Source of the DNA: an uncultured bacterium
GTDB lineage: Bacteria; Cyanobacteriota; Vampirovibrionia; Gastranaerophilales; Gastranaerophilaceae
Assembly: GCA_902761735.1 (NCBI GenBank)
Contig: CACWLL010000006.1
Coordinates: 186,001-250,000 of the forward strand
Direction: 5' to 3'
Length of the DNA stretch: 64,000 nucleotides
Shown: in pieces, positions 1 to 64,000 of the stretch
How positions within the stretch are numbered: the stretch's first letter is position 1
Layout of the letters: each line of letters starts with the position of its first letter
Notes under the pieces: generated by a model
Database searches by the model: none
The model's input: the letters and a program-made list of their open reading frames with translations, nothing else
Told to the model about the DNA's origin: nothing
Position numbers and translations under genes: made by a program

Positions 1-360
1 GATGAAGAACCGATATTTAAGGCAATAGAAGCATATATTCATCGATTGGCAAAGGTTGAAAATATATCATATGCATCAAAAGATGTGCCGACACCGAAGA
101 AGTCCGCTACGGCAGTTGTTTCAGCGTCTACTATCGTAATTCCTTTGGAAAATCTTATTGATTTTAATGAAGAAATAAAACGTCAGCAAAAGAAATTGGA
201 TAAATTAACTGCCGAAAAGAAATCTTTAGAGGGTAGAATTAATAATCCTAAATTTGTGGCAAATGCTCCTAAAGAGTTGATAGCACAAACAAATGAAAGG
301 ATTGCTGAGATAGATATGCAAAGCTCTACAATTCAACAGTTAATAGATTCTTTAAAATAG
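1..360 (+). CDS. valS: Valine--tRNA ligase, C-terminal fragment
   Basis: The reading frame is open from the first base, so the gene begins outside the window; only the last 119 residues are seen. They match the C-terminal arm of class Ia valyl-tRNA synthetase: a short linker, then the typical stretch with PLENLIDFNEEIKRQQKKL followed by a coiled coil and the motif NPKFVANAPKELI, which in this family ends the arm that contacts the tRNA. The enzyme charges tRNA-Val in the cytoplasm. An internal TTG at 46 is not a credible start because upstream codons continue the family sequence. The catalytic HIGH and KMSKS motifs lie outside the window. Confidence is high from the arm motif alone. Confidence 0.9.
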   Translation, partial: DEEPIFKAIEAYIHRLAKVENISYASKDVPTPKKSATAVVSASTIVIPLENLIDFNEEIKRQQKKLDKLTAEKKSLEGRINNPKFVANAPKELIAQTNERIAEIDMQSSTIQQLIDSLK

Positions 361-412
361 AATCAGTTAAATAATGCAATAATGTATATTATGCAAATTA
401 TAAAGAAACACT

Positions 413-679
413 TTATTTTTTCACAGCTTTTTTTATTATAAAGGCTAGTGCGGTGATTGTTCCGCCGCCAAACAATAATTTAACAAGCAGTGGAGTTTTT
501 TTTCTATCCTCAAAACTGTAATGCTTCTCTTTTGAAATTACTTGTTTACTCGTTTTTTGAAATTTATCTTCAAGCTCTTTGTCTGTTACCTTGTATCGCA
601 AAAGCTTGTCCGGCGGGGTTAAAACTCCGACGTTTGCTGAAGAATAACTTATTGGAACACTACTATTTACGCTTTCCAT
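413..679 (-). CDS. Small hypothetical protein with C-terminal hydrophobic helix
   Basis: An 88-residue protein with a polar, Lys/Glu-rich body and a C-terminal segment (about residues 66-85) rich in Leu, Gly, Ala and Ile, ending in KKAVKK. This looks like a short tail-anchor or amphipathic membrane helix. No signal peptide and no known domain. It is convergent to valS. No Shine-Dalgarno sequence precedes the ATG; an AT-rich -10-like stretch lies within 10 nt of it, so a leaderless start is possible. An overlapping plus-strand frame was judged a shadow because its composition is not protein-like. I do not recognise the family. Confidence 0.5.
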   Translation of the reverse strand: MESVNSSVPISYSSANVGVLTPPDKLLRYKVTDKELEDKFQKTSKQVISKEKHYSFEDRKKTPLLVKLLFGGGTITALAFIIKKAVKK

Positions 680-764
680 ATTTATATTAAAACTAAAACT
701 TTTAAAAAATTGCGGAATTTTTATAAAATTTAATAAATTTATATAATGTATGAATTAAATTTTC

Positions 765-793
765 TTGCCGTTGCTCTTAATTTTATCTATAAT
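765..793 (+). promoter_or_regulatory. Sigma-70 promoter placing the transcript start at the kinase ATG
   Basis: TTGCCG (765-770), a 17-bp spacer and TATAAT (788-793), followed by 6 nt and the ATG at 800. Transcription normally starts about 7 nt after the -10 box, so the mRNA should be leaderless. There is no Shine-Dalgarno sequence. This selects the ATG at 800 over the in-frame ATG at 746. Confidence 0.65.
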
Positions 794-799
794 AGCATT

Positions 800-2458
800 A
801 TGAAGAAGTTTGATATATTCAATAAGTTTAGGGATGCTGTAATAATTGTCAATAGGTCCGGAGATGTGGTTTATAAAAATTACACCTTCAAACGTTGGTT
901 TAAGGATTTTGTTGATTTAAAAAAATTCTCCCACAATATGAATTTTGATATTTGTCCTTTAAACAGTGAAAATATTGAAAACTATTCTCCTATATGGAAT
1001 GCGATTAATTCAAAAGAGGATTTTTTTGCGTGCGTTTCTTATCAAAGTGATGATGGCAAAATCTATTACTATGATTTGACGGTGCTGAAAAAAAAACAAT
1101 ATTCGGCAATGTTTTTTTCTGATGTTAGTGCATCAAATATTTTAAATAACGAAAAAAAACAAAATGAAAAACTAAAAGAACAGATTGAAAAATTGCAAGA
1201 AGATAATGAAGATTTACAAAATATTAAGCAAAAAGCTCAAGCTCAAGCTATCCGAATTGCTCTGATAAACAAAGTTTCCAATGCAATAAGAGAGTCTATG
1301 GATATATCAAAAATCTTACAATCGTCGTTGTATGAACTTGCAGTTATGTTTGGGGCATTTAAAGCATATTATGCATCAAATAATCATGGCAAGTTTCAGG
1401 TTGAAGAAATATATGGTGATAAACATTTACATAAAAATGCCCTGATAACCTTTGATACCAAAACTTTTGAGACAATTAGCAACAAGCAGATTTCGGTTGT
1501 AAACTGCCTGAAGGAATATGTCGATGCAGAACCGTTTAAACAATCTGTTATGAGAATAGTTGTTCCTGTTTATCATCTGCAAAAGCTTGTCGGAGTCATA
1601 GTTTTACTATGTTATCAAAAAAGAGAATTGAATGAAGAATTGGAAATTTTAGAGGCTATTTCTTTTCAATTAGGTAATGCCATTATAAGGGCAGAACTTT
1701 ACCAAAAGAATATTCAAACCGTAAAAGAACTAAAAAATACATTAAAAGAATTAAAAGAAACTCAATTGCAGCTTTTTAATTCTGAAAAAATGGCAGCTTT
1801 AGGACAATTGGTTGCCGGTGTTGCGCATGAAATTAATACTCCTGTTGCTTCTATAAAATCTAATAACGGTCTTATTTCAAAGTTAATTCCACAAATACAG
1901 GATGCTGAAATTTCAAGCATAATGCAGGAAATCAACCAAATAGACAGCGAAGCAATTCAAAGAATTTCTAATATTGTTGTTTCATTGAAAAAGTTTGTAA
2001 GACTTGATGAAGCTGAATTGCAAGAGGCAGATATAAACAAAGAACTTGATTTGACACTTGATTTAATCAGGCACGAAACTAAAAATCGTATTGAGATAAT
2101 AAAAAATTACGGAGAATTACCTTTAATTAAATGTTATCCGAATTTGCTGAACCAAGTATTTACTAATATTTTAATAAACGCATGCCAATCTATAACGGGA
2201 AACGGAACTATAACCATAACGACTTCATATAGGGGTGAAAGTTTGACTGTGGCAATAAAAGACACCGGTAAAGGTATTCCTGAAGACGAAATTTCAAAAA
2301 TATTTACGGCCGGTTTTACAACAAAAGGTGTGGGAGTTGGTACGGGTTTAGGTTTGGCAATTTGTGCAAAAAATATCGAGAAGCATAAAGGCAAAATTAC
2401 CGTAAATAGTGTTGTTGGTAAGGGGAGTGAATTTATTATTACTATCAATAGTAAGTAG
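800..2458 (+). CDS. Sensor histidine kinase with PAS-like and GAF domains
   Basis: A 552-residue soluble kinase. In order: a PAS-like N-terminus (about 1-110, DAVIIVNRSGDVVYKN), a coiled coil (about 115-155), a GAF-like region (about 160-305), a second coiled coil, the HisKA box with the phosphoacceptor His in GQLVAGVAHEINTPV, and a HATPase domain with the N box (NILINACQSI), DTGKGIPEDE and GTGLGLAICAKN. There is no membrane segment, so it senses cytoplasmic signals. It lacks the KaiB-like domain of SasA. No response regulator is adjacent; the only one in the window is 18 kb away. The start at 800 is preferred because of the promoter just upstream, and the residues coded upstream of it do not look domain-like. 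Its partner and signal are unknown. Confidence 0.9.
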   Translation: MKKFDIFNKFRDAVIIVNRSGDVVYKNYTFKRWFKDFVDLKKFSHNMNFDICPLNSENIENYSPIWNAINSKEDFFACVSYQSDDGKIYYYDLTVLKKKQYSAMFFSDVSASNILNNEKKQNEKLKEQIEKLQEDNEDLQNIKQKAQAQAIRIALINKVSNAIRESMDISKILQSSLYELAVMFGAFKAYYASNNHGKFQVEEIYGDKHLHKNALITFDTKTFETISNKQISVVNCLKEYVDAEPFKQSVMRIVVPVYHLQKLVGVIVLLCYQKRELNEELEILEAISFQLGNAIIRAELYQKNIQTVKELKNTLKELKETQLQLFNSEKMAALGQLVAGVAHEINTPVASIKSNNGLISKLIPQIQDAEISSIMQEINQIDSEAIQRISNIVVSLKKFVRLDEAELQEADINKELDLTLDLIRHETKNRIEIIKNYGELPLIKCYPNLLNQVFTNILINACQSITGNGTITITTSYRGESLTVAIKDTGKGIPEDEISKIFTAGFTTKGVGVGTGLGLAICAKNIEKHKGKITVNSVVGKGSEFIITINSK

Positions 2459-2601
2459 TAATTGTGAATTTTTATTACAAAAATCGTTATTGTATTCTTG
2501 AATTTAACATTATGTTAAAAAAACAATCGTAAAAATTTTTCAAATTATACATATTACTCATGTATTAATTTAAAACATGTGTTACTATGTAAATATAAAG
2601 T

Positions 2602-2668
2602 GTTCGTTGTACCCTTATCCGGTAAGTACCGAACCCCGTAAAAATATCGGTATTAAAGCGATACACGG
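2602..2668 (+). ncRNA. Candidate structured RNA element in leader of HEAT-repeat gene
   Basis: A GC-richer island in a 345-bp gap. Hairpin 1: GTTCG (2602-2606) pairs with CGAAC (2630-2634), GTA (2609-2611) with TAC (2627-2629), and CTTA (2614-2617) with TAAG (2623-2626), closing a TCCGG loop. Hairpin 2: CCGT (2636-2639) with ACGG (2665-2668) and TATCG (2645-2649) with CGATA (2659-2663). TACCGA (2627-2632) could alternatively pair with TCGGTA (2647-2652), which would break both hairpins. It does not match a riboswitch class I know. Promoter and limits are unknown. Confidence 0.4.
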
Positions 2669-2779
2669 CAAATAATCAGTAGAAGGTAAATACAATTTGT
2701 AACAATTGATTAACATATAAGAAGTAAAAAGGCAATAATTTTCACAAGAAAATCTTTATAGATATGTAGGTGTGAAAGT

Positions 2780-2796
2780 TATAATAGTGTCGGAGG
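2780..2796 (+). promoter_or_regulatory. -10 box and strong ribosome binding site of HEAT-repeat gene
   Basis: TATAAT at 2780-2785 and GGAGG at 2792-2796, 7 nt before the ATG at 2804. No good -35 box is seen 17 bp upstream. The short leader this gives would leave the structured element at 2602-2668 outside the transcript, so there may be two promoters. Confidence 0.5.
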
Positions 2797-2803
2797 AAAA
2801 CAA

Positions 2804-3661
2804 ATGACAATTAGTGTGAACAGTAAGAAAAAACAAGTTAAAAAATCTTTTGACGAATTATTGACAGATTTGAGAACAAGTAATTCCGAAAAAGTTCGTT
2901 ATAACGCAGCAAGAGTTCTCGGTGAAATGGGTGACTCAAAGGCTGTTGAACCATTAATTGATGTTTTAAAACATGATAAAAACGGCTCTGTTCGTTTATA
3001 TGCAGCTCGTGCATTAGGTGAACTCGGTGATTCTAAAGCAACAATGCACTTGATTGAATCCTTAAGAGAAGACAGAAACGTAGACGTCAGAGTTCGTGCA
3101 GCACGTGCTTTAGGTCGTTTAGGCGGTGCAATTGTTGTAGAACCGTTGGTAGAAGCTTTGAACGATGAAAATCCTCAGGTTTGTATTACCGCTACAGATG
3201 CTTTAATTGAAATCGGTGATGTCGCAACTGAAGCTTTGATTGAATCGTTAGACCACGAAAAAGTTAATGTAAGATGCGATGCTACTCGTGCTTTAGGTGA
3301 AATCGGTAATAAAAAAGCCGTAGATAAAGTTATCAGTATGTTGTATGACGAATGGGTAAACGTCAGAATTTATGCAGTTACTTCATTAGGTAAATTGAAT
3401 GATACAAAGGCTGTTCCTGCATTAATAGACGTTATGAAAAATCGTGAAGAAAATGAATTGGTTAGAGCGGGAGCAGCTGCTGCTTTAGGCGTTTTACGTG
3501 ACCAAAGAGCATTATTACCGCTTAGAGAATTGATTATGGAAGCTGAAGAACTTGGTGAATTAGAAGATACAGCTTTAAAATCATTTAAGAAAATTATGGC
3601 TGCTAATTGGCAATCAATTCCGGGTGCAACCGCACAAAGAAAACCTGTTGCTACTTTCTAA
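2804..3661 (+). CDS. HEAT-repeat (PBS lyase-like) protein
   Basis: 285 residues made almost wholly of seven HEAT repeats of about 31 residues, each with the pattern VRxxAARALGELGDxxAVxPLIxxL. After an 18-residue basic N-terminus the repeats run from about residue 28 to 255. This is the PBS-lyase HEAT (E/Z, CpcE/NblB-like) repeat style, common in cyanobacteria, where some members attach or detach bilins, but also used as a general protein-binding scaffold. No photosynthesis genes are near, so a lyase role is unlikely. It is monocistronic, with its own promoter and a strong terminator at 3696. The partner is unknown. Confidence 0.85.
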   Translation: MTISVNSKKKQVKKSFDELLTDLRTSNSEKVRYNAARVLGEMGDSKAVEPLIDVLKHDKNGSVRLYAARALGELGDSKATMHLIESLREDRNVDVRVRAARALGRLGGAIVVEPLVEALNDENPQVCITATDALIEIGDVATEALIESLDHEKVNVRCDATRALGEIGNKKAVDKVISMLYDEWVNVRIYAVTSLGKLNDTKAVPALIDVMKNREENELVRAGAAAALGVLRDQRALLPLRELIMEAEELGELEDTALKSFKKIMAANWQSIPGATAQRKPVATF

Positions 3662-3695
3662 TATTGGCAAGCAGGAAAGCTTTTACACCAAAATT

Positions 3696-3727
3696 AAGAA
3701 ACCGCCTTTATCGGGCGGTTTCTTTTT
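3696..3727 (+). terminator. Intrinsic terminator of HEAT-repeat gene
   Basis: An 11-bp stem, AAGAAACCGCC (3696-3706) with GGCGGTTTCTT (3714-3724), followed by a short T run. Confidence 0.9.
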
Positions 3728-3846
3728 GCAAATTATTTAATAAAAACTCATCTTTACATATTTTAACTTATTTACACCTAAAGGGTTTGGTTGTATTATG
3801 ATAGAAAGGTAAGATTAGTAGGATATAATGTTTTCCGGAGGGAAAA

Positions 3847-5172
3847 TTGACTGATAAATATTATGTTAAGGGTGGAACCCCGTTAAAAGGTGAGGTAGAG
3901 ATTGGCGGCGCAAAAAATTCCGTATTAAAGTTGATGGCTGCTGCAATATTGGCAAAAGGTGCCACTAAAATATATAATGTTCCGGATTTAACTGACGTTG
4001 AAATTATGCTCAGTGTTATTGAAGGACTTGGTGCAAAAACCGTTTATGATAAAAAAGAAAAATCTATTGTTATTGATGCAACTGAATTGACTAATATTAC
4101 TGCAAAGTATGAATTAGTAAGCAAAATGAGAGCATCATTTATTATTTTGGGTGCATTGATGTCAAGATGCAAAGAAGCAAGGGTTGCACTTCCCGGCGGA
4201 TGTGCAATTGGCGAAAGAAGAGTAGATTTTCATATTAGAGGCTTGGAAGCTCTTGGTGCAAAAATAAAAATTGAAAACGGGTATGTTCACGCAAAAGCTT
4301 CAAAATTAGTCGGAGCTGATGTATATTTAGATATTCCGTCAGTCGGAGCTACTGAAAATATCATGCTTGCTGCAATTTTAGCTTCAGGCTCTACAAGAAT
4401 TCAAAATGCCGCTCAAGAACCGGAAATTGTTGATTTAGCAAATTTCTTAAATACATTAGGTGCTGATGTCAATGGTGCAGGCACATCCGAAATTATTATC
4501 AACGGTGTGAAACCTGAGGATTTGCATCCTATTGAATATACAACTATTCCTGATAGAATTGAGGCGGGTACCTTCATGTCAGCAATTATTGCTACGCGTG
4601 GTAAAGGTATAATTAAAAATGTATTTCCTGCGCATTTGACATTCTTTACGGATAAATTATTGAAGATGGGTGCAAATATTAAACTTTTAGAACCAACTGT
4701 CTTAGAGGTAAGTTGTAAAAACAGATTAAATTCAATAAACTTTGTAACGCAGCCGTATCCGGGTTTCCCTACGGATTTGCAGTCAATGGCTATGGTGTTA
4801 TTATCTACGGCAAACGGTGTTGGTATAATTACTGAAAGTTTATACGAAAACAGATTTATGCAAGTGCCCGAACTTCGCAGAATGGGGGCGGATATTCATC
4901 AGGACAGAAACCATGCAATTATCAAAGGTGTAAAAAAATTAACCGGTGCAGGCGTTTCGTCTTCTGACTTGAGGGCAGGTGCAGCTTTAGTTGTTGCGGC
5001 TTTGATGGCGGAAGGAACTTCTGAAATCGATAATTTACATCATATAGATAGAGGATACGAAAATTTTGAATCTAAGTTAAGATTGTTAGGAGGAAAGATT
5101 GAGAGAAAAGATGGAAGTATCAATTCTCCCGATAACCTAACGGAGGGAATACGTAATGAGTCCTACATATAA
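3847..5172 (+). CDS. murA: UDP-N-acetylglucosamine 1-carboxyvinyltransferase
   Basis: 441 residues, full length. It catalyses the first committed step of peptidoglycan synthesis, transfer of enolpyruvate from PEP to UDP-GlcNAc. Visible family motifs: the start GGTPLKGEVEIGGAKNSVLK, the fosfomycin-target Cys in LPGGCAIGERRVD, and YPGFPTDLQSMAM near the C-terminus. It starts with TTG at 3847, chosen because GGAGGG lies 5 nt upstream and the family N-terminus begins there. A TATAAT at 3824-3829 is the likely -10. The last 17 bases overlap the next gene, which has its own GGAGGG, so the two are probably translated together. Confidence 0.95.
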   Translation: MTDKYYVKGGTPLKGEVEIGGAKNSVLKLMAAAILAKGATKIYNVPDLTDVEIMLSVIEGLGAKTVYDKKEKSIVIDATELTNITAKYELVSKMRASFIILGALMSRCKEARVALPGGCAIGERRVDFHIRGLEALGAKIKIENGYVHAKASKLVGADVYLDIPSVGATENIMLAAILASGSTRIQNAAQEPEIVDLANFLNTLGADVNGAGTSEIIINGVKPEDLHPIEYTTIPDRIEAGTFMSAIIATRGKGIIKNVFPAHLTFFTDKLLKMGANIKLLEPTVLEVSCKNRLNSINFVTQPYPGFPTDLQSMAMVLLSTANGVGIITESLYENRFMQVPELRRMGADIHQDRNHAIIKGVKKLTGAGVSSSDLRAGAALVVAALMAEGTSEIDNLHHIDRGYENFESKLRLLGGKIERKDGSINSPDNLTEGIRNESYI

Positions 5173-5494
5173 ACGCTGGTATGATCATGATCCTTTATTG
5201 CTGGAAGTTATCGAACTTTTAAGAAACTACCAGAATGAGTTGCATGCTCAGGCAGAAATTTTTCTCCATAAGATTGAAGAAAAAGTTTCTAAAGAAACAG
5301 TGGACAGATTTTATGCTCAAGTAAAACCTGTAAATGCAAATAATCGTTGGTATGATAAAGATCCGATTATCTCTAAAACAGTTGAAATTTTGCGTATTGT
5401 TCCTCCTGAAGCTCAAAAAATATGTGCTCAAAATTTTATTAGAACGCTAAAAGAATTAGGTATTGAATATGTAAGTCCAAATGGAAATTCATAG
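5156..5494 (+). CDS. Small protein with duplicated RWYDxDP motif
   Basis: 112 residues, starting inside the end of murA (17-bp overlap, different frame) after a strong GGAGGG. It carries two copies of a motif, KRWYDHDPLLLEVIELL near residue 6 and NRWYDKDPIISKTVEIL near residue 62, so it seems to be a tandem duplication of an about 55-residue helical unit. No signal peptide or membrane segment; cytoplasmic. I do not recognise it as a named family. Coupling to murA suggests a link to cell-wall synthesis, but this is inference from position only. A terminator follows at 5517. Confidence 0.8.
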   Translation: MSPTYKRWYDHDPLLLEVIELLRNYQNELHAQAEIFLHKIEEKVSKETVDRFYAQVKPVNANNRWYDKDPIISKTVEILRIVPPEAQKICAQNFIRTLKELGIEYVSPNGNS

Positions 5495-5516
5495 TAATAA
5501 AATTTTTTAAAAAAGA

Positions 5517-5541
5517 CCGGATAATTTATCCGATTTTTTTT
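5517..5541 (+). terminator. Intrinsic terminator of murA operon
   Basis: CGGAT (5518-5522), a 5-nt loop and ATCCG (5528-5532), followed by ATTTTTTTT. Confidence 0.8.
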
Positions 5542-5602
5542 GCCGTTGCTTTTGGAAATGTGTTAAACTACCGATACAATCTTGATGTTGATTGTATAAA
5601 CA

Positions 5603-5698
5603 GAACCGCTCACTATAATAAAATTACATTATCCGTCGCATTAAACGAGCGAAGCATCTTATGTCGTGCCTCAGGCACAGCTCATTCCTTTGCTCGGC
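5603..5698. repeat. Intergenic repeat, unit 1
   Basis: The unit begins with GAACCGCTCAC (5603-5613) and ends with a 24-bp sequence (5675-5698, starting GCACAGCTCATTCC) that recurs exactly in unit 2. Inside it GTGCC-TCA-GGCAC forms a hairpin at 5666-5678. A part of the unit recurs near 7498. Confidence 0.75.
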
Positions 5699-5718
5699 TT
5701 TCCGCCTCGCAATAAACG

Positions 5719-5800
5719 GAACCGCTCACAAGTAAAACGAAAACTGAACGTTTCCGTTTATACTTGTTCGACTTTCGCACAGCTCATTCCTTTGCTCGGC
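5719..5800. repeat. Intergenic repeat, unit 2
   Basis: Same ends as unit 1: GAACCGCTCAC at 5719-5729 and the exact 24-bp copy at 5777-5800. The centre differs and is itself an imperfect inverted repeat, from ACAAGTA (5728) to TACTTGT (5766). Only the ends are shared between units. Confidence 0.75.
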
Positions 5801-5804
5801 GGGC

Positions 5805-5906
5805 AAAAAAAAAGCTACACTTTCTTGTATAGCTTCACAATAATCTTGGGAGGAGATTTGGGGATAGTTGTACATGCATGATATGCTGAACATGAAAATC
5901 ATGTTA
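5805..5906 (-). ncRNA. Candidate small RNA with anti-Shine-Dalgarno loop (Yfr1-like plan)
   Basis: Read on the minus strand: TTGTAA (5940-5935), 16 bp, TAAAAC (5918-5913), then a predicted start near 5906. The RNA would begin with a 7-bp hairpin AACATGA-TTT-TCATGTT (5905-5889), continue through a stretch with TCTCCTCCC (5856-5848) that can pair with ribosome binding sites, and end in a 9-bp terminator stem (5835-5827 with 5820-5812) followed by a U run (5811-5805). No minus-strand gene lies upstream that would need this terminator. Cyanobacterial Yfr1 has the same hairpin, unpaired CUCCUC, terminator plan. The terminator is firm; the RNA itself is inference. Confidence 0.45.
5812..5835 (-). 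terminator. Minus-strand intrinsic terminator
   Basis: On the minus strand AAGCTATAC, a 6-nt loop and GTGTAGCTT form nine pairs, followed directly by a run of about seven U. It faces away from aroQ and serves no annotated gene. Confidence 0.8.
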
Positions 5907-5982
5907 CATCATGTTTTAAAAATGTAATAAAAATTTACAATTAAATGATTTTGAAGTATCATGTGTATAATAGGAGATTGGC

Positions 5983-6429
5983 ATGAAAATATTGATAATA
6001 AACGGTGTTAATATGAATATGTTGGGTATTCGTGAGCCTGAAAAATATGGCAGCGTTACTCTCAAAGATTTGGAAAAAGATTTATATTCTTTTTCATTTG
6101 AGCTTGGAGTAGATATTGAAACTTTTCAAAGTAATTTTGAAGGTGAAATTGTTGAAAAAATTCATTCTGCTTATGAAAATTTTGATGGAATAGTTATTAA
6201 TCCTGCAGCGTATACTCATACCAGTGTTGCAATTAGAGATGCTATTTCGGCTGTTAATATCCCGACGGTTGAAATTCATATGACAAATATTCAGGCAAGA
6301 GAAGATTTTAGACAAAAATCTCTCATTGCACCTGTTTGTATTGCTCAAATAAGTGGTTTTGGTATCGATAGTTATAAATTGGGCTTACGTGGTATTGTTG
6401 AATATCTAAGAACGGATATAACCGAATAA
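5983..6429 (+). CDS. aroQ: 3-dehydroquinate dehydratase, type II
   Basis: 148 residues, normal length for the dodecameric type II enzyme of the shikimate pathway, which turns 3-dehydroquinate into 3-dehydroshikimate. Motifs: INGVNMNMLGIREPEKYG with the catalytic Arg and Tyr of the active-site lid, INPAAYTHTSVAIRDA, and VEIHMTNIQAREDFRQ with the catalytic His. The usual GPN of the first motif is GVN here. AGGAGA precedes the ATG and TATAAT lies at 5966-5971, giving a very short leader. It converges with asd, 3 bp apart. Confidence 0.95.
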   Translation: MKILIINGVNMNMLGIREPEKYGSVTLKDLEKDLYSFSFELGVDIETFQSNFEGEIVEKIHSAYENFDGIVINPAAYTHTSVAIRDAISAVNIPTVEIHMTNIQAREDFRQKSLIAPVCIAQISGFGIDSYKLGLRGIVEYLRTDITE

Positions 6430-6432
6430 ATA

Positions 6433-7455
6433 TTAATATAGCCCCATTTCAATAATTTTTTGGCAAATTCTGACAGTGTTCAATGCGGCGCCAATTCTTA
6501 AATTATCCGCAACGCACCATAACGAAATTCCGTTCTTAAAAGCAAGATTTTTTCTTATTCTTCCGACAAATACAGGATCAACTCCGTCGGCATCACGGGT
6601 TGTCGGATATTCATAGTTATCAATATTATCAATAACATTTACTCCGAAGGTTTCGGATAAGATTTTGCGAACTTCATCAGGCGTAATCTCATTTTCAAAT
6701 TCTATATCAACTGCTTCGGAGTGTCCTCTATATACCGGAACCCTTACGGCAGTACATGATATAGGTAAATCCTGAGGAAGATGCAAAATTTTCTTTGTTT
6801 CATTTACTACTTTCATTTCTTCTTTTGTGTAACCGTTTTCCGTAAATACATCAATCTGCGGGATAACGTTAAATGAAATTGGTTTCTTGAAAGCCTTGTT
6901 TTCAAATTTTTCGCCTCTTTGATGAGCTTTTGTATCTTCCGTTAATTCATTTATTGCCGCTAAACCTGCCCCTGATACCGCTTGGTATGTTGATACTATA
7001 AGACGTTTAATTTTTGCTTTTTCATTCAAAGGTTTTAGGACTAACATAAGTTGGGATGTTGAACAGTTTGGATTTGCAATAATTCCCTTATGATTACGTA
7101 AATCCTCATCATTAACCGATGCTATAACAAGAGGAACATCTTTTTCCATTCTGAAAGCACTTGAGTTATCAATCAAGACTCCGCCGCGTTTTACGATTTC
7201 CGGAGCAAATTTTTGAGAAGTAGAACCTCCCGCTGAAGCCAATACAATATTTACTCCGTCAAAGCTTTCAGGCTTAGCTTCTTCTACCGTATAAGTTTTT
7301 CCTTGAAATTCAAGCTTTTTACCTGCACTTTTAGCGCTTGATAAAAACTTTATACTATTGTATTCAATCTTTAATTCATCCAGTATTTGAATAATCTCTC
7401 TGCCTACAACTCCGGTAGCACCGAGTATTGCTATATTTGGTTTTCTTTCTGTCAT
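6433..7455 (-). CDS. asd: Aspartate-semialdehyde dehydrogenase
   Basis: 340 residues. It reduces aspartyl phosphate to aspartate semialdehyde, the branch point for lysine, diaminopimelate, threonine and methionine. Motifs: N-terminal Rossmann AILGATGVVGREIIQIL, catalytic Cys in ANPNCSTSQLML, and GHSEAV with the substrate-binding region. The start has AGGAAAA upstream. The gene stands alone and faces aroQ; an LL-DAP-aminotransferase-like gene at 59341 could act later in the same pathway. Confidence 0.95.
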   Translation of the reverse strand: MTERKPNIAILGATGVVGREIIQILDELKIEYNSIKFLSSAKSAGKKLEFQGKTYTVEEAKPESFDGVNIVLASAGGSTSQKFAPEIVKRGGVLIDNSSAFRMEKDVPLVIASVNDEDLRNHKGIIANPNCSTSQLMLVLKPLNEKAKIKRLIVSTYQAVSGAGLAAINELTEDTKAHQRGEKFENKAFKKPISFNVIPQIDVFTENGYTKEEMKVVNETKKILHLPQDLPISCTAVRVPVYRGHSEAVDIEFENEITPDEVRKILSETFGVNVIDNIDNYEYPTTRDADGVDPVFVGRIRKNLAFKNGISLWCVADNLRIGAALNTVRICQKIIEMGLY

Positions 7456-7497
7456 TTTATTTTTCCTTTTTTGTTGTAATAGTCTGTACGTTTTATA

Positions 7498-7533
7498 AGC
7501 GTAGCATCAAATGTTTTGCCTCAGGTACTACCA
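7498..7533. repeat. Third, partial copy of the intergenic repeat
   Basis: The 29 bases from 7498 resemble unit 1 from 5648: AGCGTAGCATC against AGCGAAGCATC, then TTTTGCCTCAGG against TCGTGCCTCAGG. It abuts the stop codon of the next minus-strand gene. Confidence 0.5.
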
Positions 7534-8166
7534 ATTGGTTCGGGTCATAATTTCTTTGCCTTTTTCGTCAAACATTTTTTCTTTGTACCAAACACCTTTA
7601 AACTTACCGTTTGGTTTGAAAATATATTGTATGTCATGGCTTTCTACATATATTCCGCCTGCTAATTTCCCGTTTGCTCGATATTGTTTTGTACAATAAG
7701 GAAAGTTTGGATAGTTTTCGGAAATATCATCAATGTATGCTAACCCACCCAATGCACTGTAATAATATACATGCCTTAAATCAGCCTTGGGTTGAAGTGC
7801 ATATGAGTATAAGATAGGTTCACCTTTAAAATTTCTGAAAAATCCCGACATATTATATTCTTTTGTTTCGTTTGCTCCGTTAGAAATTAATCTGTAATGT
7901 GTTTTTACTTGTTTATCTTTCAGAAAATCTTTGTATGTGTTACGAAATTCTTTTCGTTTTATTGAGGTTATATTTTCCGTCCCAAAAAGTTGTGTTCTGT
8001 ATAAATCTATTTTTTCATTTCTCTGAACTTGGTCCATGTTTACCCAATCAAAGGTAACGGAAGCTTCAATCGGGGCAGGTTGTTCTTCAGCTAAAACCGT
8101 TGTGTAAGAATAGTTTCCGTAATTTGCAAATATAGCAAGTGCCAATATAACCAATAACTTTTTCAT
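7528..8166 (-). CDS. Exported hypothetical protein
   Basis: 212 residues with a clear signal peptide (MKKLLVILALAIFANYGNYSY, cleavage probably near residues 20-27). The mature part is polar, with several Tyr-rich short strand-like stretches (HYRLISNGANETKEYNMSGFF, GKLAGGIYVESHDIQYIF), suggesting a small beta-rich periplasmic or surface protein. No domain recognised. GAGGGA precedes the ATG. An HLR1-like box lies about 90 bp upstream, shared with the divergent gene at 8438. Confidence 0.75.
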   Translation of the reverse strand: MKKLLVILALAIFANYGNYSYTTVLAEEQPAPIEASVTFDWVNMDQVQRNEKIDLYRTQLFGTENITSIKRKEFRNTYKDFLKDKQVKTHYRLISNGANETKEYNMSGFFRNFKGEPILYSYALQPKADLRHVYYYSALGGLAYIDDISENYPNFPYCTKQYRANGKLAGGIYVESHDIQYIFKPNGKFKGVWYKEKMFDEKGKEIMTRTNW

Positions 8167-8253
8167 TCATTATCCCTCTTTATTAATATAAAGTTTATCA
8201 CGAAAAATTTTGTCGGATAGGGGTTTTTAAGAAAAATATGTACTTATTTTACA

Positions 8254-8271
8254 AATGTAAAGAATTGTAAA
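8254..8271 (-). promoter_or_regulatory. HLR1-like box (divergent region 8166/8438)
   Basis: The minus strand reads TTTACAATTCTTTACATT, a full match to the HLR1 consensus KTTACAWWNNKTTACAWW bound by RpaB in cyanobacteria. A third, inverted half site TTTACA (plus strand) adjoins it. It is centred about 50 bp upstream of the start predicted from TATACT at 8301-8306. Confidence 0.55.
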
Positions 8272-8311
8272 TGTGGATTTTAAAAAGGCTGAAACTCGCT
8301 TATACTCTATC

Positions 8312-8333
8312 ATAGGATAGGATAGGATAGGAT
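8312..8333. repeat. ATAGG tandem repeat in 5' leader
   Basis: Four tandem copies of the 5-bp unit ATAGG plus AT. With the -10 TATACT at 8301, transcription would start at the edge of the repeat, about 125 nt before the gene at 8438. Confidence 0.85.
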
Positions 8334-8437
8334 GGTGCGGGGCGGTGGCAATACTTTCGGACATCTTGTTTTTATAAATACAAGAGAGATTTTTATTTCG
8401 AGAGGTATCAAGAAAAGCGAGAAAGCGAGGTATTAAT

Positions 8438-8959
8438 ATGGTATTAAGAGTAGACGGATCAACCCCAAATTTTGACATAAGAGATGGGGAACCTGCAAAA
8501 AACGGTCAAAAAGTTAATCAACAAAATCAAGATATGCCATCTGTGTTTGGGTTTAAAGATAACGGAAACGGTATTGTTGATAAAGAAGATTTTTCTGATG
8601 CTGATATGTTAAAGATTGCAGAGGAGAAAGGTCTAATAGGCAAAGCTTGGGCTAGCATAACTAACCTACCCGAAATATTTATGAAAAATAAAGGAGAGGT
8701 TTCTAAGCAAAAAGAATTTATTAAAGATTTGTTAGTAAATATTGAAAGTGGTAAACAAATTGGTACTGTTCAATTTGGTACGGTTGATCCTATTCTTGGT
8801 GTTAATACTAATCCTGTTATGAATATTCAGGTAAAAGATAGTAAAGTAATCTTAACCCCATTTAAACATGGACAAGTCGGAACTCCGATTGAAATGTCAG
8901 AAGAGGAATTTCTTCAAAAATGTATAGACGAAAATGGAATTTTGAATAAAGCTATGTAG
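8438..8959 (+). CDS. Hypothetical protein with EF-hand/dockerin-like loop
   Basis: 173 residues, no signal peptide. Residues 40-52 (KDNGNGIVDKEDF) resemble a dockerin or EF-hand calcium loop, with N3, N5, G6, V8, D9 and D12 in place, but Lys replaces the first ligand Asp, so calcium binding is doubtful. The C-terminal half has a strand-rich stretch around IGTVQFGTVDPILGVNTNPVMNIQVKDSKVILTP cut here by position (about 108-145). The start follows GAGG by 8 nt. Family not recognised. The HLR1-like box and ATAGG repeat upstream suggest specific regulation. Confidence 0.75.
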   Translation: MVLRVDGSTPNFDIRDGEPAKNGQKVNQQNQDMPSVFGFKDNGNGIVDKEDFSDADMLKIAEEKGLIGKAWASITNLPEIFMKNKGEVSKQKEFIKDLLVNIESGKQIGTVQFGTVDPILGVNTNPVMNIQVKDSKVILTPFKHGQVGTPIEMSEEEFLQKCIDENGILNKAM

Positions 8960-8967
8960 CTATGCGG

Positions 8968-9010
8968 GGTGCGATTTTTCGCACCAAAAAACGGTGCGTT
9001 GACACGCACC
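8968..9010. repeat. Pair of GGTGCG hairpins
   Basis: GGTGCG-attttt-CGCACC (8968-8985) and GGTGCGT-tgac-ACGCACC (8993-9010) lie side by side after the stop of the gene at 8438. They share the same arms and may belong to the repeat element that follows. Confidence 0.65.
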
Positions 9011-9023
9011 CTACCTTTTATGG

Positions 9024-9130
9024 TACTAATTCCTCCCCTTATGGGGAGGATAAAGGTGGGGTGATAATGAATTTCCAGTCTCAAATTTTAGACACCCCAT
9101 CCCAACCTTCCCCGTGAGGGGAAGGAGTAT
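9024..9130. repeat. REP-doublet or MITE-like inverted repeat element
   Basis: Two halves of about 37 bp are imperfect inverted copies. The left has a hairpin TCCTCCCC-ttat-GGGGAGGA (9031-9050) then GGGGTG (9058-9063); the right has CACCCC (9093-9098) then CCTTCCCC-gtga-GGGGAAGG (9106-9125). The 9-bp word ACGCACCCT flanks the element on both sides (9004-9012 and 9135-9143). No transposase is encoded. Confidence 0.7.
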
Positions 9131-9277
9131 GGATACGCACCCTTGCTTAGCCAAACCATATACTTAAATATTTGCCTTAAACCCTTTAATATCAAAACTT
9201 TTCGTTATATGTAAATTTTTATAAATTGTAATTGTAACAATTAATTTACAATTTGTATTTTAGGTGGAGAGATTTCC

Positions 9278-9306
9278 TTGACTATGAATTTTGTTGGAAT
9301 TATGAT
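9278..9306 (+). promoter_or_regulatory. Sigma-70 promoter of rpoB operon
   Basis: TTGACT (9278-9283), 17 bp, TATGAT (9301-9306). It predicts a start near 9313 and a leader of about 195 nt. A palindrome TTGTAA...TTACAA (9232-9251) lies just upstream. Confidence 0.75.
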
Positions 9307-9415
9307 TATGTAACATGCGAAAATATTGTAGGAGTAGTGTGCCCGTTTTATGGAAACTCCGAAATATATAAAAAAGTTTATCACCCTGAAACTCAATGAC
9401 ATCAAAACTTTCCGT

Positions 9416-9470
9416 TGGTTTTAAGAGATAAAAGGTTAACAGCCTTAAGTTAGAAAGAAAACCATTTTTT
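9416..9470 (+). promoter_or_regulatory. Possible attenuator hairpin in rpoB leader
   Basis: TGGTTTT (9416-9422) can pair with AAAACCA (9458-9464), directly followed by six T, with an inner AAGG/CCTT stem (9432-9435 with 9443-9446). The outer stem is A/T-rich and closes a large loop, so it is a weak terminator at best. Confidence 0.3.
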
Positions 9471-9507
9471 GTAAGTACGTACACCATTTATTTAACGAGG
9501 TGATTTA

Positions 9508-12500
9508 ATGTCTAAGACAACAATAGCAAAAAGAGTAACTCCGATGGGTATTCCGCATACTCGATTGGATGATTTACCTGATCTTATTGAAGTGCAAAAA
9601 AAATCATTTGAATGGTTCTTAAAAGAAGGTTTGAAAGAAGAATTGCTTTCTTTCTCTCCGATTAAGGATTATACAGGAAGATTAGAGCTGCACTTCTTGC
9701 CGAATTATACCTTCGACAACGCAAAATACACAGTTGAAGAAGCTAGAATTCATGACGCAACTTACGCAAAACAATTACGCGTAATGATTAAATTAGTAAA
9801 CCGTGACAGCGGTGAAATTAAAGAACAAGAAGTTTACATCGGTGACATACCGACAATGACTGACAAAGGTACTTTCATTGTCAACGGTGCGGAACGTGTT
9901 ATCGTATCTCAAATTGTTCGTTCCCCGGGTGTTTACTTTAAACGTGAGGTTTCACCTGCAGGAAAACGTTTGTACAACGCTACAATGATTCCTAACCGTG
10001 GAGCATGGTTGAAAATAGAAACAGACAGCAATGATTTAATCTATGTAAAAATTGATAAAAACAGAAAAATCCTTGCTACAACATTATTAAAAGCTATGGG
10101 TATTACGGTTTCCGAAATGGAATCTTTATTCACTCACTTTGATTTCTTGAAGAAAACTTTGGATAAAGATACAGCTGAAACTACCGATGATGCTTTAGTT
10201 GAAGTTTATAAGAAATTAAGACCCGGCGATCCGGCTTCTCCTCAAGGCGGAAGACAAATTTTGGAATCTCGCTTCTTTGATGAGAAGAAATATGATATCG
10301 GACGTGTAGGACGTTATAAATTAAATAAAAAATTGAACTTGAATATTCCTAAGAATCAGAGAACCTTAACAGTTCAAGATATCGTTGCTTCAATTGAATA
10401 CTTAATCAATTTGACATACGACGAAGGTACTGTTGATGATATTGACCACTTGGGTAACAGAAGAATCCGTTCGGTTGGTGAATTGTTACAAAACCAATTT
10501 AGAGTCGGTTTATCAAGAATTGAGAGAATTGTTAAAGAAAGAATGACTCTTCAAGATTCTGATGCTCTTACTCCGTTGAATTTGTTAAACACAAAACCAT
10601 TGGTTGCATCATTGAAAGAATTCTTCGGTTCATCACAGTTATCACAGTTTATGGACCAAATTAACCCGTTGGCTGAATTGACTCACAAACGTCGTATTTC
10701 AGCATTAGGACCAGGCGGTTTGATGAGAGAACGTGCAGGGTTTGCGGTTCGTGATATTCACCCTTCTCACTACGGACGTATTTGTCCGATTGAAACTCCG
10801 GAAGGTCCGAACGCAGGTTTGATTGGTTCATTAGCTACCCACGCAAAAGTTAATGACTACGGATTTATTGAAGCTCCGTTCTTTGTTGTAAAAGACAGAA
10901 AAGTTACGGATGAAGTAGTTTATATGACAGCGGATGAAGATGAAAACTTCCGTTGTGCTCCTGCTGATATTCAATTAAATCCTGATAATACAATTAAAGC
11001 GGATTCGGTACCTATTCGTTACAGATCTGAATTTACAATGGGTGATGCAGATAAGGTTGACTTTGTCGGTGTATCTCCAATCCAAATTATTTCTGTTGCG
11101 ACATCATTGATTCCGTTTATTGAACACGATGATGCTAACCGTGCATTGATGGGTTCTAACATGCAACGTCAGTCAGTACCTCTTCTGATTACGGACAGAC
11201 CGGTAGTCGGTACAGGTATGGAAGCTCGAGTTGCTAAAGACTCAGGTATGGTTATTGTATCAGATGTGGATGGTGTGGTAGAAAGAGTTGTCGGTGAAGA
11301 AATTATTATTCGCGATAACAAAAAGAAACCTCACATTTATCCGTTGGTTAAATATTTAAGAAGTAACCAAGATACTTGTATTACTCAAAAACCAATCGTA
11401 AGAAAGGGTGATACGGTTAAGGCAGGCGATGTTATTGCCGATGGTGCTTCTACAAACTGCGGCGAACTTTCATTAGGTAAAAATGTTTTGGTTGCTTATA
11501 TGCCTTGGGAAGGATATAACTTCGAGGATGCGATTTTACTTTCTGAAAGATGTGTTCATGATGATATCTTTACATCAGTCCATATTGAAAAATTAGAAAT
11601 TGATGCTCGTCAAACAAAACTCGGACCTGAAGAAATTACTCGTGAAATTCCGAATGTATCAGAAGATGCTCTTCGTCATTTGGATGAACGCGGTATTGTT
11701 CGTATAGGTGCAAGAGTTTATGCTGACGACATTCTTGTTGGTAAAGTAACACCGAAAGGTGAATCTGAACATCCGCCTGAAGAAAAATTGTTAAGAGCAA
11801 TTTTTGCAGAAAAAGCAAGAGATGTAAAAGATAATTCATTGAGAGTTCCTCACGGTGAAGGTGGCAGAGTTATCGATGTCAAGGTGTTTGACAGAGAAAA
11901 AGGTGATGAATTACCTCCTGGAGCAAATACCGTAATCAGAGTTTATATCGCACAAAAACGTAAGGTTTCTGTAGGTGATAAACTTTCAGGACGTCACGGT
12001 AATAAAGGTATTGTATCTCGTATATTACCGAGAGAAGATATGCCATTCTTGCCAAACGGTACTCCTGTTGATATCGTATTGAACCCATTGGGTGTTCCTT
12101 CTCGTATGAATGTTGGACAAACTTATGAATTGTTGTTAGGTTTGGCTGCATACTTGACAGGTAATCACTATGAAGCTCCTTCTTTCGACGAAAGATATGG
12201 CGAAAACACTTCAGAAAAAGCTACAAAGGCTGAGTTGCTGAAGGGTATTAAAGAAGCAGGATGCGATTGGGTTAACGAAGACGGTAAGGTTACATTGATA
12301 GACGGAAGAACAGGTGAACCGTTCGACAGACCGGTAGCTGTTGGTCTTTCTTATATCTTGAAACTTGTCCACCTTGTTGATGATAAGATTCACGCAAGAA
12401 GTACAGGTCCTTACTCATTAGTTACACAACAACCTTTAGGCGGTAAAGCTCAATTCGGCGGACAGAGATTCGGTGAAATGGAAGTTTGGGCCTTGGAAGC

Positions 12501-12825
12501 TTATGGTGCGGCTTACACATTACAGGAAATGTTAACTATTAAATCCGATGATGTGAACGGACGTAACAGAGCTTACGAAGCAATCGTTAAAGGTGATAAT
12601 ATCCCTAGACCGGGTATTCCTGAGTCATTCAAGGTACTTGTAAGAGAATTGCAAAGTATCGGTTTGGATATTACGGTAGCAAAGAAAGATGGTGCAGAAG
12701 TCGATTTGATGACAGATATGGACGATTTGAGAAAGTCAGCTCCAAAGAGAACTCTTTCTGATATCGATTCAGAGTTATTAAATATTAATTTCTTCGAAAC
12801 ACCAACTACTTTCGGAGATATGTAA
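9508..12825 (+). CDS. rpoB: RNA polymerase subunit beta
   Basis: 1105 residues, the compact length usual for cyanobacterial-type beta. It forms one jaw and part of the active centre of RNA polymerase. Visible motifs: RSPGVYF, rifampicin-region sequence [35 protein letters not shown]-type [32 protein letters not shown]-like [16 protein letters not shown], and [15 protein letters not shown]. No rplL or other ribosomal protein gene precedes it. GAGGTG is the ribosome binding site. It heads the rpoB-rpoC1-rpoC2 operon. Nothing unusual in the rifampicin region: SQFMDQ and HKRRISALG are intact. Confidence 0.97.
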
Positions 12826-12925
12826 TTTGTTAGGGGAACATTTGTTCCCCGACCCAAATAGTTAAACTAATAAGGAAATAGGGAAATTTCCCGAAAATCT
12901 TTAAAATAAAGGAGAAAGAATAAAA

Positions 12926-14644
12926 ATGTCAACAAGTATTGATTATTTTGACTATATACGAATTAGTATTGCGTCACCTGAAAGGATTTTGAAATGGTCC
13001 TATGGTGAGGTTACTAAGCCGGAAACAATCAACTACCGTACATTAAAACCTGAAAGAGATGGTTTGTTCTGTGAAAGAATTTTTGGACCATCAAAAGATT
13101 GGGAATGCTATTGCGGTAAGTATAAAAGAGTTCGTCACAAAGGTATTATATGCGAACGCTGTGGTGTAGAAGTTACGGATTCAAAAGTAAGACGTCAGAG
13201 AATGGGTCACATAAAATTAGCAGCTCCTGTTTCTCATATTTGGTTCTTAAAAGGTATTCCTTCTTACCTCGGTTTATTGTTAGATATGACTTTGAAAGAT
13301 TTGGAACAGGTTATCTATTTTAATAATTACGTTGTTATTGACCCTGCCGATTCAGAATTCAAAAAACTTCAATTGTTAAGTGAAGAAGAATATGAAGACT
13401 ACATGGTTGAACATGAAGACAGCGCAATAAAAGTAGGTATCGGTGCTGAAGCAATCAAAGAATTGTTAAGCGAACTTGATATTAAACAGATGGCAGAAGA
13501 AATGAGAGCCGAATTAAATGAGGGTGTAACTTCTGTTCAAAGAAAATCTAAATTAATTAAAAGATTAAGATTATTGGATTCATTGATTTCATCAGAAACG
13601 GATCCTACATGGATGGTAATGGATGTACTTCCTGTTACTCCTCCTGATTTAAGACCAATGGTTCAATTGGATGGCGGACGTTTTGCTACTTCTGATTTGA
13701 ATGACTTGTACAGACGTGTAATTAACAGAAACAACCGTTTACAAAGATTATTGGAAATGGGTGCACCTGAAATTATCGTAAGAAACGAAAAACGTATGTT
13801 ACAAGAAGCCGTTGATGCTCTAATTGATAACGGCAGAAGAGGAAGAACGGTTGTTGGTCCTAACAACAGAGCGTTGAAATCATTATCAAATATTATTGAA
13901 GGTAAACAAGGTCGTTTCAGACAGAATTTGCTCGGTAAACGTGTTGACTACTCAGGTCGTTCGGTTATCGTAGTAGGTCCTACATTGAAATTAAATCAGT
14001 GTGGTTTGCCAAAAGAAATGGCTATCGAATTATTCAAGCCTTTCGTTGTAAATAAATTAATAGAAAGAGGGTACGTTCAAAATATTAAATCAGCTAAGAA
14101 GAAGATTGAACGTTCGGAAGCTATAGTATGGGATATTTTAGAAGAGGTAATCGACGGACATCCTGTATTATTGAACCGTGCACCAACCCTTCACAGACTG
14201 GGTATTCAAGCATTTGAACCAAAACTTGTAGAAGGTCGTGCTATTCAACTTCACCCGTTGGTATGTACAGCATTTAACGCTGACTTCGACGGTGACCAGA
14301 TGGCTGTTCACGTACCGCTTTCAATTGAGGCTCAAACAGAAGCTAGAATGTTGATGTTGGCTACAAACAATATCTTAGCTCCTGCAACAGGTAAGCCGAT
14401 AATTACTCCATCTCAGGATATGGTCCTCGGTATGTATTACCTGACTATTATTAAAAATCCTGATATGCCGGTTAAAGGTTACTTCTATAACTTCCAAGAT
14501 GCTATTTCGGCTCTTGAAGTTGGGGTGATTGAGCTCCACGACAAAATTGTTGTAAGAGATGAACACGGCGACAGAATTGAAACTACTGTCGGAAGAATTA
14601 TCTTTAACGAAACAGTTAGAAAAGCGATAGCGTTATCAGCTTAA
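12926..14644 (+). CDS. rpoC1: RNA polymerase subunit gamma (N-terminal part of beta')
   Basis: 572 residues covering the N-terminal third of bacterial beta'. It holds the zinc ribbon [20 protein letters not shown] (about residues 61-80), the lid and bridge to [19 protein letters not shown], and the catalytic magnesium loop [12 protein letters not shown]. The chain ends after KAIALSA and the stop is real: a new ATG with its own ribosome binding site starts rpoC2 41 bp later. Splitting of rpoC at this point is a hallmark of cyanobacteria, their non-photosynthetic relatives and plastids, and is the strongest lineage marker here. Confidence 0.97.
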
Positions 14645-14685
14645 CTCAAATAAATGGAAATTAATAAAATTGAGGAAATAATATA

Positions 14686-17600
14686 ATGGAAACAACTTAT
14701 ACTAATTCAAAGAAGACACTGGACTTCATTAACAAGCAAATGGATAAAAAGGCGTTAAACCAATTTTTATCTCAAATGTACTTGGAGTTCGGTGGTGCTA
14801 CAACTGCTGAATTGGCAAACAGCTTGAAAAACCTCGGTTACAAATATGCAACGAAATCAGGTACAACTATTTCAATTGCAGATTTGCAAGTTCCGGAAGT
14901 TAAGAAAGATTTGTTAAAAGAAGCAGAAGTTGAAATTGAAAAATCAACAACCAGATATTTAAAAGGTGAAATTACAGAGGTAGAAAGATATACAAAAGTT
15001 ATCGATACCTGGTCAGAAACAACAGCTAAATTAACTTCAAGCGTAGTTGATAATTTTGACAAACTGAATCCTGTATATATGATGGCATTCTCCGGTGCGA
15101 GAGGTAACTTATCTCAGGTATCACAGCTTGTCGGTATGCGTGGTTTGATGGCTGATGCACAAGGTCAGATTATCGACTTGCCTATTAAGGCAAACTTTAA
15201 AGAAGGTCTATCCGTTACTGAATACATTATTTCATCTTATGGTGCAAGAAAAGGGCTTGTAGATACTGCGTTAAAAACAGCGGACTCAGGTTATTTGACA
15301 AGACGTTTGGTTGACGTTGCTCAGGATGTTATTATCCGTGCTGATGATTGCCATACTACAAAATCAATTAACATGAAACCTATTACCGAAGGTGACACTG
15401 TTATTGTTCCTTTAATTGACAGATTGTTAGGTAGAACAGTTGCTCAGGATATTGTTGATGAAAATGGTAATGTCCTTGTAACAAACGGTACAACTTTAGA
15501 CAGAAAAGATATCAGAAAGATTTCTAAGTTAAACTTGCAAGAACTTAAAGTTCGTTCCGGTTTGACTTGCGGTCTTGAATACGGTATCTGTCAAAAGTGT
15601 TACGGATGGGCGATGACTACTCAAAAACTTGTAGATATCGGTGAAGCAATCGGTATTATCGCCGCTCAATCAATCGGTGAACCGGGTACACAGTTGACAA
15701 TGAGAACATTCCACACCGGTGGTGTATTTAAGGGTTCAGGTGCAATGAAAACGGTTGAATCTGCTATTGCCGGCGAAGTTGTGTCAAGTGTAAAAACAAG
15801 AGAATTGAGAACTCGTCACGGTGATGTTGTTAGGGTGTCTAACTATGAAGCAGATATCGAAGTTAAAGGTGCTAAGAAAACCGAAAAATATCATATTCCT
15901 GCGGGTTCTACAGTATTCTTCGAAAATGGAATGAAAGTAGAAAAAGGATTCAAACTTGCAACTTATGAACCGGTATCTCAAGGTGACGGTTCTCGTTTGA
16001 CAGAAAAGGCTACAAAAGATATTACTACTGACTTGTCAGGTGAAGTAATATTTGAAGATTTTGTTGCTGATGAAAAGAAAGACAGACAAGGTAACATTTC
16101 AAGAACTACAAACAAACAAGGTGTTATTTGGGTTCTTGGCGGAGATGTTTACAATCTTCCGGGCGGTTCAAAAGTCCTTGTTGAGGATGGAAAAGCTGTT
16201 AAGAAAGGTGAAAAATTAGCCGAAACATTAACCATTTGTGAACACGGTGGTGAAGTTCGTTTTGGTGATGACCTTGTCGTAGAAGAAGTGAAATTTGAAG
16301 GAAAGAAGATAAGAAAGATTGTCCAAGGTAAAGAAATTACAATCGTTATTGCTTCTTTAGCTCCTGATAATGCAGCTTTTGAACAAACGAAGAAAGAACA
16401 ACTTTGGACAGTAAACAAAACAGGTGAAAAATATATTGTAAAAGCTCCTGTTGATACTCCTGTTGAGAACGGTATGATTATTGCCGAATTGATTGATGAT
16501 GAGTGTGCCGTTTCTTCTTCAGGTGAAATCAAATATGTTGATGTTGAAGTTGACGAAAATCAGATTATTACAAAACCGGGTTCTGTAGTATTTATTCCGG
16601 AAGAAATTCACCAAATTTCAAAAGATGCATCTTTGAAGATGGTTGAAAACGGAACATTTGTTACTGCCGGTACCGAAATTGTAAAAGACGTATACTGTCA
16701 TATCGATGGTATCGTTGAATTTAAAGAATACAATGATATTATCCACGAAATCACCGTAAGACCGGGTGAAATCCACACATTGCCAAATGTTGGAGCATTG
16801 AAGGTTGATGAAGGTGAAGTAGTTAAGAAGGGTACTGTAATTGCTGACGGAGTTAAAGCAAAAGAAACTTCTATCGTTACAATTATGGATTCTTCAATGG
16901 ATGATTTGGCAATTGATGATTTGGATGAAGAACTTGATGCAAGTTTGAACTTGGATGAAGACAGTATTTCAAATCAGCCGATACAAATTTTGGTAAGACC
17001 TGTTCAAGTATTGAAGGTTGAACAAAAAGACGTATCTATTAAATTTAATTCAACTGATGATTTGATAGATATAGTTCCTGTAACTCAACTTCAATATAAA
17101 GACGGTGCAAGAGTTCGTAACTTAGACGGTTCTACGATTACCAGAACAAGTTTAGTTTTGCAAATGCAAGGTTATTTGTCACACTTAAAAGGTATGGTAG
17201 AACTTGACAGTAGCAATAATTTAAGAATTGTTGTATTAGAAAACTTGATTGTTCGTCGTGAACAAGAGGGTAATTCTAAATTAGCATCTTCTTTACAAAC
17301 AGAACTTCTTGTAAAAGACGGTGAAACTATCTCTGCAAAAACTCCGATTGCAAAGACTCAAGTTCTTTCAATTAACGACGGTGTTGCATCTATAAAGAAT
17401 AACGAAACCGAAACAAGAAGGTTGCTGTTGACCAGTGAAACTTATGAAACGGTTATCAAGACATCAGGCAAGGCAAGCGTTAAAAAAGGCGATTTTGTAA
17501 AACTTGATCAAGTGATTACTGACAAAGGTGATGTTTCAACAGTTTCAGGGCAGGTAATTTCTGTAAATAAAGGTGAAATCAAAATCAGAAACGGTCGTCC

Positions 17601-18549
17601 GTATTTGGTTAGCCCTGGTACAATGTTACTTGTTGATTTAGGTGCATTGGTACTAAGAGGTGATATGATTGCATCTCTTGTTTATGAAAGACAGAAAACA
17701 GGTGATATCGTTCAAGGTTTGCCAAGAGTTGAAGAACTTCTTGAAGGTCGTAAACCGAAAGATTGTGCAATTCTTGCAGAAGAAGACGGTGTTGCTGTTA
17801 TTGAAACTGATGAGGATTTGCCAAGATTGTTTATTGAAAATGAAAACGGCAGAGTTGAAATTAAATATGCAATCGATGCAAATATCATAGTTCATAACAA
17901 AGAAAAAATCACTAAGGGTCAACCTTTAACTTCAGGGCCATTGAATCCGCATGACGTTATCAGACTTTGCGGGCCGGAAGTGGCTCAGCAGTATTTGGTA
18001 GACGAAGTACAACGTGTATATCGTTCACAGGGTGTAGAAATTGCTGATAAACACGTTGAGATTATCGTTCGTCAAATGACTAAGAAAGTAAAAATTATTG
18101 ACGCCGGTGATACAAAACTTCTTCCTGGTGAATTAGTTGAAATGCAAGTATTTGAAAGAGAAAATGAAGAAGCTCTTAAGAATGAAGGTAATCCTGCAAC
18201 TTGCGAATACATGTTGTTAGGTATAACAAAAGCTTCATTGAATACGGAAAGCTTCATTTCAGCAGCTTCATTCCAGGAAACAACAAGAATTCTTACCGAA
18301 GCTGCAGTTGACGGTAAGAAAGATATGTTGAGAGGTTTGAAAGAAAACGTTATTATCGGTCGTTTGATTCCGGCAGGTACAGGTTTCCACCACTTGTCAA
18401 ATGCAAACGAAGAAAAGGAACGCGAAGCAAGAAAACGTGCGGTTGCTCAGAGAAATCAAGCAAGAAAGCCGTCTGCGATTTTGGAAGAAATCGAAGGTAT
18501 GTTTGGTGCTCCTGACTTGACTATTGACGATAACGGTATTCAAGAGTAA
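14686..18549 (+). CDS. rpoC2: RNA polymerase subunit beta' (C-terminal part)
   Basis: 1287 residues. It begins with the secondary-channel region (FSGARGNLSQVSQLVGMRGLM), has the second zinc site (DDCHT, then LTCGLEYGICQKCYGW), and the trigger-loop motif TMRTFHTGGVF at about residue 342. The family sequence resumes at DIVQGLPRVEELLEGRKP near residue 1007, so about 650 residues are inserted in the trigger loop, as in the cyanobacterial SI3. The insert has repeated short motifs of the type VxxGxxVKKGxxLA, as in sandwich-barrel hybrid domains. GAGG precedes the ATG. A strong terminator follows. Confidence 0.97.
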   Translation: METTYTNSKKTLDFINKQMDKKALNQFLSQMYLEFGGATTAELANSLKNLGYKYATKSGTTISIADLQVPEVKKDLLKEAEVEIEKSTTRYLKGEITEVERYTKVIDTWSETTAKLTSSVVDNFDKLNPVYMMAFSGARGNLSQVSQLVGMRGLMADAQGQIIDLPIKANFKEGLSVTEYIISSYGARKGLVDTALKTADSGYLTRRLVDVAQDVIIRADDCHTTKSINMKPITEGDTVIVPLIDRLLGRTVAQDIVDENGNVLVTNGTTLDRKDIRKISKLNLQELKVRSGLTCGLEYGICQKCYGWAMTTQKLVDIGEAIGIIAAQSIGEPGTQLTMRTFHTGGVFKGSGAMKTVESAIAGEVVSSVKTRELRTRHGDVVRVSNYEADIEVKGAKKTEKYHIPAGSTVFFENGMKVEKGFKLATYEPVSQGDGSRLTEKATKDITTDLSGEVIFEDFVADEKKDRQGNISRTTNKQGVIWVLGGDVYNLPGGSKVLVEDGKAVKKGEKLAETLTICEHGGEVRFGDDLVVEEVKFEGKKIRKIVQGKEITIVIASLAPDNAAFEQTKKEQLWTVNKTGEKYIVKAPVDTPVENGMIIAELIDDECAVSSSGEIKYVDVEVDENQIITKPGSVVFIPEEIHQISKDASLKMVENGTFVTAGTEIVKDVYCHIDGIVEFKEYNDIIHEITVRPGEIHTLPNVGALKVDEGEVVKKGTVIADGVKAKETSIVTIMDSSMDDLAIDDLDEELDASLNLDEDSISNQPIQILVRPVQVLKVEQKDVSIKFNSTDDLIDIVPVTQLQYKDGARVRNLDGSTITRTSLVLQMQGYLSHLKGMVELDSSNNLRIVVLENLIVRREQEGNSKLASSLQTELLVKDGETISAKTPIAKTQVLSINDGVASIKNNETETRRLLLTSETYETVIKTSGKASVKKGDFVKLDQVITDKGDVSTVSGQVISVNKGEIKIRNGRPYLVSPGTMLLVDLGALVLRGDMIASLVYERQKTGDIVQGLPRVEELLEGRKPKDCAILAEEDGVAVIETDEDLPRLFIENENGRVEIKYAIDANIIVHNKEKITKGQPLTSGPLNPHDVIRLCGPEVAQQYLVDEVQRVYRSQGVEIADKHVEIIVRQMTKKVKIIDAGDTKLLPGELVEMQVFERENEEALKNEGNPATCEYMLLGITKASLNTESFISAASFQETTRILTEAAVDGKKDMLRGLKENVIIGRLIPAGTGFHHLSNANEEKEREARKRAVAQRNQARKPSAILEEIEGMFGAPDLTIDDNGIQE

Positions 18550-18571
18550 TTGAATATAATATATTCGTTTT

Positions 18572-18612
18572 AAACCCAAAAGGCATCTGATTTATAGATG
18601 CCTTTTGGGTTT
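18572..18612 (+). terminator. Terminator of rpoB-rpoC1-rpoC2
   Basis: A perfect 17-bp stem, from AAACCCAAAAGGCATCT (18572-18588) to AGATGCCTTTTGGGTTT (18596-18612), with a 7-nt loop. Confidence 0.9.
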
Positions 18613-18699
18613 GTATAATAATGTTTTAGAGTTTTGCTTTCCTATATATATGATTTAAAATTTTTAAATGTTAAATATAATACGAACTGAGGTTAATAC

Positions 18700-19836
18700 A
18701 TGTCTATAGAGGATGATAAATTAGAATATCAAAAAAGATTTTATAGTATATATCATAATGAAATTTTGCCCTTTTTTCAAAAATTTGAAAAGGAACGAAA
18801 AAAACGACTATTAAAATTTTGTATGTATATAATTATTCTTTCTGTATTATTGATAGGTGCATCATTTGTATATTTTTCTAATCCTGAAGGATTGTGGCAA
18901 GAGTTAATCGGTGGAATTATAGGTGTGCCGTCTATATTTCTGCTTATAATTATTCCATTGTATATGAAAGATAGTATAATATTTGATATAAAAAGCATGT
19001 GTATGAAAAAATTAATCTCAGCTTTTGAAAATATAACTTGGACTGGAGCAAATTCGCAAATTACAGATGTAGAAATGAAAAAAAGCGGACTTTTTAAAAA
19101 TGTTGATGGACATACTACAGATGATTCATTAATAGGTAAATATAAAGATGTTTCTTTTAAAGTTGATGAATTATATACGTATGGGGACAGTAGTAAAGCA
19201 AGTTTTAAGGGGGTTATACTTGTTTTTAAATCAAATAAAATTATTCGTAATAATACAATTATTGAAAATAAAGGTGATATGTTAATAAAGAATTTGTTTT
19301 TGCCATATTTATTACAGTGCGTTTTTGTTATTTTGTTATGTGTTGTTGCATTTTGTTGTTTAATAGCTGCTTTTATAGTATCGGATGTAATCAGTAAAAT
19401 TATTTTTCCTATTTTTGGTGCAGGGCTTATTAATCTTGCTGTTATTTTAATAAAAGAATGTATAGATAAGCATAAAAAGAATTCAGACGTCGTTATAGAT
19501 AAAAATATGAAAGAAATAAAACTGGAAGATGTTATTTTCGCAAAAAAATATAGAGCTTATTCTTCTGATCAGATTGAGGGAAGATATCTTATAACTCCTG
19601 CATTTATGGAAAGATTTCAAAATATTCAAACTGCGTTTGGCTCAAATAAGACAAAATGCGCTTTTTACGATGACAAAATAATGTTTGCAATTTCAACGAG
19701 AAAAAATTTATTTGAAATAGGCGGGTTATTTCAGAGCCTTGAAAATCCTAAACATTTACAAGATTTTTTCAATGAAATAATATCCATATATTTAATGATA
19801 GATTACTTTAAGCTTGATGAAAAAACAGGTTTATAG
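18700..19836 (+). CDS. DUF3137-family membrane protein
   Basis: 378 residues. Two membrane-helix pairs are visible: about residues 38-92 (CMYIIILSVLLIGASFVYF and IIGVPSIFLLIIIPLYM) and about residues 206-250 (FLPYLLQCVFVILLCVVAF and IFPIFGAGLINLAVILI). The cytoplasmic C-terminus has the DUF3137 signature, ITPAFMERFQNIQTAF, then a short ISTRKNLFEIGG stretch. Function unknown in the family. It is noticeably more AT-rich, with more ATA and AAA codons, than its neighbours rpoC2 and speD, which may indicate transfer or low expression. TATAAT is near 18676 and GAGG precedes the ATG. Confidence 0.75.
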   Translation: MSIEDDKLEYQKRFYSIYHNEILPFFQKFEKERKKRLLKFCMYIIILSVLLIGASFVYFSNPEGLWQELIGGIIGVPSIFLLIIIPLYMKDSIIFDIKSMCMKKLISAFENITWTGANSQITDVEMKKSGLFKNVDGHTTDDSLIGKYKDVSFKVDELYTYGDSSKASFKGVILVFKSNKIIRNNTIIENKGDMLIKNLFLPYLLQCVFVILLCVVAFCCLIAAFIVSDVISKIIFPIFGAGLINLAVILIKECIDKHKKNSDVVIDKNMKEIKLEDVIFAKKYRAYSSDQIEGRYLITPAFMERFQNIQTAFGSNKTKCAFYDDKIMFAISTRKNLFEIGGLFQSLENPKHLQDFFNEIISIYLMIDYFKLDEKTGL

Positions 19837-19905
19837 CATTGAAAAGACGAAACATTGCGATATTAAATAAGATAAAAAATCAATTTTTATCAGATTTCTG
19901 TTTAT

Positions 19906-20358
19906 TTAATCAATAGATTGTTGCATAATCTCAAAAGGTTTTTCCATAACCTTCATTGTTGCTTCATCTATAATTCCACGTTTTAATTCTGTAAAAGTTG
20001 CTTTCTTTGAATTGAATTTTTTCTTCAAAAATTCATATGAAATTTTAGGGTCACATTTTTCACCGCAAGTGAATAAATCAACTGCGGCGTAACCTAATTC
20101 GGGCCAGGTATGAATGGCTAAATGACTTTCTGAAATGATAACAACACCGGAAACTCCATAAGGGTTAAACATATGGAAACATTTCTGAACAATTGTGGCT
20201 CCGCATTCTAATGCTGCATCAACCATATATTTTTCTACTTTGTCAATACTGTTAAGAGTATTTGGGTCACAATCAAAAAATTCTGCTAAAACATGTTGTC
20301 CTAAATGAATTTCTTTTCTTCCGTTCTGAAATGCGGTAAATGGTGAAGTTATTGCCAA
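19906..20358 (-). CDS. speD: S-adenosylmethionine decarboxylase proenzyme
   Basis: 150 residues, short bacterial (class 1B) type. The chain cleaves itself to make a pyruvoyl group; the site is E77-S78 in [15 protein letters not shown], with catalytic H83 and C98 (FTCG) in place. It makes decarboxylated SAM, the aminopropyl donor for spermidine. It starts with TTG, chosen because GGAGG lies 8 nt upstream and an ATG there in another frame stops at once. It is divergent from the RpaA-like gene. A decarboxylase at 43403 could supply the diamine or agmatine branch; no spermidine synthase is in the window. Confidence 0.92.
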
Positions 20359-20610
20359 TTCATGTGCCTCCTTTATACAATTTTTGTATATTTATAATAA
20401 ATTATTGTTACGCTTTACATAATACTATAAAAAACATCTTTTTTGTAAATTTTACACTCAAAAACTTGTTTTTTCTTTCTTTCATATATTAAATATCCTC
20501 TAAATTCAATCTCTACGCATCATTCGCCCGTACTATTTTTATTAAGAATTATTAATCAATAATTTTATTCTAATTACAATCATATTATTTTGGAATACAA
20601 TAGAGTTGTT
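20359..20610. promoter_or_regulatory. Divergent regulatory region speD / rpaA-like
   Basis: 252 bp without a gene. Contents: the speD ribosome binding site; a palindrome TATACAATTTTTGTATA just upstream of it; an inverted pair of TGTAA/TTACA half sites near 20444-20456; and, for the regulator, TACAAT at 20596-20601 with TTACAA 16 bp upstream, 9 nt before its ATG. Confidence 0.5.
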
Positions 20611-21306
20611 ATGAGCAAAATATTAGTAATTGATGATGATAATGCGATAAATGAGCTTATTAAAATAAATCTTGAACTGGAAGGGCATGTTGTTTTGCAG
20701 GCATTTGACGGGATTCAGGGTTATGCATTGTGTAAACAGGAATTGCCGGCTCTTGTTGTTCTTGATGTTATGATGCCTGAGGTAGACGGGTTTACGGTAG
20801 CCCAGAGAATCAGAAAGAACGAAGAAACTAAAGATACACCAATCCTTATGTTGACGGCTCTTTCACAATTGAATGACAAAGTGACAGGCTTTGATATCGG
20901 CGTAGATGATTATCTCGTAAAACCTTTTGAAATGGAAGAATTAAAGGTTCGTGTCAGGGCACTGTTAAAGCGTACAAACCAAATTCCTAAGTCTGCTTCT
21001 ACAAGAGAACTGTTAACTTTGGGTGAAGTTACACTTATGCCAGAAACATATAGTGTAAAAATTAATGACAAAGTAGTAAAATTAACGCCGATAGAATTTG
21101 ATATATTTAATCTGTTATTCCAAAATCATGGCAATATGGTATCTTCAGCCCAGATTTTAAAAGATATCTGGGGCTATTCTCCGGATGATGATATTGAAAC
21201 AATTCGTGTTCATATTCGTCATATGAGAACAAAATTGGATAAAATATCAAACGGCAAGAAGTATATTACAACTATTTACGGTGGCGGATATAAATTTAGT
21301 GTTTAG
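20611..21306 (+). CDS. OmpR-family response regulator, RpaA-like
   Basis: 231 residues: receiver domain (acidic pocket DDD at 8-10, phosphoacceptor D52 in LVVLDVMMPEVDG, KPFE) and winged-helix DNA-binding domain. Several stretches match what I know of cyanobacterial RpaA rather than RpaB or PhoB: LMLTALSQLNDKVTGF, RVRALLKRTNQIP and WGYSPDDDIETIRVHIRHMR. RpaA is the output regulator of the circadian clock in cyanobacteria; no kai or sasA gene is here. It is an orphan with no kinase nearby. Start chosen at 20611 because the family begins MSKILVIDDD there and TACAAT ends 9 nt upstream, leaving no room for the in-frame TTG at 20590. Confidence 0.9.
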   Translation: MSKILVIDDDNAINELIKINLELEGHVVLQAFDGIQGYALCKQELPALVVLDVMMPEVDGFTVAQRIRKNEETKDTPILMLTALSQLNDKVTGFDIGVDDYLVKPFEMEELKVRVRALLKRTNQIPKSASTRELLTLGEVTLMPETYSVKINDKVVKLTPIEFDIFNLLFQNHGNMVSSAQILKDIWGYSPDDDIETIRVHIRHMRTKLDKISNGKKYITTIYGGGYKFSV

Positions 21307-21318
21307 AAAATATTTCCG

Positions 21319-21345
21319 TGCTATAATAATGTTGTTAGCCGAGGT
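21319..21345 (+). promoter_or_regulatory. Extended -10 promoter and ribosome binding site of panD
   Basis: TGCTATAAT (21319-21327) is an extended -10 box; GAGG at 21341-21344 precedes the ATG at 21355. The rpaA-like gene ends just upstream, so panD is not dependent on read-through. Confidence 0.6.
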
Positions 21346-21354
21346 ATATAAGAA

Positions 21355-21702
21355 ATGATTCAAGAGTTTTTATATTCAAAAATACACAGAGCAACAGTAA
21401 CTGACGCAAATTTAAATTATGTCGGTTCAATTACGATTGATGAGGCTTTGATGAATGCCGCGCATATTAAAGAATGGCAAAAAGTAGACATTTTAGATGT
21501 AAATAACGGTGAAAGGTTTCAAACCTATGTTATTAAAGGCGAGCCGAATTCCGGTTGTATATGCTTGAATGGAGCAGCCGCAAGGAAGGTGCAACCCGGA
21601 GATAAAGTTATAATTATTTCTTATGCGTCTCTTACCGAAGAGGAGTCTAAAACTCATACCCCAACTGTTGTAATCGTTGACGATAATAATAAAATTGTAT
21701 AA
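21355..21702 (+). CDS. panD: Aspartate 1-decarboxylase proenzyme
   Basis: 115 residues. It makes beta-alanine for pantothenate and coenzyme A. The chain self-cleaves at G24-S25 (NYVGSITID) to form the pyruvoyl cofactor; K9 and H11 near the start (SKIHRATVT) and the [19 protein letters not shown] core are as in the family. Full length. panB and panC are not in the window. Confidence 0.95.
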
Positions 21703-21793
21703 CAGATAATCTGTTAAATATTTACTTTACAATAGGTTATGCTTTATTTATAATGCTTTTAGATAAATAAAATATTTTTAAAAGGTGAGATAG

Positions 21794-23854
21794 ATGAGCA
21801 AATATTTATTGGAAATTGGCACGGAAGAGTTACCATATAGATTTATACCAAGTGCAATAGAGCAATTAAGAAAAGGTTTTGAAGGCTTTTTAAATGACAG
21901 CAAAGTGGGTTTTGATAAAGTTGATGTATACGCTACCCCAAGGCGTTTGGCTGTCATTGTTTCAGGTCTTGTCGAAAAGAGTTCCGATGAAGAAAAAATT
22001 ATAAAAGGACCTATTGCAACAGTTGCTTTTGATGAGAATAAAAATCTTACAAAAGCCGGAGAGGGTTTTGCTCGTAAAAACGGTTTAACGGCAGATAATT
22101 TATATGTAGAAGATAATTATGTATACGCTAAGGTTATTATAAAAGGAAAATCCATAAAAGAATTACTTATGGAAGCAGTTCCGACAATAGTATTGAAACT
22201 TCAGGGTTCCCACTTCATGAGATGGGGATATAATGATGAAAAGTTTTCCCGTCCGATAAGATGGATTGTTTCTATTCTTGATAATGAAGAGGTTAAAATA
22301 AGGATTATTGATAAGGAATCTTCAAATGTTTCAAGAGGGCACAGATTTGCACCTCAAAAAGAAATTGTGATAACAAATCCTGATGATTATATAGATTTGA
22401 TGCGTAAAAATTATGTAATAGTAGACCAAGCGGAGCGTCGTCAGTTAATTATAGATAAAGCAAAAACCGAAGCGGACAAATTAGGTGCAGTTCCTTATTA
22501 TACGGATGATTTGCTTGAAGAAGTGACATTTATTACCGAATATCCTGTTCCGGCAGTGTGTGAATTTAGCCCGAAATACTTAGAAATTCCTGAGGAAGTA
22601 ACCGTTACGGTTATGGCTGTTCACCAAAGATATTTTGCGTTACATAAAGACGGTAAACTTATTAATAAATTTATTACAATGACAAATTATATTGGTGATG
22701 AATTCTCTAATATTGCTGCAGGTAATGTTCGTGTAATAAAAGCAAGGTTGGATGATGCGGTGTTCTTTTTTAATGAAGATACTAAAAAACCGTTTGAAGA
22801 TTATGTAGAAGATTTACGAGGTATTACTTTCCAAAAGGGTATGGGCTCAATGTTTGATAAAACTTTGAGGCTTGTCGCTTTGGCTAAAGATTTGGCAAAA
22901 ATTTTGAATCTTGAAAGTAAGACCATAGAAAGAACGGCAATGCTTTGCAAAGCTGATTTAACAACTCAGCTTGTATTTGAATTTACTGAATTGCAAGGTT
23001 TTATTGGTGCAGATTATGCAAAAGTTTCAAAAGAGGATGATAGAGTTTGTGAAGGTATAAAAGAGCACTATTTCCCTCTCAATGCGGAAGGAGAAACTGC
23101 TAAAGGTATTGAAGGTCAGATTGTAGGTATAGTTGATAAAATGGATACAATTTGTGCCGTATTTGCCGAAGGTAAAAAACCTACAGGTTCTTCTGACCCG
23201 CTCGGAGTCAGACGTGCTGCGCTGGGTATAATCAAGACTATTTTAACCGCCGGCTTAAAGGTTGATTTGAATGATTTAATTATCAAAACCCTTTTATTGC
23301 TGCCTATAAATGCGGGTGATGGTAATTTAATTGATAAGTTGAAGAATTTTGCTGTTTCCGGTAAGGATAGGATTTCCGGTAAAGTTTTAGATGAAGTGAC
23401 TGAATTTATTATCCAACGTTTGATTATTTTCTTGTCAGATAAATATTCTAAGAATGTATTGGAAGCATGCGCAGCAAATAAAAATCCTTTGGAAGATTTG
23501 GCAGATTACGTTAAGAGGGTTGAAGCAGTATCTAAATTGAATAATCCTCAGCTGAATGAAAATGCTAATAGAGTTCTTCGTATTTTGAAAGAAAATTCAG
23601 TGAAAAATGTTGATAAAAGTCTGTTTAAGGAATCTGCCGAAAATATGCTGTATCAACAAATAAATACCGTAGAAGATACGGATAATTATGACAGATATGT
23701 GGAAATGCTGATAGAAATTAACCCGTCAGTTGAAAAATTCTTTAATGATGTTTTAGTCATGGATAAAGATGAGCGGGTTAAAGAAAATAGGTTGGCTCTC
23801 TTAACATTATTAAAATCCAAATATGAAAAACTTACGGATTTTTCAAAGCTATAA
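21794..23854 (+). CDS. glyS: Glycine--tRNA ligase beta subunit
   Basis: 686 residues, the usual length of the beta chain of the alpha2-beta2 bacterial glycyl-tRNA synthetase, which recognises tRNA-Gly. It begins with the family signature LLEIGTEELPYRFIP, has FMRWGYNDEKFSRPIRWIV, TEYPVPAVCEFSPKYLEIPEEV and ADLTTQLVFEFTELQGFIG, then an HD-like region and an anticodon-binding C-terminus. AGGTGAG precedes the ATG. The catalytic alpha chain (glyQ) is not adjacent, unlike in many bacteria. Confidence 0.95.
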   Translation: MSKYLLEIGTEELPYRFIPSAIEQLRKGFEGFLNDSKVGFDKVDVYATPRRLAVIVSGLVEKSSDEEKIIKGPIATVAFDENKNLTKAGEGFARKNGLTADNLYVEDNYVYAKVIIKGKSIKELLMEAVPTIVLKLQGSHFMRWGYNDEKFSRPIRWIVSILDNEEVKIRIIDKESSNVSRGHRFAPQKEIVITNPDDYIDLMRKNYVIVDQAERRQLIIDKAKTEADKLGAVPYYTDDLLEEVTFITEYPVPAVCEFSPKYLEIPEEVTVTVMAVHQRYFALHKDGKLINKFITMTNYIGDEFSNIAAGNVRVIKARLDDAVFFFNEDTKKPFEDYVEDLRGITFQKGMGSMFDKTLRLVALAKDLAKILNLESKTIERTAMLCKADLTTQLVFEFTELQGFIGADYAKVSKEDDRVCEGIKEHYFPLNAEGETAKGIEGQIVGIVDKMDTICAVFAEGKKPTGSSDPLGVRRAALGIIKTILTAGLKVDLNDLIIKTLLLLPINAGDGNLIDKLKNFAVSGKDRISGKVLDEVTEFIIQRLIIFLSDKYSKNVLEACAANKNPLEDLADYVKRVEAVSKLNNPQLNENANRVLRILKENSVKNVDKSLFKESAENMLYQQINTVEDTDNYDRYVEMLIEINPSVEKFFNDVLVMDKDERVKENRLALLTLLKSKYEKLTDFSKL

Positions 23855-23868
23855 TTGCATTTGAGTAA

Positions 23869-23886
23869 ATTGTAACATATTGTAAA
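23869..23886 (-). promoter_or_regulatory. HLR1-like box upstream of gene at 23978
   Basis: The minus strand reads TTTACAATATGTTACAAT, a full match to KTTACAWWNNKTTACAWW. A further TGTAA follows at 23894. With a likely -10 TAAAAT near 23927, the box is centred about 60 bp upstream of the transcript start. Confidence 0.55.
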
Positions 23887-23977
23887 GTTTGTATGTAAAA
23901 AAGTAAATTATTTTTTTCAGGATACTTTAAAATAATACAATAACACAACACACTAATTGCTAAAGTAGAGGTAGGAA

Positions 23978-24289
23978 ATGTTAGACAAGTTTAAAAATTT
24001 AAAAATAGTAAAAAAATTAAATGATTCAATAAGTCCTAAATTAAGATGGTTGAATTATGCTAATACTAACATAGACAAATCTTCTGCCGAATACTTAGAG
24101 ATGGTTAGCGGAGTTGATACAAGAATAAATTCTGACGAACGCAGGCTGGAAGCAATGGTCAGAGAACAATTGAAGGAAGAATTTCCAAATATAGAGAAAT
24201 CAAAATCCTACGAACTTCTTGTTGATGCAGTTATGCACAATATCAAGAAAAAACAGCTTCAAGCCGAGGACAGTCTTGATATAGAATAA
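23978..24289 (+). CDS. Small hypothetical protein
   Basis: 103 residues, polar, mostly helical, without signal peptide or membrane segment. The central part (STDERRLEAMV-like, about residues 55-90, SDERRLEAMVREQLKEEFP) could be amphipathic helix pairs. Family not recognised. AGAGGTAGG precedes the ATG; an HLR1-like box lies 100 bp upstream and a terminator directly follows, so it is a single-gene unit. Confidence 0.75.
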   Translation: MLDKFKNLKIVKKLNDSISPKLRWLNYANTNIDKSSAEYLEMVSGVDTRINSDERRLEAMVREQLKEEFPNIEKSKSYELLVDAVMHNIKKKQLQAEDSLDIE

Positions 24290-24319
24290 AAAGATTGTCG
24301 ATACTTAAAATGAAAGAAA

Positions 24320-24348
24320 AGCACTCCTTAAACAAAGAGTGTTTTTTT
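24320..24348 (+). terminator. Intrinsic terminator after 23978 gene
   Basis: CACTC (24322-24326) pairs with GAGTG (24337-24341) with two flanking pairs, followed by seven T. Confidence 0.75.
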
Positions 24349-24357
24349 GTTTATGAA

Positions 24358-25005
24358 TTATTTTTGTAATTTTTCTATTATACTATCGACGTCAAATCTT
24401 AGCCTGTCAAGTTCTGCCATAATAGGGTCAGGAATTTTATTATGCATAAGTGTGTCTTCCGCTTTATTTTCGGTGTGAGAAACAATCCTTCCCGGTACTC
24501 CGACAACTGTCGAATCTGCGGGTACACTTTCGATTACAACAGAGCCTGCTCCTACTCTGACATTATCTCCAATAGTGATATTCCCTAAAATCTTTGCCCC
24601 TGCACCCACAATAACATTATTTCCTAATGTAGGGTGGCGTTTACCGTGTTCATTTCCTGTGCCTCCCAGTGTTACTTGCTGATAAATAAGAACGTCATCC
24701 CCGATTTCTGTCGTTTCTCCTATTACAACACCTTCTCCGTGGTCAATAAAAAATCTGTGACCTATAATTGCTGCGGGATGAATTTCTATTCCGGTGATAA
24801 TTCTTGTAAGGTAGGATATCATTCTCGGTATAATTGGCAAGTGCCATTTTTGTAATTTGTGTGCAAGGCGATATGCAATGAGAGCATGTAAGCCGGGGTA
24901 GCAAAATATTACTTCCAGAATATTCCCTGCGGCAGGGTCTTTATCGTAAATTACTTTTATATCTTCTTTTACTTTTGTTATTCCGCGCTTTAGTGTACTT
25001 ATCAT
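24358..25005 (-). CDS. cysE: Serine O-acetyltransferase
   Basis: 215 residues. It makes O-acetylserine for cysteine synthesis. The N-terminal helical part (DPAAGNILEVIFCYPGLHALIAYRLAH) is followed by the left-handed beta-helix hexapeptide repeats with the catalytic His in IDHGEGVVIGETTEIG and GKRHPTLGNNVIVGAGAKILG, then AGSVVIESVPADSTVVGVPGRIV. The length is that of the short form found in many cyanobacteria and Gram-positives. No Shine-Dalgarno sequence; TAAAAT ends 6 nt before the ATG, so the mRNA is probably leaderless. Confidence 0.95.
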   Translation of the reverse strand: MISTLKRGITKVKEDIKVIYDKDPAAGNILEVIFCYPGLHALIAYRLAHKLQKWHLPIIPRMISYLTRIITGIEIHPAAIIGHRFFIDHGEGVVIGETTEIGDDVLIYQQVTLGGTGNEHGKRHPTLGNNVIVGAGAKILGNITIGDNVRVGAGSVVIESVPADSTVVGVPGRIVSHTENKAEDTLMHNKIPDPIMAELDRLRFDVDSIIEKLQK

Positions 25006-25011
25006 AATTTT

Positions 25012-25017
25012 ATTTTA
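25012..25017 (-). promoter_or_regulatory. -10 box 6 nt before cysE ATG
   Basis: TAAAAT on the minus strand, six bases (aaaatt), then the ATG at 25005. No clear -35 box. Confidence 0.5.
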
Positions 25018-25039
25018 CTAAATAAAATTTTTTAGTCCA

Positions 25040-25594
25040 TTAGTAATTTGTTTGATATTTAAAACAATCTTTATCGTGATCGTTGATTATTCCAATTGCT
25101 TGTAAGTATGAATATATGATAATTGTTCCTACGTATTTCATGCCTCTTTTTTTAAGGTCTTTTGATATCTTATCTGATAACGGAGTGGATACCTGCAAAT
25201 CTTTAGTTTTACGTTTTATGATTTTTCTATCCGTAAATCCCCATATATAATTTGAAAAACTGCCATATTCTTTTTGAATTGTAATAAAAATTTTTGCATT
25301 ATTTATGGCTGCCAAAATTTTACTTTTACTTCTAATGATGTCAGCGTTATTTACCAATTCAGCGATTTTATTTTCATCATAATTTGATACTTTTTTTACG
25401 TTAAAATTATCAAAAGCTTTCCTGAAAGCCTCTCTTTTTTTTAATACGGTAATCCATGAAAGTCCTGCTTGAAAAGATTCTAAAATCAACAACTCAAAAA
25501 GTTCCCTATCATCATATTTAGGAACACCCCATTCTTCATCGTGATATTTTATATAAATTGGCGAATTTTTATCGACCCAAAAGCATCTTTTCAT
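25040..25594 (-). CDS. tag: DNA-3-methyladenine glycosylase I
   Basis: 184 residues. It removes 3-methyladenine from alkylated DNA in base excision repair. Signature motifs: CFWVDKNSPIYIKYHDEEWG, LFELLILESFQAGLSWITVLKKREAFR, and the C-terminal NDHDKDCF whose His and Cys, with Cys3 and the early His, form the zinc snap of the family. The start at 25594 (MKRCFWV) matches the family N-terminus; the longer in-frame extension to 25681 is hydrophobic and unlike the family. TAAAAT ends 7 nt before this ATG. Confidence 0.93.
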   Translation of the reverse strand: MKRCFWVDKNSPIYIKYHDEEWGVPKYDDRELFELLILESFQAGLSWITVLKKREAFRKAFDNFNVKKVSNYDENKIAELVNNADIIRSKSKILAAINNAKIFITIQKEYGSFSNYIWGFTDRKIIKRKTKDLQVSTPLSDKISKDLKKRGMKYVGTIIIYSYLQAIGIINDHDKDCFKYQTNY

Positions 25595-25704
25595 AACAAG
25601 AATTTTACCGATAAAAATAAAAAATATCAAGACGAAATAAAGAATTGCCGCAGAAAATTCTGCGGCAATTCCGGCGGACAAATGACTAATCCTATTTGCA
25701 ATAA

Positions 25705-27729
25705 TTACTCGTGGCAGCCAAATGCGATTGTAATATGTTCTCTTGGGTTAACCGCAGAGATTTTATAACCTTTAGGGTCAACTAGGTATGCAAATTCATC
25801 ACCGGTTGTTTGGAATAATCCCATTGTACCGGATAATGCAGTTCTTGTCACGTCAACAGGTGCTTTGACAGTTTCCCAAAGTCCATCTCCCAAGTTTCTG
25901 GCAGCAGCCCCGAATTTACCCTGAAATACGTGTCCAAGCATATAACCTGCGTCGTTTGAAACATTTTCAACGGCATTTCCCAAATTGGAAACGATACCGC
26001 CTGCAGTTCTGCCTACAACACCAACCAGTGAGCCGGCGAGGGTAAATGGCATTTCAACAAATCTTGCAACAGGATTTACTTGTCTTGATTTGTTTACTTG
26101 GGCTTGAAGTATTTGTTTTGGCAGGTTTGCATCGTGGCAGCCGTCAGTGATACTTGTGAATGAAAGTTTTAGTGCACCTTTGTTGCAACCTGAAGGTCTT
26201 ATGACTTCTACCACCTGTCCCGTTACTGTTGAACCTATCGGGTAAGTAACGCCGTTTATTGTTACTTCTTCAAGAGTATTTGCCCTAAAGTATTGACCAA
26301 CGTGAGAAGATTTTGCCGTTAACTGGTCAATCATCTTAACTTTTAATGTTGGTATATTAACTATTTGTGATTCTTCAATAAATGCTTGTTTATTGAAGTC
26401 AGGCGTTATAGGGCAAGCCGCATTTGCTGTTGCGGGATTTGTATCGTAACCAAGAGCTACACGAATAGTTTGCAGCATAGAAGCGACATCTGCACGGGTA
26501 GCTTCTCTGTTAGGAAAAATCATATTTGGATTAGGTGAATCTTTCAATGCACCGTTTTGTAATGATTTAGCAACAGGTATTCTTGCCCACCCCGGAACGC
26601 TGTTACCGTCGGCGTATTTTGAAAGGATTTCGTTAGCTTTACATTCATCTATGTCGCAATTCATTCCTTTTGCAATTGAAGTAAGCGCTTCTGCACGAGT
26701 TACTTTCTTGTTTGGCATAAATTTACCGTTAGGGTACCCTGCAAGTAAATCTTCATCTACGGCCTTTGCAATGGCTGCATTTGCCCAATTATGTGTTGGG
26801 ACATCAGAGAAGATTCTTCTGGTATGTAATCCGCAGTCATCAAGATTAAATCCCTTAACAAGCATTGTTGCAAATTCGGCACGGGTTATATCTTTGCGAG
26901 GTTTGAATTGACCGTCAGGATATCCGACAACTACATTATTCATTGCAAGTTTGTCTATATCGCATGATGCCCAGTAGCTGTTAGGAACGTCAGGGAACAT
27001 TCCTCCGCCCATCATTGCCGGTGCGGCAGCCCCGATTGGTAAACCTTCCAGAGCTGCTTTCATATCGAAAGGGACCATAGCTTTTTTTATTGCCTGACGG
27101 GAACTTCTTGTTTGAATATCTATTGGAGTGTTGTTTCCGTCCATAATACGTTCATTTCTTTCAACGGGTATTCCGTTGTATCTTGTCGGGTCTTCGCCCA
27201 AACATGGAAGTTGTGATGCCGCTCCCGTAATCAAGCCTTCGGAAGAAACGGTAGTTCCGCTTATTGCGGAATTTAATTGTCCTGCAGTACCGATATTTGC
27301 AGTTTCTGTTGTTAGGATTGAATTGGCCTGTTCTCCTACGTAATTATTTGTACCATAAATTGCGTTTGGATAGCCGTATACCTGATGCATATCCTTTTTG
27401 CTTGGTTTCCCCGTTTGAGGACAAACCGCGCATGCATCATCAGCAGTTGAGTCTATGCTTGTGTCAAAATTTTTATCACAACCACAATCCGGTTTTGCCT
27501 TTTGGCAGTCGCAATCGTCAAAAGCTTTATTGCATTTATCGCAAGTGGGAGTTTTTGTGCAAGGACATGCTCCTCCTGTCACAACAGGTAAAGCTTCAGG
27601 ACACGGGGTTTGTGTTACCGGAGCTGCCGGTTGTTGGGTACACGGGCATGCTGCCATTACCTGATCCAAGGAACACGTTGCTATTCCAACGGCAATTGCA
27701 GCTGCCACAGTTAGTTTTTTAATTGTCAT
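25705..27729 (-). CDS. SLH-domain surface protein with cysteine-rich N-terminus
   Basis: 674 residues. A signal peptide (about 1-26) is followed by a head (about 27-105) with 13 Cys, including four CxC and two CxxC motifs. Three SLH repeats lie in about 245-440 (FPDVPNSYWASCDIDKLAMN, FSDVPTHNWANAAIAKAVDE and a third with YADGNSVPGWARIPVAKSL). The C-terminal part has a glycine/valine-rich stretch (about 565-640) that could lie in a membrane. SLH domains anchor proteins to cell-wall polymers; in Cyanobacteria-related lineages they usually sit on outer-membrane proteins. The ribosome binding site AAGGAGG and a stable hairpin before it suggest high expression. Ligand of the Cys head unknown. Confidence 0.85.
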   Translation of the reverse strand: MTIKKLTVAAAIAVGIATCSLDQVMAACPCTQQPAAPVTQTPCPEALPVVTGGACPCTKTPTCDKCNKAFDDCDCQKAKPDCGCDKNFDTSIDSTADDACAVCPQTGKPSKKDMHQVYGYPNAIYGTNNYVGEQANSILTTETANIGTAGQLNSAISGTTVSSEGLITGAASQLPCLGEDPTRYNGIPVERNERIMDGNNTPIDIQTRSSRQAIKKAMVPFDMKAALEGLPIGAAAPAMMGGGMFPDVPNSYWASCDIDKLAMNNVVVGYPDGQFKPRKDITRAEFATMLVKGFNLDDCGLHTRRIFSDVPTHNWANAAIAKAVDEDLLAGYPNGKFMPNKKVTRAEALTSIAKGMNCDIDECKANEILSKYADGNSVPGWARIPVAKSLQNGALKDSPNPNMIFPNREATRADVASMLQTIRVALGYDTNPATANAACPITPDFNKQAFIEESQIVNIPTLKVKMIDQLTAKSSHVGQYFRANTLEEVTINGVTYPIGSTVTGQVVEVIRPSGCNKGALKLSFTSITDGCHDANLPKQILQAQVNKSRQVNPVARFVEMPFTLAGSLVGVVGRTAGGIVSNLGNAVENVSNDAGYMLGHVFQGKFGAAARNLGDGLWETVKAPVDVTRTALSGTMGLFQTTGDEFAYLVDPKGYKISAVNPREHITIAFGCHE

Positions 27730-27749
27730 TTTTACCTCCTTGTAATATG

Positions 27750-27772
27750 ACGGGTTTCTTTCTTAAACCCGT
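27750..27772 (-). promoter_or_regulatory. 5'-UTR hairpin before SLH gene
   Basis: On the minus strand ACGGGTTT, a 7-nt loop and AAACCCGT (8 bp), ending about 10 nt before the AAGGAGG. There is no U run after it, so it is more likely an mRNA-stabilising or translational element than a terminator. Confidence 0.55.
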
Positions 27773-27896
27773 AAAAGTTTTAAAAAACGAACTTAATACC
27801 TGATTATGTACCCTAATTACATTTATAAACATTACCGCAAGTACCTATTCGTGTAGGCTATTTGTGAAAAATTTAAAGTATAAAATGTGTTATATA

Positions 27897-27929
27897 AAAA
27901 TAACCTCGCTTTTTATGCGAGGTTATTTT
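27897..27929 (-). terminator. Terminator of MFS transporter gene
   Basis: An 11-bp stem AATAACCTCGC (27899-27909) with GCGAGGTTATT (27917-27927), flanked by A and T runs, so it can act in both directions. Confidence 0.85.
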
Positions 27930-27949
27930 GTTATAGTGGTTTTTGTTAA

Positions 27950-29356
27950 TTAACTTCTTTTTCTTTTACGTATATTTTCATAAATCATAAGAATCGTGCA
28001 AATAACAACACAGATTACGGTTGATACCATCCAAAATCCTATTGCACCGTTCCAACCAAATTTATCAACCATAAATCCGGTACCGCCTGAAGATAGTGCC
28101 GCCCCCACATATCCAAAAATACCGGTAAACCCAATTGATGCTGATGCAACCTTTTTGGAACTGCTTTCAACTGCACATAAACCGCCGATAAGCATTTGCG
28201 GACCCGCTGTAAATACACCAATCATTGCGGCATAGACATAATCAAGAGTTTCATGTACAGCTCCGCTTCCCGTATTTGTTGCAAACAGATATAAACTTAG
28301 GATTAGCATGATTAAAAATACTATATTAACAGGTGTTCTGTTACCCTTGCATATTTTATCAGATATAACCCCTGCCATAATAGCACCTGCAGAACCTACA
28401 AGCGCAAGTGTACTCAATTTAGCACTAGCAATTGTTAAGGCATTTCCTTTTACTTCGACTAAATATTTTACCAGCCAATCTTCTGTCCCGAAACGAATTA
28501 TGTATACAAAGATATATGCAATTGCTAACATCCAAATTATAGGATTGCATAGAATGTTTTCTTTAAATACCTGAAAATATGAGCGATTATCGCCATCAGC
28601 TTCTTCAGATTTAGCCTCGGGTTCGTTATTGTATTTTTCAATATCAGGTAAGCCTATTGTTTGCGGTTTGTCCCTTAATCTTTCAAATAACCAGAGCCCT
28701 GTAATTATACAGATAATAGCCGGTACGTAGAATGCAGCCTTCCAACCGAATTTATCAATTGCAAAGCCGGATAAGGCAACTGCAGCAAATACTCCTATTT
28801 GATGAGAAGTAGACCATAATGACCATTTTGTACCCCTTTCAGAGTTTGAAAACCAATAAGAAAGACTTTTGGCAACAGGAGGAAATCCGCACGATTGAAA
28901 CCACCCGTTTGCACCCCAGAAAAATGCCAATAGCCATAATAAAATAGTGGCAGATGGTAAACCGAAGAAACTTATGTGTCCCGGGGTTACAAATAAAGCA
29001 CTAATTACAAAAAACAGGTTACATATTGCAGAAAGGATTAATGCTGTCGGTAAAAATGTTCTTACATTTGCCTTGTCAGCAATAACGCCGTTTACAAATT
29101 TACCTATGCCATATGTCACGTATAATGTTGAACCTAACAGCCCAAGCTCCGTATTAGAAAAATGCAATGCCTTTCCCATAGCAGGTAGTGCGACTGCTAT
29201 ATTTTTACGGCAAAGATGAAATACTACATATGCAATAAAGCTGGCGTAAAAAATTCTCAATCGAAAATGTGCATATGTTTTTTTTACTGCGGCTTCATCT
29301 TTTATCGGCTCTGCAAAAGGCGGTTCCTTAAAAAACTCTATAAATTTATTCGACAT
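27950..29356 (-). CDS. MFS transporter, organophosphate:phosphate antiporter family
   Basis: 468 residues with about 12 membrane segments. Family motifs of the GlpT/UhpT/UhpC group: FVVYHLCRK-like AYVVFHLCRKNIAVALPAM, LGSTLYVTYGIGKFVNGVIADK, and FWGANGWFQSCGFPPVAKSLSYWFS. Members exchange sugar phosphates or glycerol-3-phosphate for phosphate across the inner membrane, or act as sensors (UhpC). Substrate cannot be told here. No two-component genes are adjacent, which argues against a UhpC-type sensor. It ends at its own terminator; the exonuclease gene lies 11 bp upstream, so the two are co-transcribed. Confidence 0.9.
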   Translation of the reverse strand: MSNKFIEFFKEPPFAEPIKDEAAVKKTYAHFRLRIFYASFIAYVVFHLCRKNIAVALPAMGKALHFSNTELGLLGSTLYVTYGIGKFVNGVIADKANVRTFLPTALILSAICNLFFVISALFVTPGHISFFGLPSATILLWLLAFFWGANGWFQSCGFPPVAKSLSYWFSNSERGTKWSLWSTSHQIGVFAAVALSGFAIDKFGWKAAFYVPAIICIITGLWLFERLRDKPQTIGLPDIEKYNNEPEAKSEEADGDNRSYFQVFKENILCNPIIWMLAIAYIFVYIIRFGTEDWLVKYLVEVKGNALTIASAKLSTLALVGSAGAIMAGVISDKICKGNRTPVNIVFLIMLILSLYLFATNTGSGAVHETLDYVYAAMIGVFTAGPQMLIGGLCAVESSSKKVASASIGFTGIFGYVGAALSSGGTGFMVDKFGWNGAIGFWMVSTVICVVICTILMIYENIRKRKRS

Positions 29357-29367
29357 AATGTTCTTCT

Positions 29368-30285
29368 CTACTTCCCTGCTTTAATTATTTGTATATTTCT
29401 GGTTTCTGTAATTTCTTGACGAGCATCCTTAATAATTTCTCTTTTATTCTCATCTAACCTGCCACCTCCGACAAGTCTGTCAACAAAACCAGTATTGATT
29501 TTAACAGCTTTTTCAAAAGCTCCGACTTCTTCTAAAACATCTTTTATTTGGTTAAAGTCATAACCAAAAGTTTGTTTTGTATTGTATACAAGTGTTTCCC
29601 CGCTTTGAGATACTATTGGGTTTCCGCCTTGCTCAAAATATAATTTAAATACTGATTTTAAATCCTGTAATTCTGATTGTAAAGTAGTTACTGTCTGTTG
29701 AATTCTCAAGTATCTTTCAAATAAATATTCTATATTATCCAATTGCTTGGATTCCCAATCATATTTTTGCAAATATAATTTTTTTAATTTAGGATATGCA
29801 AGTGCAAGCCCCATGGTATCTGCCATTGCCCTATGATGATTGTTTAATTCGACCTGAAATTTTTCAGTTAGAGCTTCTAATCCGTGTGATTCAAGTTCAG
29901 GATAAATTTCTTTGAACATTTGTTGAGTGTCAATTCGGGGATTATCAATTTCTTTGCCAAATACTCTTTTGCTTGCTTCGTTCAAAAATGAATAATCAAA
30001 AATTGCGTTGTGTGCAACTATCGGATAATCCTTAATAAAATCCAGAATTTTAGGCATTGCCTCAGCTTCTGTCGGTGCGTCCTGAACCATTTCCGGTGTA
30101 ATGCCGTGTATTGCAATACTTGATTTTCTAATATGTTGCTCAGGATTTATGAGAGTTTGAAATTCGTCTTTTATTTTGCCGTTTTCCATTCTAACAGCAG
30201 CAAATTCAACCATCCTCTCCTTAGTATAATCCAATCCCGTAGTTTCTGTATCAAGAACTATCTCTATAATTTTTTTTCTTGCCAT
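29368..30285 (-). CDS. DEDDh 3'-5' exonuclease (DnaQ/PolC-epsilon like)
   Basis: 305 residues. The exonuclease core is in the first 175 residues: VLDTETTGLD (Exo I), VAHNAIFDYSFL (Exo II) and NHHRAMADTMGLALAYP (Exo III with His), so all DEDDh catalytic residues are present. The C-terminal 130 residues are helical with a coiled coil (LQTVTTLQSELQDLKSVF) and are not part of the known fold. It could be the proofreading epsilon subunit or a general repair exonuclease. AGGATAG is a plausible ribosome binding site; divergent from trxA. Confidence 0.88.
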   Translation of the reverse strand: MARKKIIEIVLDTETTGLDYTKERMVEFAAVRMENGKIKDEFQTLINPEQHIRKSSIAIHGITPEMVQDAPTEAEAMPKILDFIKDYPIVAHNAIFDYSFLNEASKRVFGKEIDNPRIDTQQMFKEIYPELESHGLEALTEKFQVELNNHHRAMADTMGLALAYPKLKKLYLQKYDWESKQLDNIEYLFERYLRIQQTVTTLQSELQDLKSVFKLYFEQGGNPIVSQSGETLVYNTKQTFGYDFNQIKDVLEEVGAFEKAVKINTGFVDRLVGGGRLDENKREIIKDARQEITETRNIQIIKAGK

Positions 30286-30377
30286 ATCTCTATCCTATCG
30301 TGTGCTAATTAGATAATAGCACAAAAATATTTATTATGATATAATTGATACCGTAAATTTAACAAAGGAGTATAATT

Positions 30378-30701
30378 ATGTCTAACGCTTCTGATATTAA
30401 TGAATCTATGTTTGAGAGTGAAGTTTTAAACGCAGATGTTCCTGTGGTTGTTGACTTTTGGGCATCTTGGTGCGGACCTTGCAGAAAATTAAGTCCTATT
30501 TTGGATGATATTTCTAATGAATTTGGGGCAAAAGTAAAATTTGTGAAAGTGAATGCGGATGAAAATATAAAAACGGCAAAGGATTATGCAATCAGCGGTT
30601 TACCTACTCTAATGGTTTTCAAAGATGGAAAGGCTGTCGAAAGACTTGTCGGACTTATGCCAAAATCAGCAATTATTTCAAATATTGAAAAACATTTGTA
30701 A
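30378..30701 (+). CDS. trxA: Thioredoxin
   Basis: 107 residues, one thioredoxin fold with the redox motif WASWCGPCRKLSP, the cis-Pro in SGLPTLMVFKDG and a normal C-terminus. It reduces cytoplasmic disulfides. AAGGAG precedes the ATG. It stands alone with a strong terminator after it. More than one thioredoxin may exist in the genome, so the symbol is by type. Confidence 0.93.
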   Translation: MSNASDINESMFESEVLNADVPVVVDFWASWCGPCRKLSPILDDISNEFGAKVKFVKVNADENIKTAKDYAISGLPTLMVFKDGKAVERLVGLMPKSAIISNIEKHL

Positions 30702-30724
30702 TAAAAATAATAACAGTATAAATG

Positions 30725-30759
30725 AAAATGCCAAGGTTAAATTGAACCTTGGCATTTTT
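30725..30759 (+). terminator. Terminator of trxA
   Basis: A 14-bp stem AAAATGCCAAGGTT (30725-30738) with AACCTTGGCATTTT (30745-30758), 6-nt loop, short T run. Confidence 0.92.
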
Positions 30760-30867
30760 AATTTATGTAACAATATGTTCTTTTTTATAGATTATGATTA
30801 AAGTTTTTCCTTACTAATCCGATATATATATTGTAAAATAGCGCAATTTTATAAAGGAATATTTGAT

Positions 30868-33800
30868 ATGCTTAATAGTAAAGGTAAATTAATTTCCACT
30901 ACTGCAAAGTCCAGTTCAAAGAATTTAAGGGATAGTTTATATCGTACAAAATTTTATATACCAAAAGACGATTATGTCCTTGCGGCAGTTCAAAAAACCG
31001 TTGCTCGTTTAAAAGAGATGGATGAATATAGAGATACTGATGAAGATTTTCTTATAGAACTTGCGGCTGCAGAAGTGTGCAAATATACCGAAATCTCGAA
31101 AAAAGGCAGAATGCAGAAATTTACTTTAAATGAAAATGTCGCAGAGGGGACTTGGAGTAATTTTACTTATGAAGAAATTATAAGGATGTATGAAGCCGGA
31201 GAAAATGTGCCAAAAGAAGTTGCTGAATGGGCTTATAAAATGGCTAATTATGATCAATTAACCTATGAAGTTGATTGTCATGCTACTGCCAACCAAAATG
31301 ATATAAATCAGTTGAACATTAATTCCGATGATAAGTTTTCAGATCAAAAAAATAATTTAATTAAGTCTGCTTCTCAATTGGAAAAACAAGATGAAAAAAT
31401 TGAAGAAGATAATAAAAAGCTTGTAACAAAAGGTCATGAAATTTCAGCTAAGCAGCAAGATTTAGCGAATAAAGAAAAGGCAAGCCAAGAAAAAATAGAG
31501 GCATTTTCAAAAGAGTATAAAGAAATAGAAAGAAAAATCAATAATGGGGAAGAACTCTCCGATGATGAAATTTCCCGTTATAAAGCTCTTGGCTCTATGC
31601 TAAACAGCGAACATAAAGAAATTGTTATTCAATCTCAAAATGTGGAAGCTGATATAGCAAATTTGTTTGATGATATGCAAAAGTCTGCGAAGATTACTGC
31701 AATGAGTAATCAATTGGCTAATAATGTTCAATTGTTGTCGGAAAGTGTTGCGCCGCAAGAAAAAAATGCGAATGCAGCTATAAATTTGAAACATGTTGTT
31801 GAAATAGATTCTTCGTTGAATAACTTCAGAGCTGCAACATCTGACGGTAAGTTGTTTAATTTATCTATGGATCTTTCCGTTAACACTTCATTCCTTGCCG
31901 ATAAATCAAATCTTGAAATTGGCAATGCAAGTGAATTTAAAGAAAAAGTTGATAATCAACTTGAAATTGTTTCTAACTATGATGAAGTTACTCCGAAAGA
32001 AGCAAATTCGGCTGAGTCTGCAGAAGATGAAGATGTCCAAAATCCTAATGAAAATATTCCAACAGAAAATGTTGAGGGCGAGCAAAATCAATCTGCCGCA
32101 CAGGTTCAGGATGAAGAACCTGTTACGGATGAAGAACAGGTTGCCGATGTTGGTAATAATGAAGAAGAACCGATTATGTCAGAACAAGAAAATCCGGAAT
32201 CTAATACTGTTGTGACAGGTGCTGCTGCCGAATTGGAAAATATGCCTGCAAATACGCTTGAAATTCCTTCAGAAGAATTAGTGGAAGAACCTGTTGCAGA
32301 TAATGTTGTTCCGCCTGAAAATGAAATTCCTGCTGAAGATGAACAACCTGCTATTGAAGATATCTCATCAGAAAGAACAGAAGAGGAGAATATTCAAAAA
32401 CGCGGTAATGTAAGGACTGCAGAGGAAACCTCCGAGCCAACGACGATTAATAATAACTTGAAAGAAGAAGATAAAATTGAAGCCAAAGACAAAAACTTGC
32501 CGGCATCAGAACAGGTTATTGATGAAACACAAAATCCGCAAAATGTTGTTTATGATGAGGCAATTTCCGGCGCGGACGCATCAATTGACAACCTTTCTTC
32601 TGTAACTGATGTTTTGGGTGATGCACACGTAAATACTATGGCTGATATGCCGCTGTCAGATAAATCGGCTATGGCAAGTATAAGCAAATCAGAAGATATG
32701 ACAACAGAATCAGGAGCTGTTAAATCCGTTAAAATTTCTCCAAAACATAAGGCTCAAAACTCACAATTGGAAGAAGCAGGTGATGTTGTTTCTGCTCCAT
32801 TAAAAGATAAAGTTGAAGATGCTCCTGCTGCAAAAGCTGAGGGTAAGAAAGTTGAATCTCAGGAAATTATTGCAAATGAAGCTATTGCAGATGCCGTAAA
32901 TCGTGAAAGAAAAGCGGGAGAAGAACAATCTGAAAATAATAAAGACGTTATCGAAAATACTTATGAATTAAGAAATAGCGCATATAAAATCAAAGATTTC
33001 AAAAACTCTGATGAAAAAGAAAATACTAAACTTTCAGATATTGATAAGTCTTCAAAGATTCTTAAATCAGAAATAGAGGACAATGCCGCACAGCAAACTT
33101 CTGCACCGATTGAGAACGGCAGCACTCTTGAGCAAACTCACAGAAGAAAACTTGCTAAATTGGAAACGAGCGGTGAAGATGCCAAAGTTCTTGACCATAA
33201 AGTTGAGGATAGTGGTGAGCAAATCAATAAATTGGGTAATAACAGCGATGAAGAAAATGCAAAAGTTATAAACAAAGCTTCGGCTGATATGGCTGTTGCC
33301 GATGAAAAGCGAGCAGAGGGCATAACTGATGTTGATAACGAACAAAAATTATCAGAAAGAATAGATGTTATTAATGAACTCTATACCAATACAAAAGCTG
33401 TCGGACGTGAGGTAAAACAGAATGCTCTGACGGATTCTGTCGGTAATGTATTATTTGAAGCCGGTCATGATGGCGAAATTGCAAGTGATAATTCTAAGGA
33501 AGAAGTAAGACTTGCTCAAGCTAATCTTTCAAATGTTTCGCAAGATATAAATAATGTAAGGCGCAGTCTTGATGAATTGGATGACAGAAGCTCATTTGCC
33601 GGCGATAATGTTGAAAGAGGTCAAAATGCTGGAGCAGGCAGTAATCACAGAGCAGGAAATGCTTATATCGCGGCAAAAGCAACTACAACTCCTGAAAATG
33701 GTATAGATGTTGAAAACCCTGAATTTGCAACGGATATTGGTGTAATTGATGATGCCGGAGCAATACCTACTGTTGCTGATGAAACAATAGAAGTTCAACA

Positions 33801-34242
33801 GGTGGTTTCTCCTGAAATTTCAATTAGTGATAATGATATAAAGCTTGTGGATGTTCCAAACAGCGTAGAATCTGAAGATGAAATGCCGGCTGCTCAGGAA
33901 GATGTCAAAGCAAGTATTGCCGATGCGACAACTGAAGCTTATACAAATCCGCTTATTAGAGATAATCGTGATGCAATATACGAAGAAGCTGATGCTGCAA
34001 TTAAAGATGAAATGAAAGTTGTTGCTTCGGTCGATGCGGCAAAGACGAGTTCTAAAGCTGTTGTAAAAGCTGATGTTGCAGAAATTATGCAATCCTCATT
34101 AAGCAGTGTTGGCGTTCGAGCTCAAAGAAAAGATTCCGATAATGACAAAAAACACAAATTGTTCACTCAATTTGAAAATCAAAAACGTAATGAAGCAAGA
34201 AAAACTGTTCAAAAAGTTAATAAAGCCAGAGATGCAAGATAA
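30868..34242 (+). CDS. Very large acidic coiled-coil protein of unknown function
   Basis: 1124 residues with no signal peptide and no membrane segment. Residues 1-130 look folded (KFYIPKDDYVLAAVQKTVARLKEM, then FTYEEIIRMYEAG). A coiled coil follows (about 160-290), then a long Glu/Pro/Asn/Val-rich disordered stretch (about 380-560), a mixed region (560-860), more helices (about 835-915, VNELYTNTKAVGREV-like) and a short basic tail (KKHKLFTQFENQKRNEARK). Ser, Ala, Glu and Asp dominate. Family not recognised. Such a plan suits a cytoskeletal, scaffold or polar-organiser protein, but this is inference. AAGGAAT precedes the ATG. Its stop codon directly touches that of radA on the other strand. 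Confidence 0.8.
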   Translation: MLNSKGKLISTTAKSSSKNLRDSLYRTKFYIPKDDYVLAAVQKTVARLKEMDEYRDTDEDFLIELAAAEVCKYTEISKKGRMQKFTLNENVAEGTWSNFTYEEIIRMYEAGENVPKEVAEWAYKMANYDQLTYEVDCHATANQNDINQLNINSDDKFSDQKNNLIKSASQLEKQDEKIEEDNKKLVTKGHEISAKQQDLANKEKASQEKIEAFSKEYKEIERKINNGEELSDDEISRYKALGSMLNSEHKEIVIQSQNVEADIANLFDDMQKSAKITAMSNQLANNVQLLSESVAPQEKNANAAINLKHVVEIDSSLNNFRAATSDGKLFNLSMDLSVNTSFLADKSNLEIGNASEFKEKVDNQLEIVSNYDEVTPKEANSAESAEDEDVQNPNENIPTENVEGEQNQSAAQVQDEEPVTDEEQVADVGNNEEEPIMSEQENPESNTVVTGAAAELENMPANTLEIPSEELVEEPVADNVVPPENEIPAEDEQPAIEDISSERTEEENIQKRGNVRTAEETSEPTTINNNLKEEDKIEAKDKNLPASEQVIDETQNPQNVVYDEAISGADASIDNLSSVTDVLGDAHVNTMADMPLSDKSAMASISKSEDMTTESGAVKSVKISPKHKAQNSQLEEAGDVVSAPLKDKVEDAPAAKAEGKKVESQEIIANEAIADAVNRERKAGEEQSENNKDVIENTYELRNSAYKIKDFKNSDEKENTKLSDIDKSSKILKSEIEDNAAQQTSAPIENGSTLEQTHRRKLAKLETSGEDAKVLDHKVEDSGEQINKLGNNSDEENAKVINKASADMAVADEKRAEGITDVDNEQKLSERIDVINELYTNTKAVGREVKQNALTDSVGNVLFEAGHDGEIASDNSKEEVRLAQANLSNVSQDINNVRRSLDELDDRSSFAGDNVERGQNAGAGSNHRAGNAYIAAKATTTPENGIDVENPEFATDIGVIDDAGAIPTVADETIEVQQVVSPEISISDNDIKLVDVPNSVESEDEMPAAQEDVKASIADATTEAYTNPLIRDNRDAIYEEADAAIKDEMKVVASVDAAKTSSKAVVKADVAEIMQSSLSSVGVRAQRKDSDNDKKHKLFTQFENQKRNEARKTVQKVNKARDAR

Positions 34243-35619
34243 TTAGCCTGCAGAAACACAGGATATTATAGCATCGGTAAGACGTTTAACTTTTACTATA
34301 CTAAGATTTTTTTCCAATCCTTTTGGAATAATGTTAGAGTCCGGAATTATTGCTTTCTTGAATCCGGCGACTTCCGCTTCTTTTAACCTTTTTTCTATGT
34401 TATTAACAGGATGAATTTCTCCTGATAATCCGATTTCGCCTATAATAACCGTTTGCGGATCTACAACTACATCCCTTGCACACGTTGCAACCGCTAATGC
34501 TATTCCTAAATCAGCACTGGGCTCATCTACTTCTATACCCCCCATTACATTTACGTACACATCTTGTTTTGAAAAATCAAGACCTACTCGTTTTTCCAAA
34601 ACCGCAAGAATTTGATGCAGTCGGCTTAAATCAACTCCATTTGTTACTCTTCTTGGTGCAGAATATGAAGTTGTTCCCACAAGTGCCTGAATTTCTACCA
34701 TCAGGGGGCGTGACCCTTCATTTGTAACGATAATAGCACTGCCCGGAGCGGCAACTCTTGAACGTTCGTTCAAAAACAGTTCATTAGGATTTGTAATTTC
34801 GTGTAATCCGTCAGTTTGCATTTCAAAAATACCTACTTCGGAGGTGTTTCCAAATCTGTTTTTCATTGCTCGAAGCATTCTGTAAGATTTGTATTTGTCC
34901 CCTTCAAAATAAATTACGGTATCTACCATATGTTCAAGAACTTTCGGCCCTGCAATGTTTCCGTCTTTTGTTACGTGTCCTATTACAATTGTTGTTATAT
35001 TTTTATTTTTTGCAATATGCATTAATAAATTTGTGCATTCTCTAATTTGGGTTACGCTTCCTGCGGTGCTTTGAACAATATTTGAATATATTGCCTGAAT
35101 GCTGTCTATTATAACAAAATCCGGAGAGATTTCTTCTATTTGTGCTTTGATATTTTCCATATTGGTTTGAGGATAAATATATAAATTATCTGAATTAATA
35201 TTTAATCTTTCTGCACGTAATTTTAATTGATTTGAACTTTCCTCTGCGGACACATACAAAACTTTTTTCCCTGTACGGCATATTTGCCCGCAGGTTTGTA
35301 ATGTTATTGTAGATTTTCCTATCCCCGGATCCCCTGCGAGTAAAACTAATGAACCTTGAACAAAACCTCCTCCAAGAACTCTGTCAATTTCAGATATGTT
35401 CGTTTTAACTCGAACTTCTTCTCCAATATGTATATCTTTAAGAAGTTCAGGTTTTTCCGTATTAATAAATTCATTGGCTGCAGCATTCGGAGCTTTGGCA
35501 TCCGGTTGTACTTCTTCAACTAAAGAGCCCCAGTTTCCGCATTCCGGGCATTTCCCTAAATATCCCGCAGTTTCATATCCGCATTCTTTACATATCCATT
35601 TTGATTTTGCTTTTGCCAT
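34243..35619 (-). CDS. radA: DNA repair protein RadA
   Basis: 458 residues, full length. N-terminal C4 zinc finger (CKECGYETAGYLGKCPECGNWGS), RecA-like ATPase with Walker A GDPGIGKSTITLQ, the RadA-specific motif KNRFG, and a C-terminal Lon-protease-like domain with VMGGIEVDEPSADLGIALAVAT. RadA drives branch migration in recombination and, in transformable bacteria, helps integrate incoming DNA. No Shine-Dalgarno sequence is present and TATAAT ends 6 nt before the ATG. It meets the 1124-residue gene tail to tail with no space or terminator. Confidence 0.95.
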   Translation of the reverse strand: MAKAKSKWICKECGYETAGYLGKCPECGNWGSLVEEVQPDAKAPNAAANEFINTEKPELLKDIHIGEEVRVKTNISEIDRVLGGGFVQGSLVLLAGDPGIGKSTITLQTCGQICRTGKKVLYVSAEESSNQLKLRAERLNINSDNLYIYPQTNMENIKAQIEEISPDFVIIDSIQAIYSNIVQSTAGSVTQIRECTNLLMHIAKNKNITTIVIGHVTKDGNIAGPKVLEHMVDTVIYFEGDKYKSYRMLRAMKNRFGNTSEVGIFEMQTDGLHEITNPNELFLNERSRVAAPGSAIIVTNEGSRPLMVEIQALVGTTSYSAPRRVTNGVDLSRLHQILAVLEKRVGLDFSKQDVYVNVMGGIEVDEPSADLGIALAVATCARDVVVDPQTVIIGEIGLSGEIHPVNNIEKRLKEAEVAGFKKAIIPDSNIIPKGLEKNLSIVKVKRLTDAIISCVSAG

Positions 35620-35625
35620 ATACGG

Positions 35626-35636
35626 ATTATATTATA
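35626..35636 (-). promoter_or_regulatory. Overlapping -10 boxes before radA ATG
   Basis: On the minus strand TATAATATAAT (35636-35626). The nearer TATAAT leaves 6 nt to the ATG (leaderless); the farther one has TTTACA (35658-35653) 16 bp upstream and would leave an about 5-nt leader. Either way there is no room for a ribosome binding site. Confidence 0.55.
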
Positions 35637-35765
35637 AAACATTATTAAGAATTGTAAATATTATAAGCTTATTAAGCAAATATTCATCTTGAGGGTTATT
35701 AAATAACTAAGAAAACCCCAAATAAATTACCCCTTATTTACTTACATTTTGTGATTAAAACACAT

Positions 35766-35802
35766 ATAACCATAACAATACTATAACATAACCAAAATAA
35801 CC
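35766..35802 (-). repeat. Cluster of five GGTTAT-type direct repeats
   Basis: ATAACC or ATAACA starts at 35766, 35772, 35783, 35788 and 35797 (plus-strand reading), i.e. GGTTAT or TGTTAT on the minus strand, upstream of radA. It may be a regulator-binding array; spacing is uneven. Confidence 0.4.
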
Positions 35803-35808
35803 AACCTT

Positions 35809-35834
35809 GACCTCTTGATAAGAGGTCTTTTTTT
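35809..35834 (+). terminator. Plus-strand hairpin with T run, no gene assigned
   Basis: GACCTCTT (35809-35816), gat, AAGAGGTC (35820-35827), then seven T. No plus-strand gene lies upstream; it may end an unseen transcript or block antisense transcription into the foldase gene. Confidence 0.7.
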
Positions 35835-35842
35835 ATATGAAA

Positions 35843-35875
35843 ATAAAAAGCCTTGAAGAATCTCTTCAAGGCTTG
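35843..35875 (-). terminator. Terminator of PrsA/SurA-like gene
   Basis: On the minus strand a 12-bp stem AAGCCTTGAAGA with TCTTCAAGGCTT (35874-35848), loop of 3, then TTATTTT. Confidence 0.85.
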
Positions 35876-35898
35876 AAATTATCTTACTCTCTTTGCTT

Positions 35899-37035
35899 TT
35901 ATTTGTTTTTTTCAGCTTTTTCCATAGCTTTTTTTGCCATTTCACCGCTTTCTTGAATATTTTTTTGAACAGCTTTTTGAATTTCTTCAGGATCATATTC
36001 CTTATTTATATATTCAATTTTTGCTTGTTTCTTTAGAGATTCAACAAGTTTGTCAATTTGTTCGAGCTGTTTTTGATTGCTGATGTATTCTTTAAGGTCA
36101 TTTTTAACTTTTTCAAAAGGTTCTTGACCTGCAGCACGTCTGTCCGTAACTATTATAATATGATAACCAAACATAGTTTTAACCGGACCTACAACGGTAT
36201 TAGGTCTTGCGCTGAATGCTGCATTTGCAAATTCAGGAACCATATCTTGTTTTGCAAAAAAGCCTAAATCTCCACCATTTGCGGCAGATACAGTATCTTC
36301 AGAATTTTCTTTAGCAAGTTTTGCAAATTGAGAAGAATCTGCTTTTAATTTTGAATATAGTTCATTTGCTTTTGATTCTTTGGCTTTTATTTCATCATTA
36401 ATTTTAGCACTGATTTCTTCATCAGAAAGCTTAGAATCTTTTTGTTTTAGAGCAGCTGCCATTTCTTCAGGATTTACTTTAATTAAAATATGAGCGGCTC
36501 TAACCTGTTCAGGATATTTGAATTTAGAAATGTTATTATTGTAATAATCCTTTGCTTCTGAATCGGAAACTTCCCCGCTGCTTAATGATTTTGCAAGTTT
36601 TTTAATTTTTACTTGTTCTTTTAAGTCTTTTTTGAAGTCCCCAACACTTACATTATTTTGTTTAAGAATTTTGTCGAGTTGTTCTTTTGAACCAACTTTA
36701 GAAACAATGGATTTTATTGCTTCATCCATATCTTCTTTTGTTACTTTAATTCCTCTTTTTTCAATTTCTTCATTTAAGAGTGCTTTAACAATTAAATCAT
36801 TAACGATACGATTTTTAACTAAATTTGCTACAAATACATTATTAGGGTCTTTAATATTTACATGTATCGGACTGTTTAAAGTATTTTGAGCTTCTCTGTC
36901 AAAGATTTCTTCAAATTGTCCTTGCGTAATATTTGTATTGTTAACCTTAATAATTGTCTGAGATGATTTTATCCCACAACCGGTAAATAACATAGCAGAA
37001 ACTGCCAATGTAATAAGTAATTTTTGTCCCTTCAT
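35899..37035 (-). CDS. Lipoprotein peptidyl-prolyl isomerase (PrsA/SurA-like foldase)
   Basis: 378 residues. Lipoprotein signal with lipobox LFTGC (Cys near residue 21), then a SurA-N-type helical domain (VNNTNITQGQFEEIFDREAQN, VVDLIVKALLNEEIEKRGI-like) and a parvulin domain (about 180-310: VRAAHILIKVNPEE, SEDTVSAANGGDLGFFAKQDMVPEFANAAFSARPN, GYHIIIVTDRR), interrupted by a charged insert. Last residues are Lys/Glu-rich. It folds exported proteins. ATG at 37035 chosen, as the preceding TTG adds only one residue and GAGAGA fits the ATG. A terminator follows. It lies 18 bp after mfd on the same strand. Confidence 0.9.
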   Translation of the reverse strand: MKGQKLLITLAVSAMLFTGCGIKSSQTIIKVNNTNITQGQFEEIFDREAQNTLNSPIHVNIKDPNNVFVANLVKNRIVNDLIVKALLNEEIEKRGIKVTKEDMDEAIKSIVSKVGSKEQLDKILKQNNVSVGDFKKDLKEQVKIKKLAKSLSSGEVSDSEAKDYYNNNISKFKYPEQVRAAHILIKVNPEEMAAALKQKDSKLSDEEISAKINDEIKAKESKANELYSKLKADSSQFAKLAKENSEDTVSAANGGDLGFFAKQDMVPEFANAAFSARPNTVVGPVKTMFGYHIIIVTDRRAAGQEPFEKVKNDLKEYISNQKQLEQIDKLVESLKKQAKIEYINKEYDPEEIQKAVQKNIQESGEMAKKAMEKAEKNK

Positions 37036-37053
37036 CAAATTTCTCTCTTTCTT

Positions 37054-40000
37054 TTATTTTGAATAATCGTGGCTTACTTTATGTATATAATAAAACAAAT
37101 CCTTTAAAATGTTAAATAATTCATCAAAGTTTAGATAAGAATTGTTAAGTAGCAGTATAGAAACCCCTTCCGAACATGATGCCGGAGCAAGAGTAAATTT
37201 TATTCGTTTAAGAATTTCCCCAGGTAAATGCGGCTGAATTAGTTTCCATTCAGGCTGAGTGTACGGAGTATAAATTCGTATATTATCTTGAGTTTCTCTA
37301 ATCACAGATACCTTTACGTCGCTTGCGGCAAGTCTTAATCTGATAAGATTTATCAAATTCTCAACACTTTGAGGCGGTTTGGAAAATCTGTCTTTCCACT
37401 CCTCAATAATATAATCTAGTTCAACTTCATTTTTTACATCCGCCAAACGTTTATATTCAATCATTTTTTGTTCTTTTGAACCAACCCATTCATCTGGTAT
37501 AAATGCAGTAACATTTATATCAACAATGGTATTAGTTTGTTGTTCAATGTGTTCGCCTTGAAGTTCGTGTACTGTTTCTTCAAGTAATTGGCAATATGTA
37601 TCAAAACCGACGTTTATCATGTGTCCATGTTGTTTTGTTCCCAAGATATTTCCAATGCCGCGGATTTCGACATCTCTCAATGCTATCTGATATCCGCTGC
37701 CGAGAGTTGTAAATTCTTTTATAGCTTTTAGACGTTGAATAGCGTCTTTTGTCATTTCTTTTGTTTGTTTAAAGAAGCAATAGCAATAAGCTTGTCTTTG
37801 GCTTCTTCCGACTCTGCCTCGCAATTGGTATAATTGTGCCAACCCGAATTTGTCGGCATCATGAATAATCATGGTATTGGCATTTGGTATATCTATGCCG
37901 TTTTCAATGATAGTTGTTGCAAGTAAAATGTCGTATTCGTGATTTGCAAAATCAATAATTACTTGTTCGAGCTGCTTTTCATCCATTTGCCCGTGACCGA
38001 CAGCAATACGAGCGTTGGGAACAATTTTTTGTAATTGCAGTTTAAATTCCTGAATAGTTTCCACTCTGTTATAAAGATAAAACACCTGTCCTTCTCTATC
38101 CAACTCGTGAGTGATGGCATTTTTAACCATTTGCTCATTCCAGCCTCCTACATAAGTTTTTATTGGTAAGCGGTTTTTAGGCGGGGTATTAATGACAGAC
38201 ATATCTTTAATTCCCGATAAAGACATATAAAGCGTTCTTGGGATAGGTGTTGCTGACATAGTAATAATATCAATATTTTCTCTTAAAGCTTTAAGCTTTT
38301 CTTTATGTCTGACACCAAATCGGTGTTCTTCATCAATTACAAGCAACCCCAAATCTTTGAATACTATGCCGTTTTGCAGTAGTCTGTGTGTTCCTATAAC
38401 AACATCACATTCTCCTGTTGCCAAGTGTTTTATCGTTTCTTTTTGTTCTTTGGAAGTTCTAAATCTTGATAGGAGCTCAACTTGAACTCCGAAAGGTTGA
38501 AATCTTTCGGATATCGTTTGGAAATGTTGTAATGCCAGAATTGTTGTAGGCACAATAACTGCAGCCTGTTTTCCGGACGTAACGGCTTTAAAGATAGCTC
38601 TCATGGCAACTTCTGTTTTTCCAAAACCAACATCACCGCATATAAGCCTATCCATTGGGTTTTCATTTTCCATGTCATTTTTAACTTCATTTATGGCTCT
38701 CATTTGATCCGGAGTTTCAGTAAATTCAAAGGCTTCTTCCATTTCAACCTGCCAATTTGTATCAGGCAAAAATTGTATGCCTTTTTGCATTTTGCGTCGG
38801 GCATATAATCTTAATAAGTCGTATGCTACCTGTTCAACTTCTTTTTTAACACGAGATTTTGTATTGTCCCAATCTTTGCCGCCCATACGGGATAATTTTG
38901 GTTTAATTGTGCCAGAACCGCGATATCTGCATAATAAATTTATTTGTTCTGCGGGGATATGAAGTTTGTCACCGCTTGCGTATTCTATCGTCAGGTAATC
39001 TTTTAATTGTCCGTCAATTTCTTGTTGGTTTAAGCCTTTATATAATCCGACACCATGCACGCTATGTACGACATATTCCCCCTCTTGAATATCATTTATA
39101 TTCTCAATATATTCAGCTTTTTCCTTGTAATATGCTTTTTTAGATGCGGTGACCTCTTTGCTTCTTTTGTTAAATAATTCTCTATCCGTTAAAATAATTG
39201 TTTTAAAATCTTCAAGAATACAACCGTGTGCGGCAATTGATGGGATATATTCAATCTCTTTGAAAATATTACGTTCATTTAATATTTCTTGGACTCGTTG
39301 AGGATAATCGGTTGAAATAATTAGTTTATATTCGGAATGTTCCTGTATAAATTGTCCTATTTCGTCAAAGTTCGTAGAAAAATTGCGAACAGGTAGACTG
39401 TTAAATTCAACAATTTCTTGATTTCCGCCTTCAATAAAGTTATCCAGACCAACACGCATAAAGTGTGCCATAAATTTTTCAAAATCATTATAACTAAAAT
39501 GATTTGTTCCTTTGATATCTTTAATAAGTTCAAGTTTTAGATTTTCTTCTTTTTGTTCGTTATAATTTTTATCCAAAAATTCATATTTAGCGTATATTTC
39601 TGAAGTTTCATCCGTCAATATAATATAATCTTTGAAATATTCAAAAACACCGGTTAGATTTGTATTAAAGTTGTTTTGATAAACCTCGATGCCTTCAAAA
39701 TATCCTTCTTCCTCGGATAACCCGTTATTTAAAGGTGCAATAAATTTGTAAACCGGAATAATTTTGCACTCTTTAATTTTTTCAACGGATTTTTGAGTTT
39801 CGTTATCAAAATATCTTAAATCAACGATTTCATCACCCCATAGTTCAATTCTGATGGGGTATTTGTCAGGAGAAAATACGTCAATTATATCTCCTCGAAC
39901 ACTAAATTCTTGAATGTCGTTTACCATTGTAGATTTTTTATAGCCGAGATTAACAAGTCTTTGAGCAAGTTTTTGCGGCTCAATTTCATCTCCTATTTTG

Positions 40001-40401
40001 ATTGAAATAGTATTTTTATTGTAAAAATTTTCATCAGGGAATTTTTCCAACAGAGATTTGACCGGAGCAATGACAAAATCAGGTTTATTCAATAATATCC
40101 TGATTTGCTCGGCATAAACATATTTGTTTGACCCTATCCCCTCGTATAAAGAAATGTTTTGAAACGGAAAAACTTCACTTTCAATATTAAAGCCATGTTC
40201 TAAGTCATTTTTATATTTAAGAGCATTTTGTTCTGATGAAGTTATAAAAAGAACTTTTTTCTTGGATATTTCTCCTGCTTTAATTGCTAAAAATAATCTC
40301 AAAACAGATACTAATCCGGTGACTTCAAACGGAATACCGCTTTTAATGTTATGACGAAACAAGTCAAATTTTTCATTATCTGTAAAATTGAGTGATAGCA
40401 T
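37054..40401 (-). CDS. mfd: Transcription-repair coupling factor
   Basis: 1115 residues, normal length. It releases RNA polymerase stalled at lesions and recruits UvrA. Domains in order: UvrB-like homology (residues 1-300), the RNA-polymerase-interacting CarD-like domain (YVVHSVHGVGLYKGL), SF2 translocase with Walker A GDVGFGKTEVAMRA, DEEHRFG, SATPIPRTL and the TRG-type motif QLRGRVGRSQRQAY, then the C-terminal D7 domain (EIRGIGNILGTKQHGHM and onward). All motifs intact. It is 24 bp after the ABC ATPase gene, so it probably continues that operon. Confidence 0.96.
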   Translation of the reverse strand: MLSLNFTDNEKFDLFRHNIKSGIPFEVTGLVSVLRLFLAIKAGEISKKKVLFITSSEQNALKYKNDLEHGFNIESEVFPFQNISLYEGIGSNKYVYAEQIRILLNKPDFVIAPVKSLLEKFPDENFYNKNTISIKIGDEIEPQKLAQRLVNLGYKKSTMVNDIQEFSVRGDIIDVFSPDKYPIRIELWGDEIVDLRYFDNETQKSVEKIKECKIIPVYKFIAPLNNGLSEEEGYFEGIEVYQNNFNTNLTGVFEYFKDYIILTDETSEIYAKYEFLDKNYNEQKEENLKLELIKDIKGTNHFSYNDFEKFMAHFMRVGLDNFIEGGNQEIVEFNSLPVRNFSTNFDEIGQFIQEHSEYKLIISTDYPQRVQEILNERNIFKEIEYIPSIAAHGCILEDFKTIILTDRELFNKRSKEVTASKKAYYKEKAEYIENINDIQEGEYVVHSVHGVGLYKGLNQQEIDGQLKDYLTIEYASGDKLHIPAEQINLLCRYRGSGTIKPKLSRMGGKDWDNTKSRVKKEVEQVAYDLLRLYARRKMQKGIQFLPDTNWQVEMEEAFEFTETPDQMRAINEVKNDMENENPMDRLICGDVGFGKTEVAMRAIFKAVTSGKQAAVIVPTTILALQHFQTISERFQPFGVQVELLSRFRTSKEQKETIKHLATGECDVVIGTHRLLQNGIVFKDLGLLVIDEEHRFGVRHKEKLKALRENIDIITMSATPIPRTLYMSLSGIKDMSVINTPPKNRLPIKTYVGGWNEQMVKNAITHELDREGQVFYLYNRVETIQEFKLQLQKIVPNARIAVGHGQMDEKQLEQVIIDFANHEYDILLATTIIENGIDIPNANTMIIHDADKFGLAQLYQLRGRVGRSQRQAYCYCFFKQTKEMTKDAIQRLKAIKEFTTLGSGYQIALRDVEIRGIGNILGTKQHGHMINVGFDTYCQLLEETVHELQGEHIEQQTNTIVDINVTAFIPDEWVGSKEQKMIEYKRLADVKNEVELDYIIEEWKDRFSKPPQSVENLINLIRLRLAASDVKVSVIRETQDNIRIYTPYTQPEWKLIQPHLPGEILKRIKFTLAPASCSEGVSILLLNNSYLNFDELFNILKDLFYYIHKVSHDYSK

Positions 40402-40425
40402 AATTATATTTAAAACCCTGTATGA

Positions 40426-41145
40426 CTATGATACCATATGCATAGGACCTTCTAAAGATGCTGTGACAAATTGTTTAGTATAAGGGGTATCTGCTCTTAG
40501 CATTTCCTCAGGGGTACCTTCAAAAACAATTTTCCCGTTATATAACATTATAAGTCTGTTAGCAGTTCTCGTAATTGTTGACATTTGGTGGGTAACCACA
40601 ATTGAGGAAGCGTTGGTTTCTTGTTGCAGTCTTACAATATAGTCTTCAATTAATGTAGAGGATATCGGGTCTAAGCCGGCAGTCGGTTCATCATATAGAA
40701 TGGTTTTAGGCTCCGTAACGATTGCCCTGGCGAAACTTACACGTTTTTGCATACCGCCGGACAGTTCTGATGGAAATTTTCTTTCTATTCCGCCAAGACC
40801 CACTAATTCTAATTTTTGTGAAACTATTTCAAGCAAATCTTCTTCAGTATATTTATTTCTCAAATCTCGCCTTTCTCTTAAAGCAAAAGAGATATTATCC
40901 GCTACATTCAAAGAATCAAACAATGCCGAATATTGAAATACCATTGCAATATCGCCCTCAGAAGTAGTTATTTCTCCCGCGTCCTTTTCTATCAGTCCGC
41001 AAATAAGTTTTAATACGGTACTTTTACCTGAACCGGAAAATCCTACGACAGCTAAGGTTTCTCCATCTGCGACATCAAAAGATATGTCATCTAAAACTTT
41101 TCTTTCATCAAATATTTTTGTTAAATTTCTAACTTTTATGCTCAT
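40426..41145 (-). CDS. ABC transporter ATP-binding protein (MlaF-like)
   Basis: 239 residues, a complete ATPase: Walker A GFSGSGKSTVLK, Q-loop VFQYSALFDSLNVADN, signature LSGGMQKRVSFARAI, Walker B ILYDEPTAGLDPI and H-loop VTHQMS. The FQYSALFDSL stretch and the pairing with an MlaE-type permease identify the Mla/TGD lipid-transport family. AAGGA precedes the ATG. 18 bp separate it from the permease gene. The substrate-binding MlaD partner is not in this cluster. Confidence 0.9.
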   Translation of the reverse strand: MSIKVRNLTKIFDERKVLDDISFDVADGETLAVVGFSGSGKSTVLKLICGLIEKDAGEITTSEGDIAMVFQYSALFDSLNVADNISFALRERRDLRNKYTEEDLLEIVSQKLELVGLGGIERKFPSELSGGMQKRVSFARAIVTEPKTILYDEPTAGLDPISSTLIEDYIVRLQQETNASSIVVTHQMSTITRTANRLIMLYNGKIVFEGTPEEMLRADTPYTKQFVTASLEGPMHMVS

Positions 41146-41163
41146 AAATTTGTCCTTATATTA

Positions 41164-41973
41164 TTAGAAGAAAAATGCAATTGAGAATATTAAATCCCAA
41201 ATAACTATTGCAACAAGTGACCATACAACGGCTTTATTTGTAGCAAGCCCTACACCCTTTGCCCCGCCTGAGGCTTGATATCCGCATGAACAACTAATAA
41301 GTGCAATTGTTCCGCCAAAAGCAATTGATTTAAGTATACAGACGCCTAAATCTTTCATATATATTCCTATCCATGCAGAATCAAAATAAGCTTTGTAGGT
41401 TAATTCCGTAGTCAATGTTGTAGTAACGGCTCCTGTGATAACTCCAAATGCTGATGCAATAATTACAAGCAACGGCATCATAATCAATCCTGATAAGACT
41501 CTTGGTACAAACAGGTATCTTATCGGACTAACTTTTAATACCTGAATAGCATCAATTTGTTCGGTTACACGCATCGTAGCAATTTCTGAAGCCAAAGAAG
41601 AACCTATCATTGAAATAATCGCAAAGCCTGACATAACAGCACCGACTTCTCGAACAATTAATATACTTATAAGTAATCCGACGAAATTTCCGCCGCCTTG
41701 TTTTACCATTTCTGATGCGACCTGTGAAGTTACAATTATAGATGTCATCCCTACAATGGAAAGTGTTATGGGTAAAGAACTTATACCGAATCTTACACAC
41801 TGGTCCATTAATTCTTTACGTTCAATATGACCTTTGAAGATATATTTTAGAGTAATGTATCCGTTTTCTACGATAGCACCCAATGTAGTAAGAAAATCCG
41901 CAAACTGGTTGCCGAAAGCTCTAAACATCTTATAGGTAGCGGATTGCCGCATATATTGTCGAAATGTTATCAT
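41164..41973 (-). CDS. MlaE-type ABC transporter permease
   Basis: 269 residues with five to six membrane helices. The family signature GAVMSGFAIISMIGSSLASEIATMRVTEQIDAIQVLKVSPIRYLFVPRV (about 120-168) holds the conserved EQIDA(I/L) box. MlaE proteins move phospholipids between membranes; plastid TGD1 is a relative. The chosen ATG (41973) is 12 codons inside the longest frame because TTGACT, an 18-bp spacer and TATAAT end exactly 6 nt before it. Confidence 0.92.
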   Translation of the reverse strand: MITFRQYMRQSATYKMFRAFGNQFADFLTTLGAIVENGYITLKYIFKGHIERKELMDQCVRFGISSLPITLSIVGMTSIIVTSQVASEMVKQGGGNFVGLLISILIVREVGAVMSGFAIISMIGSSLASEIATMRVTEQIDAIQVLKVSPIRYLFVPRVLSGLIMMPLLVIIASAFGVITGAVTTTLTTELTYKAYFDSAWIGIYMKDLGVCILKSIAFGGTIALISCSCGYQASGGAKGVGLATNKAVVWSLVAIVIWDLIFSIAFFF

Positions 41974-41979
41974 ACACTG

Positions 41980-42009
41980 ATTATAACGAAAGTTAAGGGT
42001 TAAAGTCAA
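41980..42009 (-). promoter_or_regulatory. Near-consensus promoter, leaderless start of mlaE-like gene
   Basis: On the minus strand TTGACT (42009-42004), 18 bp, TATAAT (41985-41980), 6 nt, ATG at 41973. This is the clearest of the seven promoters with no room for a 5' leader. Confidence 0.7.
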
Positions 42010-42015
42010 GAATTT

Positions 42016-43341
42016 TTATAGTAATATTTGTGTGCCAACCATAATACGATGGCTGTCAGGTGCGTTTTGGTTATGGCAAAATACGTAGTTTAAGATAAGT
42101 CTTAAGGCTTGTCCTTTAATAAAGTAGTTTATGCCGGCAGTATATTCTGTTCTTGTGTTGTGAGGGGTGTTCCTGTCAGGATTGAATCTGTCATAACGTG
42201 CGATTATTTGCCATTGGGGATTGATTTTGTATCCGATAACGCCATAGAATCCTTCCGCTTTTTTATCAACCACGTTGCTGCCGTTATATCCGTCGGCAAT
42301 TCCGTATTCAAATCTTGACCATAATTTTTTATATTTATACCCGACATATACGCTGCCTACTGTATAATGCGTTCCGTTCTTGCCTGCATTTAATCCGCCC
42401 CCGATAACAAGCTTGCCGTATTTGCCATTTGTTTTTCCAAGCGGTTTAAAATCAACCCAACCCGTAAATTCAGGTCCTGCAAACCATTTCCTAAAATATC
42501 TGTCAGAACTGTTGAATGCAAGGTTGTAATCTATCAAGTCGTAACTTCCGATAAGTCTAACTCCCAGCGCTCTGGTTGAGCCGAAATTCCTTGCAATTTG
42601 CGAACGCATAATAAATGGTAATATATATGAACTTGAACCGCCTTCTTTGCCTATTTGATTTCGTGAATATCCTATTACAACCTGATGATGAGGGATAGAG
42701 TTATTTGTTATATATGCGTCTGCTACAAAATTTTGCATATAATTTTTTCCGTGAGAACCTTTAGGATTAACTAAAAATTTAAAATCATTATTGGTATTTC
42801 GGAATTTGCCCATTACACCTACTTGTATAAAATTGTTTGTATAATTTGTGTCATAATCTCCGTCTGACCAGCTTGATGATATGTATCCGTTGTATGCACC
42901 GAAGAATTGTATTTTTTCGACAGGTCCTTTTTTAGGGGAAAAAGTTAATTCATCTTCAAGCAGGTATGACGCAATATCGGTACGAATTATATTCCGTTCT
43001 ACCAAGCGCTTAAGTAAAGGTTTTTCATTTAATTTTGATTCGGTATTTTTAATTTGTTTATTAATTAGTGCATTTTCCAACGATTCGTTGTCTTCGGTTG
43101 AATTTTCCGGTAATGAGTCAAAATCCTTTCTTACATCCGCATTTTTACCATCATCATCAGCGGCATCCCTATTTTCAGCCGTGTTATCCGATTCAACCGA
43201 TAATTTAATATGTTGATATTGTTTCAAAAAATCTACATCAGAAACGTATCCCTCGTTACCTGAATTTTGCTCTGCAGCAAATGTTTGTGGGGATATTAAC
43301 AAGCATAGTATAAATATAAAGAGATAAATTTTCTTTTTCAC
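42016..43341 (-). CDS. Outer-membrane beta-barrel porin (OprO/OprP-like)
   Basis: 441 residues. Signal peptide (ILCLLISPQTFAA, cleavage near 22), a polar acidic linker (about 30-95, Asp/Glu-rich), a short helical stretch (LLKRLVERNIIRTDIASYLLED), then a beta-barrel of alternating polar and aromatic strands with GYSRNQIG, WQIIARYDRFNPD, YTAGINYF and the C-terminal MVGTQILL, which suits barrel insertion. Probably a phosphate- or anion-type porin. It starts with GTG; the extended -10 TGGTATAAT ends 8 nt upstream and there is no ribosome binding site. Divergent from the decarboxylase gene. Confidence 0.85.
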   Translation of the reverse strand: MKKKIYLFIFILCLLISPQTFAAEQNSGNEGYVSDVDFLKQYQHIKLSVESDNTAENRDAADDDGKNADVRKDFDSLPENSTEDNESLENALINKQIKNTESKLNEKPLLKRLVERNIIRTDIASYLLEDELTFSPKKGPVEKIQFFGAYNGYISSSWSDGDYDTNYTNNFIQVGVMGKFRNTNNDFKFLVNPKGSHGKNYMQNFVADAYITNNSIPHHQVVIGYSRNQIGKEGGSSSYILPFIMRSQIARNFGSTRALGVRLIGSYDLIDYNLAFNSSDRYFRKWFAGPEFTGWVDFKPLGKTNGKYGKLVIGGGLNAGKNGTHYTVGSVYVGYKYKKLWSRFEYGIADGYNGSNVVDKKAEGFYGVIGYKINPQWQIIARYDRFNPDRNTPHNTRTEYTAGINYFIKGQALRLILNYVFCHNQNAPDSHRIMVGTQILL

Positions 43342-43366
43342 AATTATAAATTATACCACAAAATAC

Positions 43367-43396
43367 TTGATTTTTATGATTTATTTATAGTATATT
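43367..43396 (+). promoter_or_regulatory. Leaderless promoter of decarboxylase gene
   Basis: TTGATT (43367-43372), 18 bp, TATATT (43391-43396), then 6 nt to the ATG at 43403. The 61-bp gap also holds the porin promoter on the other strand. Confidence 0.6.
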
Positions 43397-43402
43397 TTAA
43401 TT

Positions 43403-44827
43403 ATGACATATGTAACAAAAAATAATAAATCAGTAAAAATAAAAGCCCCAATAGTAGACGCATTGAAGCAAGCATATGAACACCCTACATATCAGTTTCA
43501 TATTCCCGGTCATACAAAGGGAAACGGTGTACTGCCGGAATTTAAAAAATTAATAGGAACAAAAGCTTTATCAATTGATACTACTGATGAGTTTGATAAT
43601 TTAGGTACATTACATCCGGCAACCGGTCCGATTAAAGAAGCACAGGAATTGGCAGCAAAAGCCTTTGGCGCTAAAAAAACATTTTTCTTACTTAACGGCT
43701 CGACCGCAGGAAATCTTGCTATCGGTATGGGGTTAACAAAAAAGGGACAAAGAATTTTAACAAACAGAAATTGCCATCGTTCAATTTTAACCGGACTTAT
43801 TATATCAGGAGCGGAGCCTTTGTGGCTTGTTCCAAAAAGGTTTGATGAATGGGCAATATGGGGAAATATTACTCCTGAGAGTGTTGAAGAAGCACTATCG
43901 TCACATGATGATATTTCCATGGTTTGGATTACCAATCCTACTTATGAAGGGGTAGTCTCGGATATAAAATCAATTTCAACAATATGTAAAAAATATGGGG
44001 TACCGCTTGTTGTTGACGAGGCTCATGCTAGTCTTTGGAACTTTAATAGACATCTTCCGACCCCTGCTTTACAGTTAGGCGCAGATATTGTAATTCATTC
44101 GTTGCATAAAACGGGTGGTAGCATGAGTCAAAGTTCAATGCTTCATGTGTCGGAAAACTCAATGATTGATGCTAATGCAGTAGAAAAAGCTCTTAAGCTT
44201 TTGCATACAACAAGTCCGTCTTTAATCTTGCTTGCCAGTCTGGATGCTGCAAGAGCAAATCTGGAAAGTCCTAAGGGTAAAAAACAACTGGAGCGTGCAA
44301 TTTCAAATGCAAAATATTTACGTCGTGAAATAGAAAAAATGGAACATATACATGATTTGAAGCCTGATTTCGGTTATATGACGGATGTTACAAAGATATT
44401 CATTCGAGCAGACGGCTTGTCAGGTAAAAGATTAGAATCAATTCTTGAAATCGAATTTGGTATTGAGGTGGAAAGTGCGTCTGATGCTGGATTGTTGCTT
44501 TTATCTAATCTGGGTAACACAAGAAGCGATATGCAGTATCTTGTGAAATGTCTGCAAAAAATTGACAAATCACATTATTCGGATATATGTTATTTGGAAA
44601 ATAAAAAGCATATGCCAATGCTTACTCCAATTATAAAAATGAGTCTTAGAGAAGCTTATTATTCTGAAAAGGAAGTTATACCTAAAGATATGTCTGTCGG
44701 TAGAATTTCTGCTGAGGTTATAGCTGAATGTCCTCCGGGAATTGCCGTTCTTCTTCCGGGTGAATTAATTACGGAAGAGCATCTGCCATATCTTACTGAT
44801 TATGATTATATAGAAGTAATTAAGTAA
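43403..44827 (+). CDS. Orn/Lys/Arg-type decarboxylase (PLP)
   Basis: 474 residues, group III fold-type I PLP enzyme of the short Bacillus SpeA/cyanobacterial kind. Motifs: FHIPGHTKGNGVLPEF, TDEFDNLGTLHPATGP, FLLNGSTAGNLAIGM, VVDEAHAS (PLP contact Asp) and the PLP-binding Lys in HSLHKTGGSMSQ. C-terminal domain present, ending in EHLPYLTDYDYIEV. It likely makes agmatine from arginine or cadaverine from lysine; the motifs do not settle which. With speD it fits polyamine synthesis. No Shine-Dalgarno sequence; TATATT ends 6 nt before the ATG. Confidence 0.9.
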   Translation: MTYVTKNNKSVKIKAPIVDALKQAYEHPTYQFHIPGHTKGNGVLPEFKKLIGTKALSIDTTDEFDNLGTLHPATGPIKEAQELAAKAFGAKKTFFLLNGSTAGNLAIGMGLTKKGQRILTNRNCHRSILTGLIISGAEPLWLVPKRFDEWAIWGNITPESVEEALSSHDDISMVWITNPTYEGVVSDIKSISTICKKYGVPLVVDEAHASLWNFNRHLPTPALQLGADIVIHSLHKTGGSMSQSSMLHVSENSMIDANAVEKALKLLHTTSPSLILLASLDAARANLESPKGKKQLERAISNAKYLRREIEKMEHIHDLKPDFGYMTDVTKIFIRADGLSGKRLESILEIEFGIEVESASDAGLLLLSNLGNTRSDMQYLVKCLQKIDKSHYSDICYLENKKHMPMLTPIIKMSLREAYYSEKEVIPKDMSVGRISAEVIAECPPGIAVLLPGELITEEHLPYLTDYDYIEVIK

Positions 44828-44840
44828 AATCATTATTTGA

Positions 44841-44849
44841 TGATATAAT
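44841..44849 (+). promoter_or_regulatory. Extended -10 box 6 nt before comF ATG
   Basis: TGATATAAT (44841-44849), six bases (gctctt), ATG at 44856. The preceding gene ends at 44827, so the box is intergenic. Confidence 0.6.
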
Positions 44850-44855
44850 GCTCTT

Positions 44856-45506
44856 ATGAAAAAATTTTTGCTCGGGTTACTAGATTGGATATATAAGAAA
44901 AAGTGTTATTTCTGCAGAAGTTCAAAAGAGTGCGTAAAGATGTGCTCGCAATGTTACAACGAAATGGACTATCTGCCATATGAAATAAATAGAGTTATAA
45001 ATGGTAAAAAAATATATTGTGCCGGCATATATGAAAAGAATTTGCAAAAGCTGATAAGAGGTTTAAAATACCATAATCAACCGGATTTATCCTATTACTT
45101 GGCAAAGTTTATGGCAGATTATTGGAACGCTATTTCCGGAGATACTGATTTCCAGGTAGTTCCTGTCCCTATATTTGAAAAAAGGAAGAAGAAAAGAAAG
45201 TATAACCATATGGAATTGGTTGCTGAAGATTTTTGCAGATTAACAGGATGTGCATATAATCCGAATCTTATCAAGAGAATAAAAGATACAAAACCTCAAT
45301 ATAATCTCAAAAAAATTGAGCGCGCGGAAAATTTAAAAAATGCTTTTCAATTAGATAAAGAAAAACTGTTGCCTGGCAGAAAAATACTTATTATCGATGA
45401 TATATGTACAACGGGTTCGACTTTTGAGGAAATGATAATGGAATTAAATAAATATGGAATTGATGATATAGTGTGTTTTGCTGCAACAACCCCTTTTGGA
45501 GAATAA
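44856..45506 (+). CDS. comF: ComF-family phosphoribosyltransferase-like protein
   Basis: 216 residues. N-terminal zinc-type cysteines (CYFCRSSKECVKMCSQCY), then the PRTase core with VVPVPIFEKRKKKRKYNHMELVAE and the PRPP loop ILIIDDICTTGSTFEE. ComF proteins support DNA uptake in transformation. Ends in ATTPFGE, as in the family. The next gene's ribosome binding site GGAG lies in its last codons, so the two are translated together. TGATATAAT ends 6 nt before the start codon and there is no ribosome binding site. Confidence 0.92.
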   Translation: MKKFLLGLLDWIYKKKCYFCRSSKECVKMCSQCYNEMDYLPYEINRVINGKKIYCAGIYEKNLQKLIRGLKYHNQPDLSYYLAKFMADYWNAISGDTDFQVVPVPIFEKRKKKRKYNHMELVAEDFCRLTGCAYNPNLIKRIKDTKPQYNLKKIERAENLKNAFQLDKEKLLPGRKILIIDDICTTGSTFEEMIMELNKYGIDDIVCFAATTPFGE

Positions 45507-45507
45507 A

Positions 45508-45837
45508 GTGATATTAAAAGAATTTTCAAAATACCTTCAACAATATAATGATGAAATCACAACAAATAAAACATCAGCGACAAAACTTTTGTGTGAATGG
45601 ATTAAATATGTGATTAATAAAAATCCTAAAAAACATGCAGATAAAATTGTCCACAAGGAAATAATGCTTGCTCAGAATACTCAGGGTGAATTTCTTATCG
45701 TTGGAAAATCCGAAAGTGGTCGTGTTCTTGTAAATGCCTTATACAAATTCGCTTTAAGTTATGAAAATTTTCTAATGTCACGTTGGCTGGAAAATAAAAA
45801 ACCATCTGATTTTAATGATAATAAAAAATCAAACTAA
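45508..45837 (+). CDS. Small hypothetical protein coupled to comF
   Basis: 109 residues from a GTG at 45508, right after the comF stop, with GGAG 7 nt upstream; a TTG at 45478 inside comF would give ten more residues but has no such site. Polar and helical; middle part KIVHKEIMLAQNTQGEFLIVG, then VNALYKFALSYENFLMSRWLENK. No known domain. It could assist ComF, but this is only by position. Confidence 0.7.
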   Translation: MILKEFSKYLQQYNDEITTNKTSATKLLCEWIKYVINKNPKKHADKIVHKEIMLAQNTQGEFLIVGKSESGRVLVNALYKFALSYENFLMSRWLENKKPSDFNDNKKSN

Positions 45838-45909
45838 CCAATCGGGGAATTTAAAATATTATTTCTTACTTCTAATATAATTTTATTAGTGAAGAGGAGT
45901 ATATTTGTT

Positions 45910-46776
45910 ATGAAAACCGCATTATTAATGGCACCTGTATGTCAGATGAATACTTTGGAAAATTTATTTATAGAGATGACTGCTAAAAACTGTAACCAAA
46001 GATGTAAATATTGTTATATAGATTTTCCGTTAACAAAGAATGTCAAAGATTTTATATCTTCTGATATTGTTGAAGAAGCGTTGAAAGATACTGCTAATGA
46101 GCCGTTAAAATGTATTTATCTTACGGGTGCAGAGCCCATGACGCATCCGGATTTTAACAGTATTTTGAGAATGTGTCTTAAATATTCAAATGTATGTATT
46201 TGTACAAACGGCAGTTTTATTAATGAAAAGAAAACAAGATTTTTAAGGCGAGTTCAAGATGAAAGTTCAAATGAAATTATTTTCAAGCTTAGTATGGTTC
46301 ATTATGATGAAAATATGAATGATGAAGTAAGGTGCAGAGGAAATTACAGGCAGGTATTGTTTTCTGTGAAATATCTTATAAAATACGGGTTTAATCCTAT
46401 TATAGAAGTTCCTAATTATTACAACGAAAATGAGGAATTAATAAGAGAAAATATTTTAAAAATAATGCATAGTACAGGTTATAGTGCGGAAGATAAAAAT
46501 ATTATAATAAATAAGTGTTACAGAAGAGATGATGCAAGTAGTTTATTGGAGAATATCCCCGATAAATTGTGTGCTACTGATTGTAGTGCAGGCAGAATAG
46601 TTACATCAAAGGGTATTTATTCCTGTCCGTTTCTTGCAAATGACCATAGAGGCAGATGCGGTTCCACGTTGAAGGATTTTTCCAAACGAATGATGTTGGA
46701 AACCGAATACTGTAACACCTGCCTTAATAATAAAAGACAGGTGTTCAGTATAAATTTTTCAAATTTTGATGACTAA
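45910..46776 (+). CDS. Radical SAM protein of unknown substrate
   Basis: 288 residues. The radical SAM cluster site is CNQRCKYCYID (about residues 26-36); LTGAEPMTHPDF is the GGEP-like motif. The C-terminus has seven Cys: CATDC, SCPF, RCGS and YCNTC, like the SPASM/twitch region that binds extra Fe-S clusters in peptide-modifying enzymes. GAGGAG precedes the ATG at 45910; a GTG 21 bp upstream is less likely. No precursor peptide gene was recognised next to it. Its last bases overlap the stop of pilO on the other strand. Confidence 0.85.
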   Translation: MKTALLMAPVCQMNTLENLFIEMTAKNCNQRCKYCYIDFPLTKNVKDFISSDIVEEALKDTANEPLKCIYLTGAEPMTHPDFNSILRMCLKYSNVCICTNGSFINEKKTRFLRRVQDESSNEIIFKLSMVHYDENMNDEVRCRGNYRQVLFSVKYLIKYGFNPIIEVPNYYNENEELIRENILKIMHSTGYSAEDKNIIINKCYRRDDASSLLENIPDKLCATDCSAGRIVTSKGIYSCPFLANDHRGRCGSTLKDFSKRMMLETEYCNTCLNNKRQVFSINFSNFDD

Positions 46777-47384
46777 ACTTTTTCAGCGTATAACTTCAAT
46801 TGTAAGTCAATAAGTATAATATTTTTATTCTTATTATATGGACGAATCTCTACTTTAGCGATATCTAAGTAGTGTTCGTGTTTATATAAATCTTTCATAA
46901 AATTCTTGAAGTTGTTATAGCTTGCTATCATTTGCATATCAAGCTTACAAACGCTGTATTTACCTTGCGCACCTTTCACAAAGTTATCATCAGCAGGATC
47001 ATAGTCATATTTAACAGCTCTTGTTTTGATTGAATTTGAAGTAATTAAATCCAATATTTCATTAAATTCGGCTGCAATTAATGCTTCGGAATCCGCACCA
47101 GATTCAACCGGTTTATAGAAACCTTTTTCTATGCCACTTGTTGAAGCTGTTGTCTCCTGAACGGTTTCTGCAGCTTTCTTTTGTGCATCCAGCTGTTCTA
47201 CCTTAGTTGTATATTCGTCAAATTTTGCCTTATAATCGTTCTTTGCTGTTGACAGATTTTGTAAAGCAGGAACTACATTTGATATAAATAAAAACAAAGA
47301 TATAAAGATACAAGCTGCCAATATAATAATAGGTAACTTTAATACGTTCATCGGATCGTTTGTATTTGTATTTTCTTGTGCCAT
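46773..47384 (-). CDS. Type IV pilus assembly protein PilO-like
   Basis: 203 residues. One N-terminal membrane helix (LPIIILAACIFISLFLFISNVVPAL), a coiled coil (about 42-75), then a periplasmic alpha/beta domain. This is the PilO plan: inner-membrane alignment-complex protein that pairs with PilN. It lies 33 bp after the PilM-PilN fusion gene, with which it forms an operon. Sequence similarity to PilO is low in general, so the call leans on architecture and context. Confidence 0.8.
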   Translation of the reverse strand: MAQENTNTNDPMNVLKLPIIILAACIFISLFLFISNVVPALQNLSTAKNDYKAKFDEYTTKVEQLDAQKKAAETVQETTASTSGIEKGFYKPVESGADSEALIAAEFNEILDLITSNSIKTRAVKYDYDPADDNFVKGAQGKYSVCKLDMQMIASYNNFKNFMKDLYKHEHYLDIAKVEIRPYNKNKNIILIDLQLKLYAEKV

Positions 47385-47417
47385 TAATCTATCCTCTATA
47401 ATTTTAAATTAACTTTT

Positions 47418-49109
47418 CTAGTGAATTTCAGGTCCTAATAAATCAGAATTTTCACCTTCTTGTTGAGCCTGATTTTCTGCTTGTTTTGCTTTACATTCTT
47501 CGTCACCTTCTTCACACTGAACAGGAGGATTAAACAGTTGGTTTAATTGGTCTTCTGTCATGTTGGTGATTTCAAATGAATAGTTCGAGCCGGCTCCGGC
47601 AACGGCCGCATCAACTGATACTGAATCCATTTCAAGTTTTTGTAATTTTAATTTTGTTCCAATTAAGGAATCTCTCATATTTTTAAAGAATGTATAAACT
47701 GAACTTACATCTGTCGCTCCGCCTTTTATGTCTACAAGCCCATTACCTTGAGTCATAAAGTAAGTTAACCAAACGTTTTGTGGAATTGTTTCTCCGGCAG
47801 CTATATAATTCATTAGCTTAGCTCTATTGCCTTTTACCCCGTTTTCAACTTCACGAGTTGCATCAAACGCAACTTCAGCTCCACCGCCTTCATTCAATTG
47901 TCCGTTTAGTTCTTCAAGCTTTGTGTTTACATCATTAAGTTTATTCTGTTCTTGTTGTACAGAATTAGGTAATAAAACATTTCCAAGGAGGAACATTATA
48001 GCTACAAGAGTTAAACCAACGCCAGCGGCAATTGCCATAGCCGTATTTTTGGTTATTGTATATTCGTGTTCTCCAATAGCAATAGTGCAAGAATCTTCTA
48101 TTGTGCCTACACCGCCTACAGCTTCCATATAATTGAACTTTAACGGGAAGTCGGAAACGTCAGCCAAGGCACAACCTATTGCCTGTAAAGATATCTTTGA
48201 CGCGTAACCCTGAAGAACATTTAAACTTACAGGAATCAAAGAACTTTCTTTCTTGAATGAATTGTTTTCCAAATAATCAATTATACCGGTTGTTGAAAGT
48301 TTAGATGCTAACAATTCTGCACTTACCATATCCGTATCTGAAACAACGTACAGATAGTTTGCAGGATAATTCATCAAAGCAATTTGTGCTTGTTCAACAA
48401 TCGCATTGTATATTTCATCGCCTTCGAATGATTTGATTGGCAACGGATCTTCATAATACTCAATAAGCGTTTTGCCTGTCATTGATGCAATAGAATAACC
48501 GGTAGAATTTACTATTAATAAATTCCAAGTTACGTTAGGCTGCAACTGAGCTGAAACCAAACCCATATAATCTAATGCTCTAAATGTTGAACTCAAAGAG
48601 TTTTCAACACTTACAAGAACAGAGCCTAATTCTGAAAGCGCTGCACTTAATTTTTCAATAACTACTTGTTGAATAGCCGAATATATGACTGTTCGTGTTT
48701 CTTTTGATGCCGAATTGTTGCTGCTTGGAGCATCTATCCAAGCAACAGCAGGATCAAATCTTCTAAATATAAATGTCTGTTCTAATTCTGATTGAATAGC
48801 ACCTGTAATTGCATCATTAGGTAATAACAATCCTAATTGCATCTGTCCGAACGAAACCAAAGGCATATTAACAACGACCTCTGTTTTAGGATTAATTCCC
48901 AATTCTCCGTACATATCGGAAACCGCATCTTTAAAAGCTTCAAAATCATCAATAGTTCTGAGTGATTCGTTATATGCAAAATCTCTGACAGCATAGTTTG
49001 CAACAACATTTGCATTCAAATCCAACTGTAACATTTCCAAGCCAATACCGGGAGTAACTGATATATAAACTCTCGATTTAGCTGATGATAAATTTCCTAA
49101 AAAACCCAT
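47418..49109 (-). CDS. Fused PilM-PilN type IV pilus assembly protein
   Basis: 563 residues. Residues 1-320 resemble the actin-like cytoplasmic PilM (NMPLVSFGQMQLGLLLPNDAITGAIQSELEQTFIF, then VTWNLLIVNSTGYSIASMTG). A membrane helix follows near 362-385 (AIAAGVGLTLVAIMFLLGNVLL), then a PilN-like coiled coil and periplasmic domain (TYFMTQGNGLVDIKGGATDVSSVYTFF). In most bacteria PilM and PilN are separate chains that bind through the PilN N-terminus; here one chain does both. The last 50 residues are Gln/Glu/Asn-rich with two Cys (CEEGDEECK). The PilO-like gene follows. Confidence 0.8.
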   Translation of the reverse strand: MGFLGNLSSAKSRVYISVTPGIGLEMLQLDLNANVVANYAVRDFAYNESLRTIDDFEAFKDAVSDMYGELGINPKTEVVVNMPLVSFGQMQLGLLLPNDAITGAIQSELEQTFIFRRFDPAVAWIDAPSSNNSASKETRTVIYSAIQQVVIEKLSAALSELGSVLVSVENSLSSTFRALDYMGLVSAQLQPNVTWNLLIVNSTGYSIASMTGKTLIEYYEDPLPIKSFEGDEIYNAIVEQAQIALMNYPANYLYVVSDTDMVSAELLASKLSTTGIIDYLENNSFKKESSLIPVSLNVLQGYASKISLQAIGCALADVSDFPLKFNYMEAVGGVGTIEDSCTIAIGEHEYTITKNTAMAIAAGVGLTLVAIMFLLGNVLLPNSVQQEQNKLNDVNTKLEELNGQLNEGGGAEVAFDATREVENGVKGNRAKLMNYIAAGETIPQNVWLTYFMTQGNGLVDIKGGATDVSSVYTFFKNMRDSLIGTKLKLQKLEMDSVSVDAAVAGAGSNYSFEITNMTEDQLNQLFNPPVQCEEGDEECKAKQAENQAQQEGENSDLLGPEIH

Positions 49110-49226
49110 ACTCTTTTCTTCTTCTCATTATTTTTGTAACTAATTCCTATTTTTATTATACAATATAATTTGTAGAAGAAAGTTTTTTAACAAAAATTTA
49201 CACTAAATAGAGGAGACTCCCGAAAT

Positions 49227-50135
49227 ATGGATAATATAATTGATAAGATAAACAAGTTAAAAAAAGAAAAGAATGCAGTTATACTTGCTCATTGTTATCA
49301 AAATATAGAAATTGATGCTGTGGCAGATTTTGTCGGGGATTCCTTATATTTAAGTCAACAGGCGGCAAAAACCGATGCGGATATTATAGTGTTTGCCGGA
49401 GTATTTTTCATGGCTCAAACTGCAAAAATTCTTAATCCTGGCAAAAAAGTCCTTTTACCTCGGTTGGAGTCGGGGTGTTTAATGGCTGATATGGTTAATT
49501 ATAATCAATTAATGGATTTTAAAGCTAAGTACCCGAATATCCCAACAGTATGTTATATAAATTCGACCGCAGAAGTAAAATCCGAATGTGATATATGCTG
49601 TACAAGCTCAAATGCAGTAAAGATAGTAAAAAGTTTGGGGGCTGAAAAGATTTTATTTTTGCCGGATACATATCTTGGGAAATGGGCAGAAAAACAGGTT
49701 GACGGAGTAAAAGTAATTACGTATCCGGGTTATTGTCCTACACATTTGAGAATAAAAGCTGAAGATGTTGCGGAAGTCAGGAAAAAATATCCGAATGCGA
49801 AAGTCCTTGCTCATCCGGAATGTCATCAGAGTGTAACTTCTATGGCTGATTATGTCGGCAGTACAACGGGAATAATGAAATACGCTGCTGAAAGCAAAGA
49901 TACACAATTTGTAATAGCTACCGAAAAAGGTGTTGTAGACAGATTAAAAAGGGATTTGAAAGATAAAGAATTTATTCTGATAAAAGATAATGTAGTTTGT
50001 CCTAATATGAAATGGCATACGATAGATGATATATATAATGCTTTAGCGTACGAACAAAATGAAATTACCGTTGATGAAAATATTGCTAAAAAGGCTTTGG
50101 TGTGTATAAACAGAATGCTCGAGGTTTCAAAGTAA
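49227..50135 (+). CDS. nadA: Quinolinate synthase
   Basis: 302 residues, the short form. It condenses iminoaspartate and dihydroxyacetone phosphate into quinolinate for NAD. The three [4Fe-4S] Cys are in CDICCTSSNAV, ECHQSV-preceding AHPEC and VVCPNMKW; substrate motif LAHCYQN lies near the start. GAGGAG precedes the ATG. One base separates it from the methyltransferase gene, so they are an operon. nadB and nadC are not in the window. Confidence 0.95.
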   Translation: MDNIIDKINKLKKEKNAVILAHCYQNIEIDAVADFVGDSLYLSQQAAKTDADIIVFAGVFFMAQTAKILNPGKKVLLPRLESGCLMADMVNYNQLMDFKAKYPNIPTVCYINSTAEVKSECDICCTSSNAVKIVKSLGAEKILFLPDTYLGKWAEKQVDGVKVITYPGYCPTHLRIKAEDVAEVRKKYPNAKVLAHPECHQSVTSMADYVGSTTGIMKYAAESKDTQFVIATEKGVVDRLKRDLKDKEFILIKDNVVCPNMKWHTIDDIYNALAYEQNEITVDENIAKKALVCINRMLEVSK

Positions 50136-50136
50136 A

Positions 50137-50889
50137 ATGGAAGAAAATGAAATTATATATGGTAAAAATGCAATTCTGGAAGCTCTTATTTCGGGTGAAA
50201 GAGAGATTAATAAAATCCTGATTTCGAAGACTGTTCATTCTGATACAAAAATAAATAAAATTAAAGAAATAGCTAAAAGTAACGGAATAATATTTCAATT
50301 TGTTGCGAAGGAAAAATTTGCTGAATATGAAGGAGTTAGCCATCAGGGGATTATTGCACAAGTATCGCCTATTAAATATACTGAGCTTGATGATTTTTTA
50401 TCATATCCGCATGAGAATGATTCGTTGATTATACTTGATGGTATTGAAGATTCACACAATCTTGGTGCTATAATCCGTACGGCTGTATGTGCGGGCGTTT
50501 CAGGTATTATTATTCCGTCAAGAAGGAGCGTGCAAATAAATTCAATAGTCGAAAAAACAAGTGCCGGTGCGATAAATCACATTCCCATAATTAAAGTTAA
50601 CAGTCTTATGAATGCTGTTGAAAAATTGAAAAAATCAGACTGGTGGATAATTGCAGCTGATGCAAATGCAAAAGATAATCATTATGATGTTAATTATAAT
50701 GATATGAATTTTGCGATAATTATGGGTGCAGAGCATGCAGGAGTATCCAAATCTTTAATTAAAGCTTCAGATTTTGTAGTTAAAATTCCGATGCTAAAGA
50801 AATTTAACTCATTAAATGTTTCAAATGCACTTGCTGTAATTATTTATGAAACTGTCAGACAAAAATTAACAAATAACAAGATTAAGTAA
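50137..50889 (+). CDS. rlmB: 23S rRNA 2'-O-methyltransferase, SpoU/TrmH family (RlmB-like)
   Basis: 250 residues. N-terminal substrate-binding domain (IIYGKNAILEALISGEREINKILI) and SPOUT knot with IILDGIEDSHNLGAIIRTAVCAGV (motif 1), IIMGAEHAGVSKSLIKASDFVVKIPM (motif 2) and SLNVSNALAVIIYE (motif 3). RlmB methylates G2251 of 23S rRNA; other TrmH paralogues look alike, so the exact base is inferred. Directly after nadA. Confidence 0.88.
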   Translation: MEENEIIYGKNAILEALISGEREINKILISKTVHSDTKINKIKEIAKSNGIIFQFVAKEKFAEYEGVSHQGIIAQVSPIKYTELDDFLSYPHENDSLIILDGIEDSHNLGAIIRTAVCAGVSGIIIPSRRSVQINSIVEKTSAGAINHIPIIKVNSLMNAVEKLKKSDWWIIAADANAKDNHYDVNYNDMNFAIIMGAEHAGVSKSLIKASDFVVKIPMLKKFNSLNVSNALAVIIYETVRQKLTNNKIK

Positions 50890-50957
50890 ATTTACAAATT
50901 TTCTAATATTTCCACAATATTATATAATATAAAATATGTAGGATGGAGCGTTATACG

Positions 50958-51965
50958 ATGAATAAAGAAATTGAGCAATTAGGATTTACCGATGAAATAT
51001 CTGATGAAGGCGTTGATTTTACTAAACTTCAGCTGGACATGCAAGACGATGAAGAAGATTTGTTAAAAACCGTGGAAGATCCAAAGGTTCAAGAAAGTTT
51101 GTCTTCCGTAAATTCTGATGACAGTGTAAGAATTTACCTTCAACAAATCGGGAAGATTCCTCTTTTGTCCGGTGAAGAAGAATATGACGTGGCAAAAAAA
51201 ATGACTGAGGAATCAAATAGTGAATTCTATAAAAATGTTCTTGTAAACGCCAATTTAAGACTTGTTGTTAGTATTGCAAAAAAATATATAGGCAGAGGAT
51301 TATCATTTCTTGATTTAATTCAGGAAGGCAATATGGGCTTGATGAAAGCAGCGGAAAGATTTGATTATTCAAAAGGTTATAAATTTTCGACATATGCGAC
51401 ATGGTGGATTCAGCAGGCAATTACTCGTGCTATTGCTGACAAGTCAAGAATAATCAGACTTCCTATTCATATGATTGAATCTTTGGGGAAAATCAGAAAA
51501 GCTACGGTAGATTTAACTACCGAATTGGGCAGAAATCCGACGAAACAAGAAATTGCAGGTCGGTTGGGTATTACAACAAGCAAACTAAATTCCATAGTAA
51601 AGATGGTTCAATCTACGGTTTCAATGGATACTCCGACGGGTAATTCTGACGACTCTACAAAAATTTCGGATTTTATAGTGGATAATACAACAATTTCTCC
51701 TGATAATAGAGTTACTCAGGAAAATATGTTGACGGATATTCAAAAAATTCTTAATCAGCTTACCCAAAAGGAACGAGATGTTTTGATTTTGCGCTATGGG
51801 CTGGATAACAACGGAGAGAGAAAAACTCTTGATGAAATAGGTACTCAGTATGGGGTTTCAAGAGAAAGAATCCGTCAAATTGAAAATAGAGCGATATCAA
51901 AGCTTAAAAAGTTATGTAAAACAGAGCACCTTTCTGCCGGTTTAAAGACATATTTCGGAGAATAA
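50958..51965 (+). CDS. RNA polymerase sigma factor, primary (SigA/RpoD) type
   Basis: 335 residues. Region 1.2 ([21 protein letters not shown]), region 2 ([58 protein letters not shown]), region 3 ([14 protein letters not shown]) and region 4 with the -35 helix ([29 protein letters not shown]). It lacks the long region 1.1 of RpoD, as many cyanobacterial group 1 and 2 sigmas do; whether it is the only housekeeping sigma is not decidable here. ATG at 50958 chosen since GGATGGAG precedes it; the ATG at 50943 lies inside that site. TATAAT is at 50923-50928. Confidence 0.92.
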
Positions 51966-52000
51966 ATTACCCGATATAACTATTAACAAAACCTTTTTTA

Positions 52001-52009
52001 TGGTAAAAT
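52001..52009 (+). promoter_or_regulatory. Extended -10 box 6 nt before binding-protein ATG
   Basis: TGGTAAAAT (52001-52009), six bases (tatatt), ATG at 52016. No ribosome binding site. Confidence 0.6.
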
Positions 52010-52015
52010 TATATT

Positions 52016-53860
52016 ATGAAAAAAGCGGGTTATGTTGTACTTGTTATATTAACGGTTTTGTTTTTGAAAACCTTTTTGCATGCGGATATATATGATAAAT
52101 CGGCTATGAATAATAGCACATCCTCTCAACAGGAATTACTTTTTAGGGAATATCCGACGCAGATTACAAAGACTGAAAATGGCGTGGATTATTCACAATC
52201 GCAGGTTGAAACAGGTAATTTCGGCGGTACGATAGTTTTTTCTACGATTGGGGAAGGCCCCAAAACATTTAATCCGTTTAATGCGAAAGATAATATTTCT
52301 GCAACATTATCTGAAGTTATGTATGATGGTTTATTAGGCACTCATCCTGTTACCGGACAGCCTGTTCCAAAGTTAGCAAAAGATTTTACCGTGAAAGGAA
52401 ATGATTATATAATATATTTGCGTAAAGGTTTAAAATGGTCTGACGGGAAGCCTATAACCGCTGATGATGTTGTATTTACCTGGAAAAATATTATTTTTGA
52501 CGGTATGGGTAATACATCTACTCGTGATTCAATGATAATTGACGGTAAATTGCCTACGGTTACTAAAATTGATGATTATACCGTAAAGTTCACTACCCCT
52601 AAACCGTTTGCACCTTTTATAAGAAATTTGTCATCTCCTATTGCGCCGAAGCACATATTTGAACCTGCCGTAAAAAAGGGTACGGAATATTTTGATGGAT
52701 TTTTGTCCACAAATACCCCGCCGAACAAATTTGTAACATCAGGGGCTTTTAAGATAAAAGAGTATGTTCCGGCTCAAAGAGTTGTATATGAACGAAATCC
52801 TAATTATTACGTTATAAATAAAGAAGATAAAAAACTTCCGTATTTGGATAAGTTGGTTTATTTGATTGTAGGTGATGTGAATAATGAGGTTTTGAAATTT
52901 GAAGGCGGAGAACTTGATGTTATTGGACTTCAAGGGGCAAATGTTTCAAGATTTAAAGAGCTTGAAAAACACTCAAACTTCAAAGTTTATAACATGGGCC
53001 CAAGTACGGGGACAATGTTTGTTACCATGAATTTGAACAATCGTAAAAATGATAAAGGAGAGTATTTTGTAAATCCTAAAAAACAAAAATGGTTTAGGGA
53101 CAAAAATTTCCGACAGGCGGTAGATTTTGCGATAGACAGAAAAAACATCGTATTTAATATTGCAAACGGACTCGGTGCTCCTTTATATACGGCAGAAAGT
53201 TTAAACTCCATATATTTAAATAAAAATTTAAAACCTTATGAAAAAAATATCAAAAAATCAGAAGCGTTATTAGCTCAATCAGGATTTTATAAAGATAAAA
53301 AAGGAAAATTATTTGATAAAAATGGTAATCTTGTAGAATTTGATTTATATACAAATGCAGGAAATACCGAGCGTGAAGCAATTGGGGTTATGGTAAAACA
53401 AGACCTTGAAGAACTGGGGATGAAGGTGAATTTCAAGCCTGTAGAATTTAATACGTTGGTTAATAAGCTTGTAAATACATATGATTGGGATATGGTGATT
53501 ATGGGGCTGACAGGCAGTCCGATTGAACCAAACGGCGGAAAAAATGTTTGGATGTCCGACGGTACTCTTCATATGTTTAATCAGCGTCCTGCAAATTCAA
53601 ATACAGATGACAAATTTGTGTGGGAAAAACAACTTGATAAATTGTTTATTGAAGGTGCTCTTGCTACAAAATTTGAGGATAGGAAACGCTATTATGACGA
53701 GTATCAAAGAATTGCATACGAAGAAAAACCGTTTGTGTATTTGTATTCTCCGTTGGTAATTTCCGCAATTCGTAATAAATTTAAAAATATATATCCGTCT
53801 ATGCTTGGTGGATTGACACATAATATTGAAGAAATTTATATAAAGGACATAAAAAAATAA
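52016..53860 (+). CDS. Peptide-type ABC transporter substrate-binding protein (family 5)
   Basis: 614 residues. Signal peptide (GYVVLVILTVLFLKTFLHA). Family-5 motifs: STIGEGPKTFNPFNAKD, LSEVMYDGLLGTHPVTGQPVPKLAKDF, YIIYLRKGLKWSDGKPITADDVVFTW and DKNFRQAVDFAIDRKNIV. It captures peptides, nickel complexes or similar ligands in the periplasm; ligand not decidable. Its stop overlaps the ATG of the first permease (TAATG). TGGTAAAAT ends 6 nt before the ATG, so the operon mRNA is likely leaderless. Confidence 0.92.
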   Translation: MKKAGYVVLVILTVLFLKTFLHADIYDKSAMNNSTSSQQELLFREYPTQITKTENGVDYSQSQVETGNFGGTIVFSTIGEGPKTFNPFNAKDNISATLSEVMYDGLLGTHPVTGQPVPKLAKDFTVKGNDYIIYLRKGLKWSDGKPITADDVVFTWKNIIFDGMGNTSTRDSMIIDGKLPTVTKIDDYTVKFTTPKPFAPFIRNLSSPIAPKHIFEPAVKKGTEYFDGFLSTNTPPNKFVTSGAFKIKEYVPAQRVVYERNPNYYVINKEDKKLPYLDKLVYLIVGDVNNEVLKFEGGELDVIGLQGANVSRFKELEKHSNFKVYNMGPSTGTMFVTMNLNNRKNDKGEYFVNPKKQKWFRDKNFRQAVDFAIDRKNIVFNIANGLGAPLYTAESLNSIYLNKNLKPYEKNIKKSEALLAQSGFYKDKKGKLFDKNGNLVEFDLYTNAGNTEREAIGVMVKQDLEELGMKVNFKPVEFNTLVNKLVNTYDWDMVIMGLTGSPIEPNGGKNVWMSDGTLHMFNQRPANSNTDDKFVWEKQLDKLFIEGALATKFEDRKRYYDEYQRIAYEEKPFVYLYSPLVISAIRNKFKNIYPSMLGGLTHNIEEIYIKDIKK

Positions 53861-54834
53861 TGCAAATGTTAAAATATATACTAAAAAGAATATTACAGGC
53901 AATACCGCTTCTCATAATCGTTTCAATGATTAGTTTTTTCATAATCAGATTGAGCCCGGTAGATCCTCTTGCAGAGTTACGTTTAAATCCATCAGTTTCG
54001 CAAGAGACTCTGCAAAAAGAAACTCAGCGTCTGGGGTTGGATAAACCTATTATTGTGCAGTATGGCAAATGGGCAAAATCATTTTTGAAAGGCGATTTAG
54101 GTATAACCTCAAACGGGGAAAAGGTTAGCGACAAATTAAAAGAACGCATTCCAAATACACTACTGTTAACTACAATAGTAATATTTTTGACTTGGTTGGT
54201 CGGTATACCTTTAGGTATAATTGCGGCATTAAATTGGAAAACACCTTTTGACAGAGTTTTGACGGTATTAACAAGTATCGGTATGGCAATCCCATCGTTT
54301 TTCTTTGCGGTTTTGCTGCTGATATTTGCAGTTAAAACGGGATGGTTTCCTGTCGGGGGGTTAACCAGTTCGGATTTTTTGGAGAAATCTTTGTTCGGAC
54401 AAGTTATTGATGTAACCCATCATTTAATCTTACCTGTGACGGTATTATTTACATTATCTCTCGCAGGATTACAACGTCAAATGAGGGCAAACCTTCTTGA
54501 TGTTTTGGATAGTGATTATGTGAAATTTGCCAGAGCGAAGGGCTTAAATGAGTTTGACGTAATTGTAAAACATGCACTGAGGAATGCAATAAATCCGATG
54601 ATTACATTGTTAGGTTTTGAGTTTGCGGGGCTATTAAGCGGAGCTGCGTTAACCGAATATGTATTTCAGTATCCGGGATTGGGAAGACTAATTTTAGAGG
54701 CGGTTATGCGTTCGGATATTAATCTTGTTATGGCATCTTTGATGATGGGTGCAATAATGCTTATATTAGGTAATTTAATAGCGGATATCCTTCTGATAAT
54801 CACCGATCCGAGAATCAGGAGGGGCAATGTTTAA
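53860..54834 (+). CDS. ABC transporter permease, DppB/OppB type
   Basis: 324 residues, six membrane helices. Starts with the family helix YILKRILQAIPLLIIVSMISFFIIRLSPVDPL; the EAA loop is YVKFARAKGLNEFDVIVKHALRNAINP. Overlaps the gene before by one base and the next by 8 bp (ATGTTTAA), so all three are coupled. Confidence 0.93.
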   Translation: MQMLKYILKRILQAIPLLIIVSMISFFIIRLSPVDPLAELRLNPSVSQETLQKETQRLGLDKPIIVQYGKWAKSFLKGDLGITSNGEKVSDKLKERIPNTLLLTTIVIFLTWLVGIPLGIIAALNWKTPFDRVLTVLTSIGMAIPSFFFAVLLLIFAVKTGWFPVGGLTSSDFLEKSLFGQVIDVTHHLILPVTVLFTLSLAGLQRQMRANLLDVLDSDYVKFARAKGLNEFDVIVKHALRNAINPMITLLGFEFAGLLSGAALTEYVFQYPGLGRLILEAVMRSDINLVMASLMMGAIMLILGNLIADILLIITDPRIRRGNV

Positions 54835-55891
54835 AGAAGTTATAAAAAAATTATGGACAGATAAGTTCGCAAGAATTGCCCTGATATTATTAGGAATAAT
54901 ATATTTTTCACTGATTTTTGCGGATTTTATTGCTCCGTATACGAAAGATTTTTCTGACAGACAAATGGCGTATGTTCCTCCGTCAAAAATATTTGTAATT
55001 GATGAAAATTATCATATTTCAAAACCGTATACATATAATTATATAAGGGGTTTTGACGGGGAAAACTTAAAAATAACTTATAATCTTGACAGAAGTCAAA
55101 AACATTATATAAAGTTTTTTGCAAAAGGTCAGCCGTATAAGTTTTTGGGATTAATTCCAATGCAGCATCATTTTATTACTACTGATTCAGCAGGCAGATT
55201 ATACCTTCTCGGAACTGATATAAACGGTAGGGATGTATTTTCACGAATACTTTTTGGCGGACGGATTTCTATGACAATCGGATTTCTTGCATTATTTGTT
55301 TTATTCCCGATAGGATTGTTATATGGCGGCATATCCGGATATTTTGGCGGAGTGGTTGATATGCTTATGATGCGATTTGCAGAAGCGGTAATGTCTATTC
55401 CGAGTTTTTATCTTTTAATAATCCTTGCATCAATTTTGCCGAGCGGAATGACAAGTGTCCAAAGGTTTATGCTAATTGTAGTTATTCTTGCGCTTATCGG
55501 TTGGGCGGGTTTTGCAAGGGTTGTCAGAGGAATGGTATTATCAGTGAAAAATCAGGAATTTGTTCAAGCAGCTCAATCAATCGGTGCATCAAAACTCAGA
55601 ATTATTATTAAGCATATTCTGCCTCAGACAACAAGTTTTGTGATTGTTGCAATGACGCTATCTGTTCCGTCATATATATTGTCCGAATCCGGCTTAAGCT
55701 TTTTGGGCTTGGGTATTCAGCAACCGGATGCGAGTTGGGGTAACATGTTGAAAGAGGCACAAGAATATACAAATATTATTTACAGACCGTGGCTTCTTAC
55801 TCCGGGATTTTTAATTTTTATTGCCGTACTTGCCTTTAATGTGATAGGTGATACAATTAGAGATGTACTTGATCCAAAAAGCAATAAGTAA
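54827..55891 (+). CDS. ABC transporter permease, DppC/OppC type
   Basis: 354 residues. N-terminal helix (IALILLGIIYFSLIFADFIAP), then a periplasmic insert of about 90 residues that is longer than in DppC of enterobacteria, then five helices with the EAA loop FVQAAQSIGASKLRIIIKHILPQT. Ends GDTIRDVLDPK, as in the family. The ATPase genes (dppD/dppF type) do not follow; the next gene is mgtC. Confidence 0.93.
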   Translation: MFKEVIKKLWTDKFARIALILLGIIYFSLIFADFIAPYTKDFSDRQMAYVPPSKIFVIDENYHISKPYTYNYIRGFDGENLKITYNLDRSQKHYIKFFAKGQPYKFLGLIPMQHHFITTDSAGRLYLLGTDINGRDVFSRILFGGRISMTIGFLALFVLFPIGLLYGGISGYFGGVVDMLMMRFAEAVMSIPSFYLLIILASILPSGMTSVQRFMLIVVILALIGWAGFARVVRGMVLSVKNQEFVQAAQSIGASKLRIIIKHILPQTTSFVIVAMTLSVPSYILSESGLSFLGLGIQQPDASWGNMLKEAQEYTNIIYRPWLLTPGFLIFIAVLAFNVIGDTIRDVLDPKSNK

Positions 55892-55928
55892 TCGGAAGTG
55901 TAATATGATTATTTAGCAGGGAAGATAA

Positions 55929-56663
55929 ATGGAAAATTTGATAGATTATTCTAATGTTGAAATTTGTATAAGATTGTTAGCAGCTGCTTTTTTAGGTTCA
56001 TTGGTAGGACTCGAAAGGGAACTTACAAACAAATATGCAGGTTTAAGAACAAATCTTTTGGTTTGTGTTGGGGCGTGTATTTTTACAATAATTTCAATAT
56101 ACGGATTTCCTGTTGTTGACGTTGTTTCAGGACAAGAGTTCGGAACAAGAGATACTGCCCGTGTCGCAGCTCAGGTTGTTACCGGCATAGGTTTTATCGG
56201 CGGCGGTACTGTATTAAGACATGGCGCTAATGTATTTGGATTGACTACAGCCGCAACACTTTTTGCAGTTGCCGGCATTGGTATGGCTTGCGGTACAGGA
56301 ATGTTTATGACAGCGGGGACAACGACGTTAATATGTTTAATAGTTCTTATTGTTATAGGATTTTTCGAGAAGAAGGTTATTGCTAAGAGCGCTAAAAATA
56401 CTATGCGTATAAAAATTGCTATAATGTGTCAGCATGACAATTCTAATGAAATTTATGATTATATAATAGAAAATTTCGTTAAATTGCGTGAAATTTCCAA
56501 AAAGCAAAGTAAGCAGGGTGAAGATCTAACAAAAATTTCTGCAGTTATCGATATAAATTCAAAAGATCCGATAAAATCTACATATAAAAACTTTAAAAAA
56601 GTAGATGGAATTGAATCAATTTCAATCCAAGAATATAGTGAAATAGTTGAGAGCAAGGCGTAG
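55929..56663 (+). CDS. MgtC/SapB-family membrane protein
   Basis: 244 residues. Four to five membrane helices with LLAAAFLGSLVGLERELTNKYAGLRTNLLVCVGACIF and the conserved GIGFIGGGTVLRHGANVFGLTTAATLFAVAGIGMACG stretch, then a C-terminal ACT-like cytosolic domain (about 155-244). MgtC proteins inhibit ATP synthase or act in magnesium limitation and acid stress; other branch members have unknown roles. AGGGA precedes the ATG. It ends 12 bp from the convergent 831-residue gene. Confidence 0.9.
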   Translation: MENLIDYSNVEICIRLLAAAFLGSLVGLERELTNKYAGLRTNLLVCVGACIFTIISIYGFPVVDVVSGQEFGTRDTARVAAQVVTGIGFIGGGTVLRHGANVFGLTTAATLFAVAGIGMACGTGMFMTAGTTTLICLIVLIVIGFFEKKVIAKSAKNTMRIKIAIMCQHDNSNEIYDYIIENFVKLREISKKQSKQGEDLTKISAVIDINSKDPIKSTYKNFKKVDGIESISIQEYSEIVESKA

Positions 56664-56675
56664 CTTATTCTAAAG

Positions 56676-59171
56676 CTAACCTTCCAGATACATCTTAAAG
56701 TTCCGCTCAATATTTTTATTTATGACATTTTTGATTGATTCGTATTCTTGTTTTAGGGACTCATGTTCGGTATCGATATTTTTAAGCTCCATATCATATT
56801 GTTTATCTTTTGCTTGAATTTTTGCCATTTCCCTGTTGTATTTTGTTTCTGCAATACTTATGGCAATATCAACCTGATTTTCTGTAATGTTGGAACAATT
56901 TGAATACATTGTTGATTCCCACTCATCGCGGTGATTTACCTGAATCATGTGTACCAAACCGCTTTCGAAAGCATATTGCATCCAATCTTGACTATCAGCT
57001 AAGCCGGATTCAAGCTTTTTGTATCCTTGTTGCATTCTGTTAAATAAATTTGTGTACCATTCTGCCTTAGCAGTACCGTTTTCATTTTTATTGTTTTTAT
57101 CAATCCACGTATATGTAGGTTCACCATAATGTTCCATCATGCAATCCAATATAAACAAATCTTTTACGGTTTGATAATTGAGTTGGTATGTATATGTTTC
57201 TTTAGGTATAATATTATACGATATAACTTTCCAATCCTCATCATAAACCGGCTCAAATGCATAGGATGTCATTTCCAATTCTTCAGGAGCTTCATCTCCG
57301 TATATAGTGGAAGTCGGAACTTTAGCAAACGGGTTATAGTGAGTTCTGTTAACATCGTTAGTTATTCTCATATCTTGTAATAACTGTCTAAATTCTTCAA
57401 ATTCAGGCATAGAGTCATTCATGGATAAAACCCATTCCGGTTGGTCAAGGTGGTCGCATAGATAATATTTCCAATAATTGAGATTTTTATGGTGCCCGTC
57501 CAATTCAAATAATTGGTTTCCTATTTCGGTACCGCGTTCGGAACCCCATATAAATTTTGCCAAGTTTTCTGCACATCTTGCATAATATTCACGAGCCTGA
57601 CATACTTGAGGTTCTCCATTGAATATTGAAATCCATCCGTTTTCTAAGTTGTTGAAAATATTATCTCTGAACGAAGTATATAAGAATCTTAATGCATCAC
57701 ATACAACATTTTCATCCAATTCTTTTTCGTCATATTTTATAATAGTTCCGGTTTGTGCAGGGTGAGCTGAATCTGCAGGTTTCCACGTATTTGTCGAGGC
57801 ATCCCAGTATGCAGGGATATATGAACCTGCTTCAGGGAATTCTTCATTGTAGAAATAGCAATCTCCGTTGCTATCCGGTGTTACATAACAAAATCCGCCT
57901 TCCCCTCCGATAAATATCTTTTGATCTCCGGCATGTGCCGCGCGATTTTCGTTATCTGCTTTTTCTACGCTAACTTGTCCGGCAACAATTGGGCTTCCGG
58001 TTGGTTGTCCGTTTTCATCCTTTAGAAAATAAGCAACAGGACCGGTTTCTTTATAATAAGATTTAAAGGTTGTACCGCCCTCCTCATATGCTGTTATCAT
58101 AAGAAGATTCATGCTTAGAGCATCTATAAACGGTTGTGCGCCCGGAAATTCCTCATCATCCGGAGCAAGTAAAAGATTATAGTATTCAGGAAATTCTTCA
58201 TGTTTTAAGTATCTTACGATACCTTCTTCATACACAAGACCAACATCGGCTGCGAATTTTACAAAATTTTCTTTGAAATCGCTTAATCCCATGCCTTCAA
58301 CAGGATGGCTAAATCTGCTTCCTCTTCCGTCTGAATTTCCGTTACAAAATTCTATCGCATTATTATATAACCATTCAAAGTTGTGGTTTTCTCCGCTTGG
58401 TACGACATCTGCTCTAAATGTGAGATCTCTTTCCCACGGCGTTCCGTCATCCAACAATCCTCCAACATGGAGTGAATAGTCACCGGCAAGCCATTCTTTC
58501 ATTCTTCGTGTGCGTAAATTATTATATGTATCTCTTGCTCTTTGATATTCGTCTACAAGACTTAAATAATCGCCGTATTCAACGGAGTTAAGTATTTCCT
58601 CGCGTCCGTAGTGATTTATACCGGTTGGTCCTAATTCGGCTTCATACATAGCTTGTAACTCTTCTATATCTGATGTTAAAGGTTGCCATATAGCATGTGA
58701 ATCATAATAGCCGACCCCTTTTAGTTCTCCTGCTGCATATGCAGGTTCGGTAAGAACTTGATGAAATTCTTCAGATACTTTCAATTGTTCAAAGTAATCT
58801 GTTGTTTTTTCAAGACCGTAGCTTGCTAAGAACTTATTTAAATCGCCGTTTGCAACTTCAAAGTTTGTTGCATCTGTTGCAGAAACGAGAATATTACCCA
58901 TGTTATCGGAAATACCATATTGTGTATTATAGGAGCTGTATGCTGTTAAGGAGTTAAATGTTAATCCTTGCTGCATTTCATTACCGCTAGTATCAAAATT
59001 TGTAAACATCAATTGAGTTCTGTTCAAAGCATCAATATATTCATCACTTACTCTTGCAGAATCTGCAGTCAAGCGCATTTTAGCGTTATTTATCAACTGA
59101 GAGCGCAGTTCATTATCCGCCATACGGGAGGTTATTGATAATAATCTGGCTTGTGATGCCGCTAAACCCAT
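56676..59171 (-). CDS. 831-residue protein with conserved-looking N-terminal helix and C-terminal coiled coil
   Basis: No signal peptide or membrane segment. N-terminus MGLAASQARLLSITSRMADN continues into a helix with heptads to about residue 50 (NAKMRLTADSARVSDEYIDALNRTQLM). The middle (about 60-770) is acidic, Tyr/Trp/Asn-rich and globular. Residues 770-831 form a strong coiled coil (YNREMAKIQAKDKQYDMELKNI and on) that ends in NIERNFKMYLEG. Terminal helices around a variable core resemble the axial proteins of flagella and type III systems, exported without signal peptide, but no flagellar gene is near and this is inference from shape. Not recognised. AAGGAAAGG precedes the ATG; an HLR1-like box lies 90 bp upstream. 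Confidence 0.8.
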   Translation of the reverse strand: MGLAASQARLLSITSRMADNELRSQLINNAKMRLTADSARVSDEYIDALNRTQLMFTNFDTSGNEMQQGLTFNSLTAYSSYNTQYGISDNMGNILVSATDATNFEVANGDLNKFLASYGLEKTTDYFEQLKVSEEFHQVLTEPAYAAGELKGVGYYDSHAIWQPLTSDIEELQAMYEAELGPTGINHYGREEILNSVEYGDYLSLVDEYQRARDTYNNLRTRRMKEWLAGDYSLHVGGLLDDGTPWERDLTFRADVVPSGENHNFEWLYNNAIEFCNGNSDGRGSRFSHPVEGMGLSDFKENFVKFAADVGLVYEEGIVRYLKHEEFPEYYNLLLAPDDEEFPGAQPFIDALSMNLLMITAYEEGGTTFKSYYKETGPVAYFLKDENGQPTGSPIVAGQVSVEKADNENRAAHAGDQKIFIGGEGGFCYVTPDSNGDCYFYNEEFPEAGSYIPAYWDASTNTWKPADSAHPAQTGTIIKYDEKELDENVVCDALRFLYTSFRDNIFNNLENGWISIFNGEPQVCQAREYYARCAENLAKFIWGSERGTEIGNQLFELDGHHKNLNYWKYYLCDHLDQPEWVLSMNDSMPEFEEFRQLLQDMRITNDVNRTHYNPFAKVPTSTIYGDEAPEELEMTSYAFEPVYDEDWKVISYNIIPKETYTYQLNYQTVKDLFILDCMMEHYGEPTYTWIDKNNKNENGTAKAEWYTNLFNRMQQGYKKLESGLADSQDWMQYAFESGLVHMIQVNHRDEWESTMYSNCSNITENQVDIAISIAETKYNREMAKIQAKDKQYDMELKNIDTEHESLKQEYESIKNVINKNIERNFKMYLEG

Positions 59172-59218
59172 TGCTGTTGCCTTTCCTTTTAATTCCGTTA
59201 CATAGTTTTCCTTACTTA

Positions 59219-59224
59219 CGTATA
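59219..59224 (-). promoter_or_regulatory. Possible -10 box of 831-residue gene
   Basis: TATACG on the minus strand. If used, transcription starts near 59212 and the HLR1-like box is centred about 58 bp upstream. Confidence 0.3.
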
Positions 59225-59260
59225 CGGCTTTTTTGCCTTAAACTTTAATGTTTTCGGCTT

Positions 59261-59278
59261 ATTGTAAAGAATTGTAAC
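59261..59278 (-). promoter_or_regulatory. HLR1-like box upstream of 831-residue gene
   Basis: The minus strand reads GTTACAATTCTTTACAAT, a full match to KTTACAWWNNKTTACAWW, in the same direction as the gene. Confidence 0.6.
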
Positions 59279-59340
59279 AGCGCTATTTTATGTGTTAGCA
59301 GCAAAATTTAAATTTAAAAAGTGACATAAAGTCTTAAAAT

Positions 59341-60597
59341 TTATTCCCAATAAAACCCGTCTTGTTTTAATCTTGAAACAACCTCTTTTAATTGTTCATC
59401 AGAACATACGTAAGAAAGCCTGAAATAGCCTTCTCCATAGTCGCCGAAAGCGTTCCCCGGAACCAGTACGACTCCGGATTTCTCAAGAACTTCTTCGCAG
59501 AATTTAAATGCGGACTCATACCTTGGAGGAATTGGCAACCATAAATAAAATGTGGTATGAGGAATTTTTTCATCCGGCAAATTCCATCCGAGTTCTCTAA
59601 ATCCGTTCACTATTATTTCTTGTTTATGTTTGTATCCCAAATTTCCTTGACGGATATATTCATCACCTTCAGGGTCATTAAGAATTTCTGCACATGCTTT
59701 TTGTAAAACTTTAAATATACCGTTATCAATTGTCGATTTACCTTTGCCTAACCTTTGAACAATTGCTGAATTACCACAGACCCAACCAAGTCGCCAACCG
59801 GTAATAGCATAAGGTTTTGAGAAACTGTAAAACTCAACGGCAATATCTTTGGCGCCTTCAATTTCAAATACACTGAAAGGCTTTTCACTTTCTTCAAAAT
59901 ACAAATCACAATATGCAGCATCAGAAATTAAAAGTACTTGATGCTTTTTGCAAAAGTCTACAATTGTTTTTACATATTCCTTTGAAGTTCCGACACCCAT
60001 CGGATTATTCGGATAATTAATGATTACGGCTTTTAATTTGTCAGGATTAAATCCTTCGGATATCATTTTTTGATAATATTCTTCAATATCAGGTTTATAA
60101 TCATTTTCCGGTGTTAGCGGCAAATGATAGCCATAGCCGCCGGAACATTTGATAAATTGCCAGTATGAGGCATAACAAGGATCCGGTACCATAAATATAT
60201 CTTTTTCAAACTTATCTTCTTTTTGAGTTGTCAAAAATCTTATTAAATGTGCAAGCCCTTCTTTAGAACCTATCAATGAAAAAATTTCCGTAGCGGGGTC
60301 TAAATCAACGCCAAAACGGTTTTTCATTCTTTTTGAAATAGCTTTCCTAAAGCAATCTTCTCCTCTGGGCGTTGCATATAAATGGATATTCGGTTCATCC
60401 ATAAGTTCTTTAACTCTATCAAGAATTTTCTTTGGCGGCATTGCTGTCGGTGCTCCCATTGAAAGGAAGATAGGTGCACGATTTTTTGCAGTCAACTCAG
60501 GACGCAGAGCCTCTGTTTTTTCTTTTAACTTAAACATTATATATGTTTCAAGTGACATTACATCTTTATTAAATAACTTCTCTTCCAATGTAGTCAT
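59341..60597 (-). CDS. Class I aminotransferase, LL-diaminopimelate aminotransferase-like
   Basis: 418 residues, fold-type I PLP enzyme. Motifs: LSMGAPTAMPPKKILDRV, SLIGSKEGLAHLIRF, IINYPNNPMGV, ISDAAYCDLYFEE and the PLP Lys in SFSKPYAITGWRLGW. The pattern GSKEGLAH and its length fit LL-DAP aminotransferase relatives, which act in lysine and peptidoglycan precursor synthesis in cyanobacteria; a general aspartate or alanine type is also possible. Start at 60597 chosen: AGGGGA lies 8 nt upstream, while the longer frame begins with an unrelated hydrophobic run. Ends GFYWE. Confidence 0.87.
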   Translation of the reverse strand: MTTLEEKLFNKDVMSLETYIMFKLKEKTEALRPELTAKNRAPIFLSMGAPTAMPPKKILDRVKELMDEPNIHLYATPRGEDCFRKAISKRMKNRFGVDLDPATEIFSLIGSKEGLAHLIRFLTTQKEDKFEKDIFMVPDPCYASYWQFIKCSGGYGYHLPLTPENDYKPDIEEYYQKMISEGFNPDKLKAVIINYPNNPMGVGTSKEYVKTIVDFCKKHQVLLISDAAYCDLYFEESEKPFSVFEIEGAKDIAVEFYSFSKPYAITGWRLGWVCGNSAIVQRLGKGKSTIDNGIFKVLQKACAEILNDPEGDEYIRQGNLGYKHKQEIIVNGFRELGWNLPDEKIPHTTFYLWLPIPPRYESAFKFCEEVLEKSGVVLVPGNAFGDYGEGYFRLSYVCSDEQLKEVVSRLKQDGFYWE

Positions 60598-60708
60598 AAA
60601 ATTCCCCTGTATAATTTCTCTAATTATATTATACGTGAATATAATAATAAGTAAAGTACACATAAGGGTTTTATGTGTACTTTATCTACAAATATTTATA
60701 AGAGTATA

Positions 60709-61326
60709 TTATTCTCTTACTTTATTTTCTTCGCCTTTGAGAAGTCTTTGAATATTCGTTCTGTGAAGCCAAATAATATAAATTGCTCCAAGTGCACAAT
60801 ATATTGTAAATGCAATATGTTTATCAAAAAACCACATAATAAAAGGTGATAGTGCAAGTGCAATTATTGAACCCAATGAAACATATTTTGAGCAGTATGT
60901 AATAACTGCCCAAATTGCTGCAATTACCAAGCCTGCAATCCAGTTAAGTGCCAAAATGGTTCCAATTCCCGAAGCTACGGATTTTCCGCCCGTAAATTTC
61001 AAGAATACTGATTTAGAATGACCGAGAATAACTGAAACCGCAGCTAAAACAGGTAATAAGCCGATGCCGGTGCAAACGGTTGCAAAAATTTTTGTAATGA
61101 TAACCGGAAAAGCTCCTTTAAAAGCATCTAATAACAATGTAATAAAAAACCATTTTTTACCCATTACTCTTTTAACATTTGTAGCTCCCGTTGAACCGGA
61201 GCCAATTTGCCTTATATCTTGTCCGGTTGCAAGTTTCACTATAATGTACCCTGTTGGTATTGAACCGATTATGTATGCTCCAATGATTACCGCAAGAATT
61301 TCAAAAATTAATAAACCATATCCCAT
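60709..61326 (-). CDS. plsY: Glycerol-3-phosphate acyltransferase (acyl-phosphate type)
   Basis: 205 residues, about five membrane helices. It makes lysophosphatidate from acyl phosphate and glycerol-3-phosphate, the first phospholipid step. Motifs: GSIPTGYIIVKLATGQDIRQIGSGSTGATNVKRVMG and LGHSKSVFLKFTGGKSVASGIG, and a later IIWLHRTNIQRLLKGEE. ATG at 61326 chosen as TTTGGAGA precedes it; the TTG 12 bp upstream lies within that site. Partner plsX is not here. Confidence 0.95.
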   Translation of the reverse strand: MGYGLLIFEILAVIIGAYIIGSIPTGYIIVKLATGQDIRQIGSGSTGATNVKRVMGKKWFFITLLLDAFKGAFPVIITKIFATVCTGIGLLPVLAAVSVILGHSKSVFLKFTGGKSVASGIGTILALNWIAGLVIAAIWAVITYCSKYVSLGSIIALALSPFIMWFFDKHIAFTIYCALGAIYIIWLHRTNIQRLLKGEENKVRE

Positions 61327-61445
61327 AATTTTCTCCAAATCTAGTGTTTATGACGTATGGAATTATACCATATAATGTTATATAATTGCAATATTGCTAA
61401 TATAGCTAAAATGTGGTAATATCAACATAGAAAAGAGAGTTGGAT

Positions 61446-62114
61446 ATGAACAAACGACTAATATTAACAGGTATTATAATTTTTTGTGTATCGCTTGTGC
61501 TGAATATTATTTGGTCAGGCTTAAAAAAGGTTAAAGTGGATAATTTTAAACCTTCTGCAGTAATTTTTGTTATGGATTCTTCCGCATCAAATCAAAAAGA
61601 ATTACCTGAACAAAAAAGACTGGTAAAACAGATTTGTAATCTTCTTGATCCTGAAGATTTAATAAAAATTATCAGAGTATCCGAGGATGCATATTTAATT
61701 TACGAGGGGGCTCCGTTCAATGGCTCTAATATTGAAAAAGTAATGAACGAATTTACTAAATACGATAAAAAAGATTACGGAACTGCATATGGTTTAGGCT
61801 TGGAAAAAGCTTTCAGATATTCTTTACAAATGAAGAAAGACGGTTATATACCGGCAGTTGTTGTAATAGGTGATTTGGAAAATGAAGGAGCTGCTGAAAA
61901 ACAAATAAATTGGAAAACTCTTCCTAATACCGTAAAAAAAGTTCAGCAGAGCGCACCTGATTTTGCTATGATGTTTTTATATGCGCATCCTTCTAAATTA
62001 GACCAGGTAAAGGAATCTTTAGGTCCAGTGCTTGGTGAAAGTAAATTAATTGTTTCTCCAAAGCAGAATTGTGACAAGGCTATAAGACAATTCTTACACG
62101 CTCTCGACAGATAG
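61446..62114 (+). CDS. Membrane-anchored VWA-domain protein
   Basis: 222 residues. N-terminal membrane helix (RLILTGIIIFCVSLVLNIIW), then a von Willebrand A-like domain with a complete MIDAS set: DSSAS (about residue 46), the Thr in DYGTAYGLG and the Asp in VIGDLENEG. A metal-dependent protein-binding site outside or inside the membrane is implied; no partner known. AGAGAG precedes the ATG at 61446. TGGTAATAT upstream is a possible extended -10. First gene of an operon with the next two. Confidence 0.8.
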   Translation: MNKRLILTGIIIFCVSLVLNIIWSGLKKVKVDNFKPSAVIFVMDSSASNQKELPEQKRLVKQICNLLDPEDLIKIIRVSEDAYLIYEGAPFNGSNIEKVMNEFTKYDKKDYGTAYGLGLEKAFRYSLQMKKDGYIPAVVVIGDLENEGAAEKQINWKTLPNTVKKVQQSAPDFAMMFLYAHPSKLDQVKESLGPVLGESKLIVSPKQNCDKAIRQFLHALDR

Positions 62115-62124
62115 GATTAAAAAC

Positions 62125-63735
62125 TTGAGTATTATTGTTAAATCCAGAAATGACGAAAAAACATTTTCTTCCAAAGCTCTTATAAATGTTGGAACAAATC
62201 CGAAGTGCGACGTTTTTTTAGAGTTGGATTATGATATTCTTTTAACGGTGCAGTATAATCCTGAAACTTCAACATGCAATGTAATAAATAATTTTAAGAG
62301 TCCAAATATTTTATATAAAGGCGAAATTTTAACAAAAATTTCAGTAGAAAATGCCTGTAAAATAACTTTTAGGGACAGTGAAGAATATCTTGAAGTTTTA
62401 TTATCTCAGAATAATAGCGGCAGAGATGGACTTTCTTCTTTGGATAGTGTTGTCTTATCTGATGATAAATTAAAAGAATTATACGGAGATGATGAATTTT
62501 CCGAAATCAAAATTAAACTTGAACAAGCAAGAGAGCCAATAGAGAAAGCTCGTATTGCAATTATTAAGCAAGTTGCACATCCTATTCAAGAATTAAAGTC
62601 TAAAATAAAGGCAAATATGCGTACAAGTATCATAATGCATATTGCATTGTACTTTGCAGCTCTTTTGAGTGCTTTTGCTGTTGCAAATTATTTGATGGGT
62701 TTGTCTGTGCAGGAGGCTGTAAAACATGTATATCTTGCAACAAATATTCAGGCATGGGTTGTTTATTCCTTCGTAATACTTGCAGTATGTTTGATGCTTA
62801 AGCAGGGCGTATTTCTTTTCTTGAATGAAAAAACGCTAAAAAATGCAACATCCTCCGCTAAAATTGCCAAAAATTTTATGCTAGGAATTTCTGCTTTATT
62901 TATTGTTGGTATATATGCGGTAAATCTCACATATTACGGTGCAATAAGTGATTTTGCCGGATTTGCATTATTTATAACTTTGTTTATGGTAGGTGCCATG
63001 ACGGCTCTTGCAGTTGCATGCGGTTACTTTAAGGCTAATAGTGATACTTATAATTCAATGCTATATAAATTTGAATTTAGAGAAGACTTTGAAAGTATAA
63101 TAAAGGCATATAGAATATGGATTGAACGATATGCAAACAGCCTTTCAAAAAATAAATTGGACAAAATTAAAGACAGAATGTTCCTTCTTCAAATTGAGGG
63201 AGTTGTAGAAACTGTAATAGGTATTTTGACTGCACCTTTCCTGGCATATGGAGTTTCAAATACTTTGGCCATGTGTTTCCCTGAGGCTGCGGGATGGACA
63301 AGAATTTCAGGCTTCCGATTCAGTCCTGTATTTTTGGTTTTAGCTACGTTTCTTATAATATTTGCATTTTTCTCATTTGTAAATGCTTTTGTTGCCGGGA
63401 AAAAAGTAAAAGCATCTGAGGTTATTAAGCAGGATGGGTTTAGTGATTTTAAGCAGCATGGGGTTAATATTTTAGGTTTAGAGGGGGCAAGGAAATTTGA
63501 ATCAGACAAGAAATTATTTCTTGCGATTGCTTGTTCCATCGTATTTATCGAATTTATGATGAATATCTCATATTTTATGACAGAAATGGGTGAAGAAACT
63601 AAGGGTGTCTTTTTAAGTCTTGTTGCTGCACTTGTTCCTACTGCACTATTGATTGCGGAAACATTGATGTTGGCAGAATCAAGGTTTAAAATTGAGGCTC
63701 ACGATGAGTTACTCTCTAAATTGGATAAAGAATAA
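62125..63735 (+). CDS. Multi-pass membrane protein with degenerate FHA-like N-terminus
   Basis: 536 residues from a TTG with AGGA upstream. Residues 1-95 look like an FHA fold (ALINVGTNPKCDVFLELDYDI, then SPNILYKGEILTKISVENACKITF), but the phosphopeptide-binding Arg of the usual GR and the later Ser/His are missing, so phosphothreonine binding is unlikely. A helical linker (about 115-165) is followed by about eight membrane helices between 170 and 520 with a cytosolic helix-rich loop (about 305-350). No family recognised. 10 bp after the VWA gene. Confidence 0.8.
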   Translation: MSIIVKSRNDEKTFSSKALINVGTNPKCDVFLELDYDILLTVQYNPETSTCNVINNFKSPNILYKGEILTKISVENACKITFRDSEEYLEVLLSQNNSGRDGLSSLDSVVLSDDKLKELYGDDEFSEIKIKLEQAREPIEKARIAIIKQVAHPIQELKSKIKANMRTSIIMHIALYFAALLSAFAVANYLMGLSVQEAVKHVYLATNIQAWVVYSFVILAVCLMLKQGVFLFLNEKTLKNATSSAKIAKNFMLGISALFIVGIYAVNLTYYGAISDFAGFALFITLFMVGAMTALAVACGYFKANSDTYNSMLYKFEFREDFESIIKAYRIWIERYANSLSKNKLDKIKDRMFLLQIEGVVETVIGILTAPFLAYGVSNTLAMCFPEAAGWTRISGFRFSPVFLVLATFLIIFAFFSFVNAFVAGKKVKASEVIKQDGFSDFKQHGVNILGLEGARKFESDKKLFLAIACSIVFIEFMMNISYFMTEMGEETKGVFLSLVAALVPTALLIAETLMLAESRFKIEAHDELLSKLDKE

Positions 63736-63741
63736 ACTATT

Positions 63742-64000
63742 ATGAAAGCTATTATATCTTTTTTTACAATTTTAATAACGATTATATCTTTGTTTATGCT
63801 GGTAAATAAACCGGTTTTGCATAAGCATTTTATAATTGAGCCATCAAATTTTAAACTTGCAAGTGTAAATCAGCGCCCTAGAGATACGCAATGTGTAAGA
63901 CTTTTTAAAATTGGTGACGTCGTCAAATCTAAAAATACGGCTGACTCGAATTCTCGTGAAGCAAAGATTATTTATGATGATGAATCTCCTATTATACCAT
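63742..64000 (+). CDS. Membrane-anchored protein, 3' end outside window
   Basis: The ATG lies 6 bp after the stop of the previous gene. The first 86 residues are seen. One N-terminal membrane helix (IISFFTILITIISLFMLVN) is followed by a polar part with one Cys (RPRDTQCVRLFKIGDVVKS). No family recognised. Third gene of the VWA operon; the reading frame is still open at the window end. Confidence 0.75.
   Translation, partial: MKAIISFFTILITIISLFMLVNKPVLHKHFIIEPSNFKLASVNQRPRDTQCVRLFKIGDVVKSKNTADSNSREAKIIYDDESPIIP

Follow-up and report, generated by a model that had tools for sequence, protein, structure and literature searches.

A new, order-wide small RNA family of the Gastranaerophilales with a conserved anti-Shine-Dalgarno motif

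The minus strand of the window (the whole 64,000-nt stretch of DNA that was analysed) almost certainly carries a small RNA (sRNA) gene, here named RNA A, which runs from position 5873 to position 5805 beside aroQ. RNA A defines a new sRNA family that is spread across the order Gastranaerophilales, which are non-photosynthetic gut cyanobacteria, and it belongs to a functional kind already known. The best explanation, to which we assign a probability of roughly 60%, is that A is a trans-acting RNA throughout the order, that a second element, B, serves as its sponge in one subclade, and that a regulator of the OmpR/RpaB type possibly controls it. Under this explanation, a transcript of about 69 nt would be driven by its own promoter and ended by its own terminator, the CUCCUCC of A would pair with the Shine-Dalgarno regions of several mRNAs and block their translation, the nearly complementary G-rich stretch of B would sequester A in the subclade, and the OmpR/RpaB-type regulator would set the transcription of A.

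Results

Position, promoter and boundaries of the RNA A gene

The original prediction had described, on the minus strand, an sRNA gene with a promoter-like sequence, a hairpin, an anti-Shine-Dalgarno C-rich motif and a strong intrinsic terminator. All of these sequence features are present, and the sRNA gene with its C-rich motif and terminator proved to be conserved far beyond chance. The features of the locus are as follows.

5924 to 5941, minus strand: HLR1-like box ATTGTAAATTTTTATTAC, at about -67 to -50, in the reverse orientation of KTTACAWW-N2-KTTACAWW
5902 to 5907, minus strand: -35-like element GTAACA, with an 18-bp spacer; conserved in the main clade; overlaps the 7-bp hairpin at 5905-5889
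5878 to 5883, minus strand: -10 element TATCAT, directly upstream of the predicted 5' end; main-clade loci keep the spacing, other loci have AT-rich equivalents
5805 to 5873, minus strand: RNA A GUACAACUAUCCCCAAAUCUCCUCCCAAGAUUAUUGUGAAGCUAUACAAGAAAGUGUAGCUUUUUUUUU, predicted to be about 69 nt; boundaries kept in 30 loci
5842 to 5863, minus strand: ultraconserved motif CCCCAAAUCUCCUCCCAAGAUU, which includes CUCCUCCC (5855-5848); near-invariant in 35 main-clade sequences
5842 to 5858, minus strand: predicted weak 5-bp hairpin AAUCU-CCUCCCA-AGAUU, in which CCUCCC would sit in the loop
5805 to 5836, minus strand: Rho-independent terminator, stem 5836-5811 followed by a T-run, with compensatory changes

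The alignments showed that GTAACA-N18-TATCAT and all of the sequence from TATCATGCATGTACAAC on are kept in relatives. The nearly frozen block spans TATCATGCATGTACAACT to AAGATTATTGT, and the 7-bp hairpin upstream (AACATGA-TTT-TCATGTT, 5905-5889) is replaced by unrelated A/T runs such as GTAACAAAAAAAACATG. Since the hairpin overlaps the -35 element and the spacer and the frozen block opens with the -10 box, transcription most likely starts near 5871-5874. The hairpin had been thought to stand at the transcript start; judged from the alignments, it is a part of the promoter and not of the RNA, and it is not conserved in relatives. With a start near 5873 and an end after the terminator at 5805, the transcript would be about 69 nt in length and not about 100 nt as previously estimated. 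The predicted length is mostly 64-73 nt in 30 main-clade loci, the 5' ends being predictions from sequence conservation, and the models R1 and R2 match the window at 5873-5805 and 5872-5805 of the minus strand, respectively. The sequence TTGTAA (5940-5935)-N16-TAAAAC (5918-5913), which had been taken for the promoter, does exist. Its TTGTAA is conserved, but as part of a box further upstream, at about -67 to -50, and not as a -35 element.

Conserved sequence and structure of RNA A

The first approximately 37 nt of RNA A are nearly invariant in the main clade. Across the order, AAAUCUCCUCC is invariant in all 38 of 38 diverse sequences, and the CCC before it and the CAA after it are nearly so. 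CUCCUCC lies inside this invariant stretch and is complementary to ribosome-binding sites, as CUCCUCCC is to Shine-Dalgarno/GGAGG sites. The C-rich motif of the original prediction, TCTCCTCCC (5856-5848), is not only present; its conservation also exceeds chance by far. The weak 5-bp hairpin is unproven, since its pairs show no variation within the main clade and copies with AAAAUAUU do not preserve them.

The minus-strand terminator is real, with a stem at 5836-5811 followed by Ts. Five pairs of the stem show compensatory changes on both sides; the compensated cells numbered 24, compared with 5.7 in shuffles, and none of the 500 shuffles scored as high. In the region 5000-6500, 4 terminator-like sites were found against 0.7 +/- 0.7 in shuffled sequences, and the inferred RNA A folds better than its shuffles (z -3.5). 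The conservation in relatives holds for the C-rich motif and the terminator, but not for the 5' hairpin.

If the locus encoded a short peptide instead of a non-coding RNA, an open frame would be needed, and a frame of 14 codons from ATG to stop does exist in the window (ATG CAT GTA CAA CTA TCC CCA AAT CTC CTC CCA AGA TTA TTG TGA). However, most other genera have no stop at this place (TTGTTC...), others (L172, L174, L177) either lack the ATG or have a stop after it, there is no ribosome-binding site, and all codon positions are equally invariant. A short ORF is contradicted by the missing starts and stops, and we regard it as extremely improbable.

Distribution and genomic neighbours

By DNA similarity, the RNA A stretch was found in 12 of 13 same-genus genomes. 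At E<=0.001 it was matched in 247 of 288 genomes of the family; chance may explain the weakest of these matches. A covariance model built from relatives (35 sequences), a check that the original prediction had proposed, detected RNA A in 201 of the 241 sampled Gastranaerophilales genomes, belonging to 42 of 50 genera, almost always as a single copy. Some genera of the family (e.g. g21, g26 and g36) are without a clear copy, and one g21 locus (L204) has a possible diverged RNA A, with AAAACCTCCTCCCCAAGTCT plus a terminator. Among 292 genomes of the phylum that were screened by a fast search, the matches listed were inside the Gastranaerophilales only. When 36 genomes outside the order were searched more sensitively with the order-wide model R2, the matches were only weak, and those inspected were without the motif. 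No Rfam family matches RNA A, all scores being below gathering even at loose thresholds, and no Gastranaerophilales small RNA was found in the open-access literature searched.

RNA A adjoins aroQ in the window and at every main-clade locus tested (L084-L165), which favours a cis element of aroQ, such as a leader, an attenuator, or DNA shared with the divergent aroQ promoter. On the contrary, RNA A is transcribed away from aroQ, it is flipped relative to aroQ at L092, aroQ is absent from its neighbourhood at L166-L191, and the covariation of the terminator indicates an RNA. An aroQ leader is contradicted by the unlinked copies, and a cis element of any of these kinds is highly improbable. At other loci the neighbours read as phosphoglucomutase, plsY, nucleoside phosphorylase, nagZ, lipA, glyQ and others, names that were read from the protein sequences and not from a family search. 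Among these unrelated neighbours, the upstream box, the promoter and the terminator travel with RNA A. Because promoter, box and RNA move together while the neighbours change, we concluded that RNA A is a stand-alone gene; its conservation, its independence from neighbours and the covariation of its terminator are direct observations from the computation.

Some further observations were made around the locus. In one f3 genome (L188), genes close to RNA A resemble, by sequence impression, those for a periplasmic protein of the CpxP/Spy type and for an extracytoplasmic sigma factor. Positions 5600-5810 of the window, between a small gene (5156-5494) and the sRNA terminator, contain repeated segments (copies of AGCTCATTCCTTTGCTCGGC and AACGGAACCGCTCAC) that are not conserved with the sRNA, and 23-27 bp around the end of the RNA A terminator match two other contigs of the window's genome. 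Similar intergenic segments, CACCCCACCTTTATCCTCCCC...GGGGAGGA, occur at L394 (G000 C18:85-170) and at about 54990 of the window (minus strand); they look like a dispersed repeat and also contain anti-Shine-Dalgarno-like sequence.

Upstream box and an RpaB-like regulator

In cyanobacteria, the response regulator RpaB controls photosynthesis genes. Most of the 42 loci analyzed carry the HLR1-like box, with a mean score of 14.3 of 16 compared with 11.7 in mononucleotide-shuffled upstream DNA; the box is in reverse orientation, and its second half is degenerate in many copies. The HLR1 consensus is KTTACAWW-N2-KTTACAWW, and RpaB of cyanobacteria acts as an activator from positions of about -66 to -45 (PMC13421787). 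The window encodes an OmpR-family regulator.

20590 to 21306, plus strand: OmpR-family response regulator; best NCBIfam model RpaB; PF00486 and PF00072

This protein scored 209.6 bits (E 4e-62) against NF045944, which is below the curated cut-off of 330. Control of RNA A by an RpaB-like regulator is a tentative suggestion, at which the box and this gene hint.

Relationship of RNA A to Yfr1

The RNA had been proposed to be Yfr1-like. Yfr1 is defined by ACUCCUCACAC unpaired between two hairpins, a length of 54-69 nt and a location usually near guaB or trxA (PMC2190773). The Yfr1 model (RF01116), run over 171 bases, found nothing at a threshold as loose as E<=10, while the positive controls from Gloeobacterales and Picosynechococcus scored 52.7 and 36.7 bits, respectively. 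The exact Yfr1 motif is present in both cyanobacterial control genomes, RNA A has AUCUCCUCCCAAG, and ACTCCTCACAC is absent from the five Gastranaerophilales or same-class genomes tested (G000, which is the window's genome, and four relatives). In the opposite direction, R2 at E<=10 misses the control Yfr1 loci and found no convincing match in the sampled cyanobacterial genomes. The Yfr1 5' stem-loop of 6-10 bp, followed by the unpaired motif of 16-20 nt, has no equivalent in RNA A. The size and the 3' terminator hairpin do agree, RNA A being mostly 64-73 nt as counted from the predicted 5' end. The location differs, as RNA A adjoins aroQ and elsewhere unrelated genes.

A true Yfr1 ortholog that has diverged in non-photosynthetic Cyanobacteriota would account for the same phylum, the similar size, the CUCCUC core and the terminator, and for the complementary partner element in one subclade, which is like Yfr1/Yfr2 (PMC6778093). 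Against it stand the RF01116 search, negative here and positive on two cyanobacteria, the failure of R2 on Yfr1 loci and sampled cyanobacteria, and the lack of the 5' hairpin, of ACUCCUCACAC and of guaB/trxA synteny, so that such orthology is very unlikely. As far as tested, RNA A is not a Yfr1 member by descent, and it may work alike: the original comparison is reasonable for the mode of action, and gains weight in one subclade from the complementary partner, but identity is not supported.

Mode of action and search for mRNA targets

RNA A is an independent gene with its own promoter and terminator and has a conserved motif complementary to ribosome sites, as in trans-encoded anti-Shine-Dalgarno sRNAs. 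It is probable from this complementarity that RNA A acts by anti-Shine-Dalgarno pairing, by which it would repress mRNAs. We scanned two partly sampled genomes for duplexes of <= -20 kcal/mol at ribosome-binding sites, using controls in which the flanks of A were shuffled around CUCCUCCC. Such duplexes were found for 3 of 430 sampled genes in G000, compared with 4-9 in the controls, and for 14 of 731 genes in G082, compared with 7-24. There is no excess of extended complementarity at the ribosome-binding sites of G000 and G082, and G000 is if anything weaker than its controls. In 12 genomes, a search for 12-mer complements gave 79 non-self matches, compared with 48 when the pattern was reversed, and only a few lay at start codons. 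Thus no specific mRNA target was supported by the scan of two genomes and the 12-mer search of 12; pairing of A with many mRNAs through short seeds is possible.

Single promising sites, for instance one of -28.8 kcal/mol at a prepilin-like gene (L264/L329), were rejected as targets, as no recurrence was shown. Yfr1 is a repressor of outer-membrane and cell-wall mRNAs, and the SLH and porin genes of the window had also been suggested as targets.

25705 to 27729: SLH gene; SLH domain by Pfam, the iron-uptake-porin match being weak

This gene showed only generic Shine-Dalgarno pairing, at -9.4 kcal/mol, and the suggestion was not supported.

The invariant stretch of A is longer than pairing seeds usually need, which counts against the anti-Shine-Dalgarno explanation. 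RNA A might instead bind a protein, in the manner of 6S-like or Csr-type RNAs, with the ribosome-site complementarity being secondary; the invariance over 20 or more nt and the lack of excess extended mRNA complementarity would both fit. However, the motif is a textbook anti-Shine-Dalgarno sequence, and a second element, retained in six genera, is complementary to precisely the invariant stretch. We consider protein binding unlikely and anti-Shine-Dalgarno pairing the preferred mode of action.

A complementary element, B, in one subclade

A search of 40 genomes for the complement of the motif returned RNA A's own antisense and a set of intergenic sites, named element B. The layout of B is TTTGGGAGGAGATTTGG, a short loop, CCAAATC and then a G+C-rich terminator. 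By pattern search and then the model R3, whose matches below about 35 bits are noisy, as terminators also score, B was counted in 23 genomes of six genera (15 of 15 sampled g5, four g33, and one each of g19, g12, g32 and g41).

Examples of B (intergenic, terminator-ended): L320:1029-1086, L324:1034-1097, L350, L361, L380-L383 and others

No Rfam match was found in the five B loci tested. When A and B were taken from one and the same genome, their net interaction was predicted at -21 to -25 kcal/mol in four genera, in each of which it was below 100 of 100 shuffles of the 5' part of A; the complementarity of A and B is thus a computed fact. In the predicted structure of B, GGGAGGAG is largely unpaired and GAUUUGG is held by CCAAAUC, a layout that would suit toehold pairing with A.

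Precedents for such a sponge RNA exist. In a reporter assay, Yfr2 lifted the repression exerted by Yfr1 (PMC6778093), and in Caulobacter CrfA acts as a sponge of SisA, an anti-Shine-Dalgarno sRNA (PMC12559287). From its sequence, B is somewhat more likely a real sponge of A, where present, than anything else. B might also be a chance feature or another RNA feature, for example a 3' UTR, as its upstream parts are not conserved between genera and its stem pairs never vary. Such an origin is rather doubtful, since GGAGGAGATTT is invariant in the aligned B copies while the hairpin loop and the terminator change, and a TTTAATA-type -10 element lies some 45-60 nt upstream in most copies.

Searches of the window's genome by complement, by pattern and by model, together with a further partial scan, did not find B. 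Genera without a visible B also have an invariant RNA A; therefore, B is not the main reason for the conservation of A. In another genome of the window's genus, L388 (G012 C5:11852-11905) is an intergenic TTTTGGGAGAATATTTGCATCC followed by a strong terminator, with -21.4 kcal/mol for pairing with A, and it is possibly a diverged B. Upstream of B at L324, L361, L363 and related loci, a TTGTAA-A-rich-TGTTAC sequence resembles the TGTAA-type box of A, and the two RNAs may share a regulator.

Comparison with known systems

The conservation of RNA A in a mostly uncultured gut lineage provides a handle on translation control there. RNA A has its nearest functional analogues in Yfr1 and in SisA of Caulobacter, both anti-Shine-Dalgarno sRNAs. 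Like Yfr1, RNA A is small, single-copy and near-universal in its own lineage, with an ultraconserved CUCCUC-containing motif and an intrinsic terminator (PMC2190773), and like Yfr1 with Yfr2 it faces, in six genera, a predicted second RNA whose motif is nearly complementary (PMC6778093). Unlike Yfr1, its motif is CCCCAAAUCUCCUCCCAAG(A)U and not ACUCCUCACAC, and it differs in the missing 5' stem-loop and RF01116 match and in its neighbours; unlike Yfr2, B is limited to a subclade and is without an Rfam match. That A and B form a Yfr1/Yfr2-type circuit, either shared from an ancestor or re-invented, and tied to an RpaB-like regulator, is an idea we hold with considerable reserve.

Two Rfam families resemble RNA A in layout and were rejected as its identity. 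The Betaproteobacteria toxic small RNA (RF02278) has a UCCUCC-rich loop and a terminator and gave the best Rfam alignment, 23.2 bits against a gathering score of 50, with different stems and lineage. The alphaproteobacterial mmgR/suhB (RF00519) has a CUCCC-type unpaired motif before its terminator and gave a weak full-length alignment of 17.4 bits against a gathering score of 41, again in a different lineage.

In the Caulobacter SisA-D/CrfA system, an anti-Shine-Dalgarno sRNA is opposed by a separately transcribed sponge RNA (PMC12559287), as proposed here for A and B. Unlike RNA A, SisA-D are four siblings, Hfq-dependent and found in Alphaproteobacteria (PMC12559287), and the likeness drawn here is one of probable mode of action. 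The pairing of A and B, if real, would set a further anti-Shine-Dalgarno sRNA and its opposing sponge beside Yfr1/Yfr2 and SisA/CrfA, and would make common ancestry versus repeated invention of such pairs testable.
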